Position numbers and translations under genes: made by a program. This document shows, piece by piece, positions 1-64,000 of a stretch of DNA of 64,000 bases. Under the pieces are notes generated by a model, which was not told the origin of the DNA, searched no databases, and saw only the letters and a list, made by a program, of their open reading frames with translations. The number at the start of each line of letters is the position of its first letter. Positions within the stretch are counted from its first letter, which is position 1. This DNA is from Massilia sp. H6 (GTDB lineage Bacteria; Pseudomonadota; Gammaproteobacteria; Burkholderiales; Burkholderiaceae_D). The DNA lies in assembly GCF_024802625.1 (NCBI RefSeq), contig NZ_CP103371.1, forward strand, positions 3,100,001 through 3,164,000. The letters run 5' to 3'.

Positions 1-227
1 AGTTCGGCATGGGTGACAGCTAACGGTTTGTAGGTGAAGAACGAGGGCAGGCACGCAGGCGTGCAGACGCACAGCGCGAACGCCGAATCGGCAATTTTAC
101 CCGAAAATGGCGAGGTGTAGGCGGGGGATGTTGGTTTGACAGCGATTCCGGGTTGCCAGGACGCTTGTCTATACCGGTGCGAAGAAGGGTTGCCGCCCTT
201 GACTGGCGGCAGTAGCCGGCCGTTAAG

Positions 228-262
228 CCGCAGAGTGAGCAATTTTATTGCCCACTCTGCGG
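228..262 (-). terminator. Inverted repeat downstream of hflC
   Basis: Two 15-base arms (228-242 and 248-262) pair with a single mismatch around a 5-base loop. The repeat lies 9 bases past the hflC stop. No T-run follows on the minus strand, so it may be an mRNA 3'-end stabiliser or a weak terminator rather than a classical intrinsic terminator. The rest of 1-271 shows no convincing gene. A TTGACA at 136-141 has no matching -10. Confidence 0.4.
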
Positions 263-271
263 GACGCCGGC

Positions 272-1144
272 TTATTTACTACCGGGGGCTTTGAAATACT
301 TGAAGAACTCCGAGTTCGGATCTACCACCATCACGTCGCCGCGGTTCTTGAACGTGGTGCGGTAGGCCTCGAGCGAGCGATAGAACTTGGCGAATTCGGG
401 GTTCTTGCCGAACGAACTGGCATAGATCGCCGATGCCTTGGCATCGCCCTCACCCTTGATCTTCTCGGCCTCGCGGAACGCTTCGGCGATGATCACGGTG
501 CGCTGGCGGTCGGCGTCGGCGCGGATCTGCTCGGACTCGGCGGCGCCGGTCGAACGCAGTTCGTTGGCGACCCGGGTGCGCTCTGCCTTCATGCGCTCGT
601 ACACCGAATTGTTGATCTGCTCGATGTAGTCGACGCGCTTGAGGCGCACGTCGACGATGCCGATGCCGATCTGCTTGGCTTCGGCCACGACCTTGAGCTT
701 GACCGCTTCCATCACGCGGCCGCGTTCGCCGGAAATCACTTCGCGCACGGTGCGCTTGGTGATCTCGTCGTTCAGGGCCGCCTTGATGATCTGCGACATG
801 CGGTCGCGCGCACGGCTTTCGTCGCCGTTGAAGCTGACGTAATACAGGCGCGGATCGACGATGCGCCACTTGACGAAGGCATCGACCAGAATGTTTTTCT
901 TCTCGGCCGTGATGAAGCGGTCGGCGTCAGGCGTGTCGAGCGTCAGGATGCGCTTGTCCAGGTAGATCACGTTCTGGAACGGCGGCGGCAGCTTGAAGTG
1001 CAGGCCCGGTTCGGTGATCACGCTCTTGACCTGCCCCAGCGCGAAGACGATGGCGTAGCGGCGCTGGTCGACCACGAAAATCGTGGAGGACAGCAGCAAC
1101 AGGGCAATGAAGCCCGCCACGAAGATAGTTACGAGGCGGTTCAT
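272..1144 (-). CDS. hflC: HflC, SPFH/band 7 regulator of FtsH protease
   Basis: The 290-residue protein has an N-terminal membrane anchor (about residues 5-25), then an SPFH/band 7 domain with the typical DQRRYAIVF start and a helical, Ala/Glu-rich segment near 200-250. HflC pairs with HflK in a large inner-membrane complex facing the periplasm that encloses and modulates the AAA protease FtsH. The ATG overlaps the hflK TAA by one base, so the two are translationally coupled. Length matches the family. In Burkholderiales hisZ and purA usually follow, which would lie beyond the window edge. Confidence 0.95.
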   Translation of the reverse strand: MNRLVTIFVAGFIALLLLSSTIFVVDQRRYAIVFALGQVKSVITEPGLHFKLPPPFQNVIYLDKRILTLDTPDADRFITAEKKNILVDAFVKWRIVDPRLYYVSFNGDESRARDRMSQIIKAALNDEITKRTVREVISGERGRVMEAVKLKVVAEAKQIGIGIVDVRLKRVDYIEQINNSVYERMKAERTRVANELRSTGAAESEQIRADADRQRTVIIAEAFREAEKIKGEGDAKASAIYASSFGKNPEFAKFYRSLEAYRTTFKNRGDVMVVDPNSEFFKYFKAPGSK

Positions 1145-2433
1145 TAACGGCTCTCCCGGTCACGTGAGGAATCGCGGGCCCGTTCGTCGCGTTGACGAAC
1201 CGACTCGAGGGCTTGGGTCACTTCGGCTGGCGCAGAGCCAGGCACCTGCACCGGGCCCGACTTGCTGCCAACGCCATCGTTGCCGGCATTTTGCGAGATG
1301 AGTTTATCCAGTGGCAGGTAGATCATCGAGTTGCCGCTGCGCGAGTCGATCATGACCTTGCTGGTGTTGGAAAAAATCTGCTGCATGGTATCGATGTACA
1401 TGCGGTCGCGGGTGACCGCCGGCGCCTTGCCGTAGGCAGCCACCACCTGGTCGAAGCGCGACGCATTACCGGTTGCGTTTTCGACCACCATCGAGCGGTA
1501 GGCTTCGGCTTCTTGCATCAGGCGGAAGGCCTGGCCGCGCGCCTGCGGAATCACCTGGTTGGCATACGCCTCGCCCTCGTTGCGGGCACGGGCGCGGTCC
1601 TGGCCGGCCTTGACGGCGTCGTCGAAGGCACTTTGCACCTGCTCCGGCGGCTGCACCGCCTGCATGGTCACATTGGTGATCAGCGCGCCAAGCTTGTAGC
1701 GGTCGACGATGGTCTGCATCATCTGGTGCACGTCGGCAGCGACCTTCTCGCGGCCCTCGTACAGGACGAAGTCCATCTTGCTGCGGCCGACGACTTCGCG
1801 GATCGCAGTTTCGGCAACCTGGCGTACGGTTTCATCGTTCTCGCGGTTGTTGTACAGCCACTGGACCGGGTCTTTGAGCGTGTACTGCACGGCGAACTGG
1901 ATGTCGATGATGTTTTCGTCGTCGGTCAGCATCAGGGCTTCTTGCTGCTGCTTGTTGCGGACGTTGGCGCGATAGCCGATCTCGGCAGTACGAATCTGCG
2001 AGACGTTGACGGTCTCGTGGGCCTGGATCGGATACGGCCAGCGCCAGTTGAAACCGGCACCGGTTGTGTGGCTGAGCTTGCCAAACGTGGTGACCACGCC
2101 GGTCTGGCCTTCCTGGACGATGAAGGCGCCGCTGGCCAGCCAGATCAGGGCGACGATGAGCGCCACCACGCCGGCGGTGACGCCGGCGCCGCGCATGTCG
2201 CCGCCAGTGCCTGCCCCGCCGCCGCCGTCGCCGCTGCCGTTGCCGTTGTTACGGGCACCGAACAGGCGGTTCAGGCGCGCATTGAAGTCACGCCAGAGTT
2301 GATCGAGATCCGGTGGGCCTTCGCCCGGCCGACGGCCCTCCTGGGCCTTGTGGTCACCTTCGGGCTTGCGGCCCCAACGTGGATCGTTCAGCGACAGTGT
2401 GATGCCGCAACGCTTGAGTAATGAAACGAGCAT
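1144..2433 (-). CDS. hflK: HflK, SPFH/band 7 partner of HflC
   Basis: This 429-residue protein has a cytoplasmic N-terminus with the family signature SLNDPRWGR (about 14-22), a Gly/Asn-rich linker (about 60-83), one transmembrane helix (about 85-105) and a band 7 domain beginning FIVQEGQTGVV. It forms the HflKC complex that controls FtsH. The ATG start is supported by SLNDPRWG near the N-terminus, as in homologues. The hflX stop codon lies only three bases upstream of this start, so the hfq-hflX-hflK-hflC genes look like one transcript. Confidence 0.95.
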   Translation of the reverse strand: MLVSLLKRCGITLSLNDPRWGRKPEGDHKAQEGRRPGEGPPDLDQLWRDFNARLNRLFGARNNGNGSGDGGGGAGTGGDMRGAGVTAGVVALIVALIWLASGAFIVQEGQTGVVTTFGKLSHTTGAGFNWRWPYPIQAHETVNVSQIRTAEIGYRANVRNKQQQEALMLTDDENIIDIQFAVQYTLKDPVQWLYNNRENDETVRQVAETAIREVVGRSKMDFVLYEGREKVAADVHQMMQTIVDRYKLGALITNVTMQAVQPPEQVQSAFDDAVKAGQDRARARNEGEAYANQVIPQARGQAFRLMQEAEAYRSMVVENATGNASRFDQVVAAYGKAPAVTRDRMYIDTMQQIFSNTSKVMIDSRSGNSMIYLPLDKLISQNAGNDGVGSKSGPVQVPGSAPAEVTQALESVRQRDERARDSSRDRESR

Positions 2434-2436
2434 AGG

Positions 2437-3675
2437 CTAATGGGGCCCGACGTAGGTAGAGGTTGTCATGGTATCGGCAGGTTCATCGGCTGAGTCGTCC
2501 ACCGATGCGTCGTCGGAATAGCCAGCTTCGGCGTCATCCTCGGTCAGGTCCTGCACGTCGTTCGCTTGCTTCTTGCCAGGCGCGGCCTTTGCCGTCTCGA
2601 CGATCGCGTCGCGCAGTAGGTCCAGGCCGGCGCCGGTATGGGCGCTGATAAAAACGCGGCTGATCTTATCATACTCATCACGCTCGATCGCCGGCTCGAG
2701 CCCGGCAGCGTCGATTTTGTTCCAGACCAGAATCTGCGGGACATGGTCGGCGCCGATCTCGCGCAGCACGTCGTTGACCTGCTCGATCTGTTCCATGCGC
2801 GACGGCGAATTGCCATCGACCACATGCAGCAGCAGGTCGGCGTGGATGGTTTCTTCGAGCGTGGCGCGAAATGCCGCCACCAGCTGGTGCGGCAGCTCGC
2901 GCACGAAGCCGACGGTGTCGGACATCACGATGCTGCCCACCTCTTCGCCCAGGTACAGGCGGCGGCTGGTGGTGTCGAGGGTGGCGAACAACTGGTTCGC
3001 CACGTACACGCCAGCCTTGGTGAGGGTGTTGAACAGCGTCGACTTGCCGGCGTTGGTGTACCCGACCAGCGAAACCGAGAACGTCTGGTTGCGCCCGCGC
3101 GCGCGGCGCTGGGTTTCGTGCTGCTTGCGCAGCTTGGTCAGACGGGCGCGCAGCGCCTTGACCCGCTCGCCGATCAGCCGGCGGTCGGTCTCGAGCTGGG
3201 TTTCACCCGGACCGCGCAGGCCGATACCACCTTTTTGACGCTCGAGGTGGGTCCAGCCGCGGATCAGGCGCGTGGCCAGGTGCTGCAGCTGGGCCAGTTC
3301 GACCTGCAGCTTGCCTTCGTGGCTCTGGGCGCGCTGCGCGAAGATATCGAGGATCAGGCTGGTGCGATCGACCACGCGAATCTCGAGACGGCGCTCGAGA
3401 TTGCGTTGCTGGGCTGGAGACAATGCGTGGTTGAAAATGACGATGTCGATACGCTCAAGCTTGCAGGCCATCGCGATTTCGTCGGCCTTGCCGGTACCGA
3501 CGAAATAGGCTGCGTCGGGACTGCTGCGCTTGGCCGTGATCGTGGTGATCGGGTCGGCGCCGGCGGAGCGCGCAAGGAGCGACAGCTCTTCGAGGCTGGC
3601 GTTGAAATCGCCAGCACCGAAATCGATGCCGACCAGCGCTGCACGCATGCTGGAAGTGCCGGGGGCGTCTGCCAT
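2437..3675 (-). CDS. hflX: HflX, ribosome-splitting GTPase
   Basis: The 412-residue protein has the HflX N-terminal domain (about 10-190, including the GxGxxGPGETQLETDRR region near 149-166) and a GTPase domain with P-loop GYTNAGKS at 205-212, DTVG at 253-256 and NKID at 319-322. HflX binds the 50S subunit and rescues stalled or heat-damaged ribosomes. The C-terminal 40 or so residues are acidic and low in complexity. It starts five bases after hfq ends, the conserved hfq-hflX coupling. An alternative start at Met10 would lose nothing conserved. Confidence 0.95.
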   Translation of the reverse strand: MADAPGTSSMRAALVGIDFGAGDFNASLEELSLLARSAGADPITTITAKRSSPDAAYFVGTGKADEIAMACKLERIDIVIFNHALSPAQQRNLERRLEIRVVDRTSLILDIFAQRAQSHEGKLQVELAQLQHLATRLIRGWTHLERQKGGIGLRGPGETQLETDRRLIGERVKALRARLTKLRKQHETQRRARGRNQTFSVSLVGYTNAGKSTLFNTLTKAGVYVANQLFATLDTTSRRLYLGEEVGSIVMSDTVGFVRELPHQLVAAFRATLEETIHADLLLHVVDGNSPSRMEQIEQVNDVLREIGADHVPQILVWNKIDAAGLEPAIERDEYDKISRVFISAHTGAGLDLLRDAIVETAKAAPGKKQANDVQDLTEDDAEAGYSDDASVDDSADEPADTMTTSTYVGPH

Positions 3676-3680
3676 CGGCC

Positions 3681-3917
3681 TTACTCGGCTTCTGGGTCGA
3701 GGTTGAGATTGACGGCGCGGGCCGGGACGACGGTGGAAATGGCGTGCTTGTAGACCATCTGGGTCACGGTGTTACGAAGCAGAACGACGTACTGGTCGAA
3801 CGATTCGATGTGGCCCTGGAGCTTGATGCCGTTGACCAGATAGATGGAGACCGGGACGTGCTCCTTACGCAATGCGTTCAGGAATGGGTCTTGTAACAGT
3901 TGCCCTTTGTTGCTCAT
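3681..3917 (-). CDS. hfq: Hfq, RNA chaperone
   Basis: This is a 78-residue Sm-like protein that forms hexamers and pairs small RNAs with mRNAs. Sm1 is visible as [19 protein letters not shown] (about 29-47) and Sm2 by the [10 protein letters not shown] segment (about 56-65). The N-terminal [13 protein letters not shown] helix is canonical and includes the proximal-face Gln8. The C-terminal tail is short. A GGAG ribosome binding site lies at 3923-3926. The 163 bases to der hold no other gene and probably carry the hfq promoter. Confidence 0.97.
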
Positions 3918-4080
3918 AACAGCTCCGTAATGTTGTTGTAGTTAGGTTGCAAATAAGTTGTAGAGACGAGTTTGCGGCGATTTTCCGGTTTTCAAGTGCT
4001 TGGGCTACATTCGGCTATTGCGAACGTTGGCCCTGAGACTACTGTAACCTGTTTCGCCACTCTTTGTCGTACTGCTACCG

Positions 4081-5424
4081 CTATTTCTGATCCCTGGCGA
4101 AAGGGTTCTTGCCGGTCTTGAGCTCGATGCGCACCGGCGTGCCAACCAGGTTGAAAGTGTCGCGGAAATGGCGCTCGAGATAGCGCTTGTACGGGTCGCT
4201 GACGGCGTCGAGTGCATTGCCGTGGATGACGATGATCGGCGGGTTCTGGCCGCCCTGGTGGGCGTAGCGCAGTTTCGGCCGGGTCGTTCCCTTGCGTTTT
4301 GGTTCCTGCTTCTCGACAGCTTCCTGCAACGCGCGGGTCAGGCGCGGGGTCGACAGGTTGGCGGTCGCGGCCGCGTAGGCAGCGTCCACCGATTTCATCA
4401 GCTGGGCAATACCGGTGCCCTTGAGCGCCGAGATGAAATGGGTCTTGGCAAAGGACAGGAAATCGAGCTTGCGGTCGAGGTCGATCTTGACTTCGTCGCG
4501 GTCGTCCGATTGCAAGCCATCCCATTTGTTGACGGCAACCACCAGCGCCCTGCCCGACTCCAGGATGAAGCCGGCGATATGCGCATCTTGCTCGGAAATA
4601 TCCTGCTGCGCATCGAGCAGCAGGATGACGACGTTGGCATCCGAAATCGACTGCATGGTCTTGACCACCGAAAATTTCTCAATGGCTTCGAAAACCTTGC
4701 CACGACGGCGGATGCCGGCGGTGTCGATCAGCGTGTACTGCTTGCCTTCGCGTTCGAATGGCACCTCGATCGAGTCGCGGGTGGTGCCCGGCATGTCGAA
4801 GGCGATCACGCGCTGCTCGCCGACCAGGGTGTTGATCAGGGTCGATTTGCCGACGTTGGGACGGCCGACGATGGCGATCTTGACGCCATGGTCGACGTGT
4901 TCGCCCAGCTGCTCGGCATCGGGCCGGCTGGCGAAGGCAAAGTCGAGCGCCTCGACCACCAGGTCGTTGACGCCGTCGCCGTGGGCGGCCGAGATCACGT
5001 ACGGGTCGCCCATGCCAAGCTCGTAGAACTCGGACGTGACCGAGGTGTACTTCATGCCTTCTGACTTGTTCACCACGAGCATGACCTTGCGGCCCGTCTT
5101 GCGCAGGTAATCGGTGATGGTCTTGTCGTGCGGGGTCATGCCCTGGCGGCCGTCGACGATGAACACCACGACGTCGGCTTCGGCCACCGCCTGGCGCGTC
5201 TGCAGCGCCATCTCGAACATGATGCCTTCCTTGGCTACCGGTTCGAAACCGCCGGTGTCGATCACCAGGAAGGGACGCTCGCCGATCCGGCCTTCGCCAT
5301 AGTGGCGGTCGCGGGTCAGGCCAGGAAGATCGGCCACCAACGCGTCCCGCGAACGTGTGAGGCGGTTGAACAGGGTCGACTTCCCGACATTCGGGCGACC
5401 TACGAGTGCGATTACCGGCTTCAT
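4081..5424 (-). CDS. der: Der (EngA), double-GTPase 50S assembly factor
   Basis: The 447-residue protein has two tandem GTPase domains, each with a GRPNVGKS P-loop (9-16 and 187-194), then a KH-like C-terminal domain. Switch/G3 motifs DTGG and DTAG and the NKSE/NKWD motifs are present. It is essential for 50S maturation. It starts nine bases downstream of bamB. The acidic linker between the GTPase domains is of normal length and nothing looks degenerate. Confidence 0.97.
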
Positions 5425-5433
5425 GTAGATTTA

Positions 5434-6606
5434 CTATTCGACCGCGATAGCGGTCACAGTTCCATTTTGTGTTTGAAAAATAAGGTGCGATCCAGCCACC
5501 ACGGGGGTGCCGACGATCGGGCTGCCGTCTGTCGCGGCGCGCGCCAGGAACGAGCCATCCTCGCGCGAGAGGAAATGCACGATGCCCTGGTAGTCGCCGA
5601 CCGCGACCGCGCGGCCGTAGCTCAGTGGCGTGGACAGGCGGCGGAAGGCCAGCTTGTCGTTCTTCCAGGCCGAGGCGCCGGTGTCGCGGTTGAAAGCGAA
5701 CAGCGCGCCCTTGTCGTCGGGTACGAACACGAAGCGCTGGTCGACCGCGACGCCGGCTTCCGACGACAGGTCGCGGGTCCAGCGCGCCGAACCGGTAGTG
5801 ACGTCGAAGCAGCCGACCCGGCCCTGGTAAGACACCGCGCAGACGTCGTTCTCGAACAGCACCGGGGTGCCGCCGATATCGGTCACGCGTTCGAGTTCGG
5901 TGGCGCCGCGCGCCACGCCCACCTCGACATCCCAGCGCGGCGCGCCGGTGGCCAGGATGAACGACGACAGGCGGCCAGCAGGCTGGGCGATGATGACGTC
6001 GCTGCCGCTCACCACCATGCCCGGCGCGTTGCGCAAGGTCAGCGGCGGCGAGATACGCTGCACGGTCCATTTCTTTTCGCCGGTTCTGGCGTCGAAGCCG
6101 ACGATGCGGTTGTCCAGGCTGCGCGCGACCACCACGCCCTGGCCCACCACCGGCGCCGACAGGATCTCGCTCGAGAGCTGCGACTTCCACAACGGCTTGC
6201 CGTCCATATCGAAGGCCAGCAGGGTACCCTTGGTGCCACCGACGACGATCAGGTTGCCGTCGGTACCGACTCCGCTCGACAAGTCGGTGCCGGCCTTGGT
6301 GCGCCAGATCTGGCGTCCGGTGGCCGCTTCCACGCGCGCGATGTCGCCATTGCCGCTGGCTACCACCACGGTATTGCCGGTCAGCGCAGGCGAGAACTGG
6401 TAGCTGCCGGCCTTGCCGATCTCGAGCTTCCAGGCAGTACGCACCGCCATCGTGCCCTTGAGCTCGACGAGCGGCGCAGGCTGGTCGGCCTTGCTTTTCG
6501 AGGCGAATGGATTGAGCGAGTTGAGCGACGGCATCGACGGCATGCTCGAGCAACCCGTCATCAGGGCCAGTACACCAACACCAACAAGTTTGCTGCTAAT
6601 ACGCAT
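5434..6606 (-). CDS. bamB: BamB, outer-membrane assembly lipoprotein
   Basis: The 390-residue protein starts with a signal peptide and lipobox ending LMTGC (lipidated Cys19). The rest is a beta-propeller of PQQ-like repeats, seen as recurring GxLxAxDxxxGxxxW blades. BamB is the periplasm-facing scaffold of the BAM complex. I placed the start at the Met that begins the signal peptide. An in-frame upstream extension of 16 residues is basic and lacks a signal. It sits between yfgM-like and der, as in many proteobacteria. Confidence 0.93.
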   Translation of the reverse strand: MRISSKLVGVGVLALMTGCSSMPSMPSLNSLNPFASKSKADQPAPLVELKGTMAVRTAWKLEIGKAGSYQFSPALTGNTVVVASGNGDIARVEAATGRQIWRTKAGTDLSSGVGTDGNLIVVGGTKGTLLAFDMDGKPLWKSQLSSEILSAPVVGQGVVVARSLDNRIVGFDARTGEKKWTVQRISPPLTLRNAPGMVVSGSDVIIAQPAGRLSSFILATGAPRWDVEVGVARGATELERVTDIGGTPVLFENDVCAVSYQGRVGCFDVTTGSARWTRDLSSEAGVAVDQRFVFVPDDKGALFAFNRDTGASAWKNDKLAFRRLSTPLSYGRAVAVGDYQGIVHFLSREDGSFLARAATDGSPIVGTPVVAGSHLIFQTQNGTVTAIAVE

Positions 6607-6692
6607 TTTCTTTAACCTTGTTCTCGGACTATAAAGGACGCAAGGCCCGCGCACGCCGTCGGGCTAGCGCGGGCCTGTGAACCTGGGACGAA

Positions 6693-7385
6693 TTACGCGG
6701 CAGCTGCGGCGGCTTTTGCGTCGTTCGCGGCGTTCGTATCGTTCGCCGACGCCGGCGCGGTGCCGCCAATGGCTTCGAGCTTGACCGTCACCAGCTGGCG
6801 GCCCGGGCTGTCCTTGGGCATCGCGGCCAGCGCCGCAACATAGGCCTGGCGGGCCTCGGCCAGCTTGTTCTGCGCCACCAGTACATCACCCTTGCGGTCT
6901 GCCGCCAGCGCGGTGAACTGCGCCGGGATGGCGTCGTCGAGCAGCTTGAGCGCGGCATCGTAGGCTTTTTCGTCGAGCAGCACGCCAGCCAGGCGCAGCT
7001 TGGCAATCGCCTTGTATTCGTCGTTGCCATGCTCGACCACCCACTGCAGCCGGGACTTGGCGGTCTTGAGGTCGTTCGCATCGAACGCCACCTTGGCCGC
7101 GCCCAGCGCCGCCATCTGGGCATAGGCGGTGCTGTCGTATTTTTCCTGGATATCGCCGGCAATGCGCTGCGCTTTTGCATTGTCGTTCGCGCCCACCGCG
7201 ACCTGCAGTTCGTCGTACAGTGCCGAGGCTTCGACCGACTGGGTACGCTTGTGCGAATTCCAGAAGTTGTACGCGGCGAAACTACCCAGCGCGGCGATCA
7301 GCACCCAGGTGATAAGACTGCCGAAACGCGACCAAAAGGCCTTGAAGGTCGCTATCTGTTCCTGCTCTTCGAGATCGTATGCCAT
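6693..7385 (-). CDS. yfgM: YfgM-like TPR membrane protein
   Basis: This 230-residue protein has a short cytoplasmic N-terminus, one transmembrane helix (about 24-44) and a periplasmic TPR_21-type helical domain. It ends in an Ala/Asp/Asn-rich tail. YfgM associates with the PpiD chaperone at the Sec translocon in E. coli, and the hisS-yfgM-bamB-der order is the same here. The family assignment rests on topology, length and synteny. The C-terminal poly-Ala tail is not a known functional motif. Confidence 0.85.
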   Translation of the reverse strand: MAYDLEEQEQIATFKAFWSRFGSLITWVLIAALGSFAAYNFWNSHKRTQSVEASALYDELQVAVGANDNAKAQRIAGDIQEKYDSTAYAQMAALGAAKVAFDANDLKTAKSRLQWVVEHGNDEYKAIAKLRLAGVLLDEKAYDAALKLLDDAIPAQFTALAADRKGDVLVAQNKLAEARQAYVAALAAMPKDSPGRQLVTVKLEAIGGTAPASANDTNAANDAKAAAAAA

Positions 7386-7445
7386 TGTCTGCTCTGTTCT
7401 TGTAGTGGTGGTAAATCGGTTCTGTTCGCCGGGACGCGCCCTGGC

Positions 7446-8807
7446 TTAATGATGGTGATGCCCTTGCTCGTTGCAGCTCTCGTCGCCGCAGTCATGGTCG
7501 CCGCCGCCGATGATCTGGTCGACCACGTAGTCGACCAGGGCGTCGAACGGCACACTGGCCTGCTGCTCGCCGGCCTGCTCGGCTCCCGGGCGCATCGCCT
7601 TGACGGCCGCCTGGTTCGATGCCATTTCGTCGTCGCCGATAATGACCGCGAAGGCCGCCCCGCTGCCGTCGGCTTTCTTCATCTGGCTCTTGAAGCTGCC
7701 GGCGCCCGCCGGTGTCGCGCAATGTAACACAACATCCAGGCCGGCATCGCGCAGGCGCTCGGCCATGATGAAGGCCTGCACCTGCGCCTGCTCGCCCTGG
7801 TGGACCATGTAGACGTCGCACTGGCTCGGCGCCTGGGTCTCGCCCAGGCCCTTCATCAGCTCGATGATGCGCTCGATGCCCATCGCGAAGCCGACCGCCG
7901 GGGTGGCCTTGCCGCCGAACTGTTCGATCAGCGGGTCGTAGCGTCCGCCGGCGCAAATCGTGCCCTGCGCCCCGAGTTCGTCGGTGACCCATTCGAACAC
8001 GGTGCGGTTGTAGTAGTCGAGGCCGCGCACCAGGCGCGGGTTGATGGTGTACTGCACCGCGTTGCGGTCCAGGATCATTTTCAGGCCATTCAGGTGGGCC
8101 AGCGATTCTTCGCCCAGGTAGTCGAGCAGCTTGGGCGCGCCATTGACCATCTCTTGCATGGCCGGGTTCTTGGTGTCGAGGATGCGCAGCGGGTTGCTGT
8201 GCAGGCGGCGCTTGGCTTCGGCGTCGAGGATTGCCTCGTGCTGCTCGAAATAGGCGATCAGGTCGGCGCGGTGGCGCTGGCGCTCGTCGGCATTGCCGAT
8301 CGAATTGAGCTCGAGGCGCACGTTCTGCAGGCCCAGGTCATCCCACAGGCGGCGGCACAGCAGAATCAGCTCGGCGTCGATGTCCGGACCCGAAAAACCG
8401 ACGGCTTCGGCGCCGAACTGGAAGAACTGGCGGTAGCGGCCGCGCTGCGGACGCTCGTGGCGGAACATCGGGCCCTTGTACCACAGGCGCTTGGGGCCGT
8501 CGTACACCAGGTTGTTTTCCAGCACCGCGCGCACCACGCTGGCGGTACCCTCGGGGCGCAAGGTCAGCTGATCGCCGTTCATCGAATCGGTGAAGGAATA
8601 CATCTCCTTTTCGACGATGTCGGTGACGGCGCCGATGGCGCGTGCAAACAGGGCGGTGTCCTCGACGATCGGGGTCACGATCTTCTGGTAGCCGTAGCTC
8701 TTGAGGATGGTCTCGGCGGTGTTCTCGAACAGCTCCCACAACGGGGCGTCGGCCGGGAGGATATCGTTCATGCCTTTGACGGCAAGGATTTTTTCTGGTT
8801 TGGACAT
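7446..8807 (-). CDS. hisS: Histidyl-tRNA synthetase
   Basis: The 453-residue class II synthetase has motif 2 ([16 protein letters not shown]), histidine-specific loops (for example [15 protein letters not shown]), motif 3 ([12 protein letters not shown]) and a C-terminal anticodon-binding domain. It charges tRNA-His. Unusually, after the normal C-terminus it carries a tail rich in His, Cys and acidic residues ending EQGHHHH, which could bind metal or may be a neutral extension. It is followed by yfgM and preceded by ispG within 15 bases, so it is probably cotranscribed. Confidence 0.96.
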
Positions 8808-8822
8808 GATTTTATTCTTGGC

Positions 8823-10118
8823 TTATTGCGCCGCGACCTGGCGGCTGTAATTCTTATCGACGTAGTTCATGACGATCGTCTTGAACTCGTCCACGATGCG
8901 CTCGCCGCGCAGGGTGGCGAATTTCTGGCCGTCGACAAAGACCGGCGCGGCCGGCGATTCGCCGGTACCGGGCAAGCTGATGCCGATGTTCGCATGCTTG
9001 GATTCGCCCGGGCCATTGACGATGCAGCCCATGACAGCCACGTTCATCGCTTCCACGCCCGGATGGGTCTTCTTCCATACCGGCATCTGCTCGCGCAGGA
9101 AGGTCTGGATGTTGTCGGCCAGTTCCTGGAACACGGTCGAGGTGGTGCGTCCGCAGCCCGGGCAGGCGATCACCATCGGGGTGAACTTGCGCAAGCCCAT
9201 GGTCTGCAGGATTTCCTGCCCCACCACCACTTCGCGGGTACGGTCGCCGCCCGGCTCGGGCGTGAGCGAAATGCGCACGGTGTCGCCGATACCCTCTTGC
9301 AGCAGCACCGATAGCGCCGCGGTCGAGGCGACGATGCCCTTGCTACCCATGCCGGCCTCGGTCAGGCCCAGGTGCAGCGGGTAGTCGCAGCGGCGCGCCA
9401 GTTCGCGGTAGACCGCGATCAGGTCCTGGACGCCCGATACCTTGCACGACAAGATGATCTTGTCGCGCGCCAGGCCCACTTCTTCGGCGCGCACGGCGTT
9501 CTCGATGGCCGAGGTGATCAAGGCTTCGTACATCACCGCCTGCGCGCTCCACGGCGCCGCGCGCAGCGCGTTCTCGTCCATGATGCGGGCCAGCAGCGAC
9601 TGGTCCAGGCTGCCCCAATTGACGCCGATGCGCACCGGCTTGTCGTACTTGGCCGCAATCTCGATCATCTGGGCGAACTGGGTGTCGCGCTTGGCGCCCT
9701 GCCCCACGTTACCCGGATTGATGCGGTATTTCGACAGCGCCTGCGCGCATTCCGGATAGTCGCGCAGCAGCAGGTGGCCGTTGTAATGGAAGTCTCCCAC
9801 CAGCGGAGTATCGATCTCCATGCGATCGAGCTGTTCGCGGATCGCCGGTACGGCCGCGGCCGCGGCCGGCGTGTCGACGGTGATGCGCACGATCTCCGAA
9901 CCGGCGCGCGCCAGCTCCTTGATCTGGATCGCGGTACCGATTGCGTCGGCAGTATCGGTATTGGTCATCGACTGCACCACCACCGGCGCATCGCCACCGA
10001 CCCAGACGGTGCGCGCACCGTGCGAGACCGCTACTTTGCGGCTGGCGCGGCGCGCAAGTGGGCCGGACGGGATCGGGTCGCCCAGGCAGGCTTGGTTCAA
10101 CATCGTGTTCTGTTCCAT
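8823..10118 (-). CDS. ispG: IspG (GcpE), HMBPP synthase of the MEP pathway
   Basis: This 431-residue enzyme reduces methylerythritol cyclodiphosphate to HMBPP using a 4Fe-4S cluster. The cluster ligands are visible as CPGCGR and GCIVNGPGE, and the N-terminal TIM barrel carries [12 protein letters not shown] chose the ATG at 10116-10118 (MEQNTMLNQ). A longer frame would run back through a 12-base tandem repeat into rodZ and has no conserved sequence. In this group flavodoxin-dependent IspG is usual. Confidence 0.95.
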
Positions 10119-10139
10119 CAGCGGCTGGTCTCGTACTTG

Positions 10140-10175
10140 ATTTGAGTGCTTATTTGAGTGCTTACTTAAGTGCAA
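10140..10175. repeat. 12-base tandem repeat at the rodZ-ispG junction
   Basis: The unit ATTTGAGTGCTT occurs twice exactly (10140-10151 and 10152-10163). A third, degenerate copy runs to about 10175 and contains the end of rodZ. The rodZ stop codon lies at the boundary (10162-10164). Copy-number change would alter the rodZ-ispG spacing. Confidence 0.75.
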
Positions 10176-11127
10176 CCCGGGCAATGGTCTTGCCCGGCTG
10201 TTGCGGCAGGTCGATGCTGGCCCCGCGCAGCGAAGCGGAAACGGCCGACGGCTTGCCAACCACCAGGTTGACCGGCTCGGCTACCTCGATGGTTTCGGTC
10301 GAGCCGCCCTTGACCAGGCGCGAGATCAACGGCTTGCCGCCTCTGGCCGGACGCACTTCGATCCACGAATCTTCGCGCACGTTCAGCACCAGCGCGTTGG
10401 CGCCGGGCGCGGCCGCAGCCACCGGCGTGGCCGGCGCCGCGGCGGGTGCGGTCGCCAACGTCGGTGCGGCGCCGGCAGGCGCCACCGGCGTGGTCGCGGG
10501 CGCGGTAGCCGGCGCAATGGTTTCGGAACCCGGCGCCGGTACCGAGATCAGGGGTACCGACGGATTCATCAGCGAATCGGGCCCGGCGGGGGTGGCCACT
10601 TCCGGCGTCATGATGACCGGATTGTCGAGGATCATGCCGCCATCGGCGTTGCGATCGGCTGCCTGCTTCCCACCCGGGAGCAGACCGAAATACCACAGCG
10701 CCGCGCCGGCGGCGATCACGGCAACGGCGCCGGCAACCAGACCAGCCGGTACGCGCGAGCGCTTGCCGCCGATCGGGAAGCGGCTCTGGGAAAACGCAGC
10801 CGGACGCGGTTCGCGGCGCGGGATGGCGCTCACCGCGCCGGCCTGCGCCTCCGGCGGCATGTTCATCGCGATCTTGGCCACCAGCGGGGCGGCGTCGATC
10901 TTCAACAGCTTGGCATAGGCGCGCACGAAGCCGCGCGTGACGGCCGGACTGGGCAGCGCGGCGTAGTCGCCCGCTTCCAGCGCCACCACCTGGCGCGGGG
11001 CCAGCTTGAGCTGGTCGGCCACCTGCTCTACGCTCCAGCCCAGCGCTTCGCGCTGGGACTGCAAGGTCTTGCCGGGAAGGCCGACGTCGTTGCCCGGCGT
11101 GGCCGGCTGGTCTGCATGCTCGTTCAT
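10162..11127 (-). CDS. rodZ: RodZ, cytoskeletal/cell-shape membrane protein
   Basis: The 321-residue protein has a cytoplasmic helix-turn-helix (Xre-like, about residues 25-95, with [22 protein letters not shown]), a transmembrane helix near 124-146, an Ala/Pro/Thr-rich periplasmic linker and a C-terminal DUF4115 domain with DSWIEVR. RodZ links MreB to the cell-wall elongation machinery. It lies 24 bases after pilW. The long Ala/Pro linker is typical of high-GC members. Confidence 0.9.
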
Positions 11128-11151
11128 TGTCCTCGTCTCACTGTGCTAGTT

Positions 11152-11963
11152 TCACTCATCAAAGGCGCCACGTTCGAAGGCCAGGTACTCGGGCGAGCCG
11201 GGAAAGCGTCGCCGCAACTGGGCAGCGATGCTCGCTTCCATGCTGCGCTCGCCAAGCTTGCGCTGCACGCGCAGGGCAAGCCAGAGCGCCTCGGCCGGCA
11301 AGTTGTCGAGTTTCGATGTCTCGATCAGGCGATTGATGAAAAAACCGGCGCGGGGGTAATCGCGCCGCTCGTAATAAATTTGCGCCAGGCCGGCATTGGT
11401 CGCCTGCAGCGCGGGGTTGTAGCGCAGCGCGTCGAGCAGGTAGCGCTCGGCCGCCTCGCCATTGTTGTTGCGGATGCTGCACATGCCCGCATTGACCAGC
11501 GCGCTTACCGGCGTCTGGTAAGCGCGGTTGCGCAGCGCGGCATCGAAATACGGCATGGCCTGGGCCGGCTTGTTCATCGACTGGCACAGGAAAGAGCCGT
11601 AGTTGTTGGCCAGGTCCGGATTGCCCGGTTCGAGCCGCAACGCCTGCCGGTAATTGTCGTCGGCCAGCGCCATCTGCCCCATGGCGGTATAGATCAGGGC
11701 GCGCAGGCCATGCGCTTCGGCGTTGCCAGGCTCGGCCGCAATCGCCTGCTTGACCTCGTCGAGCGCGATCTCGTACTTGCCATCCTTGTAGTAGCCGACC
11801 GCCAGCTGCACCCGGATCGAGGCGCGCTTTTCCGCCATGGTCTGGTCGGACGCCGTCTTGAGCTCGCCACTACCGGTGCCGCCACCGCTACCGGCGCAGG
11901 CGGCCAGCAGGCAGGATGCGAGCACCAGGCAGGCGTTGCCAAGGCGGCGGCCGGTGCTGGCCA

Positions 11964-11964
<1 letters not shown>
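11152..11964 (-). CDS. pilW: PilW/PilF, type IV pilus secretin-assembly lipoprotein
   Basis: This 270-residue lipoprotein has a lipobox LLAAC (lipidated Cys23) and several TPR repeats (for example the GNAEAHGLRALIYTAMGQMA and NPDLANNYGSFLCQ segments). It is the pilotin-like factor for multimerising the type IV pilus secretin. The position between rlmN and rodZ is conserved in Beta- and Gammaproteobacteria. Its ATG overlaps the rlmN TGA by one base. Confidence 0.9.
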
Positions 11965-13133
<1,169 letters not shown>

Positions 13134-13231
13134 GATGTCCTGGCTAACTAAAAGGTAATACGGTAAAACTCAACGGGCGCCGCCCGCCAGGCCCGGGGCA
13201 TCGGGCGAGCGGCGCTTGCTACAGAAAACGA

Positions 13232-13645
13232 TTACTTCATTTCTGGGAAGAAGTAAGCGATTTCAACTTGTGCGGCTTCGACAGCGTCCGAACCGTGCAC
13301 GGCGTTGGCATCGATCGAATCGGCGAAATCGGCGCGGATCGTGCCTTTTTCAGCTTTCTTCGGATCGGTCGCGCCCATCAGGTCACGGTGCTTCAGGACG
13401 GCGTTTTCGCCTTCCAGGGCCTGGATCATGACTGGACCCGACACCATGAAGTCGACCAGATCCTTGAAGAAGCCGCGCTCTTTGTGGGCAGCGTAGAAGC
13501 CTTCAGCCTGCTCGCGCGAGAGCTGGGTCATGCGGGCAGCAACGATCTTCAGGCCGGCCTGTTCGAAGCGGGTGTAGATTTGGCCGATGACGTTTTTTGC
13601 AACTGCATCTGGTTTGATGATCGACAGGGTGCGTTCAATTGCCAT
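13232..13645 (-). CDS. ndk: Nucleoside diphosphate kinase
   Basis: This 137-residue enzyme transfers phosphate between NTPs and NDPs. It starts with the canonical [15 protein letters not shown], and the phosphohistidine is His117 in NAVHGSD. The start is fixed by a GGAG about ten bases upstream and by family alignment. Four extra N-terminal residues from an upstream ATG are unlikely. It heads the long minus-strand string. The 243 bases between ndk and the divergent membrane protein gene hold no other gene and should contain both promoters. Confidence 0.97.
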
Positions 13646-13888
13646 GTAAAACTCCAATAAAAAGAAAGGTTAAAATCGAGAAATTCTTGAGAACCTGCAG
13701 AACTAAGTCGGGGCTCGATCAACCTTCGATTTTACCATACATCCCCCGTATGACCGATATTGCGCTAGTGCCAAGCAAAGTGGTAGAGTGACATAGTAAT
13801 CCCGTCCTGTTTTCAGCTCAGCTTAAGGCAGTATTAAGCAAGCTCCAGTAATGTCTCAGTGACGCTTTTCCATCCAACCGGAGGCACC

Positions 13889-14584
13889 ATGACCCCTAAT
13901 TCGCAACCACGCAGCACGATCGACCTGACCAAGGCCGGGCGTGGTGTCACTCGCAACAATGTACTGCGCAACACTTATTGGCTGCTCGCGCTGTCGATGA
14001 TCCCGACCGTGTTCGGCGCCTTCATCGGCGTGTCGATGGAGCTGCCGATGCTCAGCGGCGGCTTTGGCCTCATCCTGTTCCTGGCTATCGCGTTCGGCTT
14101 CATGTTCGCGATCGAAAAAACCAAGCACTCGGCACTGGGCGTGGCCTTCCTGCTCGGCTTCACCTTCTTCATGGGCCTGATGCTCACGCCTTTGCTGCGC
14201 CATACGCTCGGCTATTCGAACGGCGGCAGCCTGATCATGACCGCGTTCGGCGGCACCGCCTGCGTGTTCGCAGTCATGGCCAGCATCGCCACCACTTCCA
14301 AGCGCGATTTCTCGGGCATGCGCAGCTGGCTGATGGCCGGCCTGGTGGTCCTGGTGCTGGCGGTCGTGGCCAATGTGTTCCTGCAGATGTCGGCGCTGTC
14401 GATCGTGATCTCGGTCCTGGCGATCGGTATCTTCTCGGCCTTCCTTCTGTACGACGTGCAGCGCGTGGTCAACGGCGGCGAGACCAACTACATCTCGGCT
14501 ACGCTGTCGATCTACCTGAACGTCTACAACATCTTTGCCAGCCTGCTGCACCTGCTGGGCTTTGCCGGCGGCGACCGCGACTGA
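13889..14584 (+). CDS. Bax inhibitor-1/YccA family membrane protein
   Basis: The 231-residue protein has seven predicted transmembrane segments filling residues 33-230. It carries the family features of a GxTxxxG-like segment (LLGFTFFMGLMLTPLL), a YDVQR motif and a final helix ending near LLHLLGFAGGDRD. E. coli members interact with FtsH (YccA) or act as putative ion channels (YbhL). Start chosen at the ATG preceded by GGAGG (13880-13884). Transcription is divergent from ndk. Confidence 0.92.
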   Translation: MTPNSQPRSTIDLTKAGRGVTRNNVLRNTYWLLALSMIPTVFGAFIGVSMELPMLSGGFGLILFLAIAFGFMFAIEKTKHSALGVAFLLGFTFFMGLMLTPLLRHTLGYSNGGSLIMTAFGGTACVFAVMASIATTSKRDFSGMRSWLMAGLVVLVLAVVANVFLQMSALSIVISVLAIGIFSAFLLYDVQRVVNGGETNYISATLSIYLNVYNIFASLLHLLGFAGGDRD

Positions 14585-14602
14585 ACGCTGTTTGCATGAA
14601 CC

Positions 14603-14632
14603 AAAAAGCCGACCTGATGGTCGGCTTTTTTT
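14603..14632. terminator. Bidirectional intrinsic terminator between the Bax1 gene and rlmD
   Basis: GCCGACC (14608-14614) pairs with GGTCGGC (14619-14625) around a TGAT loop. An A-run lies on one side and seven T's on the other, so it serves the converging transcripts. Confidence 0.9.
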
Positions 14633-14678
14633 CTGTCTCGATGGCGCGGACATGCACGCCATCGCGCCACTCAGGTCG

Positions 14679-16031
14679 CTACCCCTGCCGCGCCCCCAGC
14701 TCGAACACCGCGATCGACTCCACGTGCGAGGTATGCGGAAACATGTTGCACACGCCCGCCCTCTTGAGCACATAGCCGGCCCCGTGCACCAGGATGCCGG
14801 CGTCGCGCGCCAGCGTGGACGGGCTGCACGACACATACACGATCCGCTGCGGCATCAAGTCCTCGTGCGACTGGCGCAGTTCGGCCAGCGCCTCGGCCAG
14901 CGCCATCGCGCCATCGCGCGGCGGATCGACCAGCATGCGGTCGAAGCGGCCGAGCGCGACCAGGTGCCCCTTGGTGACTTCGAACAGGTTGCGGGTCGAG
15001 AACGACGTCTTGTCCGCCAGGCCATTGGCGCGCGCATTCTCGAGCGCGCGCGTGGTCAGCACGGTGCTGCCCTCGATGCCGACCACTTCGCGCGCCTGGG
15101 TCGCCAGCGGCAGCGTGAAATTACCCAGGCCGCAGAACAGATCGGCCACCCGGTCGGTCGGCTGGACCTCGAGCAGGCGCAGCGCCTTTGACACCAGCAC
15201 GCGGTTGATCTGATGGTTCACCTGGGTGAAATCGGTTGGCTTGAAGGGCATGCGGATGCCAAATTCGGGCAACGTGTAGTACAGCTCTTTGGCAGCCGGG
15301 TAGTAGGGATATGCCGAATCCGGACCTTTCGGCTGCAGCCACCACTCGATGTTCCAGCGATCGGCAAAGGCCTTCACCAGCACCTCGTCGGCCGGCGTGA
15401 GCGGCGCCATGATGCGCATCACCAGCACCGTGCTTTCTTCGCCAATGGCGACTTCGATCTGCGGCACGTCGCGAAACAGCGACATCGCGCCAACCAGCTC
15501 GCGCAGCGGCACCAGCAGGCGGGCCACGTGGTCGGGCAGGATCTCGCAGGTGGTGATGTCGGCCACCAGCGACGAGCTGCGCTCGTGGAAGCCCACCAGT
15601 ACCCCGCCCTTCTTTGGCACGTGGCGCAACGACAGGCGTGCACGGTAGCGGTAGTCCCAGGTCGGGCCGTACATCGGGCGCATGATCATCTCGGACTTCA
15701 CCTTGCCGATGTGCCAGAGGTTGTCTTCGAGGATGCGCTGCTTCATGGCGACCTGGCTGGACGCTTCCAGGTGCTGCATCGAACAGCCCCCGCACACGCC
15801 AAAATGGATGCACTTGGGCTCGACGCGCATCGACGACACACGCTGCAGCGTGACCATGCGGCCCGATTCCCAGTTCTTTTTCTTCTTCAGCGTTTCATAG
15901 CTGACCCGCTCTCCCGGCAGCGCGCCTTCGACAAACACGACCTTGCCCGGCGAGCCGTCTTCGTTCTCGAGGTGGCCGACGCCGCGCGCGTCCGCATCCA
16001 GGGATTTGATGTCGATAAAAGTTTCTTGCAT
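14679..16031 (-). CDS. rlmD: RlmD, 23S rRNA m5U1939 methyltransferase
   Basis: The 450-residue protein has an N-terminal TRAM-like domain, an Fe-S cysteine cluster (Cys74, Cys80, Cys83 in CIHFGVCGGC, with a later Cys) and a SAM methyltransferase domain with ADLFCGLGNFTLPLA, VDPPRDG and the nucleophile in VYVSCSP. The start is the Met of MQETFIDIKSLD. A 55-residue upstream extension is low in complexity and crosses a CT-rich tract. No Shine-Dalgarno is visible just upstream. Confidence 0.93.
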   Translation of the reverse strand: MQETFIDIKSLDADARGVGHLENEDGSPGKVVFVEGALPGERVSYETLKKKKNWESGRMVTLQRVSSMRVEPKCIHFGVCGGCSMQHLEASSQVAMKQRILEDNLWHIGKVKSEMIMRPMYGPTWDYRYRARLSLRHVPKKGGVLVGFHERSSSLVADITTCEILPDHVARLLVPLRELVGAMSLFRDVPQIEVAIGEESTVLVMRIMAPLTPADEVLVKAFADRWNIEWWLQPKGPDSAYPYYPAAKELYYTLPEFGIRMPFKPTDFTQVNHQINRVLVSKALRLLEVQPTDRVADLFCGLGNFTLPLATQAREVVGIEGSTVLTTRALENARANGLADKTSFSTRNLFEVTKGHLVALGRFDRMLVDPPRDGAMALAEALAELRQSHEDLMPQRIVYVSCSPSTLARDAGILVHGAGYVLKRAGVCNMFPHTSHVESIAVFELGARQG

Positions 16032-16034
16032 GGC

Positions 16035-16069
16035 GAGAGATAGAGAGAAAGAGAGAGAGGGAGGAAGAT
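16035..16069. repeat. GA/CT-rich simple-sequence tract in the rlmD leader
   Basis: On the plus strand this stretch is almost pure GA repeats with short interruptions. On the minus strand, where rlmD is read, it is a pyrimidine tract ending about four bases before the rlmD ATG, in the place where a ribosome binding site would be. Such tracts are prone to slippage. Confidence 0.8.
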
Positions 16070-16199
16070 GGGCGGCACCGCCAGCGGGCGGGTGCCGGCG
16101 TGGGACGTTCAAACAAAAAATGGGCTGAAGGCCCGGCGGGCATGATAGCAAGGAAACGGGGTGGGCGCTACGGGAAGCCAGGCGCGCTCCCGCCAAGCG

Positions 16200-17222
16200 C
16201 TACAGCAAGGAATCCCGCACTACCCCGCGCGCCGCCATCGCGCGCTTGAGCTTGACCAGCGCCTCTTGCTGGATCTGGCGCACGCGTTCGCGCGTCACGC
16301 CCATCTCCGCGGCCAGGGTCTCTAGCGTAGCGGGATCGTCGTTGTCCAGCCCGAAGCGGCGCGTGACGACCAGCCGCTGCTTGTCGGGCAGGCAGGCCAG
16401 CCAGTCGCGCACCAGCACCGTTGTCTCGTGGTGCTCGGCCAATACGTCGGGCGTGGCGTCGCCGTCGTCGGGCAGCATGTCCATCAGGCACGATTGCGGG
16501 TCGTTGTCGAGCGGGGCATCGAGCGAGGCGGCGTGTTCGGACAGCGCCAGGATGTCCTGCACCTCTTCTACCGGCCGCCCGACCAGGCTGGCGATATCCT
16601 CGGCGGCGGCATCCTTGCCGTCGTGCTTCTGGGATTCGAGGTGGTATTTGGCGCGCAGCACCTGGTTCAGTTCGCGCACCATGTGCACCGGCAGGCGCAC
16701 CGTGCGGGCCTGGTTCATGATGGCGCGCTCGATGCTCTGGCGAATCCACCAGGTGGCGTAGGTTGAAAACCGGAAACCGCGCTCGGGCTCGAACTTGTCG
16801 ATCGCGCGCATCAGGCCGATATTGCCCTCTTCTATCATGTCGAGCAATACCACACCGCGGTTGATGTAGTGCTTGGCGATCGAGACGACCAGGCGCAGGT
16901 TATGCTCGATCATCTTCTGGCGCGCCGCGAAATCGCCGCCCTTGGCCAGCGTGGCGACCTGACATTCTTCCGTTGCCGACAGCAGCGGGCGGGTGCCGAT
17001 CTGGTTCAGGTAGTGCTGGGTGGTATCGGTGGCGAGCTCGGCCTGCAACACCTTGCGCAGCTCGTCGACCGAGGCGGTTGCGGCGCCAGCGGCCGGCAAG
17101 TCTGGCGCATGGGCCGCCCCGGCGCCGTCGGCCGCAAGATCCCCGTCGCCTTCGGGCGTATCGGGATACTCGTCCGTATCTTGCGGATCGTGCGGATCGT
17201 GCGGCTGCGGCGGCTGCGTCAT
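16200..17222 (-). CDS. rpoS: RpoS, stationary-phase/general stress sigma factor
   Basis: The 340-residue sigma-70 family protein has region 1.2 ([19 protein letters not shown]), region 2 with the core-binding/-10 element [17 protein letters not shown], region 3 and a region 4 helix-turn-helix ([19 protein letters not shown]). It lacks the long sigma-70 N-terminal domain, and its place after nlpD fits RpoS. The N-terminal 45 residues are acidic and Pro-rich. It starts six bases after the nlpD stop, so it can be cotranscribed. In relatives a separate rpoS promoter lies within nlpD. Confidence 0.95.
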
Positions 17223-17228
17223 ACCATC

Positions 17229-18146
17229 CTATCGGCCAGGCAGGAACCTCGAAGGGTCGACTGGCTTGCCCTGTTGGCGTATCTCGAAATGCAACTTCAC
17301 CGAATCGGCGTCCGAATCGCCCATTTCCGCAATCATCTGGCCCTTGGCCACGTTGTCGCCTTCTTTGACGACGATCTTGCGGTTATGCGCATAGGCCGAC
17401 AGCAGGCTGTTGCTGTGCTTAACGATCACGAGATTACCATAACCCCGGATCCCACTACCAGCGTACATTACCTTGCCGGCGCCGGCGGCCACTACCTGCT
17501 GCCCGGCCTTGCCGGCGATATCGATGCCCTTGTTGCGGCCTTCATCGAAGGTGGCGACGATGCGTCCGTCCGATGGCCACATCCAGCTCAGCTTTTGATC
17601 GTCGCTGGCGGTGACGATGCTGCCGGGGACGATTGCCGGCGCCGCCGGGGTCACGGCTGGGGCCGGCTCGACGCGGGCACCCGATTCGCGCTGGACGCTG
17701 GCGACATTGGCGTCGGTATAGACTTGCTTGTCGGCCCGTGGCACCGTCTTGCGTGGCGGCGTAGCCGCGGGCGGCGCAGGCACCGGCTGGGTCTGCACGC
17801 TGGCGCTGCGTTCGCCGCGTTCCGGCGGCGCGACGCGCAGTGTCTGGCCAACCTTGATATCGTCCGGATCGGCCAGGTTGTTCCAGGCGACCAGGTCGCG
17901 GTAGTTCTGGCCGTGATCGAGTGCGATGCGCAGCAGCGTATCGCCGCGGCGCACCGTATGCATGCCCCTGTCGTCTTTCGACTCGTCGGCCCCGGCCGGT
18001 CCAGGGCGCGCCTGGGAAGACGGTGGCGAGGTACGCTCGACCACCGGGGCCTGGCGGGTAGCGGAGGTACAGCCTGCCAGCAGGCCGATGGTGAGGGCCA
18101 GCAGTGCCAGGCGGGGAGCTTGTTTCATTGGGGGTGCTTGGTTCAT
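17229..18146 (-). CDS. nlpD: NlpD, LysM/degenerate M23 lipoprotein, amidase activator
   Basis: The 305-residue lipoprotein has lipobox LLAGC, a LysM domain (about 60-105, MHTVRRGDTLLRIA) and a C-terminal LytM/M23 domain. The zinc-binding pattern of active M23 peptidases is incomplete (NKGIDIAG in place of a His-containing motif), so it should be catalytically dead and act by activating the amidase AmiC in daughter-cell separation. The first ATG (MNQAPPM) is chosen, and a second is six codons in. The 157 bases up to pcm are GC-rich and show no gene. Confidence 0.92.
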   Translation of the reverse strand: MNQAPPMKQAPRLALLALTIGLLAGCTSATRQAPVVERTSPPSSQARPGPAGADESKDDRGMHTVRRGDTLLRIALDHGQNYRDLVAWNNLADPDDIKVGQTLRVAPPERGERSASVQTQPVPAPPAATPPRKTVPRADKQVYTDANVASVQRESGARVEPAPAVTPAAPAIVPGSIVTASDDQKLSWMWPSDGRIVATFDEGRNKGIDIAGKAGQQVVAAGAGKVMYAGSGIRGYGNLVIVKHSNSLLSAYAHNRKIVVKEGDNVAKGQMIAEMGDSDADSVKLHFEIRQQGKPVDPSRFLPGR

Positions 18147-18303
18147 TGTCTTTCTATCTTCTGATTGATATTTCTGCGGCGCGCCGTCCGCTTGCCTTGC
18201 AGGTGGACTGCGCCAGCGGACCGGGCCGCGCAATGGCTGCGCCAGGCAGGCGGAGCCGCCATGGCGGCAGCGGCAGCACCGCGGCGACGTTGGATCGGGC
18301 CGT

Positions 18304-19221
18304 CTAGACGGTACCCGGGCGCAGCGGCACGAAATGGCACGATTCCAGCGTTTCGCTGGCCCATTCGCGTTTGCCGATGCGGGTAATGCGTTGCAGGTGC
18401 TGGACCTGGGCGCCAACCGGCGCGACCAGATGCGCACCGATGGCCAGCTGCTCGAGCAGTGCCTGCGGCACTTCGAGGCCCGCAGCTGCCAGGATGATGC
18501 CGTCGAAGGGTGCAACCTGCGGCAAGCCTAGCATACCATCGCCATAATGCAAACGCAGGTTCGAGATTCGCAAGGGACGCAGGTTGGTCTTGGCCAGCTC
18601 GTGCAGGGACTTGATGCGCTCGATCGAATAGACTTCGCGCGCGACGCAGGCAAGCACCGCCGCCTGGTAGCCGCAGCCGGTGCCGATCTCGAGCACCCTG
18701 CCCAGTTGCGCACCGGCCGGGGTCGAGGCGTTCATGACTTCGATCATGCGCGCCACGATATACGGCTGCGAAATCGTCTGCTGGTGCCCGATCGGCAGCG
18801 AAGCGTCAACATATGCCTGGCCCGACATGGCCGGTTCGATGAACAGGTGGCGCGCAACAGCTTGCATGGCGGCCAGCACCTGGCTATCACGCACGCCCTG
18901 GCGCGCGACGCGCCCGACCATGGCGCGCCGCACCGCCTCTGACGCCATCAGTTCGGAGCGCTGCACGCTCGGCGCGCTCGGCGTGTGCGTGACCGCATAG
19001 CCCGGCGCGCGCGGCGAGGGCGAAGGCGCCATTGGCGCCAGGGCGGAGCCACCGACAAACGCGGTGCGGGCGGCGTTGCGGGTGGCGGTTTGCGGGGTCG
19101 CCACCGGCACCGGCGCGCGCAGGTTGTTGGGGCTGCCCGGGTTGCGACGATCGCCCCCGGTAACCGAGGAAAGTGGCAGCGGAAAGGTGCTGCGGCGCTC
19201 GGTGCTGCGGTCTTCGCTCAT
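18304..19221 (-). CDS. pcm: Protein-L-isoaspartate O-methyltransferase
   Basis: The 305-residue protein has a C-terminal PIMT domain with SAM motif [16 protein letters not shown] and upstream [19 protein letters not shown]. It repairs isoaspartyl damage in proteins. The first 90 or so residues are a low-complexity Pro/Ser/Arg-rich extension absent from E. coli Pcm but common in related Burkholderiales. The start is the ATG overlapping the surE TGA by four bases (ATGA), indicating coupling. Confidence 0.92.
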
Positions 19222-19949
19222 ACGATCTCCCGCAGCAGGTCGAGCTGGGTCTTGTGGGTCAGGTCTACTTGCAGCGGGGTGATCGACACGCAGCCTTGTG
19301 CGGTCGCGTGGAAATCGGTGCCTGCGCCGGCATCGCGGCATGCACCCGGCGCGCCGATCCAGAAGATCTCGCGGCCGCGCGGGTCCTGTGAACGAATCAC
19401 CGGTTCGGACTGGTGGCGGCGCCCGAGGCGCGCCGGCGTCAGCGGTCCGATCTGTTCGTAGGGCAGGTTCGGGATATTGACGTTGAACAGGAAGGGCAGA
19501 TCGAGCTTGTCGAAGCGGCGCTCGACGATCTCGCGCGCCACGCGCGCGGCGGCGTCGATGTGGGCCCAGCCGGGGTGCACCTGTGAAAACGCGATCGCCG
19601 GAATGCCGTACAGGTAAGCCTCGGTGGCGGCGGCAACGGTACCTGAATACAGCGTGTCGTCACCCATGTTCTGGCCATTATTGATGCCGGAAACGACCAG
19701 GTCGGGCGGCGCCTCCATCATCGCCAGGGCGATATGGACGCAATCGGTCGGGGTGCCGTTTACAAAATGAAAACCATTCGCGGCGCGCTGGACCGACAAT
19801 GGACGATCGAGCGACAAGGAATTCGACGCGCCCGAGCGGTTACTGTCGGGCGCGAATACAACGATGTCGGCGATTGCGGACAAGGCCTCGGCCAGCGCAC
19901 TGATACCAGGCGCCAGGTAGCCGTCATCGTTACTGATAAGAATTCGCAT
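19218..19949 (-). CDS. surE: SurE, 5'/3'-nucleotidase
   Basis: The 243-residue metal-dependent nucleotidase acts on nucleoside monophosphates and short polyphosphate. The N-terminal metal motif [10 protein letters not shown], the [10 protein letters not shown] segment and [11 protein letters not shown] are all present. It heads surE-pcm-nlpD-rpoS, a conserved stationary-phase cluster. The 111 bases upstream contain an AT-rich patch likely to hold its promoter. Confidence 0.96.
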
Positions 19950-20037
19950 GCCTGCGATTTTACCTGAAGCAACCGCCTCTACGATCGCCCAGCGTGGTAT
20001 TTTTGTTGCCCAGCAGCGATATTTAACCGGGCCCGGG

Positions 20038-20059
20038 CTGGAGCCGGAGTCAGCTCCAG
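20038..20059 (-). terminator. Hairpin after the TPR/KGG gene
   Basis: CTGGAGC (20038-20044) pairs with GCTCCAG (20053-20059). It lies directly after the stop codon at 20061. No T-run follows, so termination here is uncertain. Confidence 0.35.
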
Positions 20060-20060
20060 G

Positions 20061-22445
20061 CTAATGCAGCGCCGCGGGGTTGTCGCGATCCGATCCGAAC
20101 AGGGCACCCTCGAGTGAGGCGAGCTCGTCTTGGGTAAAGGCCAGCAAGGCATCCTTGTCCCCATCCTGCCGGTACACCTGCTTGATCAGCGCCGCGCCGC
20201 GCCGCCGCAGCGGATGTGCCACGCTCGCGCGCAGCACCAACTGGCGCAGCCTGTCGGCCAGCGCGCGCGCCTCGCGCCGGCTGTGGCGTTCGAGCAGGTC
20301 GTGGAGTTGCGCGAGCATGCCTTGGAGGTCGTCGGATGCCGGTTGGCCTGCGCCTGCGTAGCGGCCGCGCGGGGTACTGGCACAATAGCGTTCTTGCAAG
20401 ACTGGTCCGGTGCGCGCAGCCGAATCACCGGCAGCCGTGCCGCCCCCGCTGCTGCCGCCGGCTTCTTCGAGGCGCTGGCGCAGGTCGGCCACCCGCCCGC
20501 GCAGCCGGCGCGCGGCCTCTTCTTCGCCCTGCTGGCCCAGCGTGGATGCCAGCCGCAACTGGATGCTGAGGGTATCGGGATGACTGGCGCCGAGGTGGCG
20601 CTCGCGGGTCCAGGCCAGCGATTCCTGGATGCGGCGCACTGCCGCCAGGTCGCCCTGCGCCGCCAGGATGTCGGCCAGCGCTTCGCGCGCCTGCAAGGTC
20701 GGGGCGGCGTCGGCGCCGTCGTGGCGTTCGCGCGCACGCAGTACGGATTCGAGCAGCCGCCGCGCATTGCCCAGGTCGCCCATTTCGCCGAGCAGCTGGG
20801 CCAGCCGCTGGCTGCAGCGCAGCGTGTCGTCGTGTTCGCCTCCCTGCAAGCAGCGGCGCCCATCCAGCACGCGTTCGCACAGCACGCGCGCGCGGTCGAA
20901 CTCGTGCTGTCCGGCCAGGGTCACGGCCAGGTCTTCGAGGCTGTCGAGGGTGGCGACATGGGTATCGCCCCACAAGCGCTCGCAGATGGCTACCACCTGC
21001 TCGTGCAGCGCCAGCGCGCGCTCGCCCTCGCCGAGCTGGCCGAGCACGCGCGCCAGGCGCGAGCGCGCCGCCAGCGTGTCGGGATGCTCGGCGCCGACAC
21101 TGCGCGCACAGCCCTGCGCCAGCAACTCGTAGTCGCGGCGCGCCTCGTGCAGGCGACCAGCGCCATGCTGCAGCGCCGCCAGCAGGCGCAGCCCCGCGCG
21201 CGACTGGGCATGGTCCTGGCCCAGCGCTGCGCGCCGCAGCGCCAGGCTTTCGGCGAGGTAGTCGGCAGCCTCGCTGGTGCGGCCTTCGTCGCGGCACAAC
21301 ACGCCCAGCCGCGCCAGGCTGGCCGCCAGCGCCACTGAAGAAGCAAGCGCGGCATCGGGAACGCGCGCGCGCTCGATCTCCCTGCGCAGACGCACTTCGG
21401 CCAGCGAATGCCAGGGGAAGTCGCCTTGCCTGAACCAGGACAGCAGGCAGGCGGCCGGGCGCGCCAGCGCGCGCCAGTCGGCGCCGGGGCCGGCAATGGC
21501 CAGCGCGTCGGCCAGCGGCAGCTGGAGTTCGTCGAACCAGCTGTCCAGGCGCAAACGGGTCATGCCGTAGGCGGCGCGCAGCAGCGCCTCGAGGCGCGGC
21601 TGGTAGCCCGCCAGGCCCTGGCTGCTATCGCCGCGCCGCCAGCGCTGGCCCGGGTCGCTGCGCGCGCCCTCGGCGCTGCAGGCCATCGGGTAGACCAGCA
21701 GCGGGCGTTGTTCGTCTTCGTGGGTACAGCGGTAGTCGATGGCGCGCCGTACCACGCCCTCCAGGCCATCGAGGCTGCCTGGCGCTGGCGTGAACAGGCC
21801 CACGATGCGGTCGGGCAGCAGCGTGGTGCAGACGCTGACGCTGGCCGAGCGCCCGCCCCGGCTGGCAATGAGCACATGGCTGAAATGGCGCCGCATGCGG
21901 GCGGCAAAGCGGCGTAACAGCGCCGGGCAGGCGTCGAACAGGGCATCCCAGTCGAGCCGCTCGGCGCGATCGGGGTAGGTGTCGTCAAAGCGCCCGGCGC
22001 GCATCAGGTACAGCCGATGGCGGCCATCGGCGCGCTCGATGTAGCGGCGCCAGTCGACCGAATCGAGCACGGCATCGGCCAGCGCTTCGCCGCAATCGCC
22101 ATGGGCGCCGCGCTGGAACTCGCGCTGGACCTGCAGCCGTTCGCGCAGCGCGGCGACATATTCGGCCAGGCCGGGCGGGTGCTCCGGGTGCTCCGGGTGA
22201 TCCTGGGCGGCGCCCTCGTCGTGGGCCGGCGCGGCATCTTGACCTGCGTAGGCGTGCAGCGAGGGCGCATCGAGGTCCCAGTCGATCATGAGGACCGGTC
22301 CCGCCATTGGCTCGCCCGCCAACTGCAGCGCCATGGCGGCCAGCAGGCCGTTGCGGGCGGGCCCGCCTTCGTAGGAATACAAGGTAGTGATTGCACCGGG
22401 ATTATCCAGCGGTGGAAGCAGGGTCGTGAGCCCGTTCTTGTCCAT
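20061..22445 (-). CDS. KGGVGR-variant ATPase-like protein with TPR repeats
   Basis: The 794-residue protein begins ITTLYSYEGGPARNG (19-33) and has IDWDLDAP (54-61). This closely resembles the YSYKGGVGRT...VDWDLEAPGLH start of MinD/ParA-like proteins found next to TIR proteins, but the P-loop lysine is replaced by Glu26. Residues about 345-665 form six or seven kinesin-light-chain-type TPR repeats (HPDTLxxxxxLAxxLxxxG pattern). The C-terminal 130 residues are helical and charged. Start chosen at the second ATG because AGGAGG sits four bases upstream, with eight bases from the TIR gene stop. It probably acts as a scaffold or sensor with the TIR protein. That is inference. Confidence 0.75.
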   Translation of the reverse strand: MDKNGLTTLLPPLDNPGAITTLYSYEGGPARNGLLAAMALQLAGEPMAGPVLMIDWDLDAPSLHAYAGQDAAPAHDEGAAQDHPEHPEHPPGLAEYVAALRERLQVQREFQRGAHGDCGEALADAVLDSVDWRRYIERADGRHRLYLMRAGRFDDTYPDRAERLDWDALFDACPALLRRFAARMRRHFSHVLIASRGGRSASVSVCTTLLPDRIVGLFTPAPGSLDGLEGVVRRAIDYRCTHEDEQRPLLVYPMACSAEGARSDPGQRWRRGDSSQGLAGYQPRLEALLRAAYGMTRLRLDSWFDELQLPLADALAIAGPGADWRALARPAACLLSWFRQGDFPWHSLAEVRLRREIERARVPDAALASSVALAASLARLGVLCRDEGRTSEAADYLAESLALRRAALGQDHAQSRAGLRLLAALQHGAGRLHEARRDYELLAQGCARSVGAEHPDTLAARSRLARVLGQLGEGERALALHEQVVAICERLWGDTHVATLDSLEDLAVTLAGQHEFDRARVLCERVLDGRRCLQGGEHDDTLRCSQRLAQLLGEMGDLGNARRLLESVLRARERHDGADAAPTLQAREALADILAAQGDLAAVRRIQESLAWTRERHLGASHPDTLSIQLRLASTLGQQGEEEAARRLRGRVADLRQRLEEAGGSSGGGTAAGDSAARTGPVLQERYCASTPRGRYAGAGQPASDDLQGMLAQLHDLLERHSRREARALADRLRQLVLRASVAHPLRRRGAALIKQVYRQDGDKDALLAFTQDELASLEGALFGSDRDNPAALH

Positions 22446-22453
22446 GTTCCTCC

Positions 22454-23062
22454 TCATTTTTTCGGGAATGCCAGCTCAGGCAGCGCGCGCCACTCAGGTG
22501 GGACATCGGGAAGCACGAATTGGTTGCAGTCGTGGTTGGGTGGCGTATGCTTTTTTTGGCATTGGTAATGCAGCGCGATCCGTTTGACCATCTTGTCAAT
22601 GTCTGGCAAGAAGTCCGGGTTAGATTTCAGGTCGGCGGTCGCCATCGTGAAGTGAGAAAAGTCCACGTAGAAGCTGTTCTCGGTAATTTGCGACGGCAGC
22701 GAATCGGGGTGCCGGGTCATGATCACCGGAATGATCAGGTGGCTCGGCAAGGGGTACCAGGTAGCGCGTTCGGCTTCGAGCAGGCGCATGGCTGCGTATT
22801 CGCGCCGCGTATAGGCATGCGCCTCGTATTTCGGGGTGTAGATCAGGATCATGCAGACGCTCTCGCACATGGCGCGCGCGATCTTGCGGTCCAGGTCGTC
22901 CCCTCCGCCCAGCTGCTCGGTGTCGATGAACAGCTCGTCTTCGTTGTCGAAGTAAGGTTCGAGATAGCAGCGCAGCGCGTCGGCCAGGGCGGTCTTGAAC
23001 CGGTTCATCAGGTCGTGCCTGCCATGTGCGTAGCTGAAGAAACACCCGTAACGGATCGCCAT
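22454..23062 (-). CDS. TIR-domain protein
   Basis: The 202-residue protein has the TIR signature CFFSYAHG at 7-14, an IDTEQLGGGDDL segment (46-57) and YTPKYEAHAYTRREYAAM (75-92). Glu88 sits where the catalytic glutamate of NAD-consuming TIR domains is found. There is no signal peptide or membrane segment, so it should be cytoplasmic. The start is ATG with GGGAG six bases upstream. It is first in a two-gene unit with the TPR protein and divergent from the quinone oxidoreductase. It could be an NADase effector or an FxsC-like adaptor, and activity cannot be told from sequence alone. Confidence 0.78.
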   Translation of the reverse strand: MAIRYGCFFSYAHGRHDLMNRFKTALADALRCYLEPYFDNEDELFIDTEQLGGGDDLDRKIARAMCESVCMILIYTPKYEAHAYTRREYAAMRLLEAERATWYPLPSHLIIPVIMTRHPDSLPSQITENSFYVDFSHFTMATADLKSNPDFLPDIDKMVKRIALHYQCQKKHTPPNHDCNQFVLPDVPPEWRALPELAFPKK

Positions 23063-23237
23063 TGCATGCTCCCATTCCAATTTCCCGAGGCGTACCGTTT
23101 GACTCTAGCGCTGCCGACCTCAGCCACTTTGCGGGGGCACAAGCGCGCCGGCGGCCTGGTCGGCATCGGCGCCGAGTGGTCTTCAGGCATAATTCCGCCG
23201 ATTAATGAATCGAGGTAGCGGACATGAAAGAGAGCAA

Positions 23238-24212
23238 ATGAAAGCGTTGCGATGCAATCAGTGGGGACCCAGCAGCAGCCTGGTGATCGAGGACCTGCCC
23301 GACCTGGTGCCAGGCCCGGGCGAGGTGGTGGTCGACGTCAGGGCGGCCGGCGTGAATTTCCCGGACCTGCTCACGGTGCAGGGCAAGTACCAGGTGCGTC
23401 CGGAACTGCCCTTCACGCCGGGCAACGAATTCGCCGGCAGCGTGCGCGCCGTGGGCGCGGGCGTGACCGCCTTCGCGCCGGGCCAGCACGTCATCGGCTT
23501 CACCCGTACCGGCGCCTTCGCCGAGCAAGCCATCGCCGCTGGCGAGGCCTTGATGCCGATGCCCCCAGAAATGGATTTTGATACCGCCGCCGCCATCACC
23601 CTCACCTACGGTACCTCGCACCATGCGGTCGTGGACCGCGCCGCCCTGCAGCCTGGCGAGACCATGCTGGTGCTGGGCGCGGCCGGCGGCGTCGGCCTGG
23701 CCGCGATCGAGATCGGCAAGGCCCTGGGCGCGCGCGTGATCGCGGCCGCTTCCACCGATGAGAAGCTGGCGCTGTGCCGCAAGCATGGCGCCGATGACGT
23801 GATCAACTACGACAAGCAAGACCTGCGCGAGGCGATCAAGGCGGCCACCGGCGGCCGCGGCCCGGACGTGATCTACGATCCGGTCGGCGGGCCCTACAGC
23901 GAACCGGCGCTGCGCTCGATCGCCTGGCGTGGACGCCACCTGGTCGTGGGCTTCGCGGCCGGCGACATTCCCAGGCTGCCGTGGAACCTGATGCTACTCA
24001 AGGGCGCGTCGGTGATCGGCGTGTTCTGGGGTGATTTCGTGCGGCGCGAGCCCGCCGCCAACCTGGCGGCGATGCGCCAGATGCTGGACTGGATGGCGCA
24101 AGGCAAGCTCAATCCGCTGGTCTCGAAAAAATATGCGCTGGCCGATACGGCGCAGGCGCTCGACGACATGGCGGCGCGCAAGGTGATGGGGAAAGTCGTC
24201 ATCAATCCCTAG
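23238..24212 (+). CDS. Zinc-free quinone oxidoreductase family enzyme (MDR)
   Basis: The 324-residue MDR protein has a GroES-like N-terminal domain (AGVNFPDLLTVQGKYQ) and a Rossmann domain with GAAGGVGLAAIEIGKALGA (about 147-165). It lacks the structural-zinc cysteines of alcohol dehydrogenases, as in NADPH:quinone reductases. The substrate is unknown. The start is MKALRCNQW with AAAGAGAG just upstream, and a frame 11 codons longer lacks a good ribosome site. The 175 bases upstream, shared with the TIR gene, hold no further convincing gene. Confidence 0.9.
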   Translation: MKALRCNQWGPSSSLVIEDLPDLVPGPGEVVVDVRAAGVNFPDLLTVQGKYQVRPELPFTPGNEFAGSVRAVGAGVTAFAPGQHVIGFTRTGAFAEQAIAAGEALMPMPPEMDFDTAAAITLTYGTSHHAVVDRAALQPGETMLVLGAAGGVGLAAIEIGKALGARVIAAASTDEKLALCRKHGADDVINYDKQDLREAIKAATGGRGPDVIYDPVGGPYSEPALRSIAWRGRHLVVGFAAGDIPRLPWNLMLLKGASVIGVFWGDFVRREPAANLAAMRQMLDWMAQGKLNPLVSKKYALADTAQALDDMAARKVMGKVVINP

Positions 24213-24252
24213 GAACGTTCAAAGGCCCGGCACCACCGGCCCGCCCCACCGG

Positions 24253-26331
24253 TCAGGTGTCCGCGACCGCGTCGACGCCCTGGAAGAACCCGACCACGTC
24301 GGCCTGGACGCGGGTGCGCTTGAACGGCGGCAGGCTTTGCCAGATGCGCCGCCCGTAAGGCTTGGTGATCAGGCGCGGATCGCAGATCATCAGCACGCCG
24401 CGGTCGTCGACGTCGCGGATCAGGCGCCCCGCCCCCTGCTTGAGCGTAATGATCGCCTCGGGCAACTGGTGGTGCATGAAGCCGTTCATGCCCTGCTTTT
24501 CCATCACCTCGATGCGCGCGGCCAGTACCGGGTCGTCGGGCGGGGCGAAGGGCAGCTTGTCGATGATCACCAGCGACAGCGCCTCGCCGCGTACGTCGAC
24601 GCCTTCCCAGAAACTCTGGCTGCCGACCAGCACCGCGTTGCCGGCATTGCGGAAGGAATCGAGCAGTTCGGTGCGGCCACGTTCGCCCTGCACAAATAGC
24701 GGAAACGCCAGGCCGCGTTCGGCGAATTCCGTGCGCAGGCGCTCGGCCACCTTGTTCACCGCGCGTATCGTCGTGCACAAGAAGAAGGTGCGTCCGCCCG
24801 CGGCCTCGATCACCGGCAGCGCCGCGTCGACCACGGCGTCGGTGTAGTGCATCGAGTTCGGTTCCGGCAGGCCGGTCGGCACGTACAGGATACCCTGCTC
24901 GCCATAATTAAAGGGGCTGGGCCAGGTCATGGCCGGCTCGCCGCTCAGGCCCATCTGCTCGGAGAAATGCTTGAAATCGTTCTTCACCGCCAGCGTCGCC
25001 GAGGTAAAGATCCAGCTGCGCGCAGTGCCTTCGCGCTGGCTGGTAAAGATCGGCGCGATCGACAAGGGCGTCTTGTGCAGTTGCAGCGAAGACGAGAACG
25101 CCTCGACCCACAGCACCGCTTCGTCGCCTTCGACCACCTTGCCTTTCTTCGGATCGGCCTTCCATGCATCGTAAGAGGCGGCCAGTTCGAGCGCCCGCAC
25201 GCGGCAGGCGTCGACCGTCTCGGCGCGCGCGGCATGCTCTTCCAGCACAGTGATCATGCCGGCCAGTTCTTCTTTCAGTCGGGCCAGCGCCGGGAAAAAG
25301 CTTGAAGTCGGCAAGACCTGCGGCAGCGACAGCCGGGTACTGCCCTCGGGGAAGGTCAGGCGCAGGTCGCGCGCGGCTTTTTCGACCACCGTCACCACCT
25401 TGCCCCAGTCCGGTCCGCGCGCGTGCGCCAGGCCTTCGGCCAGCACGTCGCGGCACAATTCCAGCACCTGCGAGGTCGAGACCGAGGTGCCGAAGAACAG
25501 CGTGGCGGTATCGGGCAACTGGTGCGCCTCGTCGAAGATGATGGTGTTGGCCGAGGGCAGCAGCTCGGCCACGCCGGTATCTTTCAGTGCCACGTCGGCG
25601 AAGAACAGATGGTGGTTCACCACGACCACGTCTGCCTGCTGGGCTTCCCTGCGCGCCTTCATGACGAAACAGTCCTGGTAGTACTGGCACTCGGCACCCA
25701 TGCAGGTGTCGCGGGTCGAGGTCACCAGGTTCCACACCGTGGCGGTTTCCGGCACCTTGGCCAGCTCGGCCTTGTCGCCCGAACTGGTCATCTTGATGAA
25801 GCGCGAGATCTCGCGCAGGTGCCCGACGTCGTCGCGCGAGGTCAGGCGGCCGTTGCTCAGCGTGCGCTCGAGGTGGAAATGGCAGACATAGTTCGAGCGG
25901 CCCTTGAGCAGCGCCACCGATACCGGCGCGCGCAAGGCGGCGCGAATGGTGGGGATGTCGCGCAAGAACAGCTGGTCTTGCAGGTTCTTGGTACCGGTCG
26001 AAATGATCGTCTTGCCGCCCCACAGCAGCGCCGGGACCAGGTAGGCGAAGGTCTTGCCGGTGCCAGTGCCGGCCTCGGCCATTAGCACTTTCTGCTCGGC
26101 CATGGCCTGGGCAACAGCCTTGGCCATCTCGGTCTGGGCCTGGCGCGGCTTGAAGGTGCCGACGGCGGGCGCGAGCGGGCCGCCCGCGCCGAATAAACGG
26201 TCGAGCTCGGCGTCATGCTTGCCTGGCGCCCTGGCACTGGCGGGAAGGACGTCACCCTGCGGCGGCGGCGTGTCCGCCGCACCGGCGGCGGGGCCGGAAA
26301 TCGGAACAGTTGCGGGAAGGTGGTCGGTCAA
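24253..26331 (-). CDS. dinG: DinG/YoaA-type Fe-S superfamily 2 DNA helicase
   Basis: The 692-residue helicase has Walker A AEAGTGTGKT (about 85-94), DEAH box IIFDEAHQLPD, motif VGSQSFWEGVDVRG and QGAGRLIRD (motif VI). Four cysteines between motifs Ia and II (in SNYVCHFH and DTCMGAECQYYQDC) fit the 4Fe-4S cluster of XPD-like helicases. It probably unwinds R-loops or D-loops in repair. No ATG precedes the conserved region. TTG at 26329-26331 is the likely start. It could be named YoaA as easily as DinG. Confidence 0.88.
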   Translation of the reverse strand: MTDHLPATVPISGPAAGAADTPPPQGDVLPASARAPGKHDAELDRLFGAGGPLAPAVGTFKPRQAQTEMAKAVAQAMAEQKVLMAEAGTGTGKTFAYLVPALLWGGKTIISTGTKNLQDQLFLRDIPTIRAALRAPVSVALLKGRSNYVCHFHLERTLSNGRLTSRDDVGHLREISRFIKMTSSGDKAELAKVPETATVWNLVTSTRDTCMGAECQYYQDCFVMKARREAQQADVVVVNHHLFFADVALKDTGVAELLPSANTIIFDEAHQLPDTATLFFGTSVSTSQVLELCRDVLAEGLAHARGPDWGKVVTVVEKAARDLRLTFPEGSTRLSLPQVLPTSSFFPALARLKEELAGMITVLEEHAARAETVDACRVRALELAASYDAWKADPKKGKVVEGDEAVLWVEAFSSSLQLHKTPLSIAPIFTSQREGTARSWIFTSATLAVKNDFKHFSEQMGLSGEPAMTWPSPFNYGEQGILYVPTGLPEPNSMHYTDAVVDAALPVIEAAGGRTFFLCTTIRAVNKVAERLRTEFAERGLAFPLFVQGERGRTELLDSFRNAGNAVLVGSQSFWEGVDVRGEALSLVIIDKLPFAPPDDPVLAARIEVMEKQGMNGFMHHQLPEAIITLKQGAGRLIRDVDDRGVLMICDPRLITKPYGRRIWQSLPPFKRTRVQADVVGFFQGVDAVADT

Positions 26332-26371
26332 AATGGGTGTTTCTCGGTAGCCCTTGGACAGGCGGATGGGT

Positions 26372-26572
26372 TCAGGCTGGAATGTCGGGCACCAGCTGCA
26401 TCTTCAGCAGCGTAATATGATCCTTCAATTGCAGCTTACGCTTTTTCAGACGGCGCAGCTGGAGCTGGTCGCCATGGCCGTCGTCGGTCAGCATCGAAAT
26501 GACCGCATCGAGGTCGCGGTGTTCCACGTCGAGTTCTACGATGCGGCGCTGGAGGTCCTGGACGTCGGTCAT
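26372..26572 (-). CDS. YdcH-like (DUF465) small coiled-coil protein
   Basis: The 66-residue protein is one amphipathic helical hairpin with the YdcH/DUF465 pattern (LxRRIxELDxEHRDLDxxI and LRRLKKRKLQLKDHI). The function of the family is unknown, and it is widespread in proteobacteria. It lies 40 bases upstream of the helicase gene in the same direction, so they may be cotranscribed. The 219 bases on its upstream side separate it from the divergent phosphatase. Confidence 0.85.
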   Translation of the reverse strand: MTDVQDLQRRIVELDVEHRDLDAVISMLTDDGHGDQLQLRRLKKRKLQLKDHITLLKMQLVPDIPA

Positions 26573-26791
26573 GATTACTGTTCCAAACAGGTCTGTTCAA
26601 AAGCGGTTGCGGGAATATACGGGGGCCTGGCGCCAGGCGTCGCCCCCACATGCGGATGGCGCTCGGGGGATACGCAGCCGGGCGAATGTGTGTTCAGCTT
26701 GCAACACCACGGCTTCTCGGTGCATAGTTTAATCTACGCTGAGGTTGCCGCCAACAAAGTTCGGCGCGAGCACGACGGAATCAACAGGCTT

Positions 26792-27568
26792 ATGACACCA
26801 TACAAGATTGAAGCGGGCACCGCGCAACACATTGGCAACCGCCCGCAGCAGAACGACCGCATCGCCTTCCTGACCGGCGCCCGCGCGCCCGGCTACATGC
26901 TGGCGGTGCTCTCGGACGGCATCGGCAACGCGGCCGCTTCCGAACAGGTACTGCATACGGCGCGCCAGGTATTCGACGAATTCAAGCCGGGCGAGCACGC
27001 CAGCATCGAGCGCATCGCCCAACTGTTGCGCGACATCGTCAGCGAAACCCATCTGGTCATCAAGATGAATGCCGTCGCCTCCAAGACCCAGTCGCATGCC
27101 AGCTTTATCGGGCTGGTGCTCACGCCGCACGGCGATGCCGTGTGGGGACAGGTCGGCGATTCGCGCCTGTACCATTTCCACGACGGCGACTGCGTGACGC
27201 GCACGGGCGACGCCGAATATATTCAGCACCTGATGGCGAGCGACCGGCTGCCCGAAGAAGCGGCGAAGAACCACCGCAAGTCCAAACTGCTGCTCAATGT
27301 CCTGGGCAACAGCCGCAAGGATCCGTATGTCGCGATCGGCAGCTGCAGCGGACTGGCGCCGTCAGACTGCTTCCTGCTGGCCTCGGACGGCCTGTGGCAT
27401 TTCTTCACCGACGCGGAACTGGCAGCAGCTGTCAGCCGCGCCTCGCCGCGCCAGGCATCGGAAATGCTGATCAACAAGGCCGGCGAACGCTCCCAGGGTA
27501 AAGGCGGCAATTGCAGCATGGGGATCGTCAAGCTGGTGCGCCCGGCGCCCGGGGCGCCAGCGGTGTAA
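26792..27568 (+). CDS. PP2C-like serine/threonine phosphatase
   Basis: The 258-residue protein follows the PP2C plan: QQNDR near the N-terminus, metal-binding LSDGIGN (about 46-52), WGQVGDSRLYHF (about 125-136) and LLASDGLW near 200. The family usually has DGxGG, and here DGIGN is a small change that keeps the Asp ligand. It would remove phosphate from Ser/Thr kinase targets, but no kinase gene lies nearby. The ATG at 26792 was chosen because the upstream frame has no family similarity, and the ribosome site is weak. Confidence 0.85.
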   Translation: MTPYKIEAGTAQHIGNRPQQNDRIAFLTGARAPGYMLAVLSDGIGNAAASEQVLHTARQVFDEFKPGEHASIERIAQLLRDIVSETHLVIKMNAVASKTQSHASFIGLVLTPHGDAVWGQVGDSRLYHFHDGDCVTRTGDAEYIQHLMASDRLPEEAAKNHRKSKLLLNVLGNSRKDPYVAIGSCSGLAPSDCFLLASDGLWHFFTDAELAAAVSRASPRQASEMLINKAGERSQGKGGNCSMGIVKLVRPAPGAPAV

Positions 27569-27590
27569 GGCCTGGGGCCGGCGTCCAGCC

Positions 27591-28253
27591 TTACTTGCCG
27601 GCCGCCGCTTCACTCGCCTTTTTCGCTGCCGCCTTGGCCTCGCGCTCGGCCAGACGCTCTGCCACGTCGCGCTGGCGCTGTTCGGCCTTGCGCTTGCGCT
27701 CCTCGAACGCGGCCACATTCGCTGCTGCCTTCGCGGCCTGCTGCGGCGCCTGTTCTGCTTCTTGCCGGGCCTTGGCATTACGGCGCGCGATGCGGGTCGC
27801 GGCCGGCGACGGCTTCGGGGGCGGCGCGGCGCCGACCTGGCGCGGCGGCGCCGGTGGCTGGGCCGCCAGCGCTGCTTCCTCGGCCCTGAACTGGGCGTCG
27901 GCTACTGCGATCTCGCGGTCGCGCTGCTCGACCTTGGCGCGGCGCTTGAAGCGCTCGGCGTCGATTTCGATATCGCGCTGGGCGGCCAGGGCGGCGCGGC
28001 GGCGTTCCTTGGCTTCGTCGAGACAGTGATTGACGAAGAATTTGGCGTAGCAGTGCGCTTCGCGTTCGGCGTAGCGCGCCGCGATCGACGCGCGCTCGGC
28101 ATTCACGGCAGCCAGCCGTGCATCGGCCTGCGCCACCGAGGTGCTGGGCTCGACGGGCGCCACGGATGGGCCGGGATCGACCGTTGAACAGGCAGCCAGC
28201 AGCGCTGCCGCCAGGAGGGTTGCTACGCCGCGCAATACTGGATGACTCGTCAT
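27591..28253 (-). CDS. Coiled-coil lipoprotein of unknown function
   Basis: The 220-residue protein has a signal peptide with lipobox LLAAC (Cys22), then a strongly charged Ala/Arg/Glu-rich region with heptad-like periodicity broken by a Pro-rich stretch (QPPAPPRQVGAAPPPKPS). Two cysteines occur in EAHCYAKFFVNHCLDEAK. I do not recognise a family. It follows zapE by 19 bases in the same direction. It is probably periplasmic, attached to a membrane. Confidence 0.7.
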   Translation of the reverse strand: MTSHPVLRGVATLLAAALLAACSTVDPGPSVAPVEPSTSVAQADARLAAVNAERASIAARYAEREAHCYAKFFVNHCLDEAKERRRAALAAQRDIEIDAERFKRRAKVEQRDREIAVADAQFRAEEAALAAQPPAPPRQVGAAPPPKPSPAATRIARRNAKARQEAEQAPQQAAKAAANVAAFEERKRKAEQRQRDVAERLAEREAKAAAKKASEAAAGK

Positions 28254-28272
28254 GGATGTCCTTGTAGATCTA

Positions 28273-29370
28273 TCAGGCAATGGCGTCGGCTGCGCCGCGC
28301 CGTTCGGCGAGCATGTACTCGCGCGACTGCATTTCAATGATACGCGAGACGGTGCGGTGGAATTCGTTCGCCAGCATGCCCTGGGTGTACAGCTCTTCGG
28401 GTTCGACCGCGGCCGACATGATCAGCTTGACCTTGTGGTCGTAGAACACGTCGATCAGCCAGGTGAAGCGGCGCGCCTCGGACGACTGGCCGGCCGACAT
28501 CGCCGGAATGCTCGACAGCACCACCGTATGGAAGCGCGTGGCCAGTTCGAGATAGTCGTTCTGCGAACGCGGCCCGCCGCACAGGGTGGCGAAATCGAAC
28601 CAGATCACGCCGCCGGCGCGGCGCAGCGAACGGATCTCGCGGTTCTCGATATGAACGATCGGGTGCTCGTCGGCAGTATCGGCCACCCTGGCATAGGCAT
28701 CGCGCAGGGCCCGGTCCGAGGCCGCGTCGAGCGGCGTGTAATAGGCCTGCACCTGCTCCATGGCGCGCTTGCGGTAGTCGTTGCCGGCGTCGACGTTCAG
28801 GATGTCGAGCCTGTCCTTGAGCAGGGCGATGGTCGGCAGCATGCGGTCGCGGTGCAGGCCGTCCGGGTAGAGCGTGGACGGCTCGTAGTTCGAGGTCATC
28901 ACGAAGCTCACGCCGTTGGCGAACAGGGCGGACAGCAGGTTGTAAAGGATCATGGCGTCGGCGATGTCCGAGACGTGGAACTCGTCGAAGCAGATCAGGC
29001 GGTATTTCCGGGCGATGCGCTTGGCCACTTCGTCGAGCGGATCGGCCACGCCCTTGAGCTCATCGAGCTGGCCGTGCACGGCGCGCATGAATTCGTGGAA
29101 GTGCAGGCGCGTCTTGCGCACCACCGGCACCACCGAGTAGAACGAGTCCATCAGGAACGACTTGCCGCGCCCTACCCCGCCCCACAGGTACACGCCCCTG
29201 GGCACGTCGGGACGGTTGATGAGGCGCTTGAAAGCGGACGAGCGCTGGGACTTGTACCCGACCCACGCGTCGTAGGCCTGCTGCAGGCGATCGACCGCGG
29301 CCTGCTGGGCCGGATCGGACTTGAAGCCGCGCTCGGCGAGCGCGTGCTGGTAGTACTCTTGGACGTTCAT
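28273..29370 (-). CDS. zapE: ZapE/AFG1-type cell-division ATPase
   Basis: The 365-residue AAA-like ATPase has Walker A WGGVGRGKSFLMDSF (about 72-86) and Walker B LICFDEFHVSD. It matches the AFG1/LACE1 family and E. coli ZapE, which associates with the Z-ring under stress. The start is MNVQEYYQHAL, and the frame extends upstream without similarity. It lies downstream of lpd, separated by two tandem hairpins. Confidence 0.92.
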   Translation of the reverse strand: MNVQEYYQHALAERGFKSDPAQQAAVDRLQQAYDAWVGYKSQRSSAFKRLINRPDVPRGVYLWGGVGRGKSFLMDSFYSVVPVVRKTRLHFHEFMRAVHGQLDELKGVADPLDEVAKRIARKYRLICFDEFHVSDIADAMILYNLLSALFANGVSFVMTSNYEPSTLYPDGLHRDRMLPTIALLKDRLDILNVDAGNDYRKRAMEQVQAYYTPLDAASDRALRDAYARVADTADEHPIVHIENREIRSLRRAGGVIWFDFATLCGGPRSQNDYLELATRFHTVVLSSIPAMSAGQSSEARRFTWLIDVFYDHKVKLIMSAAVEPEELYTQGMLANEFHRTVSRIIEMQSREYMLAERRGAADAIA

Positions 29371-29434
29371 GGATGCATCATTCAATACGGGGTGATTTGC
29401 ACGGAATCGGCAAGACCACCGACGTCGATACAAC

Positions 29435-29465
29435 ATAGGGTGGACGGGAGACCCGCCCACCCTAT
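29435..29465 (-). repeat. GC-rich hairpin, REP-like element (second of two)
   Basis: ATAGGGTGG (29435-29443) pairs with CCACCCTAT (29457-29465), with a further inner stem (CGGG/CCCG) and one A-C mismatch, giving a 13-pair hairpin. Its GGGTGG/CCACCC palindromic style is that of dispersed intergenic repeats. It lies between lpd and zapE. Confidence 0.6.
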
Positions 29466-29467
29466 CG

Positions 29468-29497
29468 GACATGTCACCGTGAACGGTGACGAATGTC
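29468..29497 (-). repeat. Hairpin just after lpd (first of two)
   Basis: GTCACCGT (29473-29480) pairs with ACGGTGAC (29483-29490), extended by GACAT/ATGTC (29468-29472 and 29493-29497) with a two-base bulge. It begins nine bases after the lpd stop, and no T-run follows. It probably protects the 3' end of the odh mRNA or weakens read-through into zapE. Confidence 0.6.
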
Positions 29498-29505
29498 GGT
29501 AATGC

Positions 29506-30936
29506 TTAGAAGTTCAGCGAGCGCTTGTCCACCGCCAGCGCGGCCTCTTTCACCGCTTCCGACAGCGACGGGTGCGCGTGGCAGATGCGGGCGATGTCTT
29601 CCGACGAGGCCTTGAATTCCATCGCCACCACGGCTTCCGAGATCAGTTCCGAGGCCATCGGGCCAACGATGTGCACACCCAGGATTTCGTCGGTCGTGGC
29701 ATCGGCCAAAAACTTCACCATGCCCGACGTGTCGCCCAGCGCGCGCGCGCGGCCGTTGGCCATGAACGGGAAGGTGCCGGCCTTGTAGGCGACGCCGTCG
29801 GCCTTGAGCTGCTGCTCGGTCTTGCCGACCCAGGAAATTTCGGGCGAGGTGTAGATCACCCACGGAATGGTGTTGAAATTGACGTGGCCGTGCTGGCCGG
29901 CGATGCGCTCGGCAACCGCCACGCCTTCTTCTTCGGCCTTGTGCGCCAGCATCGGGCCGCGCACGACGTCGCCCACCGCCCACACGCCCGGCAGGCTGGT
30001 GCGGCATTCGTCGTCCACCACCACGAAACCGCGCTCATCGAGCTGCAGGCCGACCGCTTCGCCATTGAGGCCAGTGGTGTTCGGCACGCGGCCGATCGAG
30101 ATGATCAGTCGGTCGAACGTGGCCTTCTGCGCCGCGCCGGTGCTGTCGGCGTATTCGACGGTGACGTCGTTGTCGCCCTTGGTGATCGCGCCGATCTGGC
30201 AGCCCAGGTTGATCGTCAGGCCCTGCTTGACGAACAGCTTGTGCGCTTCTTTGGCGATCTGCTCGTCGACCGCGCCGAGGAAAGTCGGCAGGCCTTCGAG
30301 CACCGTCACTTCGGCGCCGACACGGCGCCATACCGAACCCATTTCCAGGCCGATGACGCCGGCCCCGATCACGCCCAGCTTCGACGGCACCGCCTCGATG
30401 GCCAGCGCGCCGGCATTCGACAGGATCAGCTTTTCGTCGAATTCCGCGCCGGCAAGCTGGCGCGCGTTCGAGCCGGTGGCGATGACGACGTTCTTGGCGG
30501 TCAGCGTGTCCGTGGTCGGACCGGTGACGGAGACGGTGTAGCCGCCGTCGGCCGTGCCCGCGAAGGCGCCGCGGCCGTGGAAGAAGCTGACCTTGTTTTT
30601 CTTGAACAGGAACAGGATGCCGTCGTTGTTCTGCTTGACGATGGTGTCCTTGCGCTTGAGCATGGTGCCGAGATCGAGCTCGAGGCCCGATACCTTGATG
30701 CCATGGTCGGCGAAGGCGTGGCCGGCGTGCTCGAAATGCTCGGACGACTGCAGCAGCGCCTTGGACGGGATGCAGCCAACGTTGGTGCAGGTGCCGCCCG
30801 GGGCCGGCTTGCCGGCCGCGTTGCTCCACTCGTCGATACAGGCAACCTTGAAGCCCAGCTGCGCTGCACGGATGGCGGCGATATAACCGCCAGGACCGCC
30901 GCCGATGACGACGACGTCAAATTGTTTGTCACTCAT
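29506..30936 (-). CDS. lpd: Dihydrolipoyl dehydrogenase (E3)
   Basis: The 476-residue flavoprotein has GGGPGGYIAA (12-21) for FAD, the redox disulfide Cys50/Cys55 in GGTCTNVGCIPSKAL, the NAD domain motif GAGVIGLEMGSV and the C-terminal His-Glu pair in CHAHPSLSE. It reoxidises the lipoyl groups of E2. As the last gene of odhA-odhB-(pspC-like)-lpd it is the E3 of 2-oxoglutarate dehydrogenase and may serve other complexes. Confidence 0.96.
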   Translation of the reverse strand: MSDKQFDVVVIGGGPGGYIAAIRAAQLGFKVACIDEWSNAAGKPAPGGTCTNVGCIPSKALLQSSEHFEHAGHAFADHGIKVSGLELDLGTMLKRKDTIVKQNNDGILFLFKKNKVSFFHGRGAFAGTADGGYTVSVTGPTTDTLTAKNVVIATGSNARQLAGAEFDEKLILSNAGALAIEAVPSKLGVIGAGVIGLEMGSVWRRVGAEVTVLEGLPTFLGAVDEQIAKEAHKLFVKQGLTINLGCQIGAITKGDNDVTVEYADSTGAAQKATFDRLIISIGRVPNTTGLNGEAVGLQLDERGFVVVDDECRTSLPGVWAVGDVVRGPMLAHKAEEEGVAVAERIAGQHGHVNFNTIPWVIYTSPEISWVGKTEQQLKADGVAYKAGTFPFMANGRARALGDTSGMVKFLADATTDEILGVHIVGPMASELISEAVVAMEFKASSEDIARICHAHPSLSEAVKEAALAVDKRSLNF

Positions 30937-31051
30937 GTTGGTATTTCCTTGTTTGGGTCGATCGGGGCGTCAACGAGCGCAATGGTCTTCAGGGTCGTGG
31001 TGCGCGGCACGCACGACCCGGGAACGCCACCCGGAGCCCCGACGGATCAGT

Positions 31052-31405
31052 TTATTCTTCGGGAACAAAAATCCACAACAGCAGGTAAATCGCCAGGCCG
31101 AAGCCGAAGGTGAGCGTAAACAGCGCGAACACCAGGCGCCAGACCCAGGATTCGACGCCGGTCGCCACCGCCAGCCCGCCGCAGACACCACCGAGCCAGC
31201 GGTCGCCGCGCGAGCGGCGCAGCCTGGCCAGTTCGTTGCCCAGGGTCTCACCCAGGCTGTCGTTGCGCTTGCGCAGGTCGATCGGCTGCTCGCTCGACGC
31301 AGCCTGGGACAGTACCCGTGCCTTGGCTTGTTCGAATTCGGCATCGCTCAGCGCGCCGGCCTGGTGCAGCTCGTGCAGCCGCTTGATTTCGTCCGACAAG
31401 TTCAT
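31052..31405 (-). CDS. SHOCT-PspC small membrane protein
   Basis: The 117-residue protein joins an N-terminal SHOCT-like helix pair (about 1-35, IKRLHELHQAGALSDAEFEQAKARVL) to a PspC domain (about 66-117, DRWLGGVCGGLAVATG followed by a hydrophobic helix). PspC domains are linked to the phage-shock response and membrane stress. The gene sits inside the odh operon, between odhB and lpd, on the same strand with GGAG in its ribosome site. Nothing in the sequence links it to 2-oxoglutarate dehydrogenase itself. Confidence 0.88.
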   Translation of the reverse strand: MNLSDEIKRLHELHQAGALSDAEFEQAKARVLSQAASSEQPIDLRKRNDSLGETLGNELARLRRSRGDRWLGGVCGGLAVATGVESWVWRLVFALFTLTFGFGLAIYLLLWIFVPEE

Positions 31406-31463
31406 GTCCTACTCCTTCAAACCGAAGCACGGCGCTGCCTGCCGGCGCGCGCCGCGGTTGGGA

Positions 31464-32753
31464 TTACAGGTCGAGCAACAGGCGCGCCGGGTCTTCCAGC
31501 GCGTCCTTCATGGCGACCAGGGCCAGCACGGCTTCGCGGCCGTCGATGATGCGGTGGTCGTACGACATCGCCAGGTAGTTCATCGGACGGATGACGATCT
31601 GGCCGTTTTCAACCACGGCGCGGTCCTTGGTCGCGTGCACGCCCAGGATGGCCGACTGCGGCGGGTTGATGATCGGGGTCGACAGCATCGAGCCGAAGGT
31701 GCCGCCGTTCGAGATCGAGAAGGTGCCGCCGGTCAGGTCTTCCAGGGTCAGCTTGCCTTCTTTGGCTTTCTGGCCGAATTCGCCGATCTTCTTTTCGATT
31801 TCGGCGATCGACATCTGGTCGGCATTGCGCAGGATCGGCACCACCAGGCCGCGCGGCGAACCGACCGCGATACCGATGTCGAAGTAGCCGTGGTAGACGA
31901 TGTCGTTGCCGTCGACCGAAGCGTTCACGATCGGGTATTTCTTCAGCGCGGCGACGGCGGCCTTGACGAAGAAGGACATGAAGCCCAGCTTGACGCCGTG
32001 TTCTTTCTCGAACTTGTCCTTGTACTTGGCGCGCAGTTCCATGACCGGGGCCATGTTCACTTCGTTAAAAGTGGTCAGGATGGCGTTGGTCGACTGCGAC
32101 TGCAGCAGGCGCTCGGCGATACGGGCGCGCAGGCGGCTCATCGGCACGCGCTCTTCCGGACGGTCGCCCAGGTTGGCGGCGGGCGCGGCGACCTGCTGCA
32201 GTGCCGGCCGGGCCGCCGCTGCGGTCGCGGCCGGTGCCGGGGCGGCAGCGGCGGCAGGCTTGCCGGCGACAGCGGCCAGGGCGTCGCCCTTGGTCACGCG
32301 GCCGTCGCGGCCCGAGCCGTCCATGCCGGCGGCGTTCATGTTGTTGTCGGCCAGGATTTTGGCCGCGGCCGGCATCGGCACGCCGGACATTGCGCCGCCG
32401 CTTGCGGCAGCTGGAGCAGCAGCAGGAGCAGCAGCGGCGCTGCCTGCGATCGGCGCGTTCGGCGCTGCCGACGGAATCGACTTGACCGACAGCGGGCTGG
32501 TTTGCGCCGATGCTTCGGTATCGATGATGGCGATGACTTCGCCGGCGACCACGGTGGCGCCGTCGGCCTTGAGCAGTTGCACGATCACGCCCGCGCTTGG
32601 CGCTGGCAGCTCAAGGACCACCTTGTCGGTTTCGATATCGATCATGTTTTCGTCGCGATCGACCGTTTCGCCGACTTTCTTGTGCCAGGACAGCAGGGTT
32701 GCTTCAGCAACCGATTCCGACAGTACAGGGACCTTGACTTCGATTTGTGCCAT
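31464..32753 (-). CDS. odhB: 2-oxoglutarate dehydrogenase E2, dihydrolipoyl succinyltransferase
   Basis: The 429-residue enzyme has an N-terminal lipoyl domain with lipoyl-lysine Lys44 ([10 protein letters not shown]), an Ala/Pro linker, a peripheral subunit-binding domain (about 110-150) and the catalytic domain ending in [13 protein letters not shown] (active His400, Asp404). It transfers succinyl to CoA. The 114 bases after odhA contain a GC-rich hairpin (32834-32861) that may tune the E1/E2 ratio. Confidence 0.96.
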
Positions 32754-32867
32754 TTTTCTAAACTCCGATGTGGTTTTATTCTGTGCAAAAGCCCCAGGCC
32801 GAAGCCCGGGGCAGTGGTGTGATTACTTGGCGAGGCGCCGCACGCATCCGCGCGCGGCGCCACATCC

Positions 32868-35723
32868 TCACTTGGTGAGAATGAACCCTTTCAGCTTCGA
32901 GAACGCGGTTTCCAACAGCTCTTTTTGCTGCGCCACGTGCTTGTCGGCATAGCCGACCGCAGGCGATGCCGATGCCGGGCGGCCGGCATAAGCCAGGCGC
33001 TGGCCAACTTCGAGGCTCTCGAAGATGTTGTGCTGGATCTGGAACCACGGACCCTGGTTCTGCGGCTCGTCCTGCACCCACACGACCTCGAGCGCGTTCG
33101 GGAATTTCTTCAGCTCGGCGGCGAACGACTTGTGCGGGAACGGGTACATCTGCTCCATGCGCACGATGGCGGTGTCGGTGACGCCACGGGTCTTGCGGGT
33201 GTTGCACAAGTCATAGTAGACCTTGCCCGAGCAGACCAGCACACGCTTGACCTTCGAGGCGTCGATGCCCTCGTCGACTTCGCCGATGACGGTCTGGAAG
33301 CCGCCCTTGGCCAGGTCGGTCAAGGGCGAGCCGGCGTCCTTGTTGCGCAGCAGCGACTTCGGCGTGAAGATCACCAAAGGCTTGCGGAACTGGCGCACCA
33401 TCTGGCGGCGCAGCAGGTGGAAGATCTGGGCCGCAGTGGTTGGCTGCACCACTTGCATGTTGTTGTCGGCGCACAGCTGCAAGAAGCGCTCGATGCGGGC
33501 CGACGAGTGCTCCGGACCCTGGCCTTCGTAGCCGTGCGGCAGCATCATGACCAGACCCGAGGCGCGGCCCCATTTGACTTCGCCCGAGGCGATGAACTGG
33601 TCGATGACGACCTGGGCGCCGTTGACGAAGTCACCGAACTGGGCTTCCCAGATGGTCAGCGTATTTGGTTCGGCGGTCGAGAAGCCATACTCGAAGGCGA
33701 GCACCGCTTCTTCGGACAGCACCGAGTCGATCACGGTGAAATTGGCCTGGTTGTCCGAGACGTTAGCCAGCGGCAGGTAGATACCCTGGTCCCAGCGTTC
33801 GCGGTTCTGGTCGTGCAGCACGGCGTGGCGGTGCACGAAGGTGCCGCGGCCGGCGTCCTGGCCCGACAGGCGGATCGCATAACCCGAGGCCAGCAGCGAC
33901 GCGAAGCCGAGGTGCTCGCCCATGCCCCAGTCGAGGTTGCACTCGCCCTTGCCCATCTTGCTGCGGTCGTTGAGTACCTTCTCGACCAGCGAGTGCGGCT
34001 TGAAGCCTTCCGGGACACGGGTGATGCGTTCGGCCAGGCGCTTGAGTTCGGTGAGCGGCACGGCGGTATCGGCCGCGTCGGTCCATTTCTTGTTCAGGAA
34101 CGGCGCCCAGTCGACTGCGTACTTGTTCTTGAAGTTGGTCAGCACCGGATCGACCGTGTGCTTGCCGGCGTCCATCGCGTCGCGGTAGGCGGCAACCAGC
34201 TGGTCGCCGGCGTCGGCTTCGATGCTGCCCTGCGCGGTCAGCTTCTCGGCGTACAGCTTGCGGGTGCCCGGGTGCTTGGCGATCTTCTTGTACATCAGCG
34301 GCTGGGTCAGGGCCGGGGTGTCCTGCTCGTTGTGGCCCAGCTTGCGGTAGCAGACGATGTCCACGACCACGTCCTTGCCGAACTCGGTGCGGTAGTCGAT
34401 GGCGATCTGCGAGGCCATCACGACCGCTTCCGGATCGTCGGCGTTCACGTGCAGCACCGGTGCTTCGATCATCTTGACGACGTCCGAGCAGTACAGGGTC
34501 GAACGCGCGTCGCGCGGGTCGGAGGTGGTAAAGCCGATCTGGTTGTTGATGACGATGTGGACCGTGCCGCCGGTGCCGTAGCCGCGGGTCTGGGCCAGGT
34601 TCAGGGTTTCCATGACCACGCCCTGGCCGGCGAAGGCGGCGTCGCCGTGCACCAGGATCGGCAGCACTTCCTTGCCCTTGCGGTCGCCGCGCCGCTCCAT
34701 GCGCGCCTTGACCGAACCTTCGACTACCGGGTTGACGATTTCAAGGTGCGAAGGATTGAACGCCAGCGACAGGTGGACCGGGCCGCCCGGGGTCGAGATA
34801 TCGCTCGAGAAGCCCTGGTGGTATTTGACGTCGCCCGATGGCAGGTCGTCGGCGTGCTTGCCTTCGAATTCTTCGAACAGGTCGGCTGGCGACTTGCCCA
34901 GGGTGTTGACCAGCACGTTCAGGCGGCCGCGGTGGGCCATGCCGATGACGATTTCCTGCACACCTTTTTCACCGGCGCGCTGGATGACTTCGTCCATCGA
35001 GGCGATAAACGATTCGCCGCCCTCGAGCGAGAAGCGCTTGGCACCGACGTACTTGGTGTGCAGGTAGCGCTCCAGGCCTTCGGCTGCGGTCAGGCGCTCG
35101 AGGATGTGCTTTTTCTTTTCCAGCGTAAAGGCCGGGGTCGCACGGTTCGACTCCATGCGCTCTTGCAGCCAGCGCTTTTCGGTCGGGTCGCTGATGTACA
35201 TGAACTCGGCGCCCACCGAACGGCAATACGTATCGCGCAGCATGTTCAGCAGTTCGCGCAGCGGCGCGGTCTCTTTGCCGAAATACGTGTTGCTGATATT
35301 GAAGACGGTGTCGAGATCGGCTTCGGTGAAGCCGTAGAAGGCAGGATCGAGCTCCGGCAGTGGCGGGCGCTCCTGGCGCTGCAGCGGATCGAGGTTGGCC
35401 CAGCGCGAGCCAAGGTAGCGGTAGGCGGCGATCATCTGGGTCGCGGCGACGCGCTTGCGGCCCATCTCGGCGTCGGTCGAAGCGACCACGGTCCGGATCG
35501 GGCCCTGCTTGGCGCGCTCGGCAAACGAGGCGACGACCGACGAATGAACCACATCGGAACGGTTCGAGCCGTCGACGGCCGGCACGTTCTGCATCTGGTC
35601 GAAATAGGCGCGCCAGTTGTCGGGCACCGAGCCCGGATTGTCCAGGTAGGCTTCGTATAACTCTTCCACATACGGCGCATTACCGCCGAACAGGTAGGAG
35701 TTCGCATTCTGTTGCTGCATCAT
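32868..35723 (-). CDS. odhA: 2-oxoglutarate dehydrogenase E1
   Basis: The 951-residue thiamine-diphosphate enzyme decarboxylates 2-oxoglutarate. The N-terminal E2-binding segment (NSYLFGGNAPYVEELYEAYL), GMAHRGRLNVL, HGDAAFAGQGVV and the C-terminal transketolase-like domain are all visible at full length. Two adjacent ATGs begin it, and either would serve. It is the first gene of its operon. The 287 bases upstream are shared with the divergent, iron-regulated PepSY operon. Confidence 0.96.
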   Translation of the reverse strand: MMQQQNANSYLFGGNAPYVEELYEAYLDNPGSVPDNWRAYFDQMQNVPAVDGSNRSDVVHSSVVASFAERAKQGPIRTVVASTDAEMGRKRVAATQMIAAYRYLGSRWANLDPLQRQERPPLPELDPAFYGFTEADLDTVFNISNTYFGKETAPLRELLNMLRDTYCRSVGAEFMYISDPTEKRWLQERMESNRATPAFTLEKKKHILERLTAAEGLERYLHTKYVGAKRFSLEGGESFIASMDEVIQRAGEKGVQEIVIGMAHRGRLNVLVNTLGKSPADLFEEFEGKHADDLPSGDVKYHQGFSSDISTPGGPVHLSLAFNPSHLEIVNPVVEGSVKARMERRGDRKGKEVLPILVHGDAAFAGQGVVMETLNLAQTRGYGTGGTVHIVINNQIGFTTSDPRDARSTLYCSDVVKMIEAPVLHVNADDPEAVVMASQIAIDYRTEFGKDVVVDIVCYRKLGHNEQDTPALTQPLMYKKIAKHPGTRKLYAEKLTAQGSIEADAGDQLVAAYRDAMDAGKHTVDPVLTNFKNKYAVDWAPFLNKKWTDAADTAVPLTELKRLAERITRVPEGFKPHSLVEKVLNDRSKMGKGECNLDWGMGEHLGFASLLASGYAIRLSGQDAGRGTFVHRHAVLHDQNRERWDQGIYLPLANVSDNQANFTVIDSVLSEEAVLAFEYGFSTAEPNTLTIWEAQFGDFVNGAQVVIDQFIASGEVKWGRASGLVMMLPHGYEGQGPEHSSARIERFLQLCADNNMQVVQPTTAAQIFHLLRRQMVRQFRKPLVIFTPKSLLRNKDAGSPLTDLAKGGFQTVIGEVDEGIDASKVKRVLVCSGKVYYDLCNTRKTRGVTDTAIVRMEQMYPFPHKSFAAELKKFPNALEVVWVQDEPQNQGPWFQIQHNIFESLEVGQRLAYAGRPASASPAVGYADKHVAQQKELLETAFSKLKGFILTK

Positions 35724-35975
35724 TCTTGCTCACCTTTCTTCGCGCTTCGCGAATTATTGGGCGGGTTCAGGTAACCTTCCGCGACACGGCCTGACCGGTT
35801 AGCGGATCGCACGACTACTCAAGTTGTGGGGAAGGACGAATTTCTTGGGCCATCCGGCACGCTACTGACAAAGCGCAGCCAGACGTGACCCGCGTTATTG
35901 TAACGCAAGCTCCTGAGCAGGGCCGATGTCCAGGCCAGATTAATTTGTTTCCGTATGCAAACAACACAACGGGTG

Positions 35976-36004
35976 TTGACCATGTAAATGATAATCGTTA
36001 TCAT
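35976..36004 (+). promoter_or_regulatory. Sigma-70 promoter of the iron operon
   Basis: -35 TTGACC (35976-35981), a 17-base spacer and -10 TATCAT (35999-36004). The predicted start of transcription is about 36010-36012, that is, at the ATG of the first gene. The -10 lies within the Fur box. Confidence 0.6.
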
Positions 36005-36006
36005 TT
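35984..36006 (+). promoter_or_regulatory. Fur box
   Basis: Arms AAATGATAA (35986-35994) and TTATCATTT (35998-36006) are perfect inverted repeats around TCG. Aligned from 35984, 16 of 19 bases match the GATAATGATAATCATTATC consensus. It overlaps the -10 element, as expected for repression by Fur with Fe(II). Confidence 0.88.
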
Positions 36007-36010
36007 ATGG

Positions 36011-36682
36011 ATGAGTTTACCCGGATCTCCCTCGTCAGCGCCTGCCGCCCCTACCTCTGCCCTGCCGGGGCCGCGCCGCGCCTTCTTTCTCAAGCAACTG
36101 CACCAATGGCATTGGATCAGCTCGGCCATCTGCCTGATGGCCATGCTGCTGTTCAGCTTTACCGGCTTTACCCTCAACCATGCATCCCAGATCGAGGCCA
36201 AGCCGGTGGTCACGCGCCTGAAGGCTGCGCTGCCCGAGCCGCTGCGCGCCCAGCTCGAAGCCTACGCCGCCAGCCATGCCGAGGCCGAGGTTCCGCTGCC
36301 GAGCGAACTGGCCGACTGGGCCAACGGCGCCTTCCCGGTCGATGTGCGCGGCAAGCGCGCCGAATGGAGCGAAGAAGACGCGTACATCGCCCTGCCCCGT
36401 CCCGGCGGCGACGCCTGGCTGCGCATCGGGATCGACGGCGCGGCCGAATACGAGGCCACTTCGCGCGGCGCGATCTCGTGGCTCAATGACATGCACAAGG
36501 GACGCAATACCGGCACCGTCTGGAGCTGGTTCATCGACATCTTCGCGATCGCCTGCGTGGTGTTTTGCATCACCGGTTTCCTGATCATGAAATACCACGC
36601 GGCGAACCGGCCCGCGACCTGGCCGGTGATCGGCTTTGGCATCGTGCTGCCGGCCGTACTGGCGCTGCTGTTCGTGCACTGA
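36011..36682 (+). CDS. PepSY-associated transmembrane protein
   Basis: The 223-residue protein has three predicted transmembrane helices (about 34-56, 165-190, 200-222) and one periplasmic domain (about 57-160). It ends in the FCITGFLIMKYH pattern of PepSY-TM proteins, which occur with siderophore receptors and ferric reductases. The start is the first in-frame ATG, which falls at the predicted transcription start, with no ribosome binding site. First gene of the Fur-controlled operon. It probably passes electrons or anchors partners in the inner membrane. Confidence 0.82.
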   Translation: MSLPGSPSSAPAAPTSALPGPRRAFFLKQLHQWHWISSAICLMAMLLFSFTGFTLNHASQIEAKPVVTRLKAALPEPLRAQLEAYAASHAEAEVPLPSELADWANGAFPVDVRGKRAEWSEEDAYIALPRPGGDAWLRIGIDGAAEYEATSRGAISWLNDMHKGRNTGTVWSWFIDIFAIACVVFCITGFLIMKYHAANRPATWPVIGFGIVLPAVLALLFVH

Positions 36683-36749
36683 GCGTTCGCGCTTTCCCGG
36701 CAAGTATTTGCTTAGCTACTAGTTACCCTCTCATATATAAGGCGATCTA

Positions 36750-37253
36750 ATGAAACTGTCCCACACGCTCGCACTCACGCTGCCGCTCGCATCGGGCTGG
36801 GCCATGGCCGCCGATTTGTCCGTGACATTCCAGCTGCCGAAAATGAAAGTGGCCGAATACCACAAGCCGTACGTCGCAATCTGGATCGAGAAAGCCGACG
36901 GCGGCGTCGCCTCGACCCTGGCGGTGCTATACGACGTCAAGAAGAAAGACGAAGGCGGCGAGAAGTGGCTCAAGGACTTGCGCACCTGGTGGCGCAAGGC
37001 CGGGCGCGATCTCGACATGCCGATCGACGGCGTCAGCGGTGCAACCAAGGCGGTGGGCAGCCACAGCATGGAGTTTGCCAACGCCACCGGAGACCTGCCG
37101 GCTGGCAAGTACAAACTGGTGGTGGAAGCGTCGCGCGAAGCCGGCGGGCGCGAACTCGTGCGCCTACCCTTCACCCTGCCGGCCAAGGGCAAGCTGGCCG
37201 CCAAGGCAGCCGGCAAGGAAGAACTCGGCGCCGTCTCGATCGCCATCCAGTAA
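36750..37253 (+). CDS. DUF2271 protein with flavinylation motif
   Basis: The 167-residue protein has a Sec signal peptide (cut near AMA-AD, residues 20-21) and a DUF2271 domain. Residues 93-99 read DGVSGAT, the Dxx(S/T)GA(T/S) motif to which ApbE attaches FMN (expected on Thr99, codon at 37044). With ApbE two genes on, it is very likely a periplasmic covalent flavoprotein. It is translated from an AAGG-led ATG 67 bases after the PepSY gene, in the same operon. Confidence 0.85.
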   Translation: MKLSHTLALTLPLASGWAMAADLSVTFQLPKMKVAEYHKPYVAIWIEKADGGVASTLAVLYDVKKKDEGGEKWLKDLRTWWRKAGRDLDMPIDGVSGATKAVGSHSMEFANATGDLPAGKYKLVVEASREAGGRELVRLPFTLPAKGKLAAKAAGKEELGAVSIAIQ

Positions 37254-37276
37254 CCCTGCAGCACCAGGAGCCCACC

Positions 37277-38092
37277 ATGCACCAGTTCGTCAAGAAAACC
37301 GTCCTCGCACTGGCCCTGGCCAGCGTGTCCTTTGGCGCCAGCGCCCACCGCGGCTGGATGCTGCCCAGCACCACCTTTGTCGAGAAAGAAGAAGCCTGGG
37401 TCACCATCGACGGGGCGGTCTCGGAAGGCCTGTTCGATTTCGACCATGTGCCGCTGCGCATGGAGAACGTCACCGTGACCGATCCGGGCGGCGCCACCGC
37501 GGCGGCGCCCGGCGCGGTCCAGGGCAAGCTGCGCACCACGCTCGACCTGCGCCTGCCGCGGGACGGCACGTATCGCATTGCCCTGGTCAGCGAAAATGTG
37601 GTGGGCAGCTACCAGCTCGGTGGCGAAACCAGGCGCGTGCGCGGCACGCCGGCGAGCGTGGCCAAGGACATTCCGGCCGCCGCCACCGAGCTACAGACCT
37701 CGACCACCCACAGCCGCATGGAGACCTTCGTCTCGGCCAACAAGCTCAGTCGCGACGCCCTCAAGCCGAGCGGCAAGGGCCTGGAACTGGTGCCGGTCAC
37801 CCACCCGAACGACCTGCGCGCCGGCGAGCCGGCGAGGTTGCGTTTCCAGCTCGATGGCAAGCCGCTGGCGAACTTTCCGTTCTCGCTGGTGCCCGGTGGC
37901 GTCAAGTACCGCGGCACCATCGGCGAGATCCGCCTGGTCACCGACGCCAGCGGCGAAGCCAGCTTCACCCTGCCGGCGCCGAACCGCTACTGGCTCAGCG
38001 CCAGGTTCCCGGTCGAGCAGGACAAGGGGCCGGGCGAGCCGGGTGCGCGCCGCTACGCCTACTCGGCCACGCTCGAAGTACTGCCGGAGTAA
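37277..38092 (+). CDS. DUF4198 exported protein
   Basis: The 271-residue protein has a signal peptide ending GASA and a mature start HRGWMLPSTTFV, then all-beta repeats of about 110 residues (a carboxypeptidase-like or Ig-like fold). DUF4198 proteins are periplasmic, often beside metal-uptake genes, and the exact role is unknown. The ATG has AGGAG seven bases upstream. It comes between DUF2271 and ApbE in the Fur operon. Confidence 0.85.
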   Translation: MHQFVKKTVLALALASVSFGASAHRGWMLPSTTFVEKEEAWVTIDGAVSEGLFDFDHVPLRMENVTVTDPGGATAAAPGAVQGKLRTTLDLRLPRDGTYRIALVSENVVGSYQLGGETRRVRGTPASVAKDIPAAATELQTSTTHSRMETFVSANKLSRDALKPSGKGLELVPVTHPNDLRAGEPARLRFQLDGKPLANFPFSLVPGGVKYRGTIGEIRLVTDASGEASFTLPAPNRYWLSARFPVEQDKGPGEPGARRYAYSATLEVLPE

Positions 38093-38099
38093 GGCCGGC

Positions 38100-39119
38100 A
38101 TGCGCGACGTGCTGGTTCCGTCCCGGATCGACCCGGTGCCGCCGCCGCCAGGCAGCATCCTGCGCAGGGCTGCCGGCCGCACGATGGGCACGGCGTGGTC
38201 GGCGCAGATGGTGGTTCCGGGCGCCGTCACGGCCGACCTCGAGACGGCGCTGCGGCGCGAGCTCGACGAGATCGTTGTCCAGATGAGCCACTGGGAACCG
38301 GATTCGCTGCTCGCGCGCTACAACAGCGCGCCGGCCGGCAGCTGGCACGCGCTGCCGCCGCAGTGGCTCGAGGTAATGGCGTTCGCGCTGCAGGTCCATG
38401 ACGATACCGGCGGCGCCTTCGATCCGGCCGCAGGCGAGCTGGTCAAGCTGTGGGGCTTCGGATCCGCCGGCCGCTACGACCAGGCCGGGTTTCGCGCGCC
38501 GGCGCCCGCGGCCGTGGCCGCCGCGCTGGCCATGCGCGCCGCGCGCACGCCCGAACTCGACCGTGCGGGACGGCGCCTGCTGCAGCCGGGCGGGGTCGTG
38601 CTCGACCTGTCCTCGATCGCCAAGGGCTATGCGGTGGACCGCCTCGGCGGCTGCCTCGAACGCCACGGCGTGCGGCATTACCTGGTCGAGGTAGGGGGCG
38701 AGCTGCGCGGGGCCGGCGTGAAGCCGGGGGGCGACCCATGGTGGGTCGAGGTCGAAGGCGTGCCAGCGGTGGGCAGCAGCGCAGTCAGCAATACAGTGGC
38801 GCCGCTGGTCGCGCTGCACGGCCTGGCGATTGCCACCTCGGGCGACTACCGCAACTATTATCAGGATGGTCCGCGCCGCGCCTCGCACACACTCGATCCG
38901 CGCAGCGGCCATCCGATCGCCAACGACGTTGCCTCGTGCACGGTGGTGGCAGGCAGCTGCATGGCCGCCGACGCGCTGTCGACGGCGCTGACCGTGATGG
39001 GGGTCGACGCCGGCATCGCGTTTGCCGACACGCGCAACATCGCGGCCCGCTATCTGGTGCGGCGCGGCGGGGGCCTGATCGAATCCACCACAGCCGCCTG
39101 GCGCGGCCTGCTGCAATGA
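38100..39119 (+). CDS. apbE: ApbE, FAD:protein FMN transferase
   Basis: The 339-residue protein carries ApbE motifs RTMGTAW (27-33), SSIAKGYAVDRLG, EVGGELRGAG, ATSGDYRNYY and THTLDPRSGHPI-like LDPRSGHPI, with DAL(S/T)TAL. It moves FMN from FAD to a Thr/Ser in target proteins. Unlike most ApbE proteins, no signal peptide or lipobox is visible at the N-terminus (MRDVLVPSRIDPVPPPP). It starts seven bases after the DUF4198 gene, and its stop overlaps the next ATG. Confidence 0.92.
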   Translation: MRDVLVPSRIDPVPPPPGSILRRAAGRTMGTAWSAQMVVPGAVTADLETALRRELDEIVVQMSHWEPDSLLARYNSAPAGSWHALPPQWLEVMAFALQVHDDTGGAFDPAAGELVKLWGFGSAGRYDQAGFRAPAPAAVAAALAMRAARTPELDRAGRRLLQPGGVVLDLSSIAKGYAVDRLGGCLERHGVRHYLVEVGGELRGAGVKPGGDPWWVEVEGVPAVGSSAVSNTVAPLVALHGLAIATSGDYRNYYQDGPRRASHTLDPRSGHPIANDVASCTVVAGSCMAADALSTALTVMGVDAGIAFADTRNIAARYLVRRGGGLIESTTAAWRGLLQ

Positions 39120-40474
39120 CGAGCTTCGAGCCCATGCGCTGGGGCAGCGCGCTTATCCTGCTTGCCGCCTACCTGGCCATGTGCCTGGCGATCTGGCGCG
39201 CCCACCACGCGCGCAACACCGGCCGCGAGCACACCCACGCGCATGCCGGCAGCGCCGACTGGCTGGTGGTGTACGCCAGCCAGACCGGCAGCGCCGAATA
39301 CCTGGCCGAACGCACCGCCGCCATGCTCTCCACCGGCGGCCTGGCGGCGCGCGCCGTGTGCGTCTCGCGCATCGACAGTGCCGCACTGGCTGCGGCCAGC
39401 CGCGTCCTGCTCGTCGCCAGCACCTATGGCGAGGGCGATGCTCCCGATGCCGCCGCGCGCTTTGCCGGCATCAGCATGGCGGGCAGGCCAGCACTGGGAC
39501 ACCTGCACTACGCGGTGCTGGCGCTGGGCGACAGCACCTATGCCAACTACTGCGGCTTTGGCCGCGCCCTCGACGGCTGGCTCGCCGCCCAGGGCGCCAG
39601 CGCGCTGTTCGAACGCATCGACGTCGATCGCGGCGACGCGTCCGCGCTGGCGCAATGGCAGCACCAGGTCAGCCGCCTTGCCGGCACCAGCGATGCGCCC
39701 GACTGGCAAGCACCGGCCTACGGCAACTGGCGTATCGCCAGCCGCAGCCTGCTCAACCCGGGCAGCGCCGGCGCCCCGCTGTACCGGCTCGCGCTGGTAG
39801 CGATCGATGGCGCCCTGCCCGCATGGGAAGCCGGCGACCTGGCGCAGGTAAGCGTGCCGGCCGACCCGGACCATCCGCGCGAGTACTCGATCGCCTCGCT
39901 GCCCACCGAGGGTCGGCTCGAACTGCTGGTGCGCCTGCAGCGCCGCAGCGATGCCAGCCTGGGCGCGGCATCAGGCTGGCTATGCACCGGCGCGGCAAGC
40001 CATGATGTGATTCGCCTGCGCATCCGCGCGCACCAGCGCTTTCGCCTCAACGACAATGCCGGACGTGCGCTGGTTGCGATCGGCAACGGCAGCGGCCTGG
40101 CAGGGCTGCGCGCGCTGCTCAAGGCGCGCATCGACGCTGGCAGGGGCGACAACTGGCTGCTGTTTGGCGAGCGCAACGCGGCCCACGATTTTCTCTACCG
40201 CGAAGAGCTGCAGGGCTGGCTGGCCACTGGCTGCCTGGCCCGGCTCGACATGGCGTTCTCGCGCGACCAGGCACAGGCGCGCTATGTGCAGCATCTGGTA
40301 AGCGAGCAGGCCCAAACGCTCAGGCAGTGGATCGCAGACGGCGCCGCAATCTATGTGTGCGGCAGCCTGCAGGGCATGGCCGGCGGCGTGCATGATGCCT
40401 TGCGCGAGGTGCTCGGTACAGCCTGCATCGAGCACCTGGCCGCCGAAGGACGCTACCGCCGCGACGTGTATTGA
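39116..40474 (+). CDS. Membrane-anchored flavodoxin-FNR reductase (CysJ-like)
   Basis: The 452-residue protein has one N-terminal transmembrane helix (about 6-27), a flavodoxin domain (about 50-190, YASQTGSAEYLA, ASTYGEGDAPD, LGDSTYANYCG) and a ferredoxin-reductase domain with REYSIAS (FAD) and IGNGSGLAGLRALL (NADPH). It should carry electrons from NADPH through FAD and FMN toward membrane or periplasmic partners. ATGA overlap with apbE. It is related to sulfite-reductase flavoproteins, but no sulfite-reductase haem gene is nearby. Confidence 0.9.
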   Translation: MTSFEPMRWGSALILLAAYLAMCLAIWRAHHARNTGREHTHAHAGSADWLVVYASQTGSAEYLAERTAAMLSTGGLAARAVCVSRIDSAALAAASRVLLVASTYGEGDAPDAAARFAGISMAGRPALGHLHYAVLALGDSTYANYCGFGRALDGWLAAQGASALFERIDVDRGDASALAQWQHQVSRLAGTSDAPDWQAPAYGNWRIASRSLLNPGSAGAPLYRLALVAIDGALPAWEAGDLAQVSVPADPDHPREYSIASLPTEGRLELLVRLQRRSDASLGAASGWLCTGAASHDVIRLRIRAHQRFRLNDNAGRALVAIGNGSGLAGLRALLKARIDAGRGDNWLLFGERNAAHDFLYREELQGWLATGCLARLDMAFSRDQAQARYVQHLVSEQAQTLRQWIADGAAIYVCGSLQGMAGGVHDALREVLGTACIEHLAAEGRYRRDVY

Positions 40475-40509
40475 GCCAGGCCGCGCCGTGCGGGCACGGG
40501 TGCACCCAC

Positions 40510-40549
40510 AAAAAAAACCGGCAGCCCGCACTTCGGTGCAGCCTGCCGG
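40510..40549 (-). terminator. Intrinsic terminator reading toward the flavoprotein gene
   Basis: CCGGCAG (40518-40524) pairs with CTGCCGG (40543-40549), with an inner GCAC/GTGC stem. On the minus strand it is followed by eight T's (40517-40510). On the plus strand no T-run follows, so it ends a minus-strand transcript from 40550-40760. Confidence 0.75.
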
Positions 40550-40750
40550 CATCTCACCTTCGACCTGGCTTGACGCTCCACTACGCGTCCTGCGTAAGTA
40601 AAGCGCACGGCCTGCAGACGGTGTAGCGACGAGTAATGTAGTCATCGACATCGTAGTCCTGCCGCGGACAGTGGGCCACCCAGGGACGGCAATCACTTTG
40701 TAGGAGAATGTCTTGCCCTGCCTGGCATGTGGTCCGTCAACATACAGGCA
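40510..40750 (-). ncRNA. Possible small RNA or microprotein gene
   Basis: This fills most of the 388-base gap 40475-40862. On the minus strand a hairpin (TGCCTG...CAGGCA, extended by ATGT/ACAT, about 40717-40748) leads, and a good terminator ends it. Inside, a frame from 40736 to the TAG at 40581 encodes 51 codons with four regularly placed Cys (including CRPWVAHC and CRPC). It has no ATG: GTG at 40677 would give 32 residues and ATT at 40707 would give 42. It could be a structured RNA, a small Cys-rich protein, or both. The promoter is not clear. Confidence 0.35.
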
Positions 40751-40862
40751 ATATTTTCAAAAAATTTGTTGCCAGCGCAGCCTTAGGATAGGCTTGGGCC
40801 TGGTTTTCTTTTCACTAGAACAAATTATTTCGAGCGTAGTCGTTCCGCGCTGAAGCGATTCC

Positions 40863-42464
40863 GTGACATTTTCTATCGGCCACCGCCTGTTTCTCTCCGT
40901 CTTGCTGGCCATCCTCGCGGTGGCGGCCAGTGCCGTCTATCTGCTGCGCCAGAACGTGCTGGCCGGATTCGGCGAATACGCGGTCGGCATCGAACTCGAC
41001 CGCCTCGACGAGCTCTCCGGCGCCCTGGCCGCGCGCTACCGCGCGACAGGCAGCTGGCAGTTCCTGCCAGGCGGCGACGCGCGGCGCAGCTGGATTGCCA
41101 GCGAACTGGCAGGCCTGCAACAACAAAGGCAACTCCGGGCCCACGCGCTTCCTGCCCTACCGTCGCCGCCGTCGCCGCCTTCGCCACTCTCGCCCGATTC
41201 GCCGCCTTCGCCGGAGTCGCCAGCAGGCCCAGTTGCCTCAGCCCCGGCCACCCTGCCGGCACCACCTGCGCCACCTGCGCCACCTGCGCCGCCCGCCCCG
41301 CCAGCCATGCCGCTGCCGGGGCCGCCCGTCGACATGCTGCCCACGGCGCCGGGCGCCGAAGGCGTCACCTTCGACCTGCACCAACGCGTCACGCTGCTGG
41401 ACGCCAACGGCGCCTACCTGGCCGGGCGCCTGCCCGGCCAGGAGGACGCCGCGCGGCGCGCCATCGTGGTCGACGGCCGCACCGCCGGCTATCTCGGCGT
41501 CGCGCGCAGCCACCAGCCGAGCGACGCGATGGCGCTCGCCTTTCTGAACGGCTTGCGCAGCAGCCTGTGGCAGATCGTGGCGCTGGCGGTGGCACTGAGC
41601 GCCCTGGCTGCCACCCTGCTGGCGCGCCATTTCCGGCAGCCGATCGGGCGCCTGGCCGAGGGCGCCGCGGCGCTCGCGGGTGGCCGCTACGAGGTGCGCC
41701 TGGCGGCAACCCGCAGCGATGAACTGGGCCAGCTGGCGCGCCACTTCAACGCGCTCGCCCAGCAGCTCGACAGCGCCGAGGCGGCGCGGCGCCAATGGGT
41801 AGCCGATACCTCGCACGAGCTGCGCACCCCGCTGGCCGTGTTGCGCGCGCAGCTCGAGGCCCTGCAGGACGGGGTGCGCAGCGCCACCCCGGAAACGCTC
41901 GAATCGATGCTGCGCCAGGTGCTGGCGCTGAACAAGCTGATCGGCGAACTGTATACGCTGGCCTGCGCCGACGTTGGCGCGCTCGACTGCAAGCCCGGCG
42001 CGGTCGACCTGTGGCAGCTCGCCGCTCAGCATGCCGGGGCCTGCGAGGCGCGCCTGCAGGCCGCGGGGCTGGTGCTGGAACTGGGCACGGCCCCGCCCGC
42101 GCAGCTGGCCTGGTGCGACCCCGAGCGCGTACGCCAGGTGCTCGACAACCTGTTCGAGAACAGCCTGCGCTATACCGACCCGGGCGGGCGCATCGCCCTG
42201 CACGCGCGCCTGGCTGGCACCCGGATCGAGCTGGTCGTCGACGACAGCGCGCCGGGCGTGCCAGGCGCAGCCCTGGCGCGCCTGGGCGAGCGCTTCTATC
42301 GGGTGGACGCTTCGCGCAGCCGCGCGCATGGCGGCGCCGGGCTCGGACTGGCGCTGTGCCGCCGCATCCTCGAGGCGCAGGGCGGCAGCTTGAGCTTCAC
42401 CGATTCGCCACTCGGCGGCCTGCGCGCGACGCTGTCGCTGCCGCTGGCGCAGCACAGCGCATGA
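40863..42464 (+). CDS. Sensor histidine kinase with proline-rich periplasmic region
   Basis: The 533-residue kinase has transmembrane helix 1 (about 8-28), a periplasmic region (30-232) holding a Pro-rich stretch at 97-158 with PPSPPS and APP repeats, helix 2 (235-255), HAMP (256-305), HisKA with phospho-His318 (DTSHELRTPL) and an HATPase domain (NLFENSLRYTDPGG, GAGLGLALC). It resembles BaeS. Start is GTG. ATGA overlap with the regulator gene. The signal is unknown. Confidence 0.93.
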   Translation: MTFSIGHRLFLSVLLAILAVAASAVYLLRQNVLAGFGEYAVGIELDRLDELSGALAARYRATGSWQFLPGGDARRSWIASELAGLQQQRQLRAHALPALPSPPSPPSPLSPDSPPSPESPAGPVASAPATLPAPPAPPAPPAPPAPPAMPLPGPPVDMLPTAPGAEGVTFDLHQRVTLLDANGAYLAGRLPGQEDAARRAIVVDGRTAGYLGVARSHQPSDAMALAFLNGLRSSLWQIVALAVALSALAATLLARHFRQPIGRLAEGAAALAGGRYEVRLAATRSDELGQLARHFNALAQQLDSAEAARRQWVADTSHELRTPLAVLRAQLEALQDGVRSATPETLESMLRQVLALNKLIGELYTLACADVGALDCKPGAVDLWQLAAQHAGACEARLQAAGLVLELGTAPPAQLAWCDPERVRQVLDNLFENSLRYTDPGGRIALHARLAGTRIELVVDDSAPGVPGAALARLGERFYRVDASRSRAHGGAGLGLALCRRILEAQGGSLSFTDSPLGGLRATLSLPLAQHSA

Positions 42465-43126
42465 CCCGGTCCATCATGATCGTCGAAGACGAGCCGGAAC
42501 TGGCGGCGCTGGTCGCCGACTATGCACGCGCGGCCGGCTATGCGCCGCTCGTGTGCGCCGACGGCCTGGCGGCGCTGGCCGCCATCCGCGCCCAACCGCC
42601 GGCACTGGTGGTGCTCGACCTGATGCTGCCCGGGCTCGACGGCCTGTCGCTGTGCCGCGAGCTGCGCGCCTTCAGCGCCGTGCCGGTGCTGATGATCACC
42701 GCGCGGGTCGAGGAAAGCGACCGCCTGCTGGGACTGGAACTCGGGGCCGACGACTACCTGTGCAAGCCGTTCAGCCCGCGCGAGCTGATGGCGCGCATCA
42801 AGGCGATCCTGCGGCGCAGCAGCGCCGGCGTCACAGCCCCGCGCGCGCTGGCGATCGACGAAGCGGCGCGCCGCGCCGTCATCCATGGCCAGGCGCTCGA
42901 GCTCACGCCGAGCGAATTCGCCATCCTCGCCGCACTGGCCCGGCGCCCGGGCCAGGCCTTGTCGCGCGCCCAGCTGCTCGACGCCGCGCGCGCCGACAGC
43001 CTCGAGGCCACCGACCGTGCGATCGACAGCCATATCAAGAACCTGCGCCGCAAGATCGAGGCCGCAGCGCCCGGGCTCGATGCGATCGGCTCGGTCTACG
43101 GACTGGGCTACCGCTGCGAACTCTAG
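42461..43126 (+). CDS. OmpR/PhoB-type response regulator
   Basis: The 221-residue protein has a receiver domain (acidic pocket Glu9/Asp10, phospho-acceptor Asp53 in VLDLMLPG, Lys in YLCKPFSP) and a C-terminal winged helix (about 130-220, ELTPSEFAILAALARRPGQALSRAQLL). It is the partner of the overlapping kinase. Its targets may include the proline-rich exported protein gene next door. Confidence 0.95.
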   Translation: MTRSIMIVEDEPELAALVADYARAAGYAPLVCADGLAALAAIRAQPPALVVLDLMLPGLDGLSLCRELRAFSAVPVLMITARVEESDRLLGLELGADDYLCKPFSPRELMARIKAILRRSSAGVTAPRALAIDEAARRAVIHGQALELTPSEFAILAALARRPGQALSRAQLLDAARADSLEATDRAIDSHIKNLRRKIEAAAPGLDAIGSVYGLGYRCEL

Positions 43127-43244
43127 CGCCGGGCTTTCCGAACCGGCAGGCTCCACGGTTTCTCCACATTTGGCAGCCAGAATGCGTTCATGGCCCGCCG
43201 CACCACTTCCCGCCCAGCGCGGGCCGCAGCCAAAGGAGAACACC

Positions 43245-43574
43245 ATGAATCCACGCATGCTGGCACTGACCGCCACGTTTGCCCTGCTCGGCCCGCACGC
43301 CCTGGCCACGGCGCCGCCCGTTCCTCCTGCGCCGCCATCGCCGCCGGCGGTGCCGGGCGCGCCATCGATTGCCATGCCGCCGGCGCCGCCAGTGCCGCCA
43401 GCACCTCCCGCGCCGCCAGCAGTGCCGGCAGCGGCCCATGCGGCCTGCGCCGGCCAGCCAGACGGCACCCGCCTGACCCATGTACTGGACCAGGGCGCCA
43501 CCATGACCGGGGTCTGCGAGCGCGCCGGCGGCAAGCCCACGTTCCGGCTGCGCGAGTTCCGGCACGACGCGTGA
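43245..43574 (+). CDS. Small exported proline-rich protein
   Basis: The 109-residue protein has a signal peptide (about 1-22), a Pro-rich part (about 23-60, PPAPPSPPAVPG and similar) and a compact C-terminus with two cysteines (AACAGQPDGTRLT and GVCERAGGKPTF). It is preceded by AAGGAG. The Pro-rich part echoes the periplasmic region of the kinase two genes upstream. I do not recognise a family. It may be a target or ligand of the two-component system. Confidence 0.72.
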   Translation: MNPRMLALTATFALLGPHALATAPPVPPAPPSPPAVPGAPSIAMPPAPPVPPAPPAPPAVPAAAHAACAGQPDGTRLTHVLDQGATMTGVCERAGGKPTFRLREFRHDA

Positions 43575-43649
43575 CCCTGCGGCGGCGCCGACTACCGCAG
43601 CATGAGGCCATGGCTCGACTTACCGGCGTGGATCATTTATCCTCCACCC

Positions 43650-43859
43650 ATGCCCGCTCCCGACGTCCGAGCCATGTCCACGCCCCCTGCCAACCGGCCC
43701 GCGCCGCCGGTCCAACCCGAACCCGAAGACTGCTGCCGCAGCGGCTGCACCCCTTGCGTGTTCGACCTGTACGACGAGGCGCTGGAACGCTACCAGCAGG
43801 CGCTGGCCATCTGGGAAGCGGCCGAGGCGCCGCCGCTGCCCTCCCGCCCGTCTTCCTGA
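43650..43859 (+). CDS. Oxidoreductase-like small Cys-rich protein
   Basis: A short protein of 69 residues (61 if the next ATG at 43674 is used) with the motif CCRSGCTPCVFDLYDEALERY. It matches the oxidoreductase-like N-terminal domain family (four clustered Cys, likely metal binding). The start is uncertain: three in-frame ATGs (43602, 43650, 43674) all lack a clear ribosome site. No partner gene is obvious. Confidence 0.65.
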   Translation: MPAPDVRAMSTPPANRPAPPVQPEPEDCCRSGCTPCVFDLYDEALERYQQALAIWEAAEAPPLPSRPSS

Positions 43860-44026
43860 ATCGCCGCTCTCGCGCACCGCGCGCCGGTTCTCGGCTGCGC
43901 AATTGTTGGGTATCACTTTATCGCCCGTACGGTGTCGCCTGATGGGTTTTGCGTGTGCTACTTTTTTCTACGGCGTGTCCGGTCGGACGCGCCGTGCTGG
44001 TTTCTTTCCTATCCAGGAGGTATGCC

Positions 44027-44632
44027 ATGAAAAAAGTGATCTCGGCTCTAGCGCTGACAGTGTCCGCCATGACGGTGGCGCCGGCCAGCCAGGCCCAGGA
44101 GGTTTACCGGGCCGTCTCGAGCGGCCCTGGCGAAGCGGTACCGGTCGCCTCGCCCGGCTACAGCATTGCCACCTTCGATATCGCCGGAAATATCCTTACC
44201 GCCGATATTCCATTTAGCGACCTGGTATCGCCGACCGCGGCCGCCCACCTGCACTGCTGCACCACGGAGCCCATGGCCGGGACGGCAGGCGTTGCCATCG
44301 ATCTGTTCGATTTCCCGCTCGGCGTCAACTCCGGCACGTATAGCCAGAGCTTCGACCTGCTCGACCCTGGCATCTATAGCGCCGCCTTCCTTGGCGCCTT
44401 TGGCGGAACCGCAGCCGGCGCCAGCGCGGCGATGCTTGACGCGCTCAGTAGCAACCAGGTCTACCTCAATATCCACACGTCGCAATATCCTGTTGGCGAG
44501 ATCCGCGGCTTCCTGGTCAATAGCGCGGTGGCGCCGATCCCGGAACCGGCCACCTGGGGGATGCTGGGCGCGGGCCTGGCGGGCCTGGCGATCCTGTCGC
44601 GCCGGCGTCCGGCGCTGGTCAAGCAAGCCTAG
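44027..44632 (+). CDS. CHRD-domain protein with PEP-CTERM sorting signal
   Basis: The 201-residue protein has a signal peptide (cut near 23), a CHRD domain (about 25-165; [16 protein letters not shown] is the typical end) and a PEP-CTERM tail (PEP in PIPEP, hydrophobic helix, RRRP). PEP-CTERM proteins are processed by exosortase and exported in exopolysaccharide-forming bacteria. A strong AGGAGG site (44015-44020) fixes the start. Its 3' end overlaps gluQ by 14 bases in convergent orientation. Confidence 0.9.
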
Positions 44633-45527
44633 CGCCGCGAGACGCCAGTAACTGGCTCCAGGCCGGTATCGCCGCACGCCAGAAGGCCTCGAGCGATGCC
44701 GGCTGTTCGAGCGGCAGCTCGAGGAAGCGTGCCGCTTCCAGCAGCGCTGCCACCGCCGCCGACTCGTCCCCCGGCGCTACCGCCAGCGCGCCGGTCTGCT
44801 TCGAGAGCTTTTCACCGAGCGCATTGCGCACCACCGGCACATGCAGGTAGCGCGGCGTGGGCACGCCCAGTACGCGCTGCAGAAAAATCTGGCGCGGCGT
44901 CGAATCGAGCAGGTCTGCGCCGCGCACGACATCGGTCACGCCCTGCAATGCATCGTCCACCACCACCGCCAGCTGATAGGCCCAGTATCCGTCGGCGCGT
45001 TTGAGCACGAAGTCACCCGAATCAGGCCCGAGGCGCTGAATGACCTCGCCGGCGAAGCGGTCGGTAAAGCCGATCACGTCGTGGCCCGGGTCTGGCACAC
45101 GCAGGCGCAGGCTGCGCATGGCGCGACCCTCGGCCAGGCCGTAGCGGCAGGTGCCGGGGTAGATCGCTGCGCCGTCCGGGGCGACGCCAAGGCGCGAATC
45201 GGCGATCTCGCGCCGGTTGCAGCCGCACGGGTAGGTGTGTGCGGCGATATCCTCGGCGGCCTGCTGGTAAAGCTGCTGGCGCCGGCTTTGCCAGACGATC
45301 TCGCCGTCGGCATGCATGCCGAGCGCATCGAGCAAGGCCAGGATGCCCTCGGCCGCGCCACGCACGCTGCGGCCCTCGTCGATGTCTTCGATGCGCACCA
45401 GCCAGCTGCCGTGGTGGGCCCGGGCGTCGAGGTAACTTGCCAGCGCCGCCACCAGCGAACCGGCGTGCAAGGGACCGGTCGGCGATGGCGCGAAGCGGCC
45501 GACATAGCCACGCAAATTAGTCGCCAC
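44619..45527 (-). CDS. gluQ: Glutamyl-Q tRNA(Asp) synthetase
   Basis: The 302-residue GluRS-like protein lacks the anticodon-binding domain. It has the HIGH-like site [11 protein letters not shown], the KMSKS-like GEKLSKQTG and zinc-binding cysteines ([15 protein letters not shown]). It attaches Glu to queuosine in tRNA-Asp. GTG start, 3 bases after the NTF2-like gene, so they are probably one transcript. Confidence 0.93.
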
Positions 45528-45530
45528 GGC

Positions 45531-46013
45531 TCAATTCTTCGACTGTGCGCCAATGAGCCTGGTGACCTGCCCCGCCACCGCGTTCGGCACCGCCATCGAC
45601 AGCTGGTAATGCACGATCTCGAAGCCCTGCGCCGTCTTGCGCAGTACGCCGCTGGCCATGCAAGGCCCCATGTTCGGGGTGTCGAGCAGTTCGTCGAACC
45701 AGATCACCGATTTATCGTGCGAGGCATAGACGTTACGGCGCGTGGCCTTGAAGCTCCAGGCCGACTTGCGCTCGAAGAACTTTTTCGCCCAGGACTTGAA
45801 ATCGTCGCGCACCCACAGTTCGGTGCGGTCGGTGCCGATGTAGACGCCATCCTTCGCCATCTTGTCGAAATAGGCCAGGCGCGCATTGGCGGCATCGTCA
45901 TGCCACTCGTCGATGAAGGCATTGACCTGTTGGGTCAGGGCGGCGTCGGCCGCCGCATGGGCCAGGCCGGTCAGGCCCAGGAACAGGACAACGGCGGCAA
46001 GCAAGCGTTTCAT
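45531..46013 (-). CDS. Exported SnoaL/NTF2-like protein
   Basis: The 160-residue protein has a signal peptide (MKRLL...GLAHA, about 1-19) and an NTF2/SnoaL fold (YIGTDRTELWVRDDFKSWAKKFF, WFDELLDTPNMGPCMASGVL, FEIVHYQLSMAVPN). Such domains bind small molecules or modify enzymes, and no catalytic residues can be assigned. It is immediately upstream of gluQ. The 250 bases between it and the next kinase carry AT-rich sequence likely to hold two promoters. Confidence 0.82.
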   Translation of the reverse strand: MKRLLAAVVLFLGLTGLAHAAADAALTQQVNAFIDEWHDDAANARLAYFDKMAKDGVYIGTDRTELWVRDDFKSWAKKFFERKSAWSFKATRRNVYASHDKSVIWFDELLDTPNMGPCMASGVLRKTAQGFEIVHYQLSMAVPNAVAGQVTRLIGAQSKN

Positions 46014-46263
46014 AGAGGCTTTCGGATAGTGGCGTGTGCCTGGCATGGCATGGCAAGCACCAGGCGGTCATAAAGTAAGTATTCTCTAACAATAATGCAA
46101 CGACCGTCCATTTACCAGGCATGCCACGAGACTGCCCGGGCAATGAAGTAACAGCGCGAGCGGCCGGGATACTGAACCGCCTGTGTCACCCGATTAGCGT
46201 GCTATACATCTTAGCAACTGTATACAATATGATTCCTTTCGTTTAGCGCTGGTATATTTACCA

Positions 46264-48756
46264 ATGGATACAGTTTCAACAGGCCAGTGCGAGACCGAGC
46301 GTCTTGCCGTGCTCGATGCGTATGGCATCCTCGATACGCCACCAGAGAAGGCCTTCGATGACGTTGTACTGCTGCTCAGCCAACTGCTCAATGCGCCGAT
46401 TGCCGCTGTCAACATGCTGGCGCAGACGCGGCAGTGGTTCAAGGCCGAGGTCGGCCTGAACACGCGGGAGATGCCGCTCGACAATTCCATCTGTAAATTT
46501 ACCTTGCTCGAGAACGAGCTGATGGTCGTGCCCGATGCCCGCCAGGATAGCCGCTTCAGCTGCAATCCGCTGGTCACCGGCGAGCCTGGCCTGCGCTTTT
46601 ACGCGGGCGAATTGCTCAAGGCCGAAGACGGTACACCGCTTGGCACCTTGTGCGTCCTCGACACCACGCCGCGTCCCCAGGGCTTAACGGCGCACGAGCG
46701 GTTCATCCTCAAGACCCTGGCCCAGCAAGTGATGAGCCAGATCGAATTGCGCAAGGCCTTGCGCGAACAGCGCGAACTGCTGGAGCGGCAGCGTGCGATC
46801 CAGGCGGAGCTGGAACTGGAACGCGACCAGAGCCAGCGTTTGCTGCACGGCATGGACGAGGCTTTCGTTTTCGTCGACCGCGATTTCCGGGTACAGCAAA
46901 TCAATGCCGGCGGCCTGAAGTTCGAAACCCGCGGCGCCGCCGACATCGTCGGACTGTCGCTCTGGGAGGCCTGGCCTGGCCTGGAAGACCTGTCCATGGC
47001 GCGGCAATACCGGCATGCCATGCAAGAGCACGTACCGGTGAACTTCGAAGAAAAATATGTGTTCCCGGATGGTCGCAACTACTGGATCGAGATCCGCGCC
47101 TTTCCAACCGGCGACGGGCTGGCTATTTTCTACCGCGACATTACCGAACGCAAGCAGGCCGAAGACGCGCTGCGCGCAAGCCGGCAGCATGCACTGGAGA
47201 TCGCGCGCCAGGCCGAGAACGAGCGGCGGCGCCTCGATGCGCTGCTGCAAGCCGTGCCGGTCGGGATCATCGTGGCCGATGCGGGCGGTGCCGTCATCCA
47301 GGTCAACGCCGAAAACCGCAAGATCTGGGGCAACCACCCGATCTCTGACAGCATCGACGCCTATCGTGAATGGAAGGGCTGGTGGGCCGATGGCTCCGAC
47401 CGGCATGGACAGCCGCTCACGCAGGACGACTGGGCCATGAGCCGCGCGCTGGCTGGCGAAGCGGCGCCACGCCAGATCATCGAGACGCAATCCTTTGACG
47501 ACCCCAGGCAGCGGCGCATCCTGCTCAATTCGGGCGCGCCGATCCGCAACGACGCCGGGGCGATCATCGGGGCCGTGGTGGCGCAAATGGACATCACCGA
47601 CCGCATCCGCGCAGAAGAAAACTTGCGCCAGGCCGACCAGAAGAAGGACGAATTCCTGGCGATGCTGGCCCACGAGCTGCGCAACCCGCTGGCACCGATC
47701 TCGGCCGCCGCCGCGATCCTGTCCATGCGCCCGGGCGACGAGCCCACCGTGGTACGCACCAGCGCCATCATTGGACGGCAGGCGAAACACATGAGCAGCC
47801 TGATCGACGACCTGCTGGACGTGTCGCGCGTCACCCGGGGCAAGGTCGAGCTCGACAACGTCGCGCTCGACCTGCGCGACGTGATCGCCGATGCGATCGA
47901 GCAGGTACGGCCATTGATCGAGAAGCATGCGCACCGGCTCGTGCTGCGCCTGCCGCCAGCGCCGTCGACCGTCCTGGGCGACCGCAAGCGGTTGGTGCAG
48001 GTCATGACCAACCTGTTGAGCAATGCAGCCAAATACACGCCCGACGGCGGCAACATCGAGGTCCTGCTCGAATCGGGCCGGGACACCCTCGGCATCCGGG
48101 TCAGCGACGACGGCATCGGCATGACGCCGGAACTCACCGCCAGCGCCTTCGACCTGTTTTCGCAGGGCACGCGTGGACTCGACCGCAGCCAGGGCGGCCT
48201 CGGCATCGGCCTGGCACTGGTGCGCAGCCTGTTGCAGCTGCACGGTGGACAGGTAGCGGTGCACAGCATGGGGCCCAGCATGGGCAGCACCTTCGACATC
48301 ACCCTGCCCCGCCTGGCCAGCCCGGCCCCGGAGCTGGCGCCGGAGGGCGGCCCGCTGGCAGCGCCAGAGCAGCCTGACCGGCTGCGCATCGCGCTGGTGG
48401 ACGACAACGACGACGCTGCCATGATGCTGTCCATGTACCTGCAATCGTGCGGACACCAGGTCTCGGTGTATGCCTGCGCCGAGCACGCACTGGCCGGGCT
48501 GCCGGCCTACCAGCCGGATGTCTGCCTGCTCGACATCGGCCTGCCCGGCATGAACGGTTTCGAACTGGCCCACGCCCTGCGCGCCGACCCCGCCACGGCC
48601 GGCGCCATGCTCGTCGCGATCACCGGCTATGCCCAGGAACGCGACCGGCAAGACGCGGCAGCGGCCGGCTTCGACGACCTGTTCGCCAAGCCGGTCGACC
48701 TGGCCCTGCTGGCCGACGCACTGGCCCGGGCTGCGCGCCGGGCCGCACTGACATAA
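46264..48756 (+). CDS. Hybrid sensor kinase (GAF-PAS-PAS-HisKA-HATPase-REC)
   Basis: The 830-residue protein has no transmembrane segments. Order: GAF (about 12-160), PAS (about 190-297), PAS (about 325-448), HisKA with His470 (LAHELRNPLAPIS), HATPase (NLLSNAAKYTPDGG, QGGLGIGLALVRSLL) and REC with Asp757 (CLLDIGLPG). It is a cytoplasmic, likely phosphorelay kinase. The target regulator is not encoded next to it. No ribosome binding site precedes the ATG at 46264. Confidence 0.93.
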   Translation: MDTVSTGQCETERLAVLDAYGILDTPPEKAFDDVVLLLSQLLNAPIAAVNMLAQTRQWFKAEVGLNTREMPLDNSICKFTLLENELMVVPDARQDSRFSCNPLVTGEPGLRFYAGELLKAEDGTPLGTLCVLDTTPRPQGLTAHERFILKTLAQQVMSQIELRKALREQRELLERQRAIQAELELERDQSQRLLHGMDEAFVFVDRDFRVQQINAGGLKFETRGAADIVGLSLWEAWPGLEDLSMARQYRHAMQEHVPVNFEEKYVFPDGRNYWIEIRAFPTGDGLAIFYRDITERKQAEDALRASRQHALEIARQAENERRRLDALLQAVPVGIIVADAGGAVIQVNAENRKIWGNHPISDSIDAYREWKGWWADGSDRHGQPLTQDDWAMSRALAGEAAPRQIIETQSFDDPRQRRILLNSGAPIRNDAGAIIGAVVAQMDITDRIRAEENLRQADQKKDEFLAMLAHELRNPLAPISAAAAILSMRPGDEPTVVRTSAIIGRQAKHMSSLIDDLLDVSRVTRGKVELDNVALDLRDVIADAIEQVRPLIEKHAHRLVLRLPPAPSTVLGDRKRLVQVMTNLLSNAAKYTPDGGNIEVLLESGRDTLGIRVSDDGIGMTPELTASAFDLFSQGTRGLDRSQGGLGIGLALVRSLLQLHGGQVAVHSMGPSMGSTFDITLPRLASPAPELAPEGGPLAAPEQPDRLRIALVDDNDDAAMMLSMYLQSCGHQVSVYACAEHALAGLPAYQPDVCLLDIGLPGMNGFELAHALRADPATAGAMLVAITGYAQERDRQDAAAAGFDDLFAKPVDLALLADALARAARRAALT

Positions 48757-48780
48757 AAAAAGCGGACCAAAGTCCGCTTT
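48755..48780. terminator. Bidirectional terminator between hybrid kinase and gltA
   Basis: AAAGCGGAC (48759-48767) pairs with GTCCGCTTT (48772-48780) around CAAA. The A-run at 48755-48761 gives a seven-base U tail to the gltA transcript. The plus direction has only three T's. Confidence 0.85.
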
Positions 48781-48803
48781 CCTGACAACCCGGCATTAAT
48801 CGA

Positions 48804-50105
<1,302 letters not shown>

Positions 50106-50170
50106 GGCACTTCCTTCTTTGGGAGCGGATCTAAAAACAATAAACGAAAACGGGGCCGGCCCGGGCTGGA

Positions 50171-50437
50171 CTAGGCTTGCCGCAGGCGCGACAGCAAGGC
50201 GCGCACATGCGGCAGGTCGATGTCGCCCTCGGGCTCGGTGCGCGCCAGGATCAGGTCGAGCAGCGGATTGTCCGCCAGGTCCAGCAGGCGGGTCAGCGCA
50301 TCGACGTCCTCGTCGCTCAGTTCGGCTTCGTGCGCGTCGAGAAAGCGCGTGAGGATCAAATCGTTCTCGAGCAAGCCGCGACGCGAGCGCCAGCGCAGGC
50401 GGGCACGGTTGGCAGGATCGGATTGATGCGTTTTCAC
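50171..50437 (-). CDS. sdhE: SdhE, FAD assembly factor for succinate dehydrogenase
   Basis: The 88-residue protein of the YgfY/Sdh5 family has the key [11 protein letters not shown] motif (RGxxE). It helps insert FAD covalently into SdhA. It begins with GTG (50435-50437); no ATG precedes the motif. It lies between sdhB and gltA, the usual place in Burkholderiales. Confidence 0.92.
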
Positions 50438-50532
50438 AGGGCAGTCCGTTGTTGGGTCAACATCATACTCCGTAGGCCGGGTTTCGGCAGTACGGTACTT
50501 TTACTGTATTGGCGGCAGCATCACGGCGCATC

Positions 50533-50563
50533 AAGGCGTGGGCAGCTGGGCTGTCCACGCCTT
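50533..50563. other. Strong hairpin between sdhB and sdhE
   Basis: AAGGCGTGG and CAG (50533-50545) pair with CTG and CCACGCCTT (50551-50563), 13 pairs with one G-U. It sits in a 180-base gap inside the sdh-gltA string with no T-run. It could mark an mRNA processing or stabilising site between sdhB and sdhE-gltA. Confidence 0.5.
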
Positions 50564-50617
50564 CAACGCACCTGCGCCCACCGAAACGCGGACCTGGCCG
50601 CGCTTCGGGCGCCCAGC

Positions 50618-51328
50618 TCAAATCGCCCGGCGAACCAGCAATTCCTTGATCTTGCCGATTGCCTTGTTCGGATTCAGGCCCTTCGGGCACACGTCCGTGC
50701 AATTCATGATCGAATGGCAGCGGAACAGGCGGTACGGGTCTTCCAGGTTGTCCAGGCGCTCGTTGGTGGCTTCGTCGCGCGAATCGGCAATGAAGCGGTA
50801 GGCCTGCAGCAGGCCGGCCGGACCGACGAACTTGTCCGGATTCCACCAGAACGACGGGCACGAAGTCGAGCAGCAGGCGCACAAGATGCACTCGTACAGG
50901 CCGTCGAGCTCTTCGCGCTCTTCCGGCGACTGCAGGCGTTCCTTCTCCGGGCGGATCGAGTCGTTGATCAGGAACGGCTTGATCGAGTTGTACTGCTTGA
51001 AGAAGTTGGTCATGTCGACGATCAGGTCGCGGATGACCGGCAGGCCAGGCAGCGGGCGCAACACGATCGGCTGGGTCAGCTCGTTCAGGTTGGTGGTGCA
51101 GGCCAGGCCGTTCTTGCCGTTGATGTTCATTGCGTCGGAGCCGCACACGCCTTCGCGGCACGAACGGCGCAGCGCGAGCGAGTCGTCGACGTCGGACTTG
51201 ATGCGCTGGAGCGCGTCGAGCAGCATCTTGTCGGTGTCTTGCAGCTCGACGGTGACGTCTTGCATGTAAGGCTTCGCATCCTTGTCAGGATCGTAGCGGT
51301 AGATCTTCAGTTGGACAGTGCGTGCCAT
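50618..51328 (-). CDS. sdhB: Succinate dehydrogenase iron-sulfur subunit
   Basis: The 236-residue protein has the 2Fe-2S ligands in [12 protein letters not shown] and the 4Fe-4S/3Fe-4S ligands in [35 protein letters not shown]. It passes electrons from FAD to ubiquinone. It lies 48 bases after sdhA. Confidence 0.97.
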
Positions 51329-51376
51329 GTTGTTTTACCTGTTCATTCAGGCCGGGAAAGTCCCGGCCCTGGAATA

Positions 51377-53155
<1,779 letters not shown>

Positions 53156-53157
53156 GA

Positions 53158-53526
53158 TTACACGCTCCAGAGAATTTGCACAGTCCACGCAGCACAGGCG
53201 AGCAGGAAGAAGATGGTCAACAGTTGCAGCAGCAGGCGCAGGCCGGCCGACTTGACGTAGTCCATCCAGATGTCGCGAATGCCGACCCAGGCGTGGTAGA
53301 ACAGGCCGAGGAAGGTCACCAGCGAGAACAGCTTGAACCACTGTTTCGCGAACAGTCCGGCCCAGCCTTCATAGCTGAAGTCCTGCGCAGTCAAAAACGA
53401 GACCAGCAGCACGATGGTGTAGACGGCCATGACGATGGCGGTGACGCGCTGCGCCAGCCAGTCCTTGACACCGTAGTGGGCGCCGACGACGAGGCGGCGC
53501 GGTCCGATATTATTCTTGGTTGCCAT
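53158..53526 (-). CDS. sdhD: Succinate dehydrogenase membrane anchor subunit
   Basis: The 122-residue protein has three transmembrane helices (about 28-48, 60-82, 95-117) and the haem/quinone region around [15 protein letters not shown]. The start is [15 protein letters not shown]. It lies between sdhC (2 bases) and sdhA. Confidence 0.94.
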
Positions 53527-53528
53527 GA

Positions 53529-53954
53529 TTAAAACACTCCGAACATTTTCAGGCCGACCAGGGCGGTCAGCACCAGGCCGATGACCAGCACCCAGCGCGC
53601 GGTCTTCTGGGCAGCGTCCTTGTCCAGGGCAAAGTGGTTGTCCATGAACAGGTGGCGAACGCCGGCGGTGAAGTGGTGCAGGTAAGCCCACGCCAGGCCA
53701 AGCAGGATGATCTTGACGAACACGTTATCGACGATGCCCGCGAAGTGGGCAAACGAGATCTCGGAACGCAGGCTTTCTTGCAGCAGGTACAGCAGGAACG
53801 GCAGCATCAGGAACAATGCGGCGCCGCTGACACGGTGCAGGATCGACACGATGGCCGACGGTGGCATGCGATATTTGGTTGTAATATCCCCAATACCAAT
53901 ATTGCGGAACTCCGGCCGCCCTTTTTTTGCAGCTTCTCTCACGGCTTCGGACAT
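53529..53954 (-). CDS. sdhC: Succinate dehydrogenase cytochrome b556 subunit
   Basis: The 141-residue protein has three transmembrane helices and the family segments SILHRVSGAALFLMLP (quinone-site Ser/Arg) and HHFTAGVRHLFMD (haem-ligand His). It is first in the sdhCDAB operon. The 215 bases upstream are free of genes and should hold the sdh promoter. Confidence 0.95.
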   Translation of the reverse strand: MSEAVREAAKKGRPEFRNIGIGDITTKYRMPPSAIVSILHRVSGAALFLMLPFLLYLLQESLRSEISFAHFAGIVDNVFVKIILLGLAWAYLHHFTAGVRHLFMDNHFALDKDAAQKTARWVLVIGLVLTALVGLKMFGVF

Positions 53955-54169
53955 GGTACACCTCCCTTATGACAACAATTTTTAATTAACCCTGCATTTT
54001 CGCCGATTTTGTGACCGGGCACCAAGCATCGGCGAAGAATACCGGTACAGCAGTGTGGCGAAACGGGTCAGTCCAACGCTTACTCAAAACCAACTATTTT
54101 AATCGCTCAACGCGATTGCTGCTACGGCGCGACCTGGATGGCGCCGCGCGGCACCACGTTGCGCGTGCT

Positions 54170-54937
54170 TCACGACAATTCATTCTGGTAATGGTGATGC
54201 GCCGTCGAATACATGCCCCTGCGCAGCTCCACCGCCTTGTCGCCATAGGTAAACGAGACCCGCTCGGCGCACAGCAGCGGCGTACCCTCGGCTACCGCCA
54301 GGTGCGCGCTGGTGGCGGCGTCGGCGGCTACCGCGCGGATCCGCTCGGTGGCGCGGATCATGCGCGTGCCGAATTCCGATTCAAACAATCCGTACATCGG
54401 GCCCTTGTATTCGACCAGGCGCTCGGCCGTCAGGCCCTTGAACAGCTGGCCCGGCAGCCACAATTCCTCGAGAATGGTCGGCTGGCCGTCGAAGGATTGC
54501 ACCCGCTTGATGTATACCACTGCGTCGCCCGGCTCGAGTTCGAGCAGGCGCGCGACCTCGGCCGGGGCGCGGATGCGCCTGACCTCGAGCACGCGATTGT
54601 CGGGGTGGTGCGGGATGCCCTCGTCGGGCATCAGGCGCAAGAAGCGGAAATGGGCGCGCTCCTCGGCATGGGTGGCAACAAACGTGCCCTTGCCCTGGCG
54701 CCGCACCACCAGGTGCTCGGCGGCCAGCTCATCGATGGCCTTGCGCACCGTGCCCTGGCTCACCTTGAAGCGTCCCGCCAGTTCGACCTCGCTCGGCATC
54801 AGTTGGCCCGGCTTCCACTCACCCGATTGCAGGCTCTGGGTAATCAATGCCTTGATTTGCTGGTACAGCGGACGGAACGACGGTGCAGCGCTGGCGCCTG
54901 GCGCGTCGCCGGCCAGCTTGGTCGGGAGGGGGTTCAT
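54170..54937 (-). CDS. GntR/HutC-type transcription regulator
   Basis: The 255-residue protein has an N-terminal winged helix (about 22-85, PLYQQIKALITQSLQSGEW, PSEVELAGRFKVSQGTVRKAIDELAAEHLVVRRQGKGTFV) and a UTRA effector-binding domain (about 95-250). Start MNPLPTK is preferred; an ATG six codons upstream is possible. It is divergent from mdh, and a palindrome between them looks like its operator, so it probably controls mdh and itself. The effector is unknown. Confidence 0.88.
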   Translation of the reverse strand: MNPLPTKLAGDAPGASAAPSFRPLYQQIKALITQSLQSGEWKPGQLMPSEVELAGRFKVSQGTVRKAIDELAAEHLVVRRQGKGTFVATHAEERAHFRFLRLMPDEGIPHHPDNRVLEVRRIRAPAEVARLLELEPGDAVVYIKRVQSFDGQPTILEELWLPGQLFKGLTAERLVEYKGPMYGLFESEFGTRMIRATERIRAVAADAATSAHLAVAEGTPLLCAERVSFTYGDKAVELRRGMYSTAHHHYQNELS

Positions 54938-54991
54938 AGACCGCGATTTCACCATAAACGGGCACGTACGTCCAGTGCATAGCGGCTCAAA

Positions 54992-55015
54992 CATGTGTCT
55001 TATATAAGACATATG
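54992..55015. promoter_or_regulatory. Palindromic operator between the GntR gene and mdh
   Basis: TGTCTTATATAAGACA (54996-55011) is a perfect 16-base palindrome, and CAT/ATG extends it to 24 bases with one mismatched pair. Its size and T/A-rich centre fit a GntR-family site. It lies just upstream of the mdh -35 element at 55023. Confidence 0.75.
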
Positions 55016-55022
55016 ATATGAA

Positions 55023-55052
55023 TTGACAGATGGAATAGCAGAGGAATACACT
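55023..55052 (+). promoter_or_regulatory. mdh promoter P1
   Basis: -35 TTGACA (55023-55028), 18-base spacer, -10 TACACT (55047-55052). It begins seven bases downstream of the extended operator. The leader would be about 175 bases. Confidence 0.5.
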
Positions 55053-55117
55053 CGCGGTCTGCTGGACCTCCGTGCGCCCATGCTGTGTGCCCGATCAGGC
55101 GCGCGCGCGGTATCCGT

Positions 55118-55144
55118 TTGACAGGGTGCCTCTTTTGGTATCAT
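55118..55144 (+). promoter_or_regulatory. mdh promoter P2 (candidate)
   Basis: -35 TTGACA (55118-55123) and -10 TATCAT (55139-55144) with a short 15-base spacer. It would start transcription about 85 bases before the mdh ATG, outside the operator. Confidence 0.4.
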
Positions 55145-55234
55145 TGCTGTTTTCCCCGGCCGCTGCCGCGGGAACACGCATCTGCTCGATCCGTTTTGCT
55201 CGATCCGTTTTCTTTCCCACTTTGGAGATTCTTC

Positions 55235-56224
55235 ATGGCTAAAACCCCAATGCGCGTCGCCGTCACCGGCGCGGCCGGCCAGATTGGCTATTCCCTGCTG
55301 TTCCGCATCGCCAATGGCGACATGCTCGGCAAGGACCAGCCGGTCATCCTTCAGCTGCTCGAGATCGACAACGAAAAAGCGCAGAAGGCGCTCAAGGGCG
55401 TCATGATGGAAATCGACGACTGCGCATTCCCGCTGCTGGCCGGCATGACCGCCCACGCCGATCCCATGACCGCCTTCAAGGATGCCGACTTCGCGCTGCT
55501 GGTCGGTGCCCGTCCACGCGGCCCTGGCATGGAACGCAAGGACCTGCTCGAAGCAAACGCCCAGATCTTCACCGTGCAGGGCAAGGCGCTCGACGCCGTC
55601 GCTTCGCGCAACGTCAAGGTGCTGGTGGTGGGCAACCCGGCCAACACCAATGCCTACATCGCCATGAAGTCGGCGCCTAACCTGCCAGCCAAGAACTTTA
55701 CCGCCATGCTGCGCCTGGACCACAACCGCGCGCTGTCCCAGATCGCTGGCAAGACCGGCAAGCCGGTCGCGTCGATCGAGAAGCTGGCCGTATGGGGCAA
55801 CCACTCGCCGACCATGTACGCCGACTACCGCTTCGCCACCATCGATGGCGCTTCGGTCAAGGACATGATCAACGACGATGCCTGGAACCGCGACACCTTC
55901 CTGCCGACCGTCGGCAAGCGCGGCGCCGCCATCATCGAAGCACGCGGCCTGTCGTCGGCGGCCTCGGCGGCCAACGCCGCCATCGACCACATGCACGACT
56001 GGCACCTCGGCACCGGCGGCAAATGGACCACCATGGGCATTCCATCGGATGGTTCGTACGGCATTCCCGAGCAGACCATGTTCGGCTTCCCGGTCACCGT
56101 CGAAAACGGCGAATACAAGATTGTCCAGGGCCTCGAGATCGACGAGTTCTCGCAAGAACGCATCAACCTCACCCTCAAGGAACTGCTTGAGGAACGTGAC
56201 GGCGTAGCGCACCTGCTGGCTTGA
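55235..56224 (+). CDS. mdh: Malate dehydrogenase (NAD-dependent)
   Basis: The 329-residue enzyme has the NAD-binding [18 protein letters not shown] (about 8-25), [20 protein letters not shown] and active-site His in [12 protein letters not shown]. It is of the cytosolic-type MDH found in Burkholderiales. GGAG lies upstream of the ATG. It is followed by a CitE-like gene. Confidence 0.97.
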
Positions 56225-56303
56225 CCACCGCGCGGCAGATGGAGCCTACCAAGCCTTCCGTTTGCCGCACACGCCGTGCCGCCACTCCCGGTGGCACGGC
56301 TGT

Positions 56304-56324
56304 TTCTGCTTCTGCTTCTGCTTC
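56304..56324 (+). repeat. TTCTGC hexamer repeat in the CitE-like leader
   Basis: Three perfect TTCTGC copies (56304-56321) and a half copy precede the ATG at 56338. No Shine-Dalgarno is visible in this pyrimidine-rich leader. Confidence 0.7.
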
Positions 56325-56337
56325 CAGCGACCTTTCT

Positions 56338-57324
56338 ATGCATCCTTCCGAGGTTTTATTCCAGGGCAAACGCCAGCCGCTCCTGCTTCCCGCCTGCGAC
56401 CACTACGCCGGTTCGGAAAAGCTGATGCGCAAATCGATGGCCCTGCAACAAGAGCTTGGCCCCCTGTTCGACATCACCTTCGACTGTGAAGACGGCGCCG
56501 CCGCCGGCAGCGAAGGCGAGCACGCCCTGATGGTAGCGGCGCTCGTCAACAGCGAAGACAACCGCTTCAACCGCATCGGTGCGCGTCTGCACGACACGGG
56601 CAGCCCGCACTTTGCCAACGACGTCGCCACCATCGTGGGCGGCGCCGGCGCGCGCCTGGCCTACGTGGTGCTACCAAAAGTCGAGAGCGCCGCCGAAGTG
56701 CTGCGCGCGATCGACCTGATCAACCAGCATGCCGCGGCCGCGGGCCGCTCCGATTTGCCGGTGCACGTGCTGGTCGAAACCCACGGCGCCCTGCGCGAAG
56801 CCTACGACATCGCCGCCCTGCCCCAGGTCGAATGCCTGTCGTTCGGCATCATGGACTTCGTGTCGAGCCACTACGGCGCGGTGCCGGCCAGCGCCATGCG
56901 CACCCCCGGCCAGTTCACGCATCCGCTGGTGGTGCGCGCCAAGCTCGAGATGGTCGCGGCCTGCCACGCACACGGCAAGGTGGCCTCGCACAACGTCACT
57001 ACCGATATCCGCGACAGCGCCACCGTCGCCAACGATGCCCAGCGCGCCGCCGCCGAATTCGGCTTCACCCGGATGTGGAGCATCCATCCGGACCAGGTCA
57101 AACCGATCGTCAAGGCGTTCACGCCGCGCCTGTCCGAAGTAAACGAGGCCACCAACGTGCTGCTCGAGGCTAGCAACGCAGGCTGGGGGCCGATCGCGCA
57201 ACATGGACGCTTGCACGACCGTGCGAGCTACCGATATTATTGGACCGTTCTACAGCGCGCAAAGCTGGCTGGCCTTGCGCTGCCGGAAGCGGCTGCCGCA
57301 ATCGTCAACCAAACGGATTCCTGA
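56338..57324 (+). CDS. HpcH/HpaI-CitE family lyase
   Basis: The 328-residue TIM-barrel protein has metal-binding [11 protein letters not shown] (about 43-53), [10 protein letters not shown] and [15 protein letters not shown]. It is a CitE-like beta subunit standing alone, so it more likely cleaves or hydrolyses a C4/C5 CoA ester such as malyl- or citramalyl-CoA than acts in citrate lyase. It is placed between mdh and the aconitase gene. The ATG used starts the conserved [13 protein letters not shown]. The frame extends upstream to a TTG overlapping mdh. Confidence 0.85.
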
Positions 57325-57890
57325 TGGCCACCCCACTTCCCCCATTCCTCGCCGCCTGCGCGTTTGCGCTCGCCTCCATCGGCCTGTGCGCCAACGCCGC
57401 CGCCGCCGCGCCGGCCAAAGACGTGCCCAAGGCGGCCGCCAAGTCCGCGACCAAGGCCAAGGCCAAGGCGAAAACTGGCGCCAAGGCGTCCAAGGCTGCA
57501 GCCGCCGAAGCAACGGTACGCGCCGCCGCGCTCTACGACGCGGCCGAAGAAGCCGAGCCGGACGTCACCGATACCGTCACTACCGAATACGCCTGCGAGT
57601 TGAACAACAAGGTCACGATCTATACCAACGAGACCGACCCTGCCAACATCGCGCTGCGCTGGAAAAAGCGCGTGCACCGCCTGGCGCGCGTGGGCACCAC
57701 CACCGGCGCCCAGCGCTTCGAGAACGCCTACTGGGGCCTGATCTGGATCGGCATCCCCAGCAAGGGGCTGTTGCTGGACTCGCGCCTGAACCGCCAGCTG
57801 GCCAACGAATGCAAGAACGCCAAGCAGGCCGAACCGCTTGAACCGATTGAACCGGTGACGGCCGCGTTGCCTGAAGAAAAGAAAAGCTGA
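57324..57890 (+). CDS. Exported Lys/Ala-rich protein
   Basis: The 188-residue protein has a signal peptide (about 1-30), a Lys/Ala-rich linker (about 33-68, repeats of AKAK and KAAA) and a conserved-looking C-terminal domain (about 90-170, YACELNNKVTIYTNETDP...WGLIWIGIPSKGLLLDSRLNRQLANEC) with two cysteines. Family unknown to me. Its ATG overlaps the TGA of the preceding gene. Confidence 0.72.
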   Translation: MATPLPPFLAACAFALASIGLCANAAAAAPAKDVPKAAAKSATKAKAKAKTGAKASKAAAAEATVRAAALYDAAEEAEPDVTDTVTTEYACELNNKVTIYTNETDPANIALRWKKRVHRLARVGTTTGAQRFENAYWGLIWIGIPSKGLLLDSRLNRQLANECKNAKQAEPLEPIEPVTAALPEEKKS

Positions 57891-57963
57891 TCTGCGGCGC
57901 CCGCCCCCGATCCCTGGTTGCAACAACGGGTTTGAATAACAATATCCCACTGAAGGAGAGCAT

Positions 57964-60672
<2,709 letters not shown>

Positions 60673-60710
60673 CGGCGAGCGCCCGCTCACGCGGGCTGTT
60701 TGCATAATGA

Positions 60711-60745
60711 AAAGGCCGGTCCCTGCGCGGGGTCCGGCTTTTTTT
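60711..60745 (+). terminator. Intrinsic terminator after acnA
   Basis: GCCGG (60715-60719) and CCC (60721-60723) pair with GGG (60730-60732) and CCGGC (60734-60738), then a run of seven T's (60739-60745). Confidence 0.88.
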
Positions 60746-60764
60746 ACGTCTTCACGTTGATACA

Positions 60765-60776
60765 GGACACGTGTCC
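60765..60776. promoter_or_regulatory. Palindrome GGACACGTGTCC upstream of the BLUF gene
   Basis: A perfect 12-base palindrome with a CACGTG core, about 32 bases before the -35 element of the BLUF promoter. It is a possible activator or repressor site. Confidence 0.4.
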
Positions 60777-60807
60777 CGATTCTGTACTGGTGATCCCATC
60801 TGTTTCT

Positions 60808-60836
60808 TTGAGGAAATTGATGATTCCTGATATAAA
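60808..60836 (+). promoter_or_regulatory. Promoter of the BLUF gene
   Basis: -35 TTGAGG (60808-60813), 17-base spacer, -10 TATAAA (60831-60836). The start would be near 60843, giving a 53-base leader before the ATG at 60896. Confidence 0.65.
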
Positions 60837-60895
60837 TGCTGTCTTCGATGTGTTGGTCGTTATTGAGCGCAGTATTCACCCAGGAGCAATTGCAT

Positions 60896-61309
60896 ATGTC
60901 TATTAATCAACTCGTGTATGTCAGCCAAGCCACGCGCAAGATGTCGCCCGACGACCTGCGCGCCATCCATGCCACGGCGCGCACGAACAACGAACGGATC
61001 GACGTCACCGGCAGCCTGTTCTACAACGGCGGGTGGTTCCTGCAGGTGCTCGAAGGGCCGGCTGCTACGCTGGCGAGCCTGTACAAGAAAATCGAACTCG
61101 ATCCCCGCCACAAGAACTCGCGCGTCTTGTACAACGAGCCGGCGAGCTTCCGTACTTTTCCGCGCTGGAACATGAACATGACAAACCTGGACGATCGCCA
61201 GGCGGACAAGTACGAAGAATTGCTCGAAGTGATCGATGCTGCACGAACCAACCGCAAGATCGGCATGGCTTCTCCTGCGGTGACGCTGCTGAAAATCTTC
61301 AAGGGCTAG
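60896..61309 (+). CDS. BLUF-domain blue-light sensor
   Basis: The 137-residue single-domain BLUF protein binds FAD. Tyr8 (LVYVS), Asn31/32 (TNNERIDVTG) and Gln50 (FLQVLEG) fit the light-sensing triad, with MNMTNL in place of the C-terminal Trp/Met strand. There is no output domain, so it signals through a partner. AGGAG fixes the start. No PixE- or BlrB-like partner lies nearby. Confidence 0.92.
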   Translation: MSINQLVYVSQATRKMSPDDLRAIHATARTNNERIDVTGSLFYNGGWFLQVLEGPAATLASLYKKIELDPRHKNSRVLYNEPASFRTFPRWNMNMTNLDDRQADKYEELLEVIDAARTNRKIGMASPAVTLLKIFKG

Positions 61310-61407
61310 ATCGCGCATGCCGTCCGGGTAAGGCCAACCATGCGACACCAACATTGTCTTGTCGATAAGATTGCGGTACCACTCATCGATCTTCAAGGAC
61401 GATTACC

Positions 61408-61839
61408 ATGTCAACTGTTACCACGGCCAGCCCGGCCTACCGCAGCCCCCCTGGAAGGCTGCATGCGATCCTGCTTGCCGGATCCGTCCCGCTGTTCCTG
61501 GGCGCCCTGCTCAGCGATATCGCCTACTACCAGTCGTACCAGATCCAGTGGGCGAATTTCGCCTCCTGGCTGATCGCCGGCGCCCTGCTGTTCAGCGGCC
61601 TGGCCATGGTGTTTGCCCTGGTTAATCTCCTGCGCGCCAGGCACAAGTCGGGCGCCACGCTGGTCTATTTCCTGTTGCTGCTGGCGGCCTGGGTGCTGGG
61701 GTTGTTCAACGCCATCCAGCACGCCAAGGATGCGTGGGCAGTCATGCCGGCTGGCCTGGTGCTGTCGGTGATCGTCACCGTCCTGATCGTGGTCGCGGCC
61801 TGGATCGGCCTGGGCGCACGTACGGGAGGTGCACAATGA
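61408..61839 (+). CDS. Four-helix membrane protein, DUF2231-like
   Basis: The 143-residue protein has four transmembrane helices (about 20-38, 50-75, 84-104, 112-136). It resembles DUF2231 proteins of unknown role. Its TGA overlaps the ATG of the sorbosone-dehydrogenase-like gene, so the two are translated together. Confidence 0.8.
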   Translation: MSTVTTASPAYRSPPGRLHAILLAGSVPLFLGALLSDIAYYQSYQIQWANFASWLIAGALLFSGLAMVFALVNLLRARHKSGATLVYFLLLLAAWVLGLFNAIQHAKDAWAVMPAGLVLSVIVTVLIVVAAWIGLGARTGGAQ

Positions 61840-63128
61840 AACATACTGCCACCCTGACCCTGCTGGGTTTGAGCCTGCTGCTGGGCGCCTGCTCCAACAA
61901 AGGCGACGGCACGCCGTCGATCGGACCGGATCCCAAGCTCCCGGCGCCTGAACGCGGCCTGCTGCCTAGCATGAAAATTGCCGAACCTACCCCCTGGGGC
62001 ACCCAGAAGCCAACCGTGCCGGCTGGCTTTACCGTCTCGGCGATCGCCACCGACCTGCAGATTCCGCGCCAGACCCTGGTGCTGCCCAATGGCGACATCC
62101 TGGTCGCCGAAGGCCGCGGCGGCAAGGCGGCCAAGCTCAAACCAAAAGACGTGATTGCGGGCTATATCAAGTCGAAGGGCAATACCAAGGTCAAGAGCGG
62201 CAACCGCCTGACCCTGCTGCGCGATGCCGATGGCGACGGCGTGTACGAACTCAAGACCGTTTTCGCCGACCAGCTCGACGCTCCTTACGGACTGGCCTTC
62301 GCCAATAACAAGGTGTATGTCGCCAACCAGGGCGAGCTGGTCAGCTTCGATTACCAGCCAGGCCAGACCAAGGCCAGCGCTCCCCCCACCAGCATCGCCA
62401 TGTTGCCGTCCGAGATCAACCACCACTGGACCAAGGCACTCACCATCAGTCCGGATGGCCGCTTCGCCTACGTCGGCATCGGCTCGAACAGCAATATCAC
62501 CGAGCGCGGCATGGAAGCCGAGGTCGACCGCGCCGAGGTGTGGCAGATCGATGTCACTACCGGCGCCTACAAGCCGTATGCTACCGGCTTGCGCAATCCG
62601 ACCGCCCTGGCGATCCAGCCGGGCACCGGACAGTTATGGACGGTGGTGAACGAACGCGACGAGCTGGGACCGGAACTGGTGCCCGATTACCTGACCTCGG
62701 TGCGCGAAGGCGGCTTCTACGGCTGGCCCTACAGCTACTGGGGCCAGAACGTCGATGCCCGCGTCATGCCGCCGAATCCAAAGAAGGTGGCAGCCGCCAT
62801 CAAACCCGACTACAGCCTGGGCTCGCACGTCGCCGCGCTGGGCCTGGATTTCTCGCAGGCCGTCATGGGCGAAAAATACGCCAATGGCGTATTCATCGGC
62901 GAGCACGGCAGCTGGAACCGCGCTGTCCCGGTGGGTTACAAGGTCATCTTTGTGCCCTTCGCCAATGGCCGCCCGTCCGGCGCAGCGATCGACTTTGTCA
63001 CCGGTTTTCGGGATGCCGAGGGCAAGACGCGCGGCCGGCCAGTGGGCGTGACGGTCGATCCGCGCGGCGCGCTGATCGTGGCGGACGACCTGGCCAACGT
63101 CGTGTGGCGCGTCGTGCGCAATCCCTGA
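61836..63128 (+). CDS. PQQ-type sugar/sorbosone dehydrogenase-like lipoprotein
   Basis: The 430-residue protein has lipobox LLLGAC (Cys19) and a six-bladed beta-propeller of the soluble glucose/L-sorbosone dehydrogenase family (LPNGDILVAEG, DAPYGLAFANNKVYVAN, GEHGSWNRAVPVGYKVIFVPF). It may oxidise a sugar aldehyde in the periplasm with PQQ, though no cytochrome domain is fused. It is coupled to the membrane protein gene upstream, a possible partner. Confidence 0.88.
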   Translation: MKHTATLTLLGLSLLLGACSNKGDGTPSIGPDPKLPAPERGLLPSMKIAEPTPWGTQKPTVPAGFTVSAIATDLQIPRQTLVLPNGDILVAEGRGGKAAKLKPKDVIAGYIKSKGNTKVKSGNRLTLLRDADGDGVYELKTVFADQLDAPYGLAFANNKVYVANQGELVSFDYQPGQTKASAPPTSIAMLPSEINHHWTKALTISPDGRFAYVGIGSNSNITERGMEAEVDRAEVWQIDVTTGAYKPYATGLRNPTALAIQPGTGQLWTVVNERDELGPELVPDYLTSVREGGFYGWPYSYWGQNVDARVMPPNPKKVAAAIKPDYSLGSHVAALGLDFSQAVMGEKYANGVFIGEHGSWNRAVPVGYKVIFVPFANGRPSGAAIDFVTGFRDAEGKTRGRPVGVTVDPRGALIVADDLANVVWRVVRNP

Positions 63129-63294
63129 ACGCAGCTTGATCACTGCCGCGCTTTCCTGCGGCAGTTATCAATAATATAAGCGTTCTGTTCGACAACGCAC
63201 GGAAGCCGGACCCACGGAAGAGCATGATGGCTTATCGGGAAAGCAAACGGCCAGACAGATTTGCAACTCCTCCACTCAAGCGTAAGGTCATCAC

Positions 63295-63444
63295 ATGTTA
63301 TATACCATTGCAATCGTTCTCCTCGTCCTGTGGCTGCTGGGCATGGTTACCTCTTTCGCCGCCGGCGGACTGATCCACATCCTGCTGGTCGTCGCCGTGA
63401 TCGTCATCCTGATCCGCGTGTTCAGCGGAAAAAAAGTGCTCTGA
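63295..63444 (+). CDS. Lmo0937-family small membrane protein
   Basis: This 49-residue protein is MLYTIAIVLLVLWLLGMVTS followed by a Gly-rich turn and a second hydrophobic helix (IHILLVVAVIVILIRVF), ending in GKKVL. The two-helix pattern fits the lmo0937 family, which is common in stress-response settings. AAGG lies about eight bases upstream. A strong terminator follows. Confidence 0.85.
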   Translation: MLYTIAIVLLVLWLLGMVTSFAAGGLIHILLVVAVIVILIRVFSGKKVL

Positions 63445-63459
63445 CGACTTCCTGCTGGT

Positions 63460-63508
63460 AAACAAAAGGCCGGATCCCTTTGGGCTCCGGCCTTTTGTTT
63501 TATTTTTT
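63460..63508. terminator. Bidirectional terminator
   Basis: A perfect 15-base stem (63460-63474 with 63486-63500) with an 11-base loop and a T-rich tail, placed between the small membrane protein and the convergent acetyltransferase. Confidence 0.92.
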
Positions 63509-63528
63509 AAGCATCAGGGCGCGCGTTC

Positions 63529-64000
63529 TTACCCTCGCGGCGCATGACACTCGAAATGCAAGCGGTCATGCCACCCGCCCCCATGCTCGAAGCTGCGCCG
63601 CGAATGCCCGAACTGGACAAATCCATTGCGCAGCAATACGCGCGCCGATGCCAGGTTGTCGATCCGGCAGTCGGCCTCGATCCTGGCCAGGCGCAGCTTG
63701 CCGAAGGCGATGCCGAGCAGTTGGCGTACCGCTTCGCTGGCGCAGCCCTTGCCGCAGGCCGATTCGGCAATGCGGTAGCCCAGCACGGCCGAGTGAAAAT
63801 GTGCCCGCTTCACCGCGCTCAGGTTGGCCCTGCCCAGGATCGTCCCGTTGTCGTCCTTGAGCAGATACTGGTATCCACGGTCGACCATGGCGTCGGCCAT
63901 GGCACTGCTGATCGAGGCTTGCACGCCATCGAGCCCATAGTAGCCGGCGGGACGGGCATTGATTGTCGCCTCGAAAAACCTGCGATTGTCCAGCTCGAAG
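63529..64000 (-). CDS. GNAT acetyltransferase, 5' end cut by the window
   Basis: At least 156 residues read in from the window edge, starting FELDNRRFFEATINARP, a typical RimJ/RimL-like N-terminal segment. The core has GYRIAESACGKGCASEAVRQLL (acetyl-CoA loop) and the ASARVLLRNGFVQFG signature. It would acetylate a small molecule or protein N-terminus. The true start lies beyond 64000. Confidence 0.85.
   Translation of the reverse strand, partial: FELDNRRFFEATINARPAGYYGLDGVQASISSAMADAMVDRGYQYLLKDDNGTILGRANLSAVKRAHFHSAVLGYRIAESACGKGCASEAVRQLLGIAFGKLRLARIEADCRIDNLASARVLLRNGFVQFGHSRRSFEHGGGWHDRLHFECHAPRG

Follow-up and report, generated by a model that had tools for sequence, protein, structure and literature searches.

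The TIR gene and the adjacent KGGVGR-variant/TPR gene described here were found side by side in a window of 64,000 nucleotides, the whole stretch of Massilia DNA that was analyzed. We give an even chance to the view that the pair is a lineage-core two-gene TIR module, inherited vertically, with a core signaling-type function rather than that of a swappable anti-virus weapon. The first-pass annotation had offered a stand-alone defense unit or a stress-signaling unit, and the signaling or stress unit was the better half of that reading.

Architecture of the gene pair

The first-pass annotation had described a TIR protein followed, after an 8-base gap, by a MinD-like KGG-variant/TPR protein, and the coordinates and the Pfam and NCBIfam matches confirmed this arrangement (Table 1). 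The 8 bases lay between the TIR stop codon and the partner ATG behind AGGAGG; another ATG, four codons upstream, would give a partner of 798 aa and a 4-base overlap with the end of the TIR gene. The TIR protein matched Pfam TIR_2 (E 1.5e-9) with 38.9 bits, above the curated cut-off of 28. FFSYAHG was located at its N terminus, and residue 88 was a Glu within YTRREYAAM.

In the case of the partner, the N-terminal domain matched the KGGVGR-motif variant AAA family (NCBIfam AAA_KGGVGR, NF047398; E 3.5e-17) with 63.3 bits, which was short of the cut-off of 90, and Pfam TPR_10 matched in six stretches (2e-29). The P-loop read YSYEGGPARN, followed by IDWDLDAP, and was a degenerate form of KGGVGRT. 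A Pfam search of the partner for an NB-ARC/STAND ATPase yielded no match at E <= 1. Because dozens of species conserved both frames, at dN/dS values well below 1, the pair was not a chance reading. The host belongs to the Massilia/Telluria group; the nearest of the fetched loci was that of Telluria aromaticivorans, whose TIR was 94% identical to the window TIR.

Table 1. Positions of the gene pair, its parts and nearby elements in the window.
Feature	Position	Strand	Basis or remark
Operator-like dyad TTGTGCCCCCGCAA, upstream of TIR	23129..23142	-	TTG-N8-CAA conservation
-10-like hexamer TAGAGT, 21 bp after the dyad	23102..23107	-	fixed spacing
TIR-domain protein, 202 aa	22454..23062	-	Pfam TIR_2
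Partner of 794 aa with a degenerate MinD-like domain of the KGGVGR-variant type, a TPR array and a C-terminal segment	20061..22445	-	
Partner MinD-like KGGVGR-variant domain, aa 19-234	21744..22391	-	NF047398 match below cut-off; P-loop comparison
Partner TPR array, about aa 374-657	20475..21326	-	Pfam TPR_10/TPR_12; tblastn and alignment
Partner C-terminal segment, about aa 690-785	20091..20378	-	tblastn pieces; alignment
surE, next gene downstream of the pair	19218..19949	-	conserved GGTAAAAT-type element of its own right upstream

Distribution and genomic locus

Among 392 genomes of the family, the TIR was found in 164 and the partner in 161, and co-occurrence of the homologous pairs was broken by three exceptions. 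One genome (G244) had an intact TIR and no partner, a single natural deletion in a second (G372) had removed parts of both genes, and in a third (G119) the match was weak (E 9e-4) and fell on another protein. None of the 392 genomes had the partner N-domain without the TIR. The TIR of the pair was the only TIR_2 protein present in all pair-bearing genomes tested; it was matched in 25 of 27 genomes, and the two misses lacked the pair.

Eighty relatives (Massilia, Duganella, Rugamonas and kin) were fetched for an analysis of the locus. The partner directly followed the TIR in 78 of them, and the other two were contig ends. The pair was flanked by qor/dinG on one side and by surE-pcm-nlpD-rpoS on the other; surE followed the pair in 72 of the 80 loci, and the contig stopped earlier in the remaining 8. 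No third gene accompanying the pair was traced between qor or dinG and surE.

Five of 56 same-genus genomes had neither the TIR nor the partner N-domain, and surE lay beside qor or dinG there, which indicated that the pair was dispensable. In G361 (locus L108), a remnant of the partner TPR region (56% over 116 aa) was still present between surE and qor, and the absence of the pair in this genome was thus attributed to loss. Outside the clade, the pair was missing from the site in all six outgroup loci that were inspected, two of which had surE beside qor. When a TIR profile was run at E <= 1e-6 against 300 genomes from the order and 299 from the phylum, only same-genus genomes were recovered. 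The pair was probably gained once, via insertion next to surE in an ancestor of the Massilia/Duganella/Rugamonas-type clade, and then inherited vertically.

A mobile defense island was rejected on the basis of synteny, vertical trees and housekeeping flanks. PADLOC models matched 4 of 10 flanking proteins, all generic look-alikes (a sigma factor, DinG and methyltransferases), and none of 72,556 plasmid records contained a TIR match at E <= 1e-5. Since the pair stood in a housekeeping context with no defense link in the loci seen, and surE adjoined it in all 72 loci that were long enough, the claim of a stand-alone defense unit was not supported; locus synteny, plasmid records and PADLOC searches of the flanks likewise failed to place the pair in a defense island or mobile context. 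Being fixed in a clade is, taken alone, compatible with a defense role.

Constraint on the TIR and decay of the partner P-loop

The constraint on the TIR resembled that on its housekeeping neighbors, with dN/dS values of 0.06-0.13 for the TIR and 0.08-0.12 for SurE. The partner evolved faster, and the TIR was the better conserved member of the pair: the partner N-domain gave dN/dS values of 0.17 for Duganella and 0.28-0.37 for the Massilia groups. The TIR tree shared 32 of 60 splits with the housekeeping tree and the partner tree shared 42 of 60, compared with at most 2 in shuffles.

All 26 relatives of the partner that were scanned matched NF047398 at E <= 1e-5 (best, 7.7e-38). Lys was the first P-loop residue at 29 of 78 loci, which were Duganella-type, and at none of the Massilia-type loci (L002-L050); KGGxGR was present in 25 of 63 aligned rows, and Duganella-type partners carried KGGTGRT. 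In the window lineage, the signature Lys, the P-loop Gly and the Thr had been replaced, and the window partner had EGGPARN in place of an intact KGGxGR(T/S) loop. Judged from these alignments, the predicted nucleotide-binding loop of the partner is decayed in Massilia. The tblastn searches and alignments also revealed that the TPR array was missing from one Massilia subclade, and that the C-terminal segment was retained in several TPR-less Massilia relatives and absent from others.

Comparison with immune and peptide systems

Bacterial TIR proteins have been studied mostly for their part in immunity, where TIR NADases (Thoeris-type and others) act as effectors. The window TIR had the TIR family match and the conserved Glu at the expected position in common with these effectors. 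Unlike Thoeris, the window pair had no ThsA-type partner, and the PADLOC and NCBIfam Thoeris matches were only weak and partial; unlike immune TIR effectors, it was neither mobile nor patchy in the clade.

The pair could also be an abortive-infection system against phages, with infection sensed by the partner and NAD+ depleted by the TIR, that has become fixed in the clade; this explanation is doubtful and has several points in its favor. According to PMC7159879, TIR proteins and MinD-like or TPR proteins belong to predicted conflict systems, and that paper also describes a related standalone system whose MinD-like domain is inactive. Related KGG-variant domains were found on rhizobial and cyanobacterial plasmids, some of them beside conflict-type genes, and a defense origin is therefore likely. 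Specifically, the rhizobial plasmid protein WP_331375610 (L099) had a KGG domain fused to TIR_2 in a single polypeptide, and a plasmid-borne KGG ATPase (L100) was adjacent to an MqsA-like gene, a different partner from that in the window pair. The N-domains of these two proteins were about 30-34% identical to that of the Duganella-type partner, and neither protein had a TPR match in Pfam at E <= 0.01. The faster evolution of the partner is also consistent with abortive infection. On the other hand, the pair occupied a single fixed housekeeping locus, was inherited vertically, had no convincing defense neighbors and had no TIR counterpart in the plasmid records, and the gene for the sensor-like partner was kept after its P-loop was lost in a whole lineage. 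Two further surveys covered KGG-type genes elsewhere: a motif filter recognized the KGG protein in only 6 of 30 phylum-wide KGG-variant loci, around which a crude motif test found no TIR within about 1.5 kb, and no annotated TIR neighbor was present in the five regions opened around FxsT-labeled plasmid genes.

Another reading, in which the TIR has no enzymatic activity and serves as an interaction domain and the pair forms a structural or regulatory complex, appears unlikely. Solved TIR structures were matched weakly by sequence (best 7uxr_A, E 0.41), and the aromatic residue four before Glu88 was Tyr in 80 of 82 orthologues, where 7uxr_A has Trp; both observations fit such a domain. Against it, Glu88 was invariant in 82 of 82 orthologues and, in the alignment at E 0.41, fell on the Glu of WTEYE in 7uxr_A, which we take to be, and hence Glu88 putatively to be, the catalytic Glu of TIR NADases. 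By sequence, the window TIR thus has the conserved putative catalytic Glu of a TIR NADase.

The claimed kinship to FxsC and FxsT of actinobacterial FxSxx-COOH systems (NF040588, NF040586), which likewise combine a TIR-like protein with an FxSxx TPR-model protein, held up among the relatives: 28 of 28 TIRs matched FxsC_Nterm and 23 of 26 partners matched FxSxx_TPR at E <= 1e-5, although the window proteins, with 36 of 130 bits and 126 of 300 bits, were far below the curated cut-offs. Unlike these systems, the window pair was at a fixed core locus in Oxalobacteraceae. It was very improbable that the pair is a diverged FxSxx-COOH system with an unrecognized peptide and maturase. The FxsB radical SAM maturase was not found above cut-off in any of 25 genomes, in agreement with the absence noted earlier, and had no match whatever in the pair's own genome; nor was a third gene traced with the pair between qor or dinG and surE. 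Matches below cut-off were seen in 6 of the 25 genomes, and the best, in G148, was strong (269 of 370 bits) and lay about 450 kb from the G148 pair. Among the papers listed in literature searches, PMC7159879 was the only one on FxSxx systems.

The short gap and joint loss might point to a toxin-antitoxin pair in which the partner is the antitoxin. This was most improbable because the TIR persisted intact without the partner in G244, and it also ran against the lack of any genome with the partner N-domain alone and the better conservation of the TIR.

A promoter-like element upstream of the TIR gene

A TTG-N8-CAA dyad preceded the TIR in 80 of 83 loci, against the 3.2 that order-1 shuffles predict. 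These 80 loci do not represent 80 independent events because they were related by descent. The distance from the dyad to a TA(G/C/A)AGT hexamer was 21 bp in 75 of the 80 loci and 22 bp in the other 5. Our best reading of these sequences is that the TIR module would have its own activated promoter. A search of the pair's own genome for the dyad yielded five matches, including the TIR's own site, versus none in the reversed control. Of the others, one preceded a Flp-pilus Tad-like gene and another a Sel1-repeat gene, and the five matches formed no coherent regulon.

None of the 11 pair-less loci had the dyad within 400 bp before surE. Immediately upstream of surE, all 72 pair-bearing loci with an aligned surE start had a GGTAAAAT-type element, as did, with small variations as judged by eye, all 11 pair-less loci. 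The idea that the pair is part of the surE-pcm-nlpD-rpoS operon was weakened by these two observations, since surE had its own element with and without the pair. A terminator scan near the gap between the pair and surE found one weak terminator-like match on that strand, and there may be read-through from the pair into surE.

The published quorum-sensing (JAI-1) motif, TTGAN6/7TCAA, was rejected as the conserved element, and the dyad has only the outer TTG...CAA in common with it. The motif was found within 400 bp before the TIR in 3 of 83 loci, where it overlapped the apparent qor -10, and TTGAN6TCAA was found within 130 bp in none of the 83. When one mismatch was tolerated, an uncontrolled count placed the motif within 60-350 bp in 29 of 83 loci.

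Among the papers listed for TIR proteins in Massilia, Janthinobacterium and Duganella, one dealt with a likely orthologue. In part of Haack 2016 (PMC5080296), the TIR gene Jab_2c19720, probably the orthologue of the window TIR, is placed in the core genome except in J. sp. Marseille; in strain HH01, its log-fold value for a quorum-sensing mutant is -2.29. The part of the HH01 list consulted contained no neighbor gene of Jab_2c19720 and no rpoS, and the part of PMC3566124 consulted contained no mention of a TIR.

A possible signaling function

Under the reading of the pair as a core signaling-type module, growth state or stress would be the signal that turns the pair on, through an activator that may be of the CRP/FNR type. 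Binding by the TPR partner would help to place or gate the TIR protein, whose TIR domain would then, at a tolerable level, cut NAD+ or make an NAD-derived signal. The partner itself may have changed from an ancestral NTP-dependent switch to a nucleotide-independent scaffold in Massilia. More specifically, it is a tentative possibility that the TIR, usually an immune effector of patchy distribution and sacrificial action, has turned into a core signaling enzyme of the clade. In stationary or quorum conditions, a dedicated activator would induce this enzyme, encoded beside the rpoS operon, to produce an NAD-derived signal, and the former NTP-switch partner, having ceased to bind nucleotide, would serve as a scaffold across the Massilia lineage. 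If this is true, non-sacrificial TIR or NAD signaling could be tested cleanly on a TIR that combines housekeeping-level constraint, a fixed locus across several genera and a conserved promoter element of its own. Natural variants were present among the genomes, including intact and decayed P-loops, TPR-less partners, one partner-less TIR and five same-genus genomes without a working pair.

Gene pair and its genomic neighborhood

The first-pass annotation had placed a TIR gene directly ahead of a gene for a protein with a MinD-like N-domain and TPRs (the partner), and this placement was borne out, as the coordinates agreed and the genes were 8 bases apart. Pfam searches identified TIR_2 in the TIR protein (1.5e-9) and TPRs in the partner. 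Three NCBIfam matches were below cut-off: the TIR scored 36 bits against FxsC_Nterm (cut-off, 130), and the partner scored 126 bits against FxSxx_TPR (cut-off, 300) and 63 bits against AAA_KGGVGR (cut-off, 90). PADLOC matches of the pair were weak and partial (best, 0.003). Glu88 was kept in 82/82 TIRs, and a Tyr was found four residues before it in 80 of the 82. The top PDB match of the TIR was 7uxr_A, a TIR domain protein (E 0.41), and the Glu of its WTEYE sequence aligned with Glu88.

Coordinates of the gene pair and of altered copies at related loci
Feature	Location	Strand	Length	Remark
TIR gene	22454-23062 (window)	minus	202 aa	
Partner gene	20061-22445 (window)	minus	794 aa	
Partner gene with in-frame stop	L014:10615-10815			
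Partner TPR remnant between surE and qor	L108:4793-5140			genome without TIR and partner N-domain

A contig scan yielded 211 stretches, 133 of which encoded a relative, and the best 80 of the 133 were used. These came from Massilia/Telluria, Duganella, Rugamonas, Pseudoduganella, one Herbaspirillum-labelled record, and records labelled just Oxalobacteraceae, Burkholderiaceae or Pseudomonadota. The partner directly followed the TIR in 78 of these best 80 loci; the two exceptions, L046 and L048, were on contigs that stop inside the TIR gene. The surE gene was downstream of the pair in 72 of the 80, the remaining 8 contigs stopping earlier, and qor or dinG was upstream in the fetched loci.

In whole-genome searches of the family, the TIR was found in 164 of 392 genomes (51 of 56 in the same genus); for the partner N-domain, the count was 161, again with 51 of those 56. 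The TIR-positive genera were 6 of 44, one of them via a weak match in genome G119 alone, and the partner N-domain was found in 5 of 44. Compared by eye, the two genome listings differed at G119, where the TIR entry was a weak match to another protein; at G372, where a single deletion fused approximately 65 N-terminal residues of the TIR with the C-terminal TPRs of the partner; and at G244, where an intact TIR with YTRRE stood alone, with surE immediately after it. At E <= 1e-6, the genomes matched by the TIR profile (3 of 300 searched across the order and 2 of 299 across the phylum) all belonged to the same genus. Among 72,556 plasmid records, none matched the TIR at E <= 1e-5.

Gain, loss, and constraint

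The TIR and partner N-domain were both missing from five same-genus genomes. In four of the five, surE adjoined qor or dinG, with no pair remnant between them at E <= 1. Genome G361, which also lacked both, retained a partner TPR remnant (56% over 116 aa); thus, the pair was lost there. In six of six loci from other genera, the pair was absent upstream of surE: surE adjoined qor in two (g13 and g32), dinG was about 1.1 kb from surE in one, and neither qor nor dinG was inside the fetched stretch in three. We took the pair-less outgroup state to be ancestral, and the simplest history is a single gain of a two-gene cassette, followed by a few losses.

Median NG86 dN/dS values in four groups (54 of 82 TIR rows, after short-match, N- or stop-containing rows were removed) were 0.06-0.13 for the TIR, 0.08-0.12 for SurE, 0.08-0.17 for RpoS, 0.07-0.15 for DinG, and 0.15-0.21 for Pcm. 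The partner N-domain had a value of 0.17 in Duganella, compared to 0.28-0.37 in three Massilia groups. Across the 63 species having all genes, the TIR tree had 32 of 60 splits in common with the SurE/DinG/RpoS/Pcm tree and the partner tree had 42 of 60; label shuffles gave 2 or fewer.

Of 78 loci, 29 had Lys as the first P-loop residue of the partner. The 49 with another residue there comprised all 47 partner-bearing loci of the Massilia-type set (L002-L050) plus L069 and L073. On the 63-row tree, where 25 rows had KGGxGR and the first residue was otherwise Glu (26), Asp (11) or Arg (1), two changes between Lys and not-Lys suffice. Partners of the Asp-type group (n = 13) were 406-544 aa long and had no TPR array, as judged by tblastn and an alignment of three members (L023, L025, and L040); several members retained the C-terminal segment. 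In Massilia sp. YIM B02443 (L014), the partner gene, in its assembled form, was interrupted at codon 67 by an in-frame stop, and the TIR frame was open. Massilia sp. ZL223 (L005) had about 2.7 kb of extra DNA between the partner and surE (13050-15735), carrying a long minus-strand ORF.

Promoter-like elements

Of 83 loci, 80 carried the dyad TTG-N8-CAA no more than 130 bp from the start of the TIR gene (expectation from order-1 shuffles, 3.2), although the loci are mutually related and these are not independent events. In the three loci missing it, the first base differed, as judged by eye. A hexamer (TAGAGT, TACAGT or TAAAGT) followed at 21 bp in 75 loci and 22 bp in 5. Given this spacing to the -10-like hexamer, the dyad centre would be near -41, the position of class II sites for activators of the CRP/FNR type.

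The dyad was absent from the 400 bp upstream of surE in 11/11 pair-less loci. A GGTAAAAT-type element beside the surE start was conserved in 72/72 tested pair-bearing loci, and variants of it preceded surE in the 11 pair-less loci. Because the dyad was absent from pair-less loci and surE had its own conserved element, the pair seems to be under its own putative promoter. Read-through from the pair into surE may still occur, since the only terminator-like match on the pair's strand near the partner-surE gap was one weak one.

A Flp-pilus Tad-like ORF elsewhere in the window organism's genome was preceded, at about 50 bp, by the same dyad plus -10-like pattern (C1:2142071-2142111; L121:1501-1541); in Haack 2016 (PMC5080296), the Flp pilus cluster is listed as quorum regulated in strain HH102. 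Duganella-type loci (such as L051 and L068) and outgroups L115 and L116 had, as judged by eye, a conserved ACGNNCGT-centred palindrome immediately preceding qor, possibly a TetR-type operator.

Function and related systems

Haack 2016 (PMC5080296) also describes Jab_2c19720 as a TIR domain protein of the core genome, J. sp. Marseille being the exception; its log-fold change in an HH01 autoinducer-synthase mutant was -2.29, and a JAI-1 motif was assigned to it. TIR_2 proteins were found in 25 of 27 tested genomes, both misses being pair-less genomes. Jab_2c19720 is probably the same gene as the window TIR because the window-type TIR was the sole TIR_2 protein common to all 25; six of the 25 had additional TIR_2 proteins. 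The exact JAI-1 motif preceded the TIR in just 3 of 83 loci and was not conserved.

The pair is most likely a core TIR module that is conditionally expressed, with the TPR partner placing or gating the TIR. Its putative NAD+ chemistry is suggested by family and Glu88. A role in defense is still a competing explanation, chiefly because plasmids carry related domains, some beside conflict-type genes. In an excerpt of PMC7159879, inactive MinD-like domains and TIR/AP-ATPase/TPR proteins are described as occurring with FxSxx systems.

A Sinorhizobium plasmid protein (L099:5995-8199) had a KGG-type N-domain fused to a TIR_2 domain, and more annotated TIR genes were within 6 kb of it. Genome G018 had a second, canonical KGGVGRT ATPase on a separate contig (L139; C3:3214-3774), with a small CPMC-motif gene upstream. 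This arrangement resembled that of Rhizobium phaseoli (L100), whose KGG gene has an MqsA-like gene.
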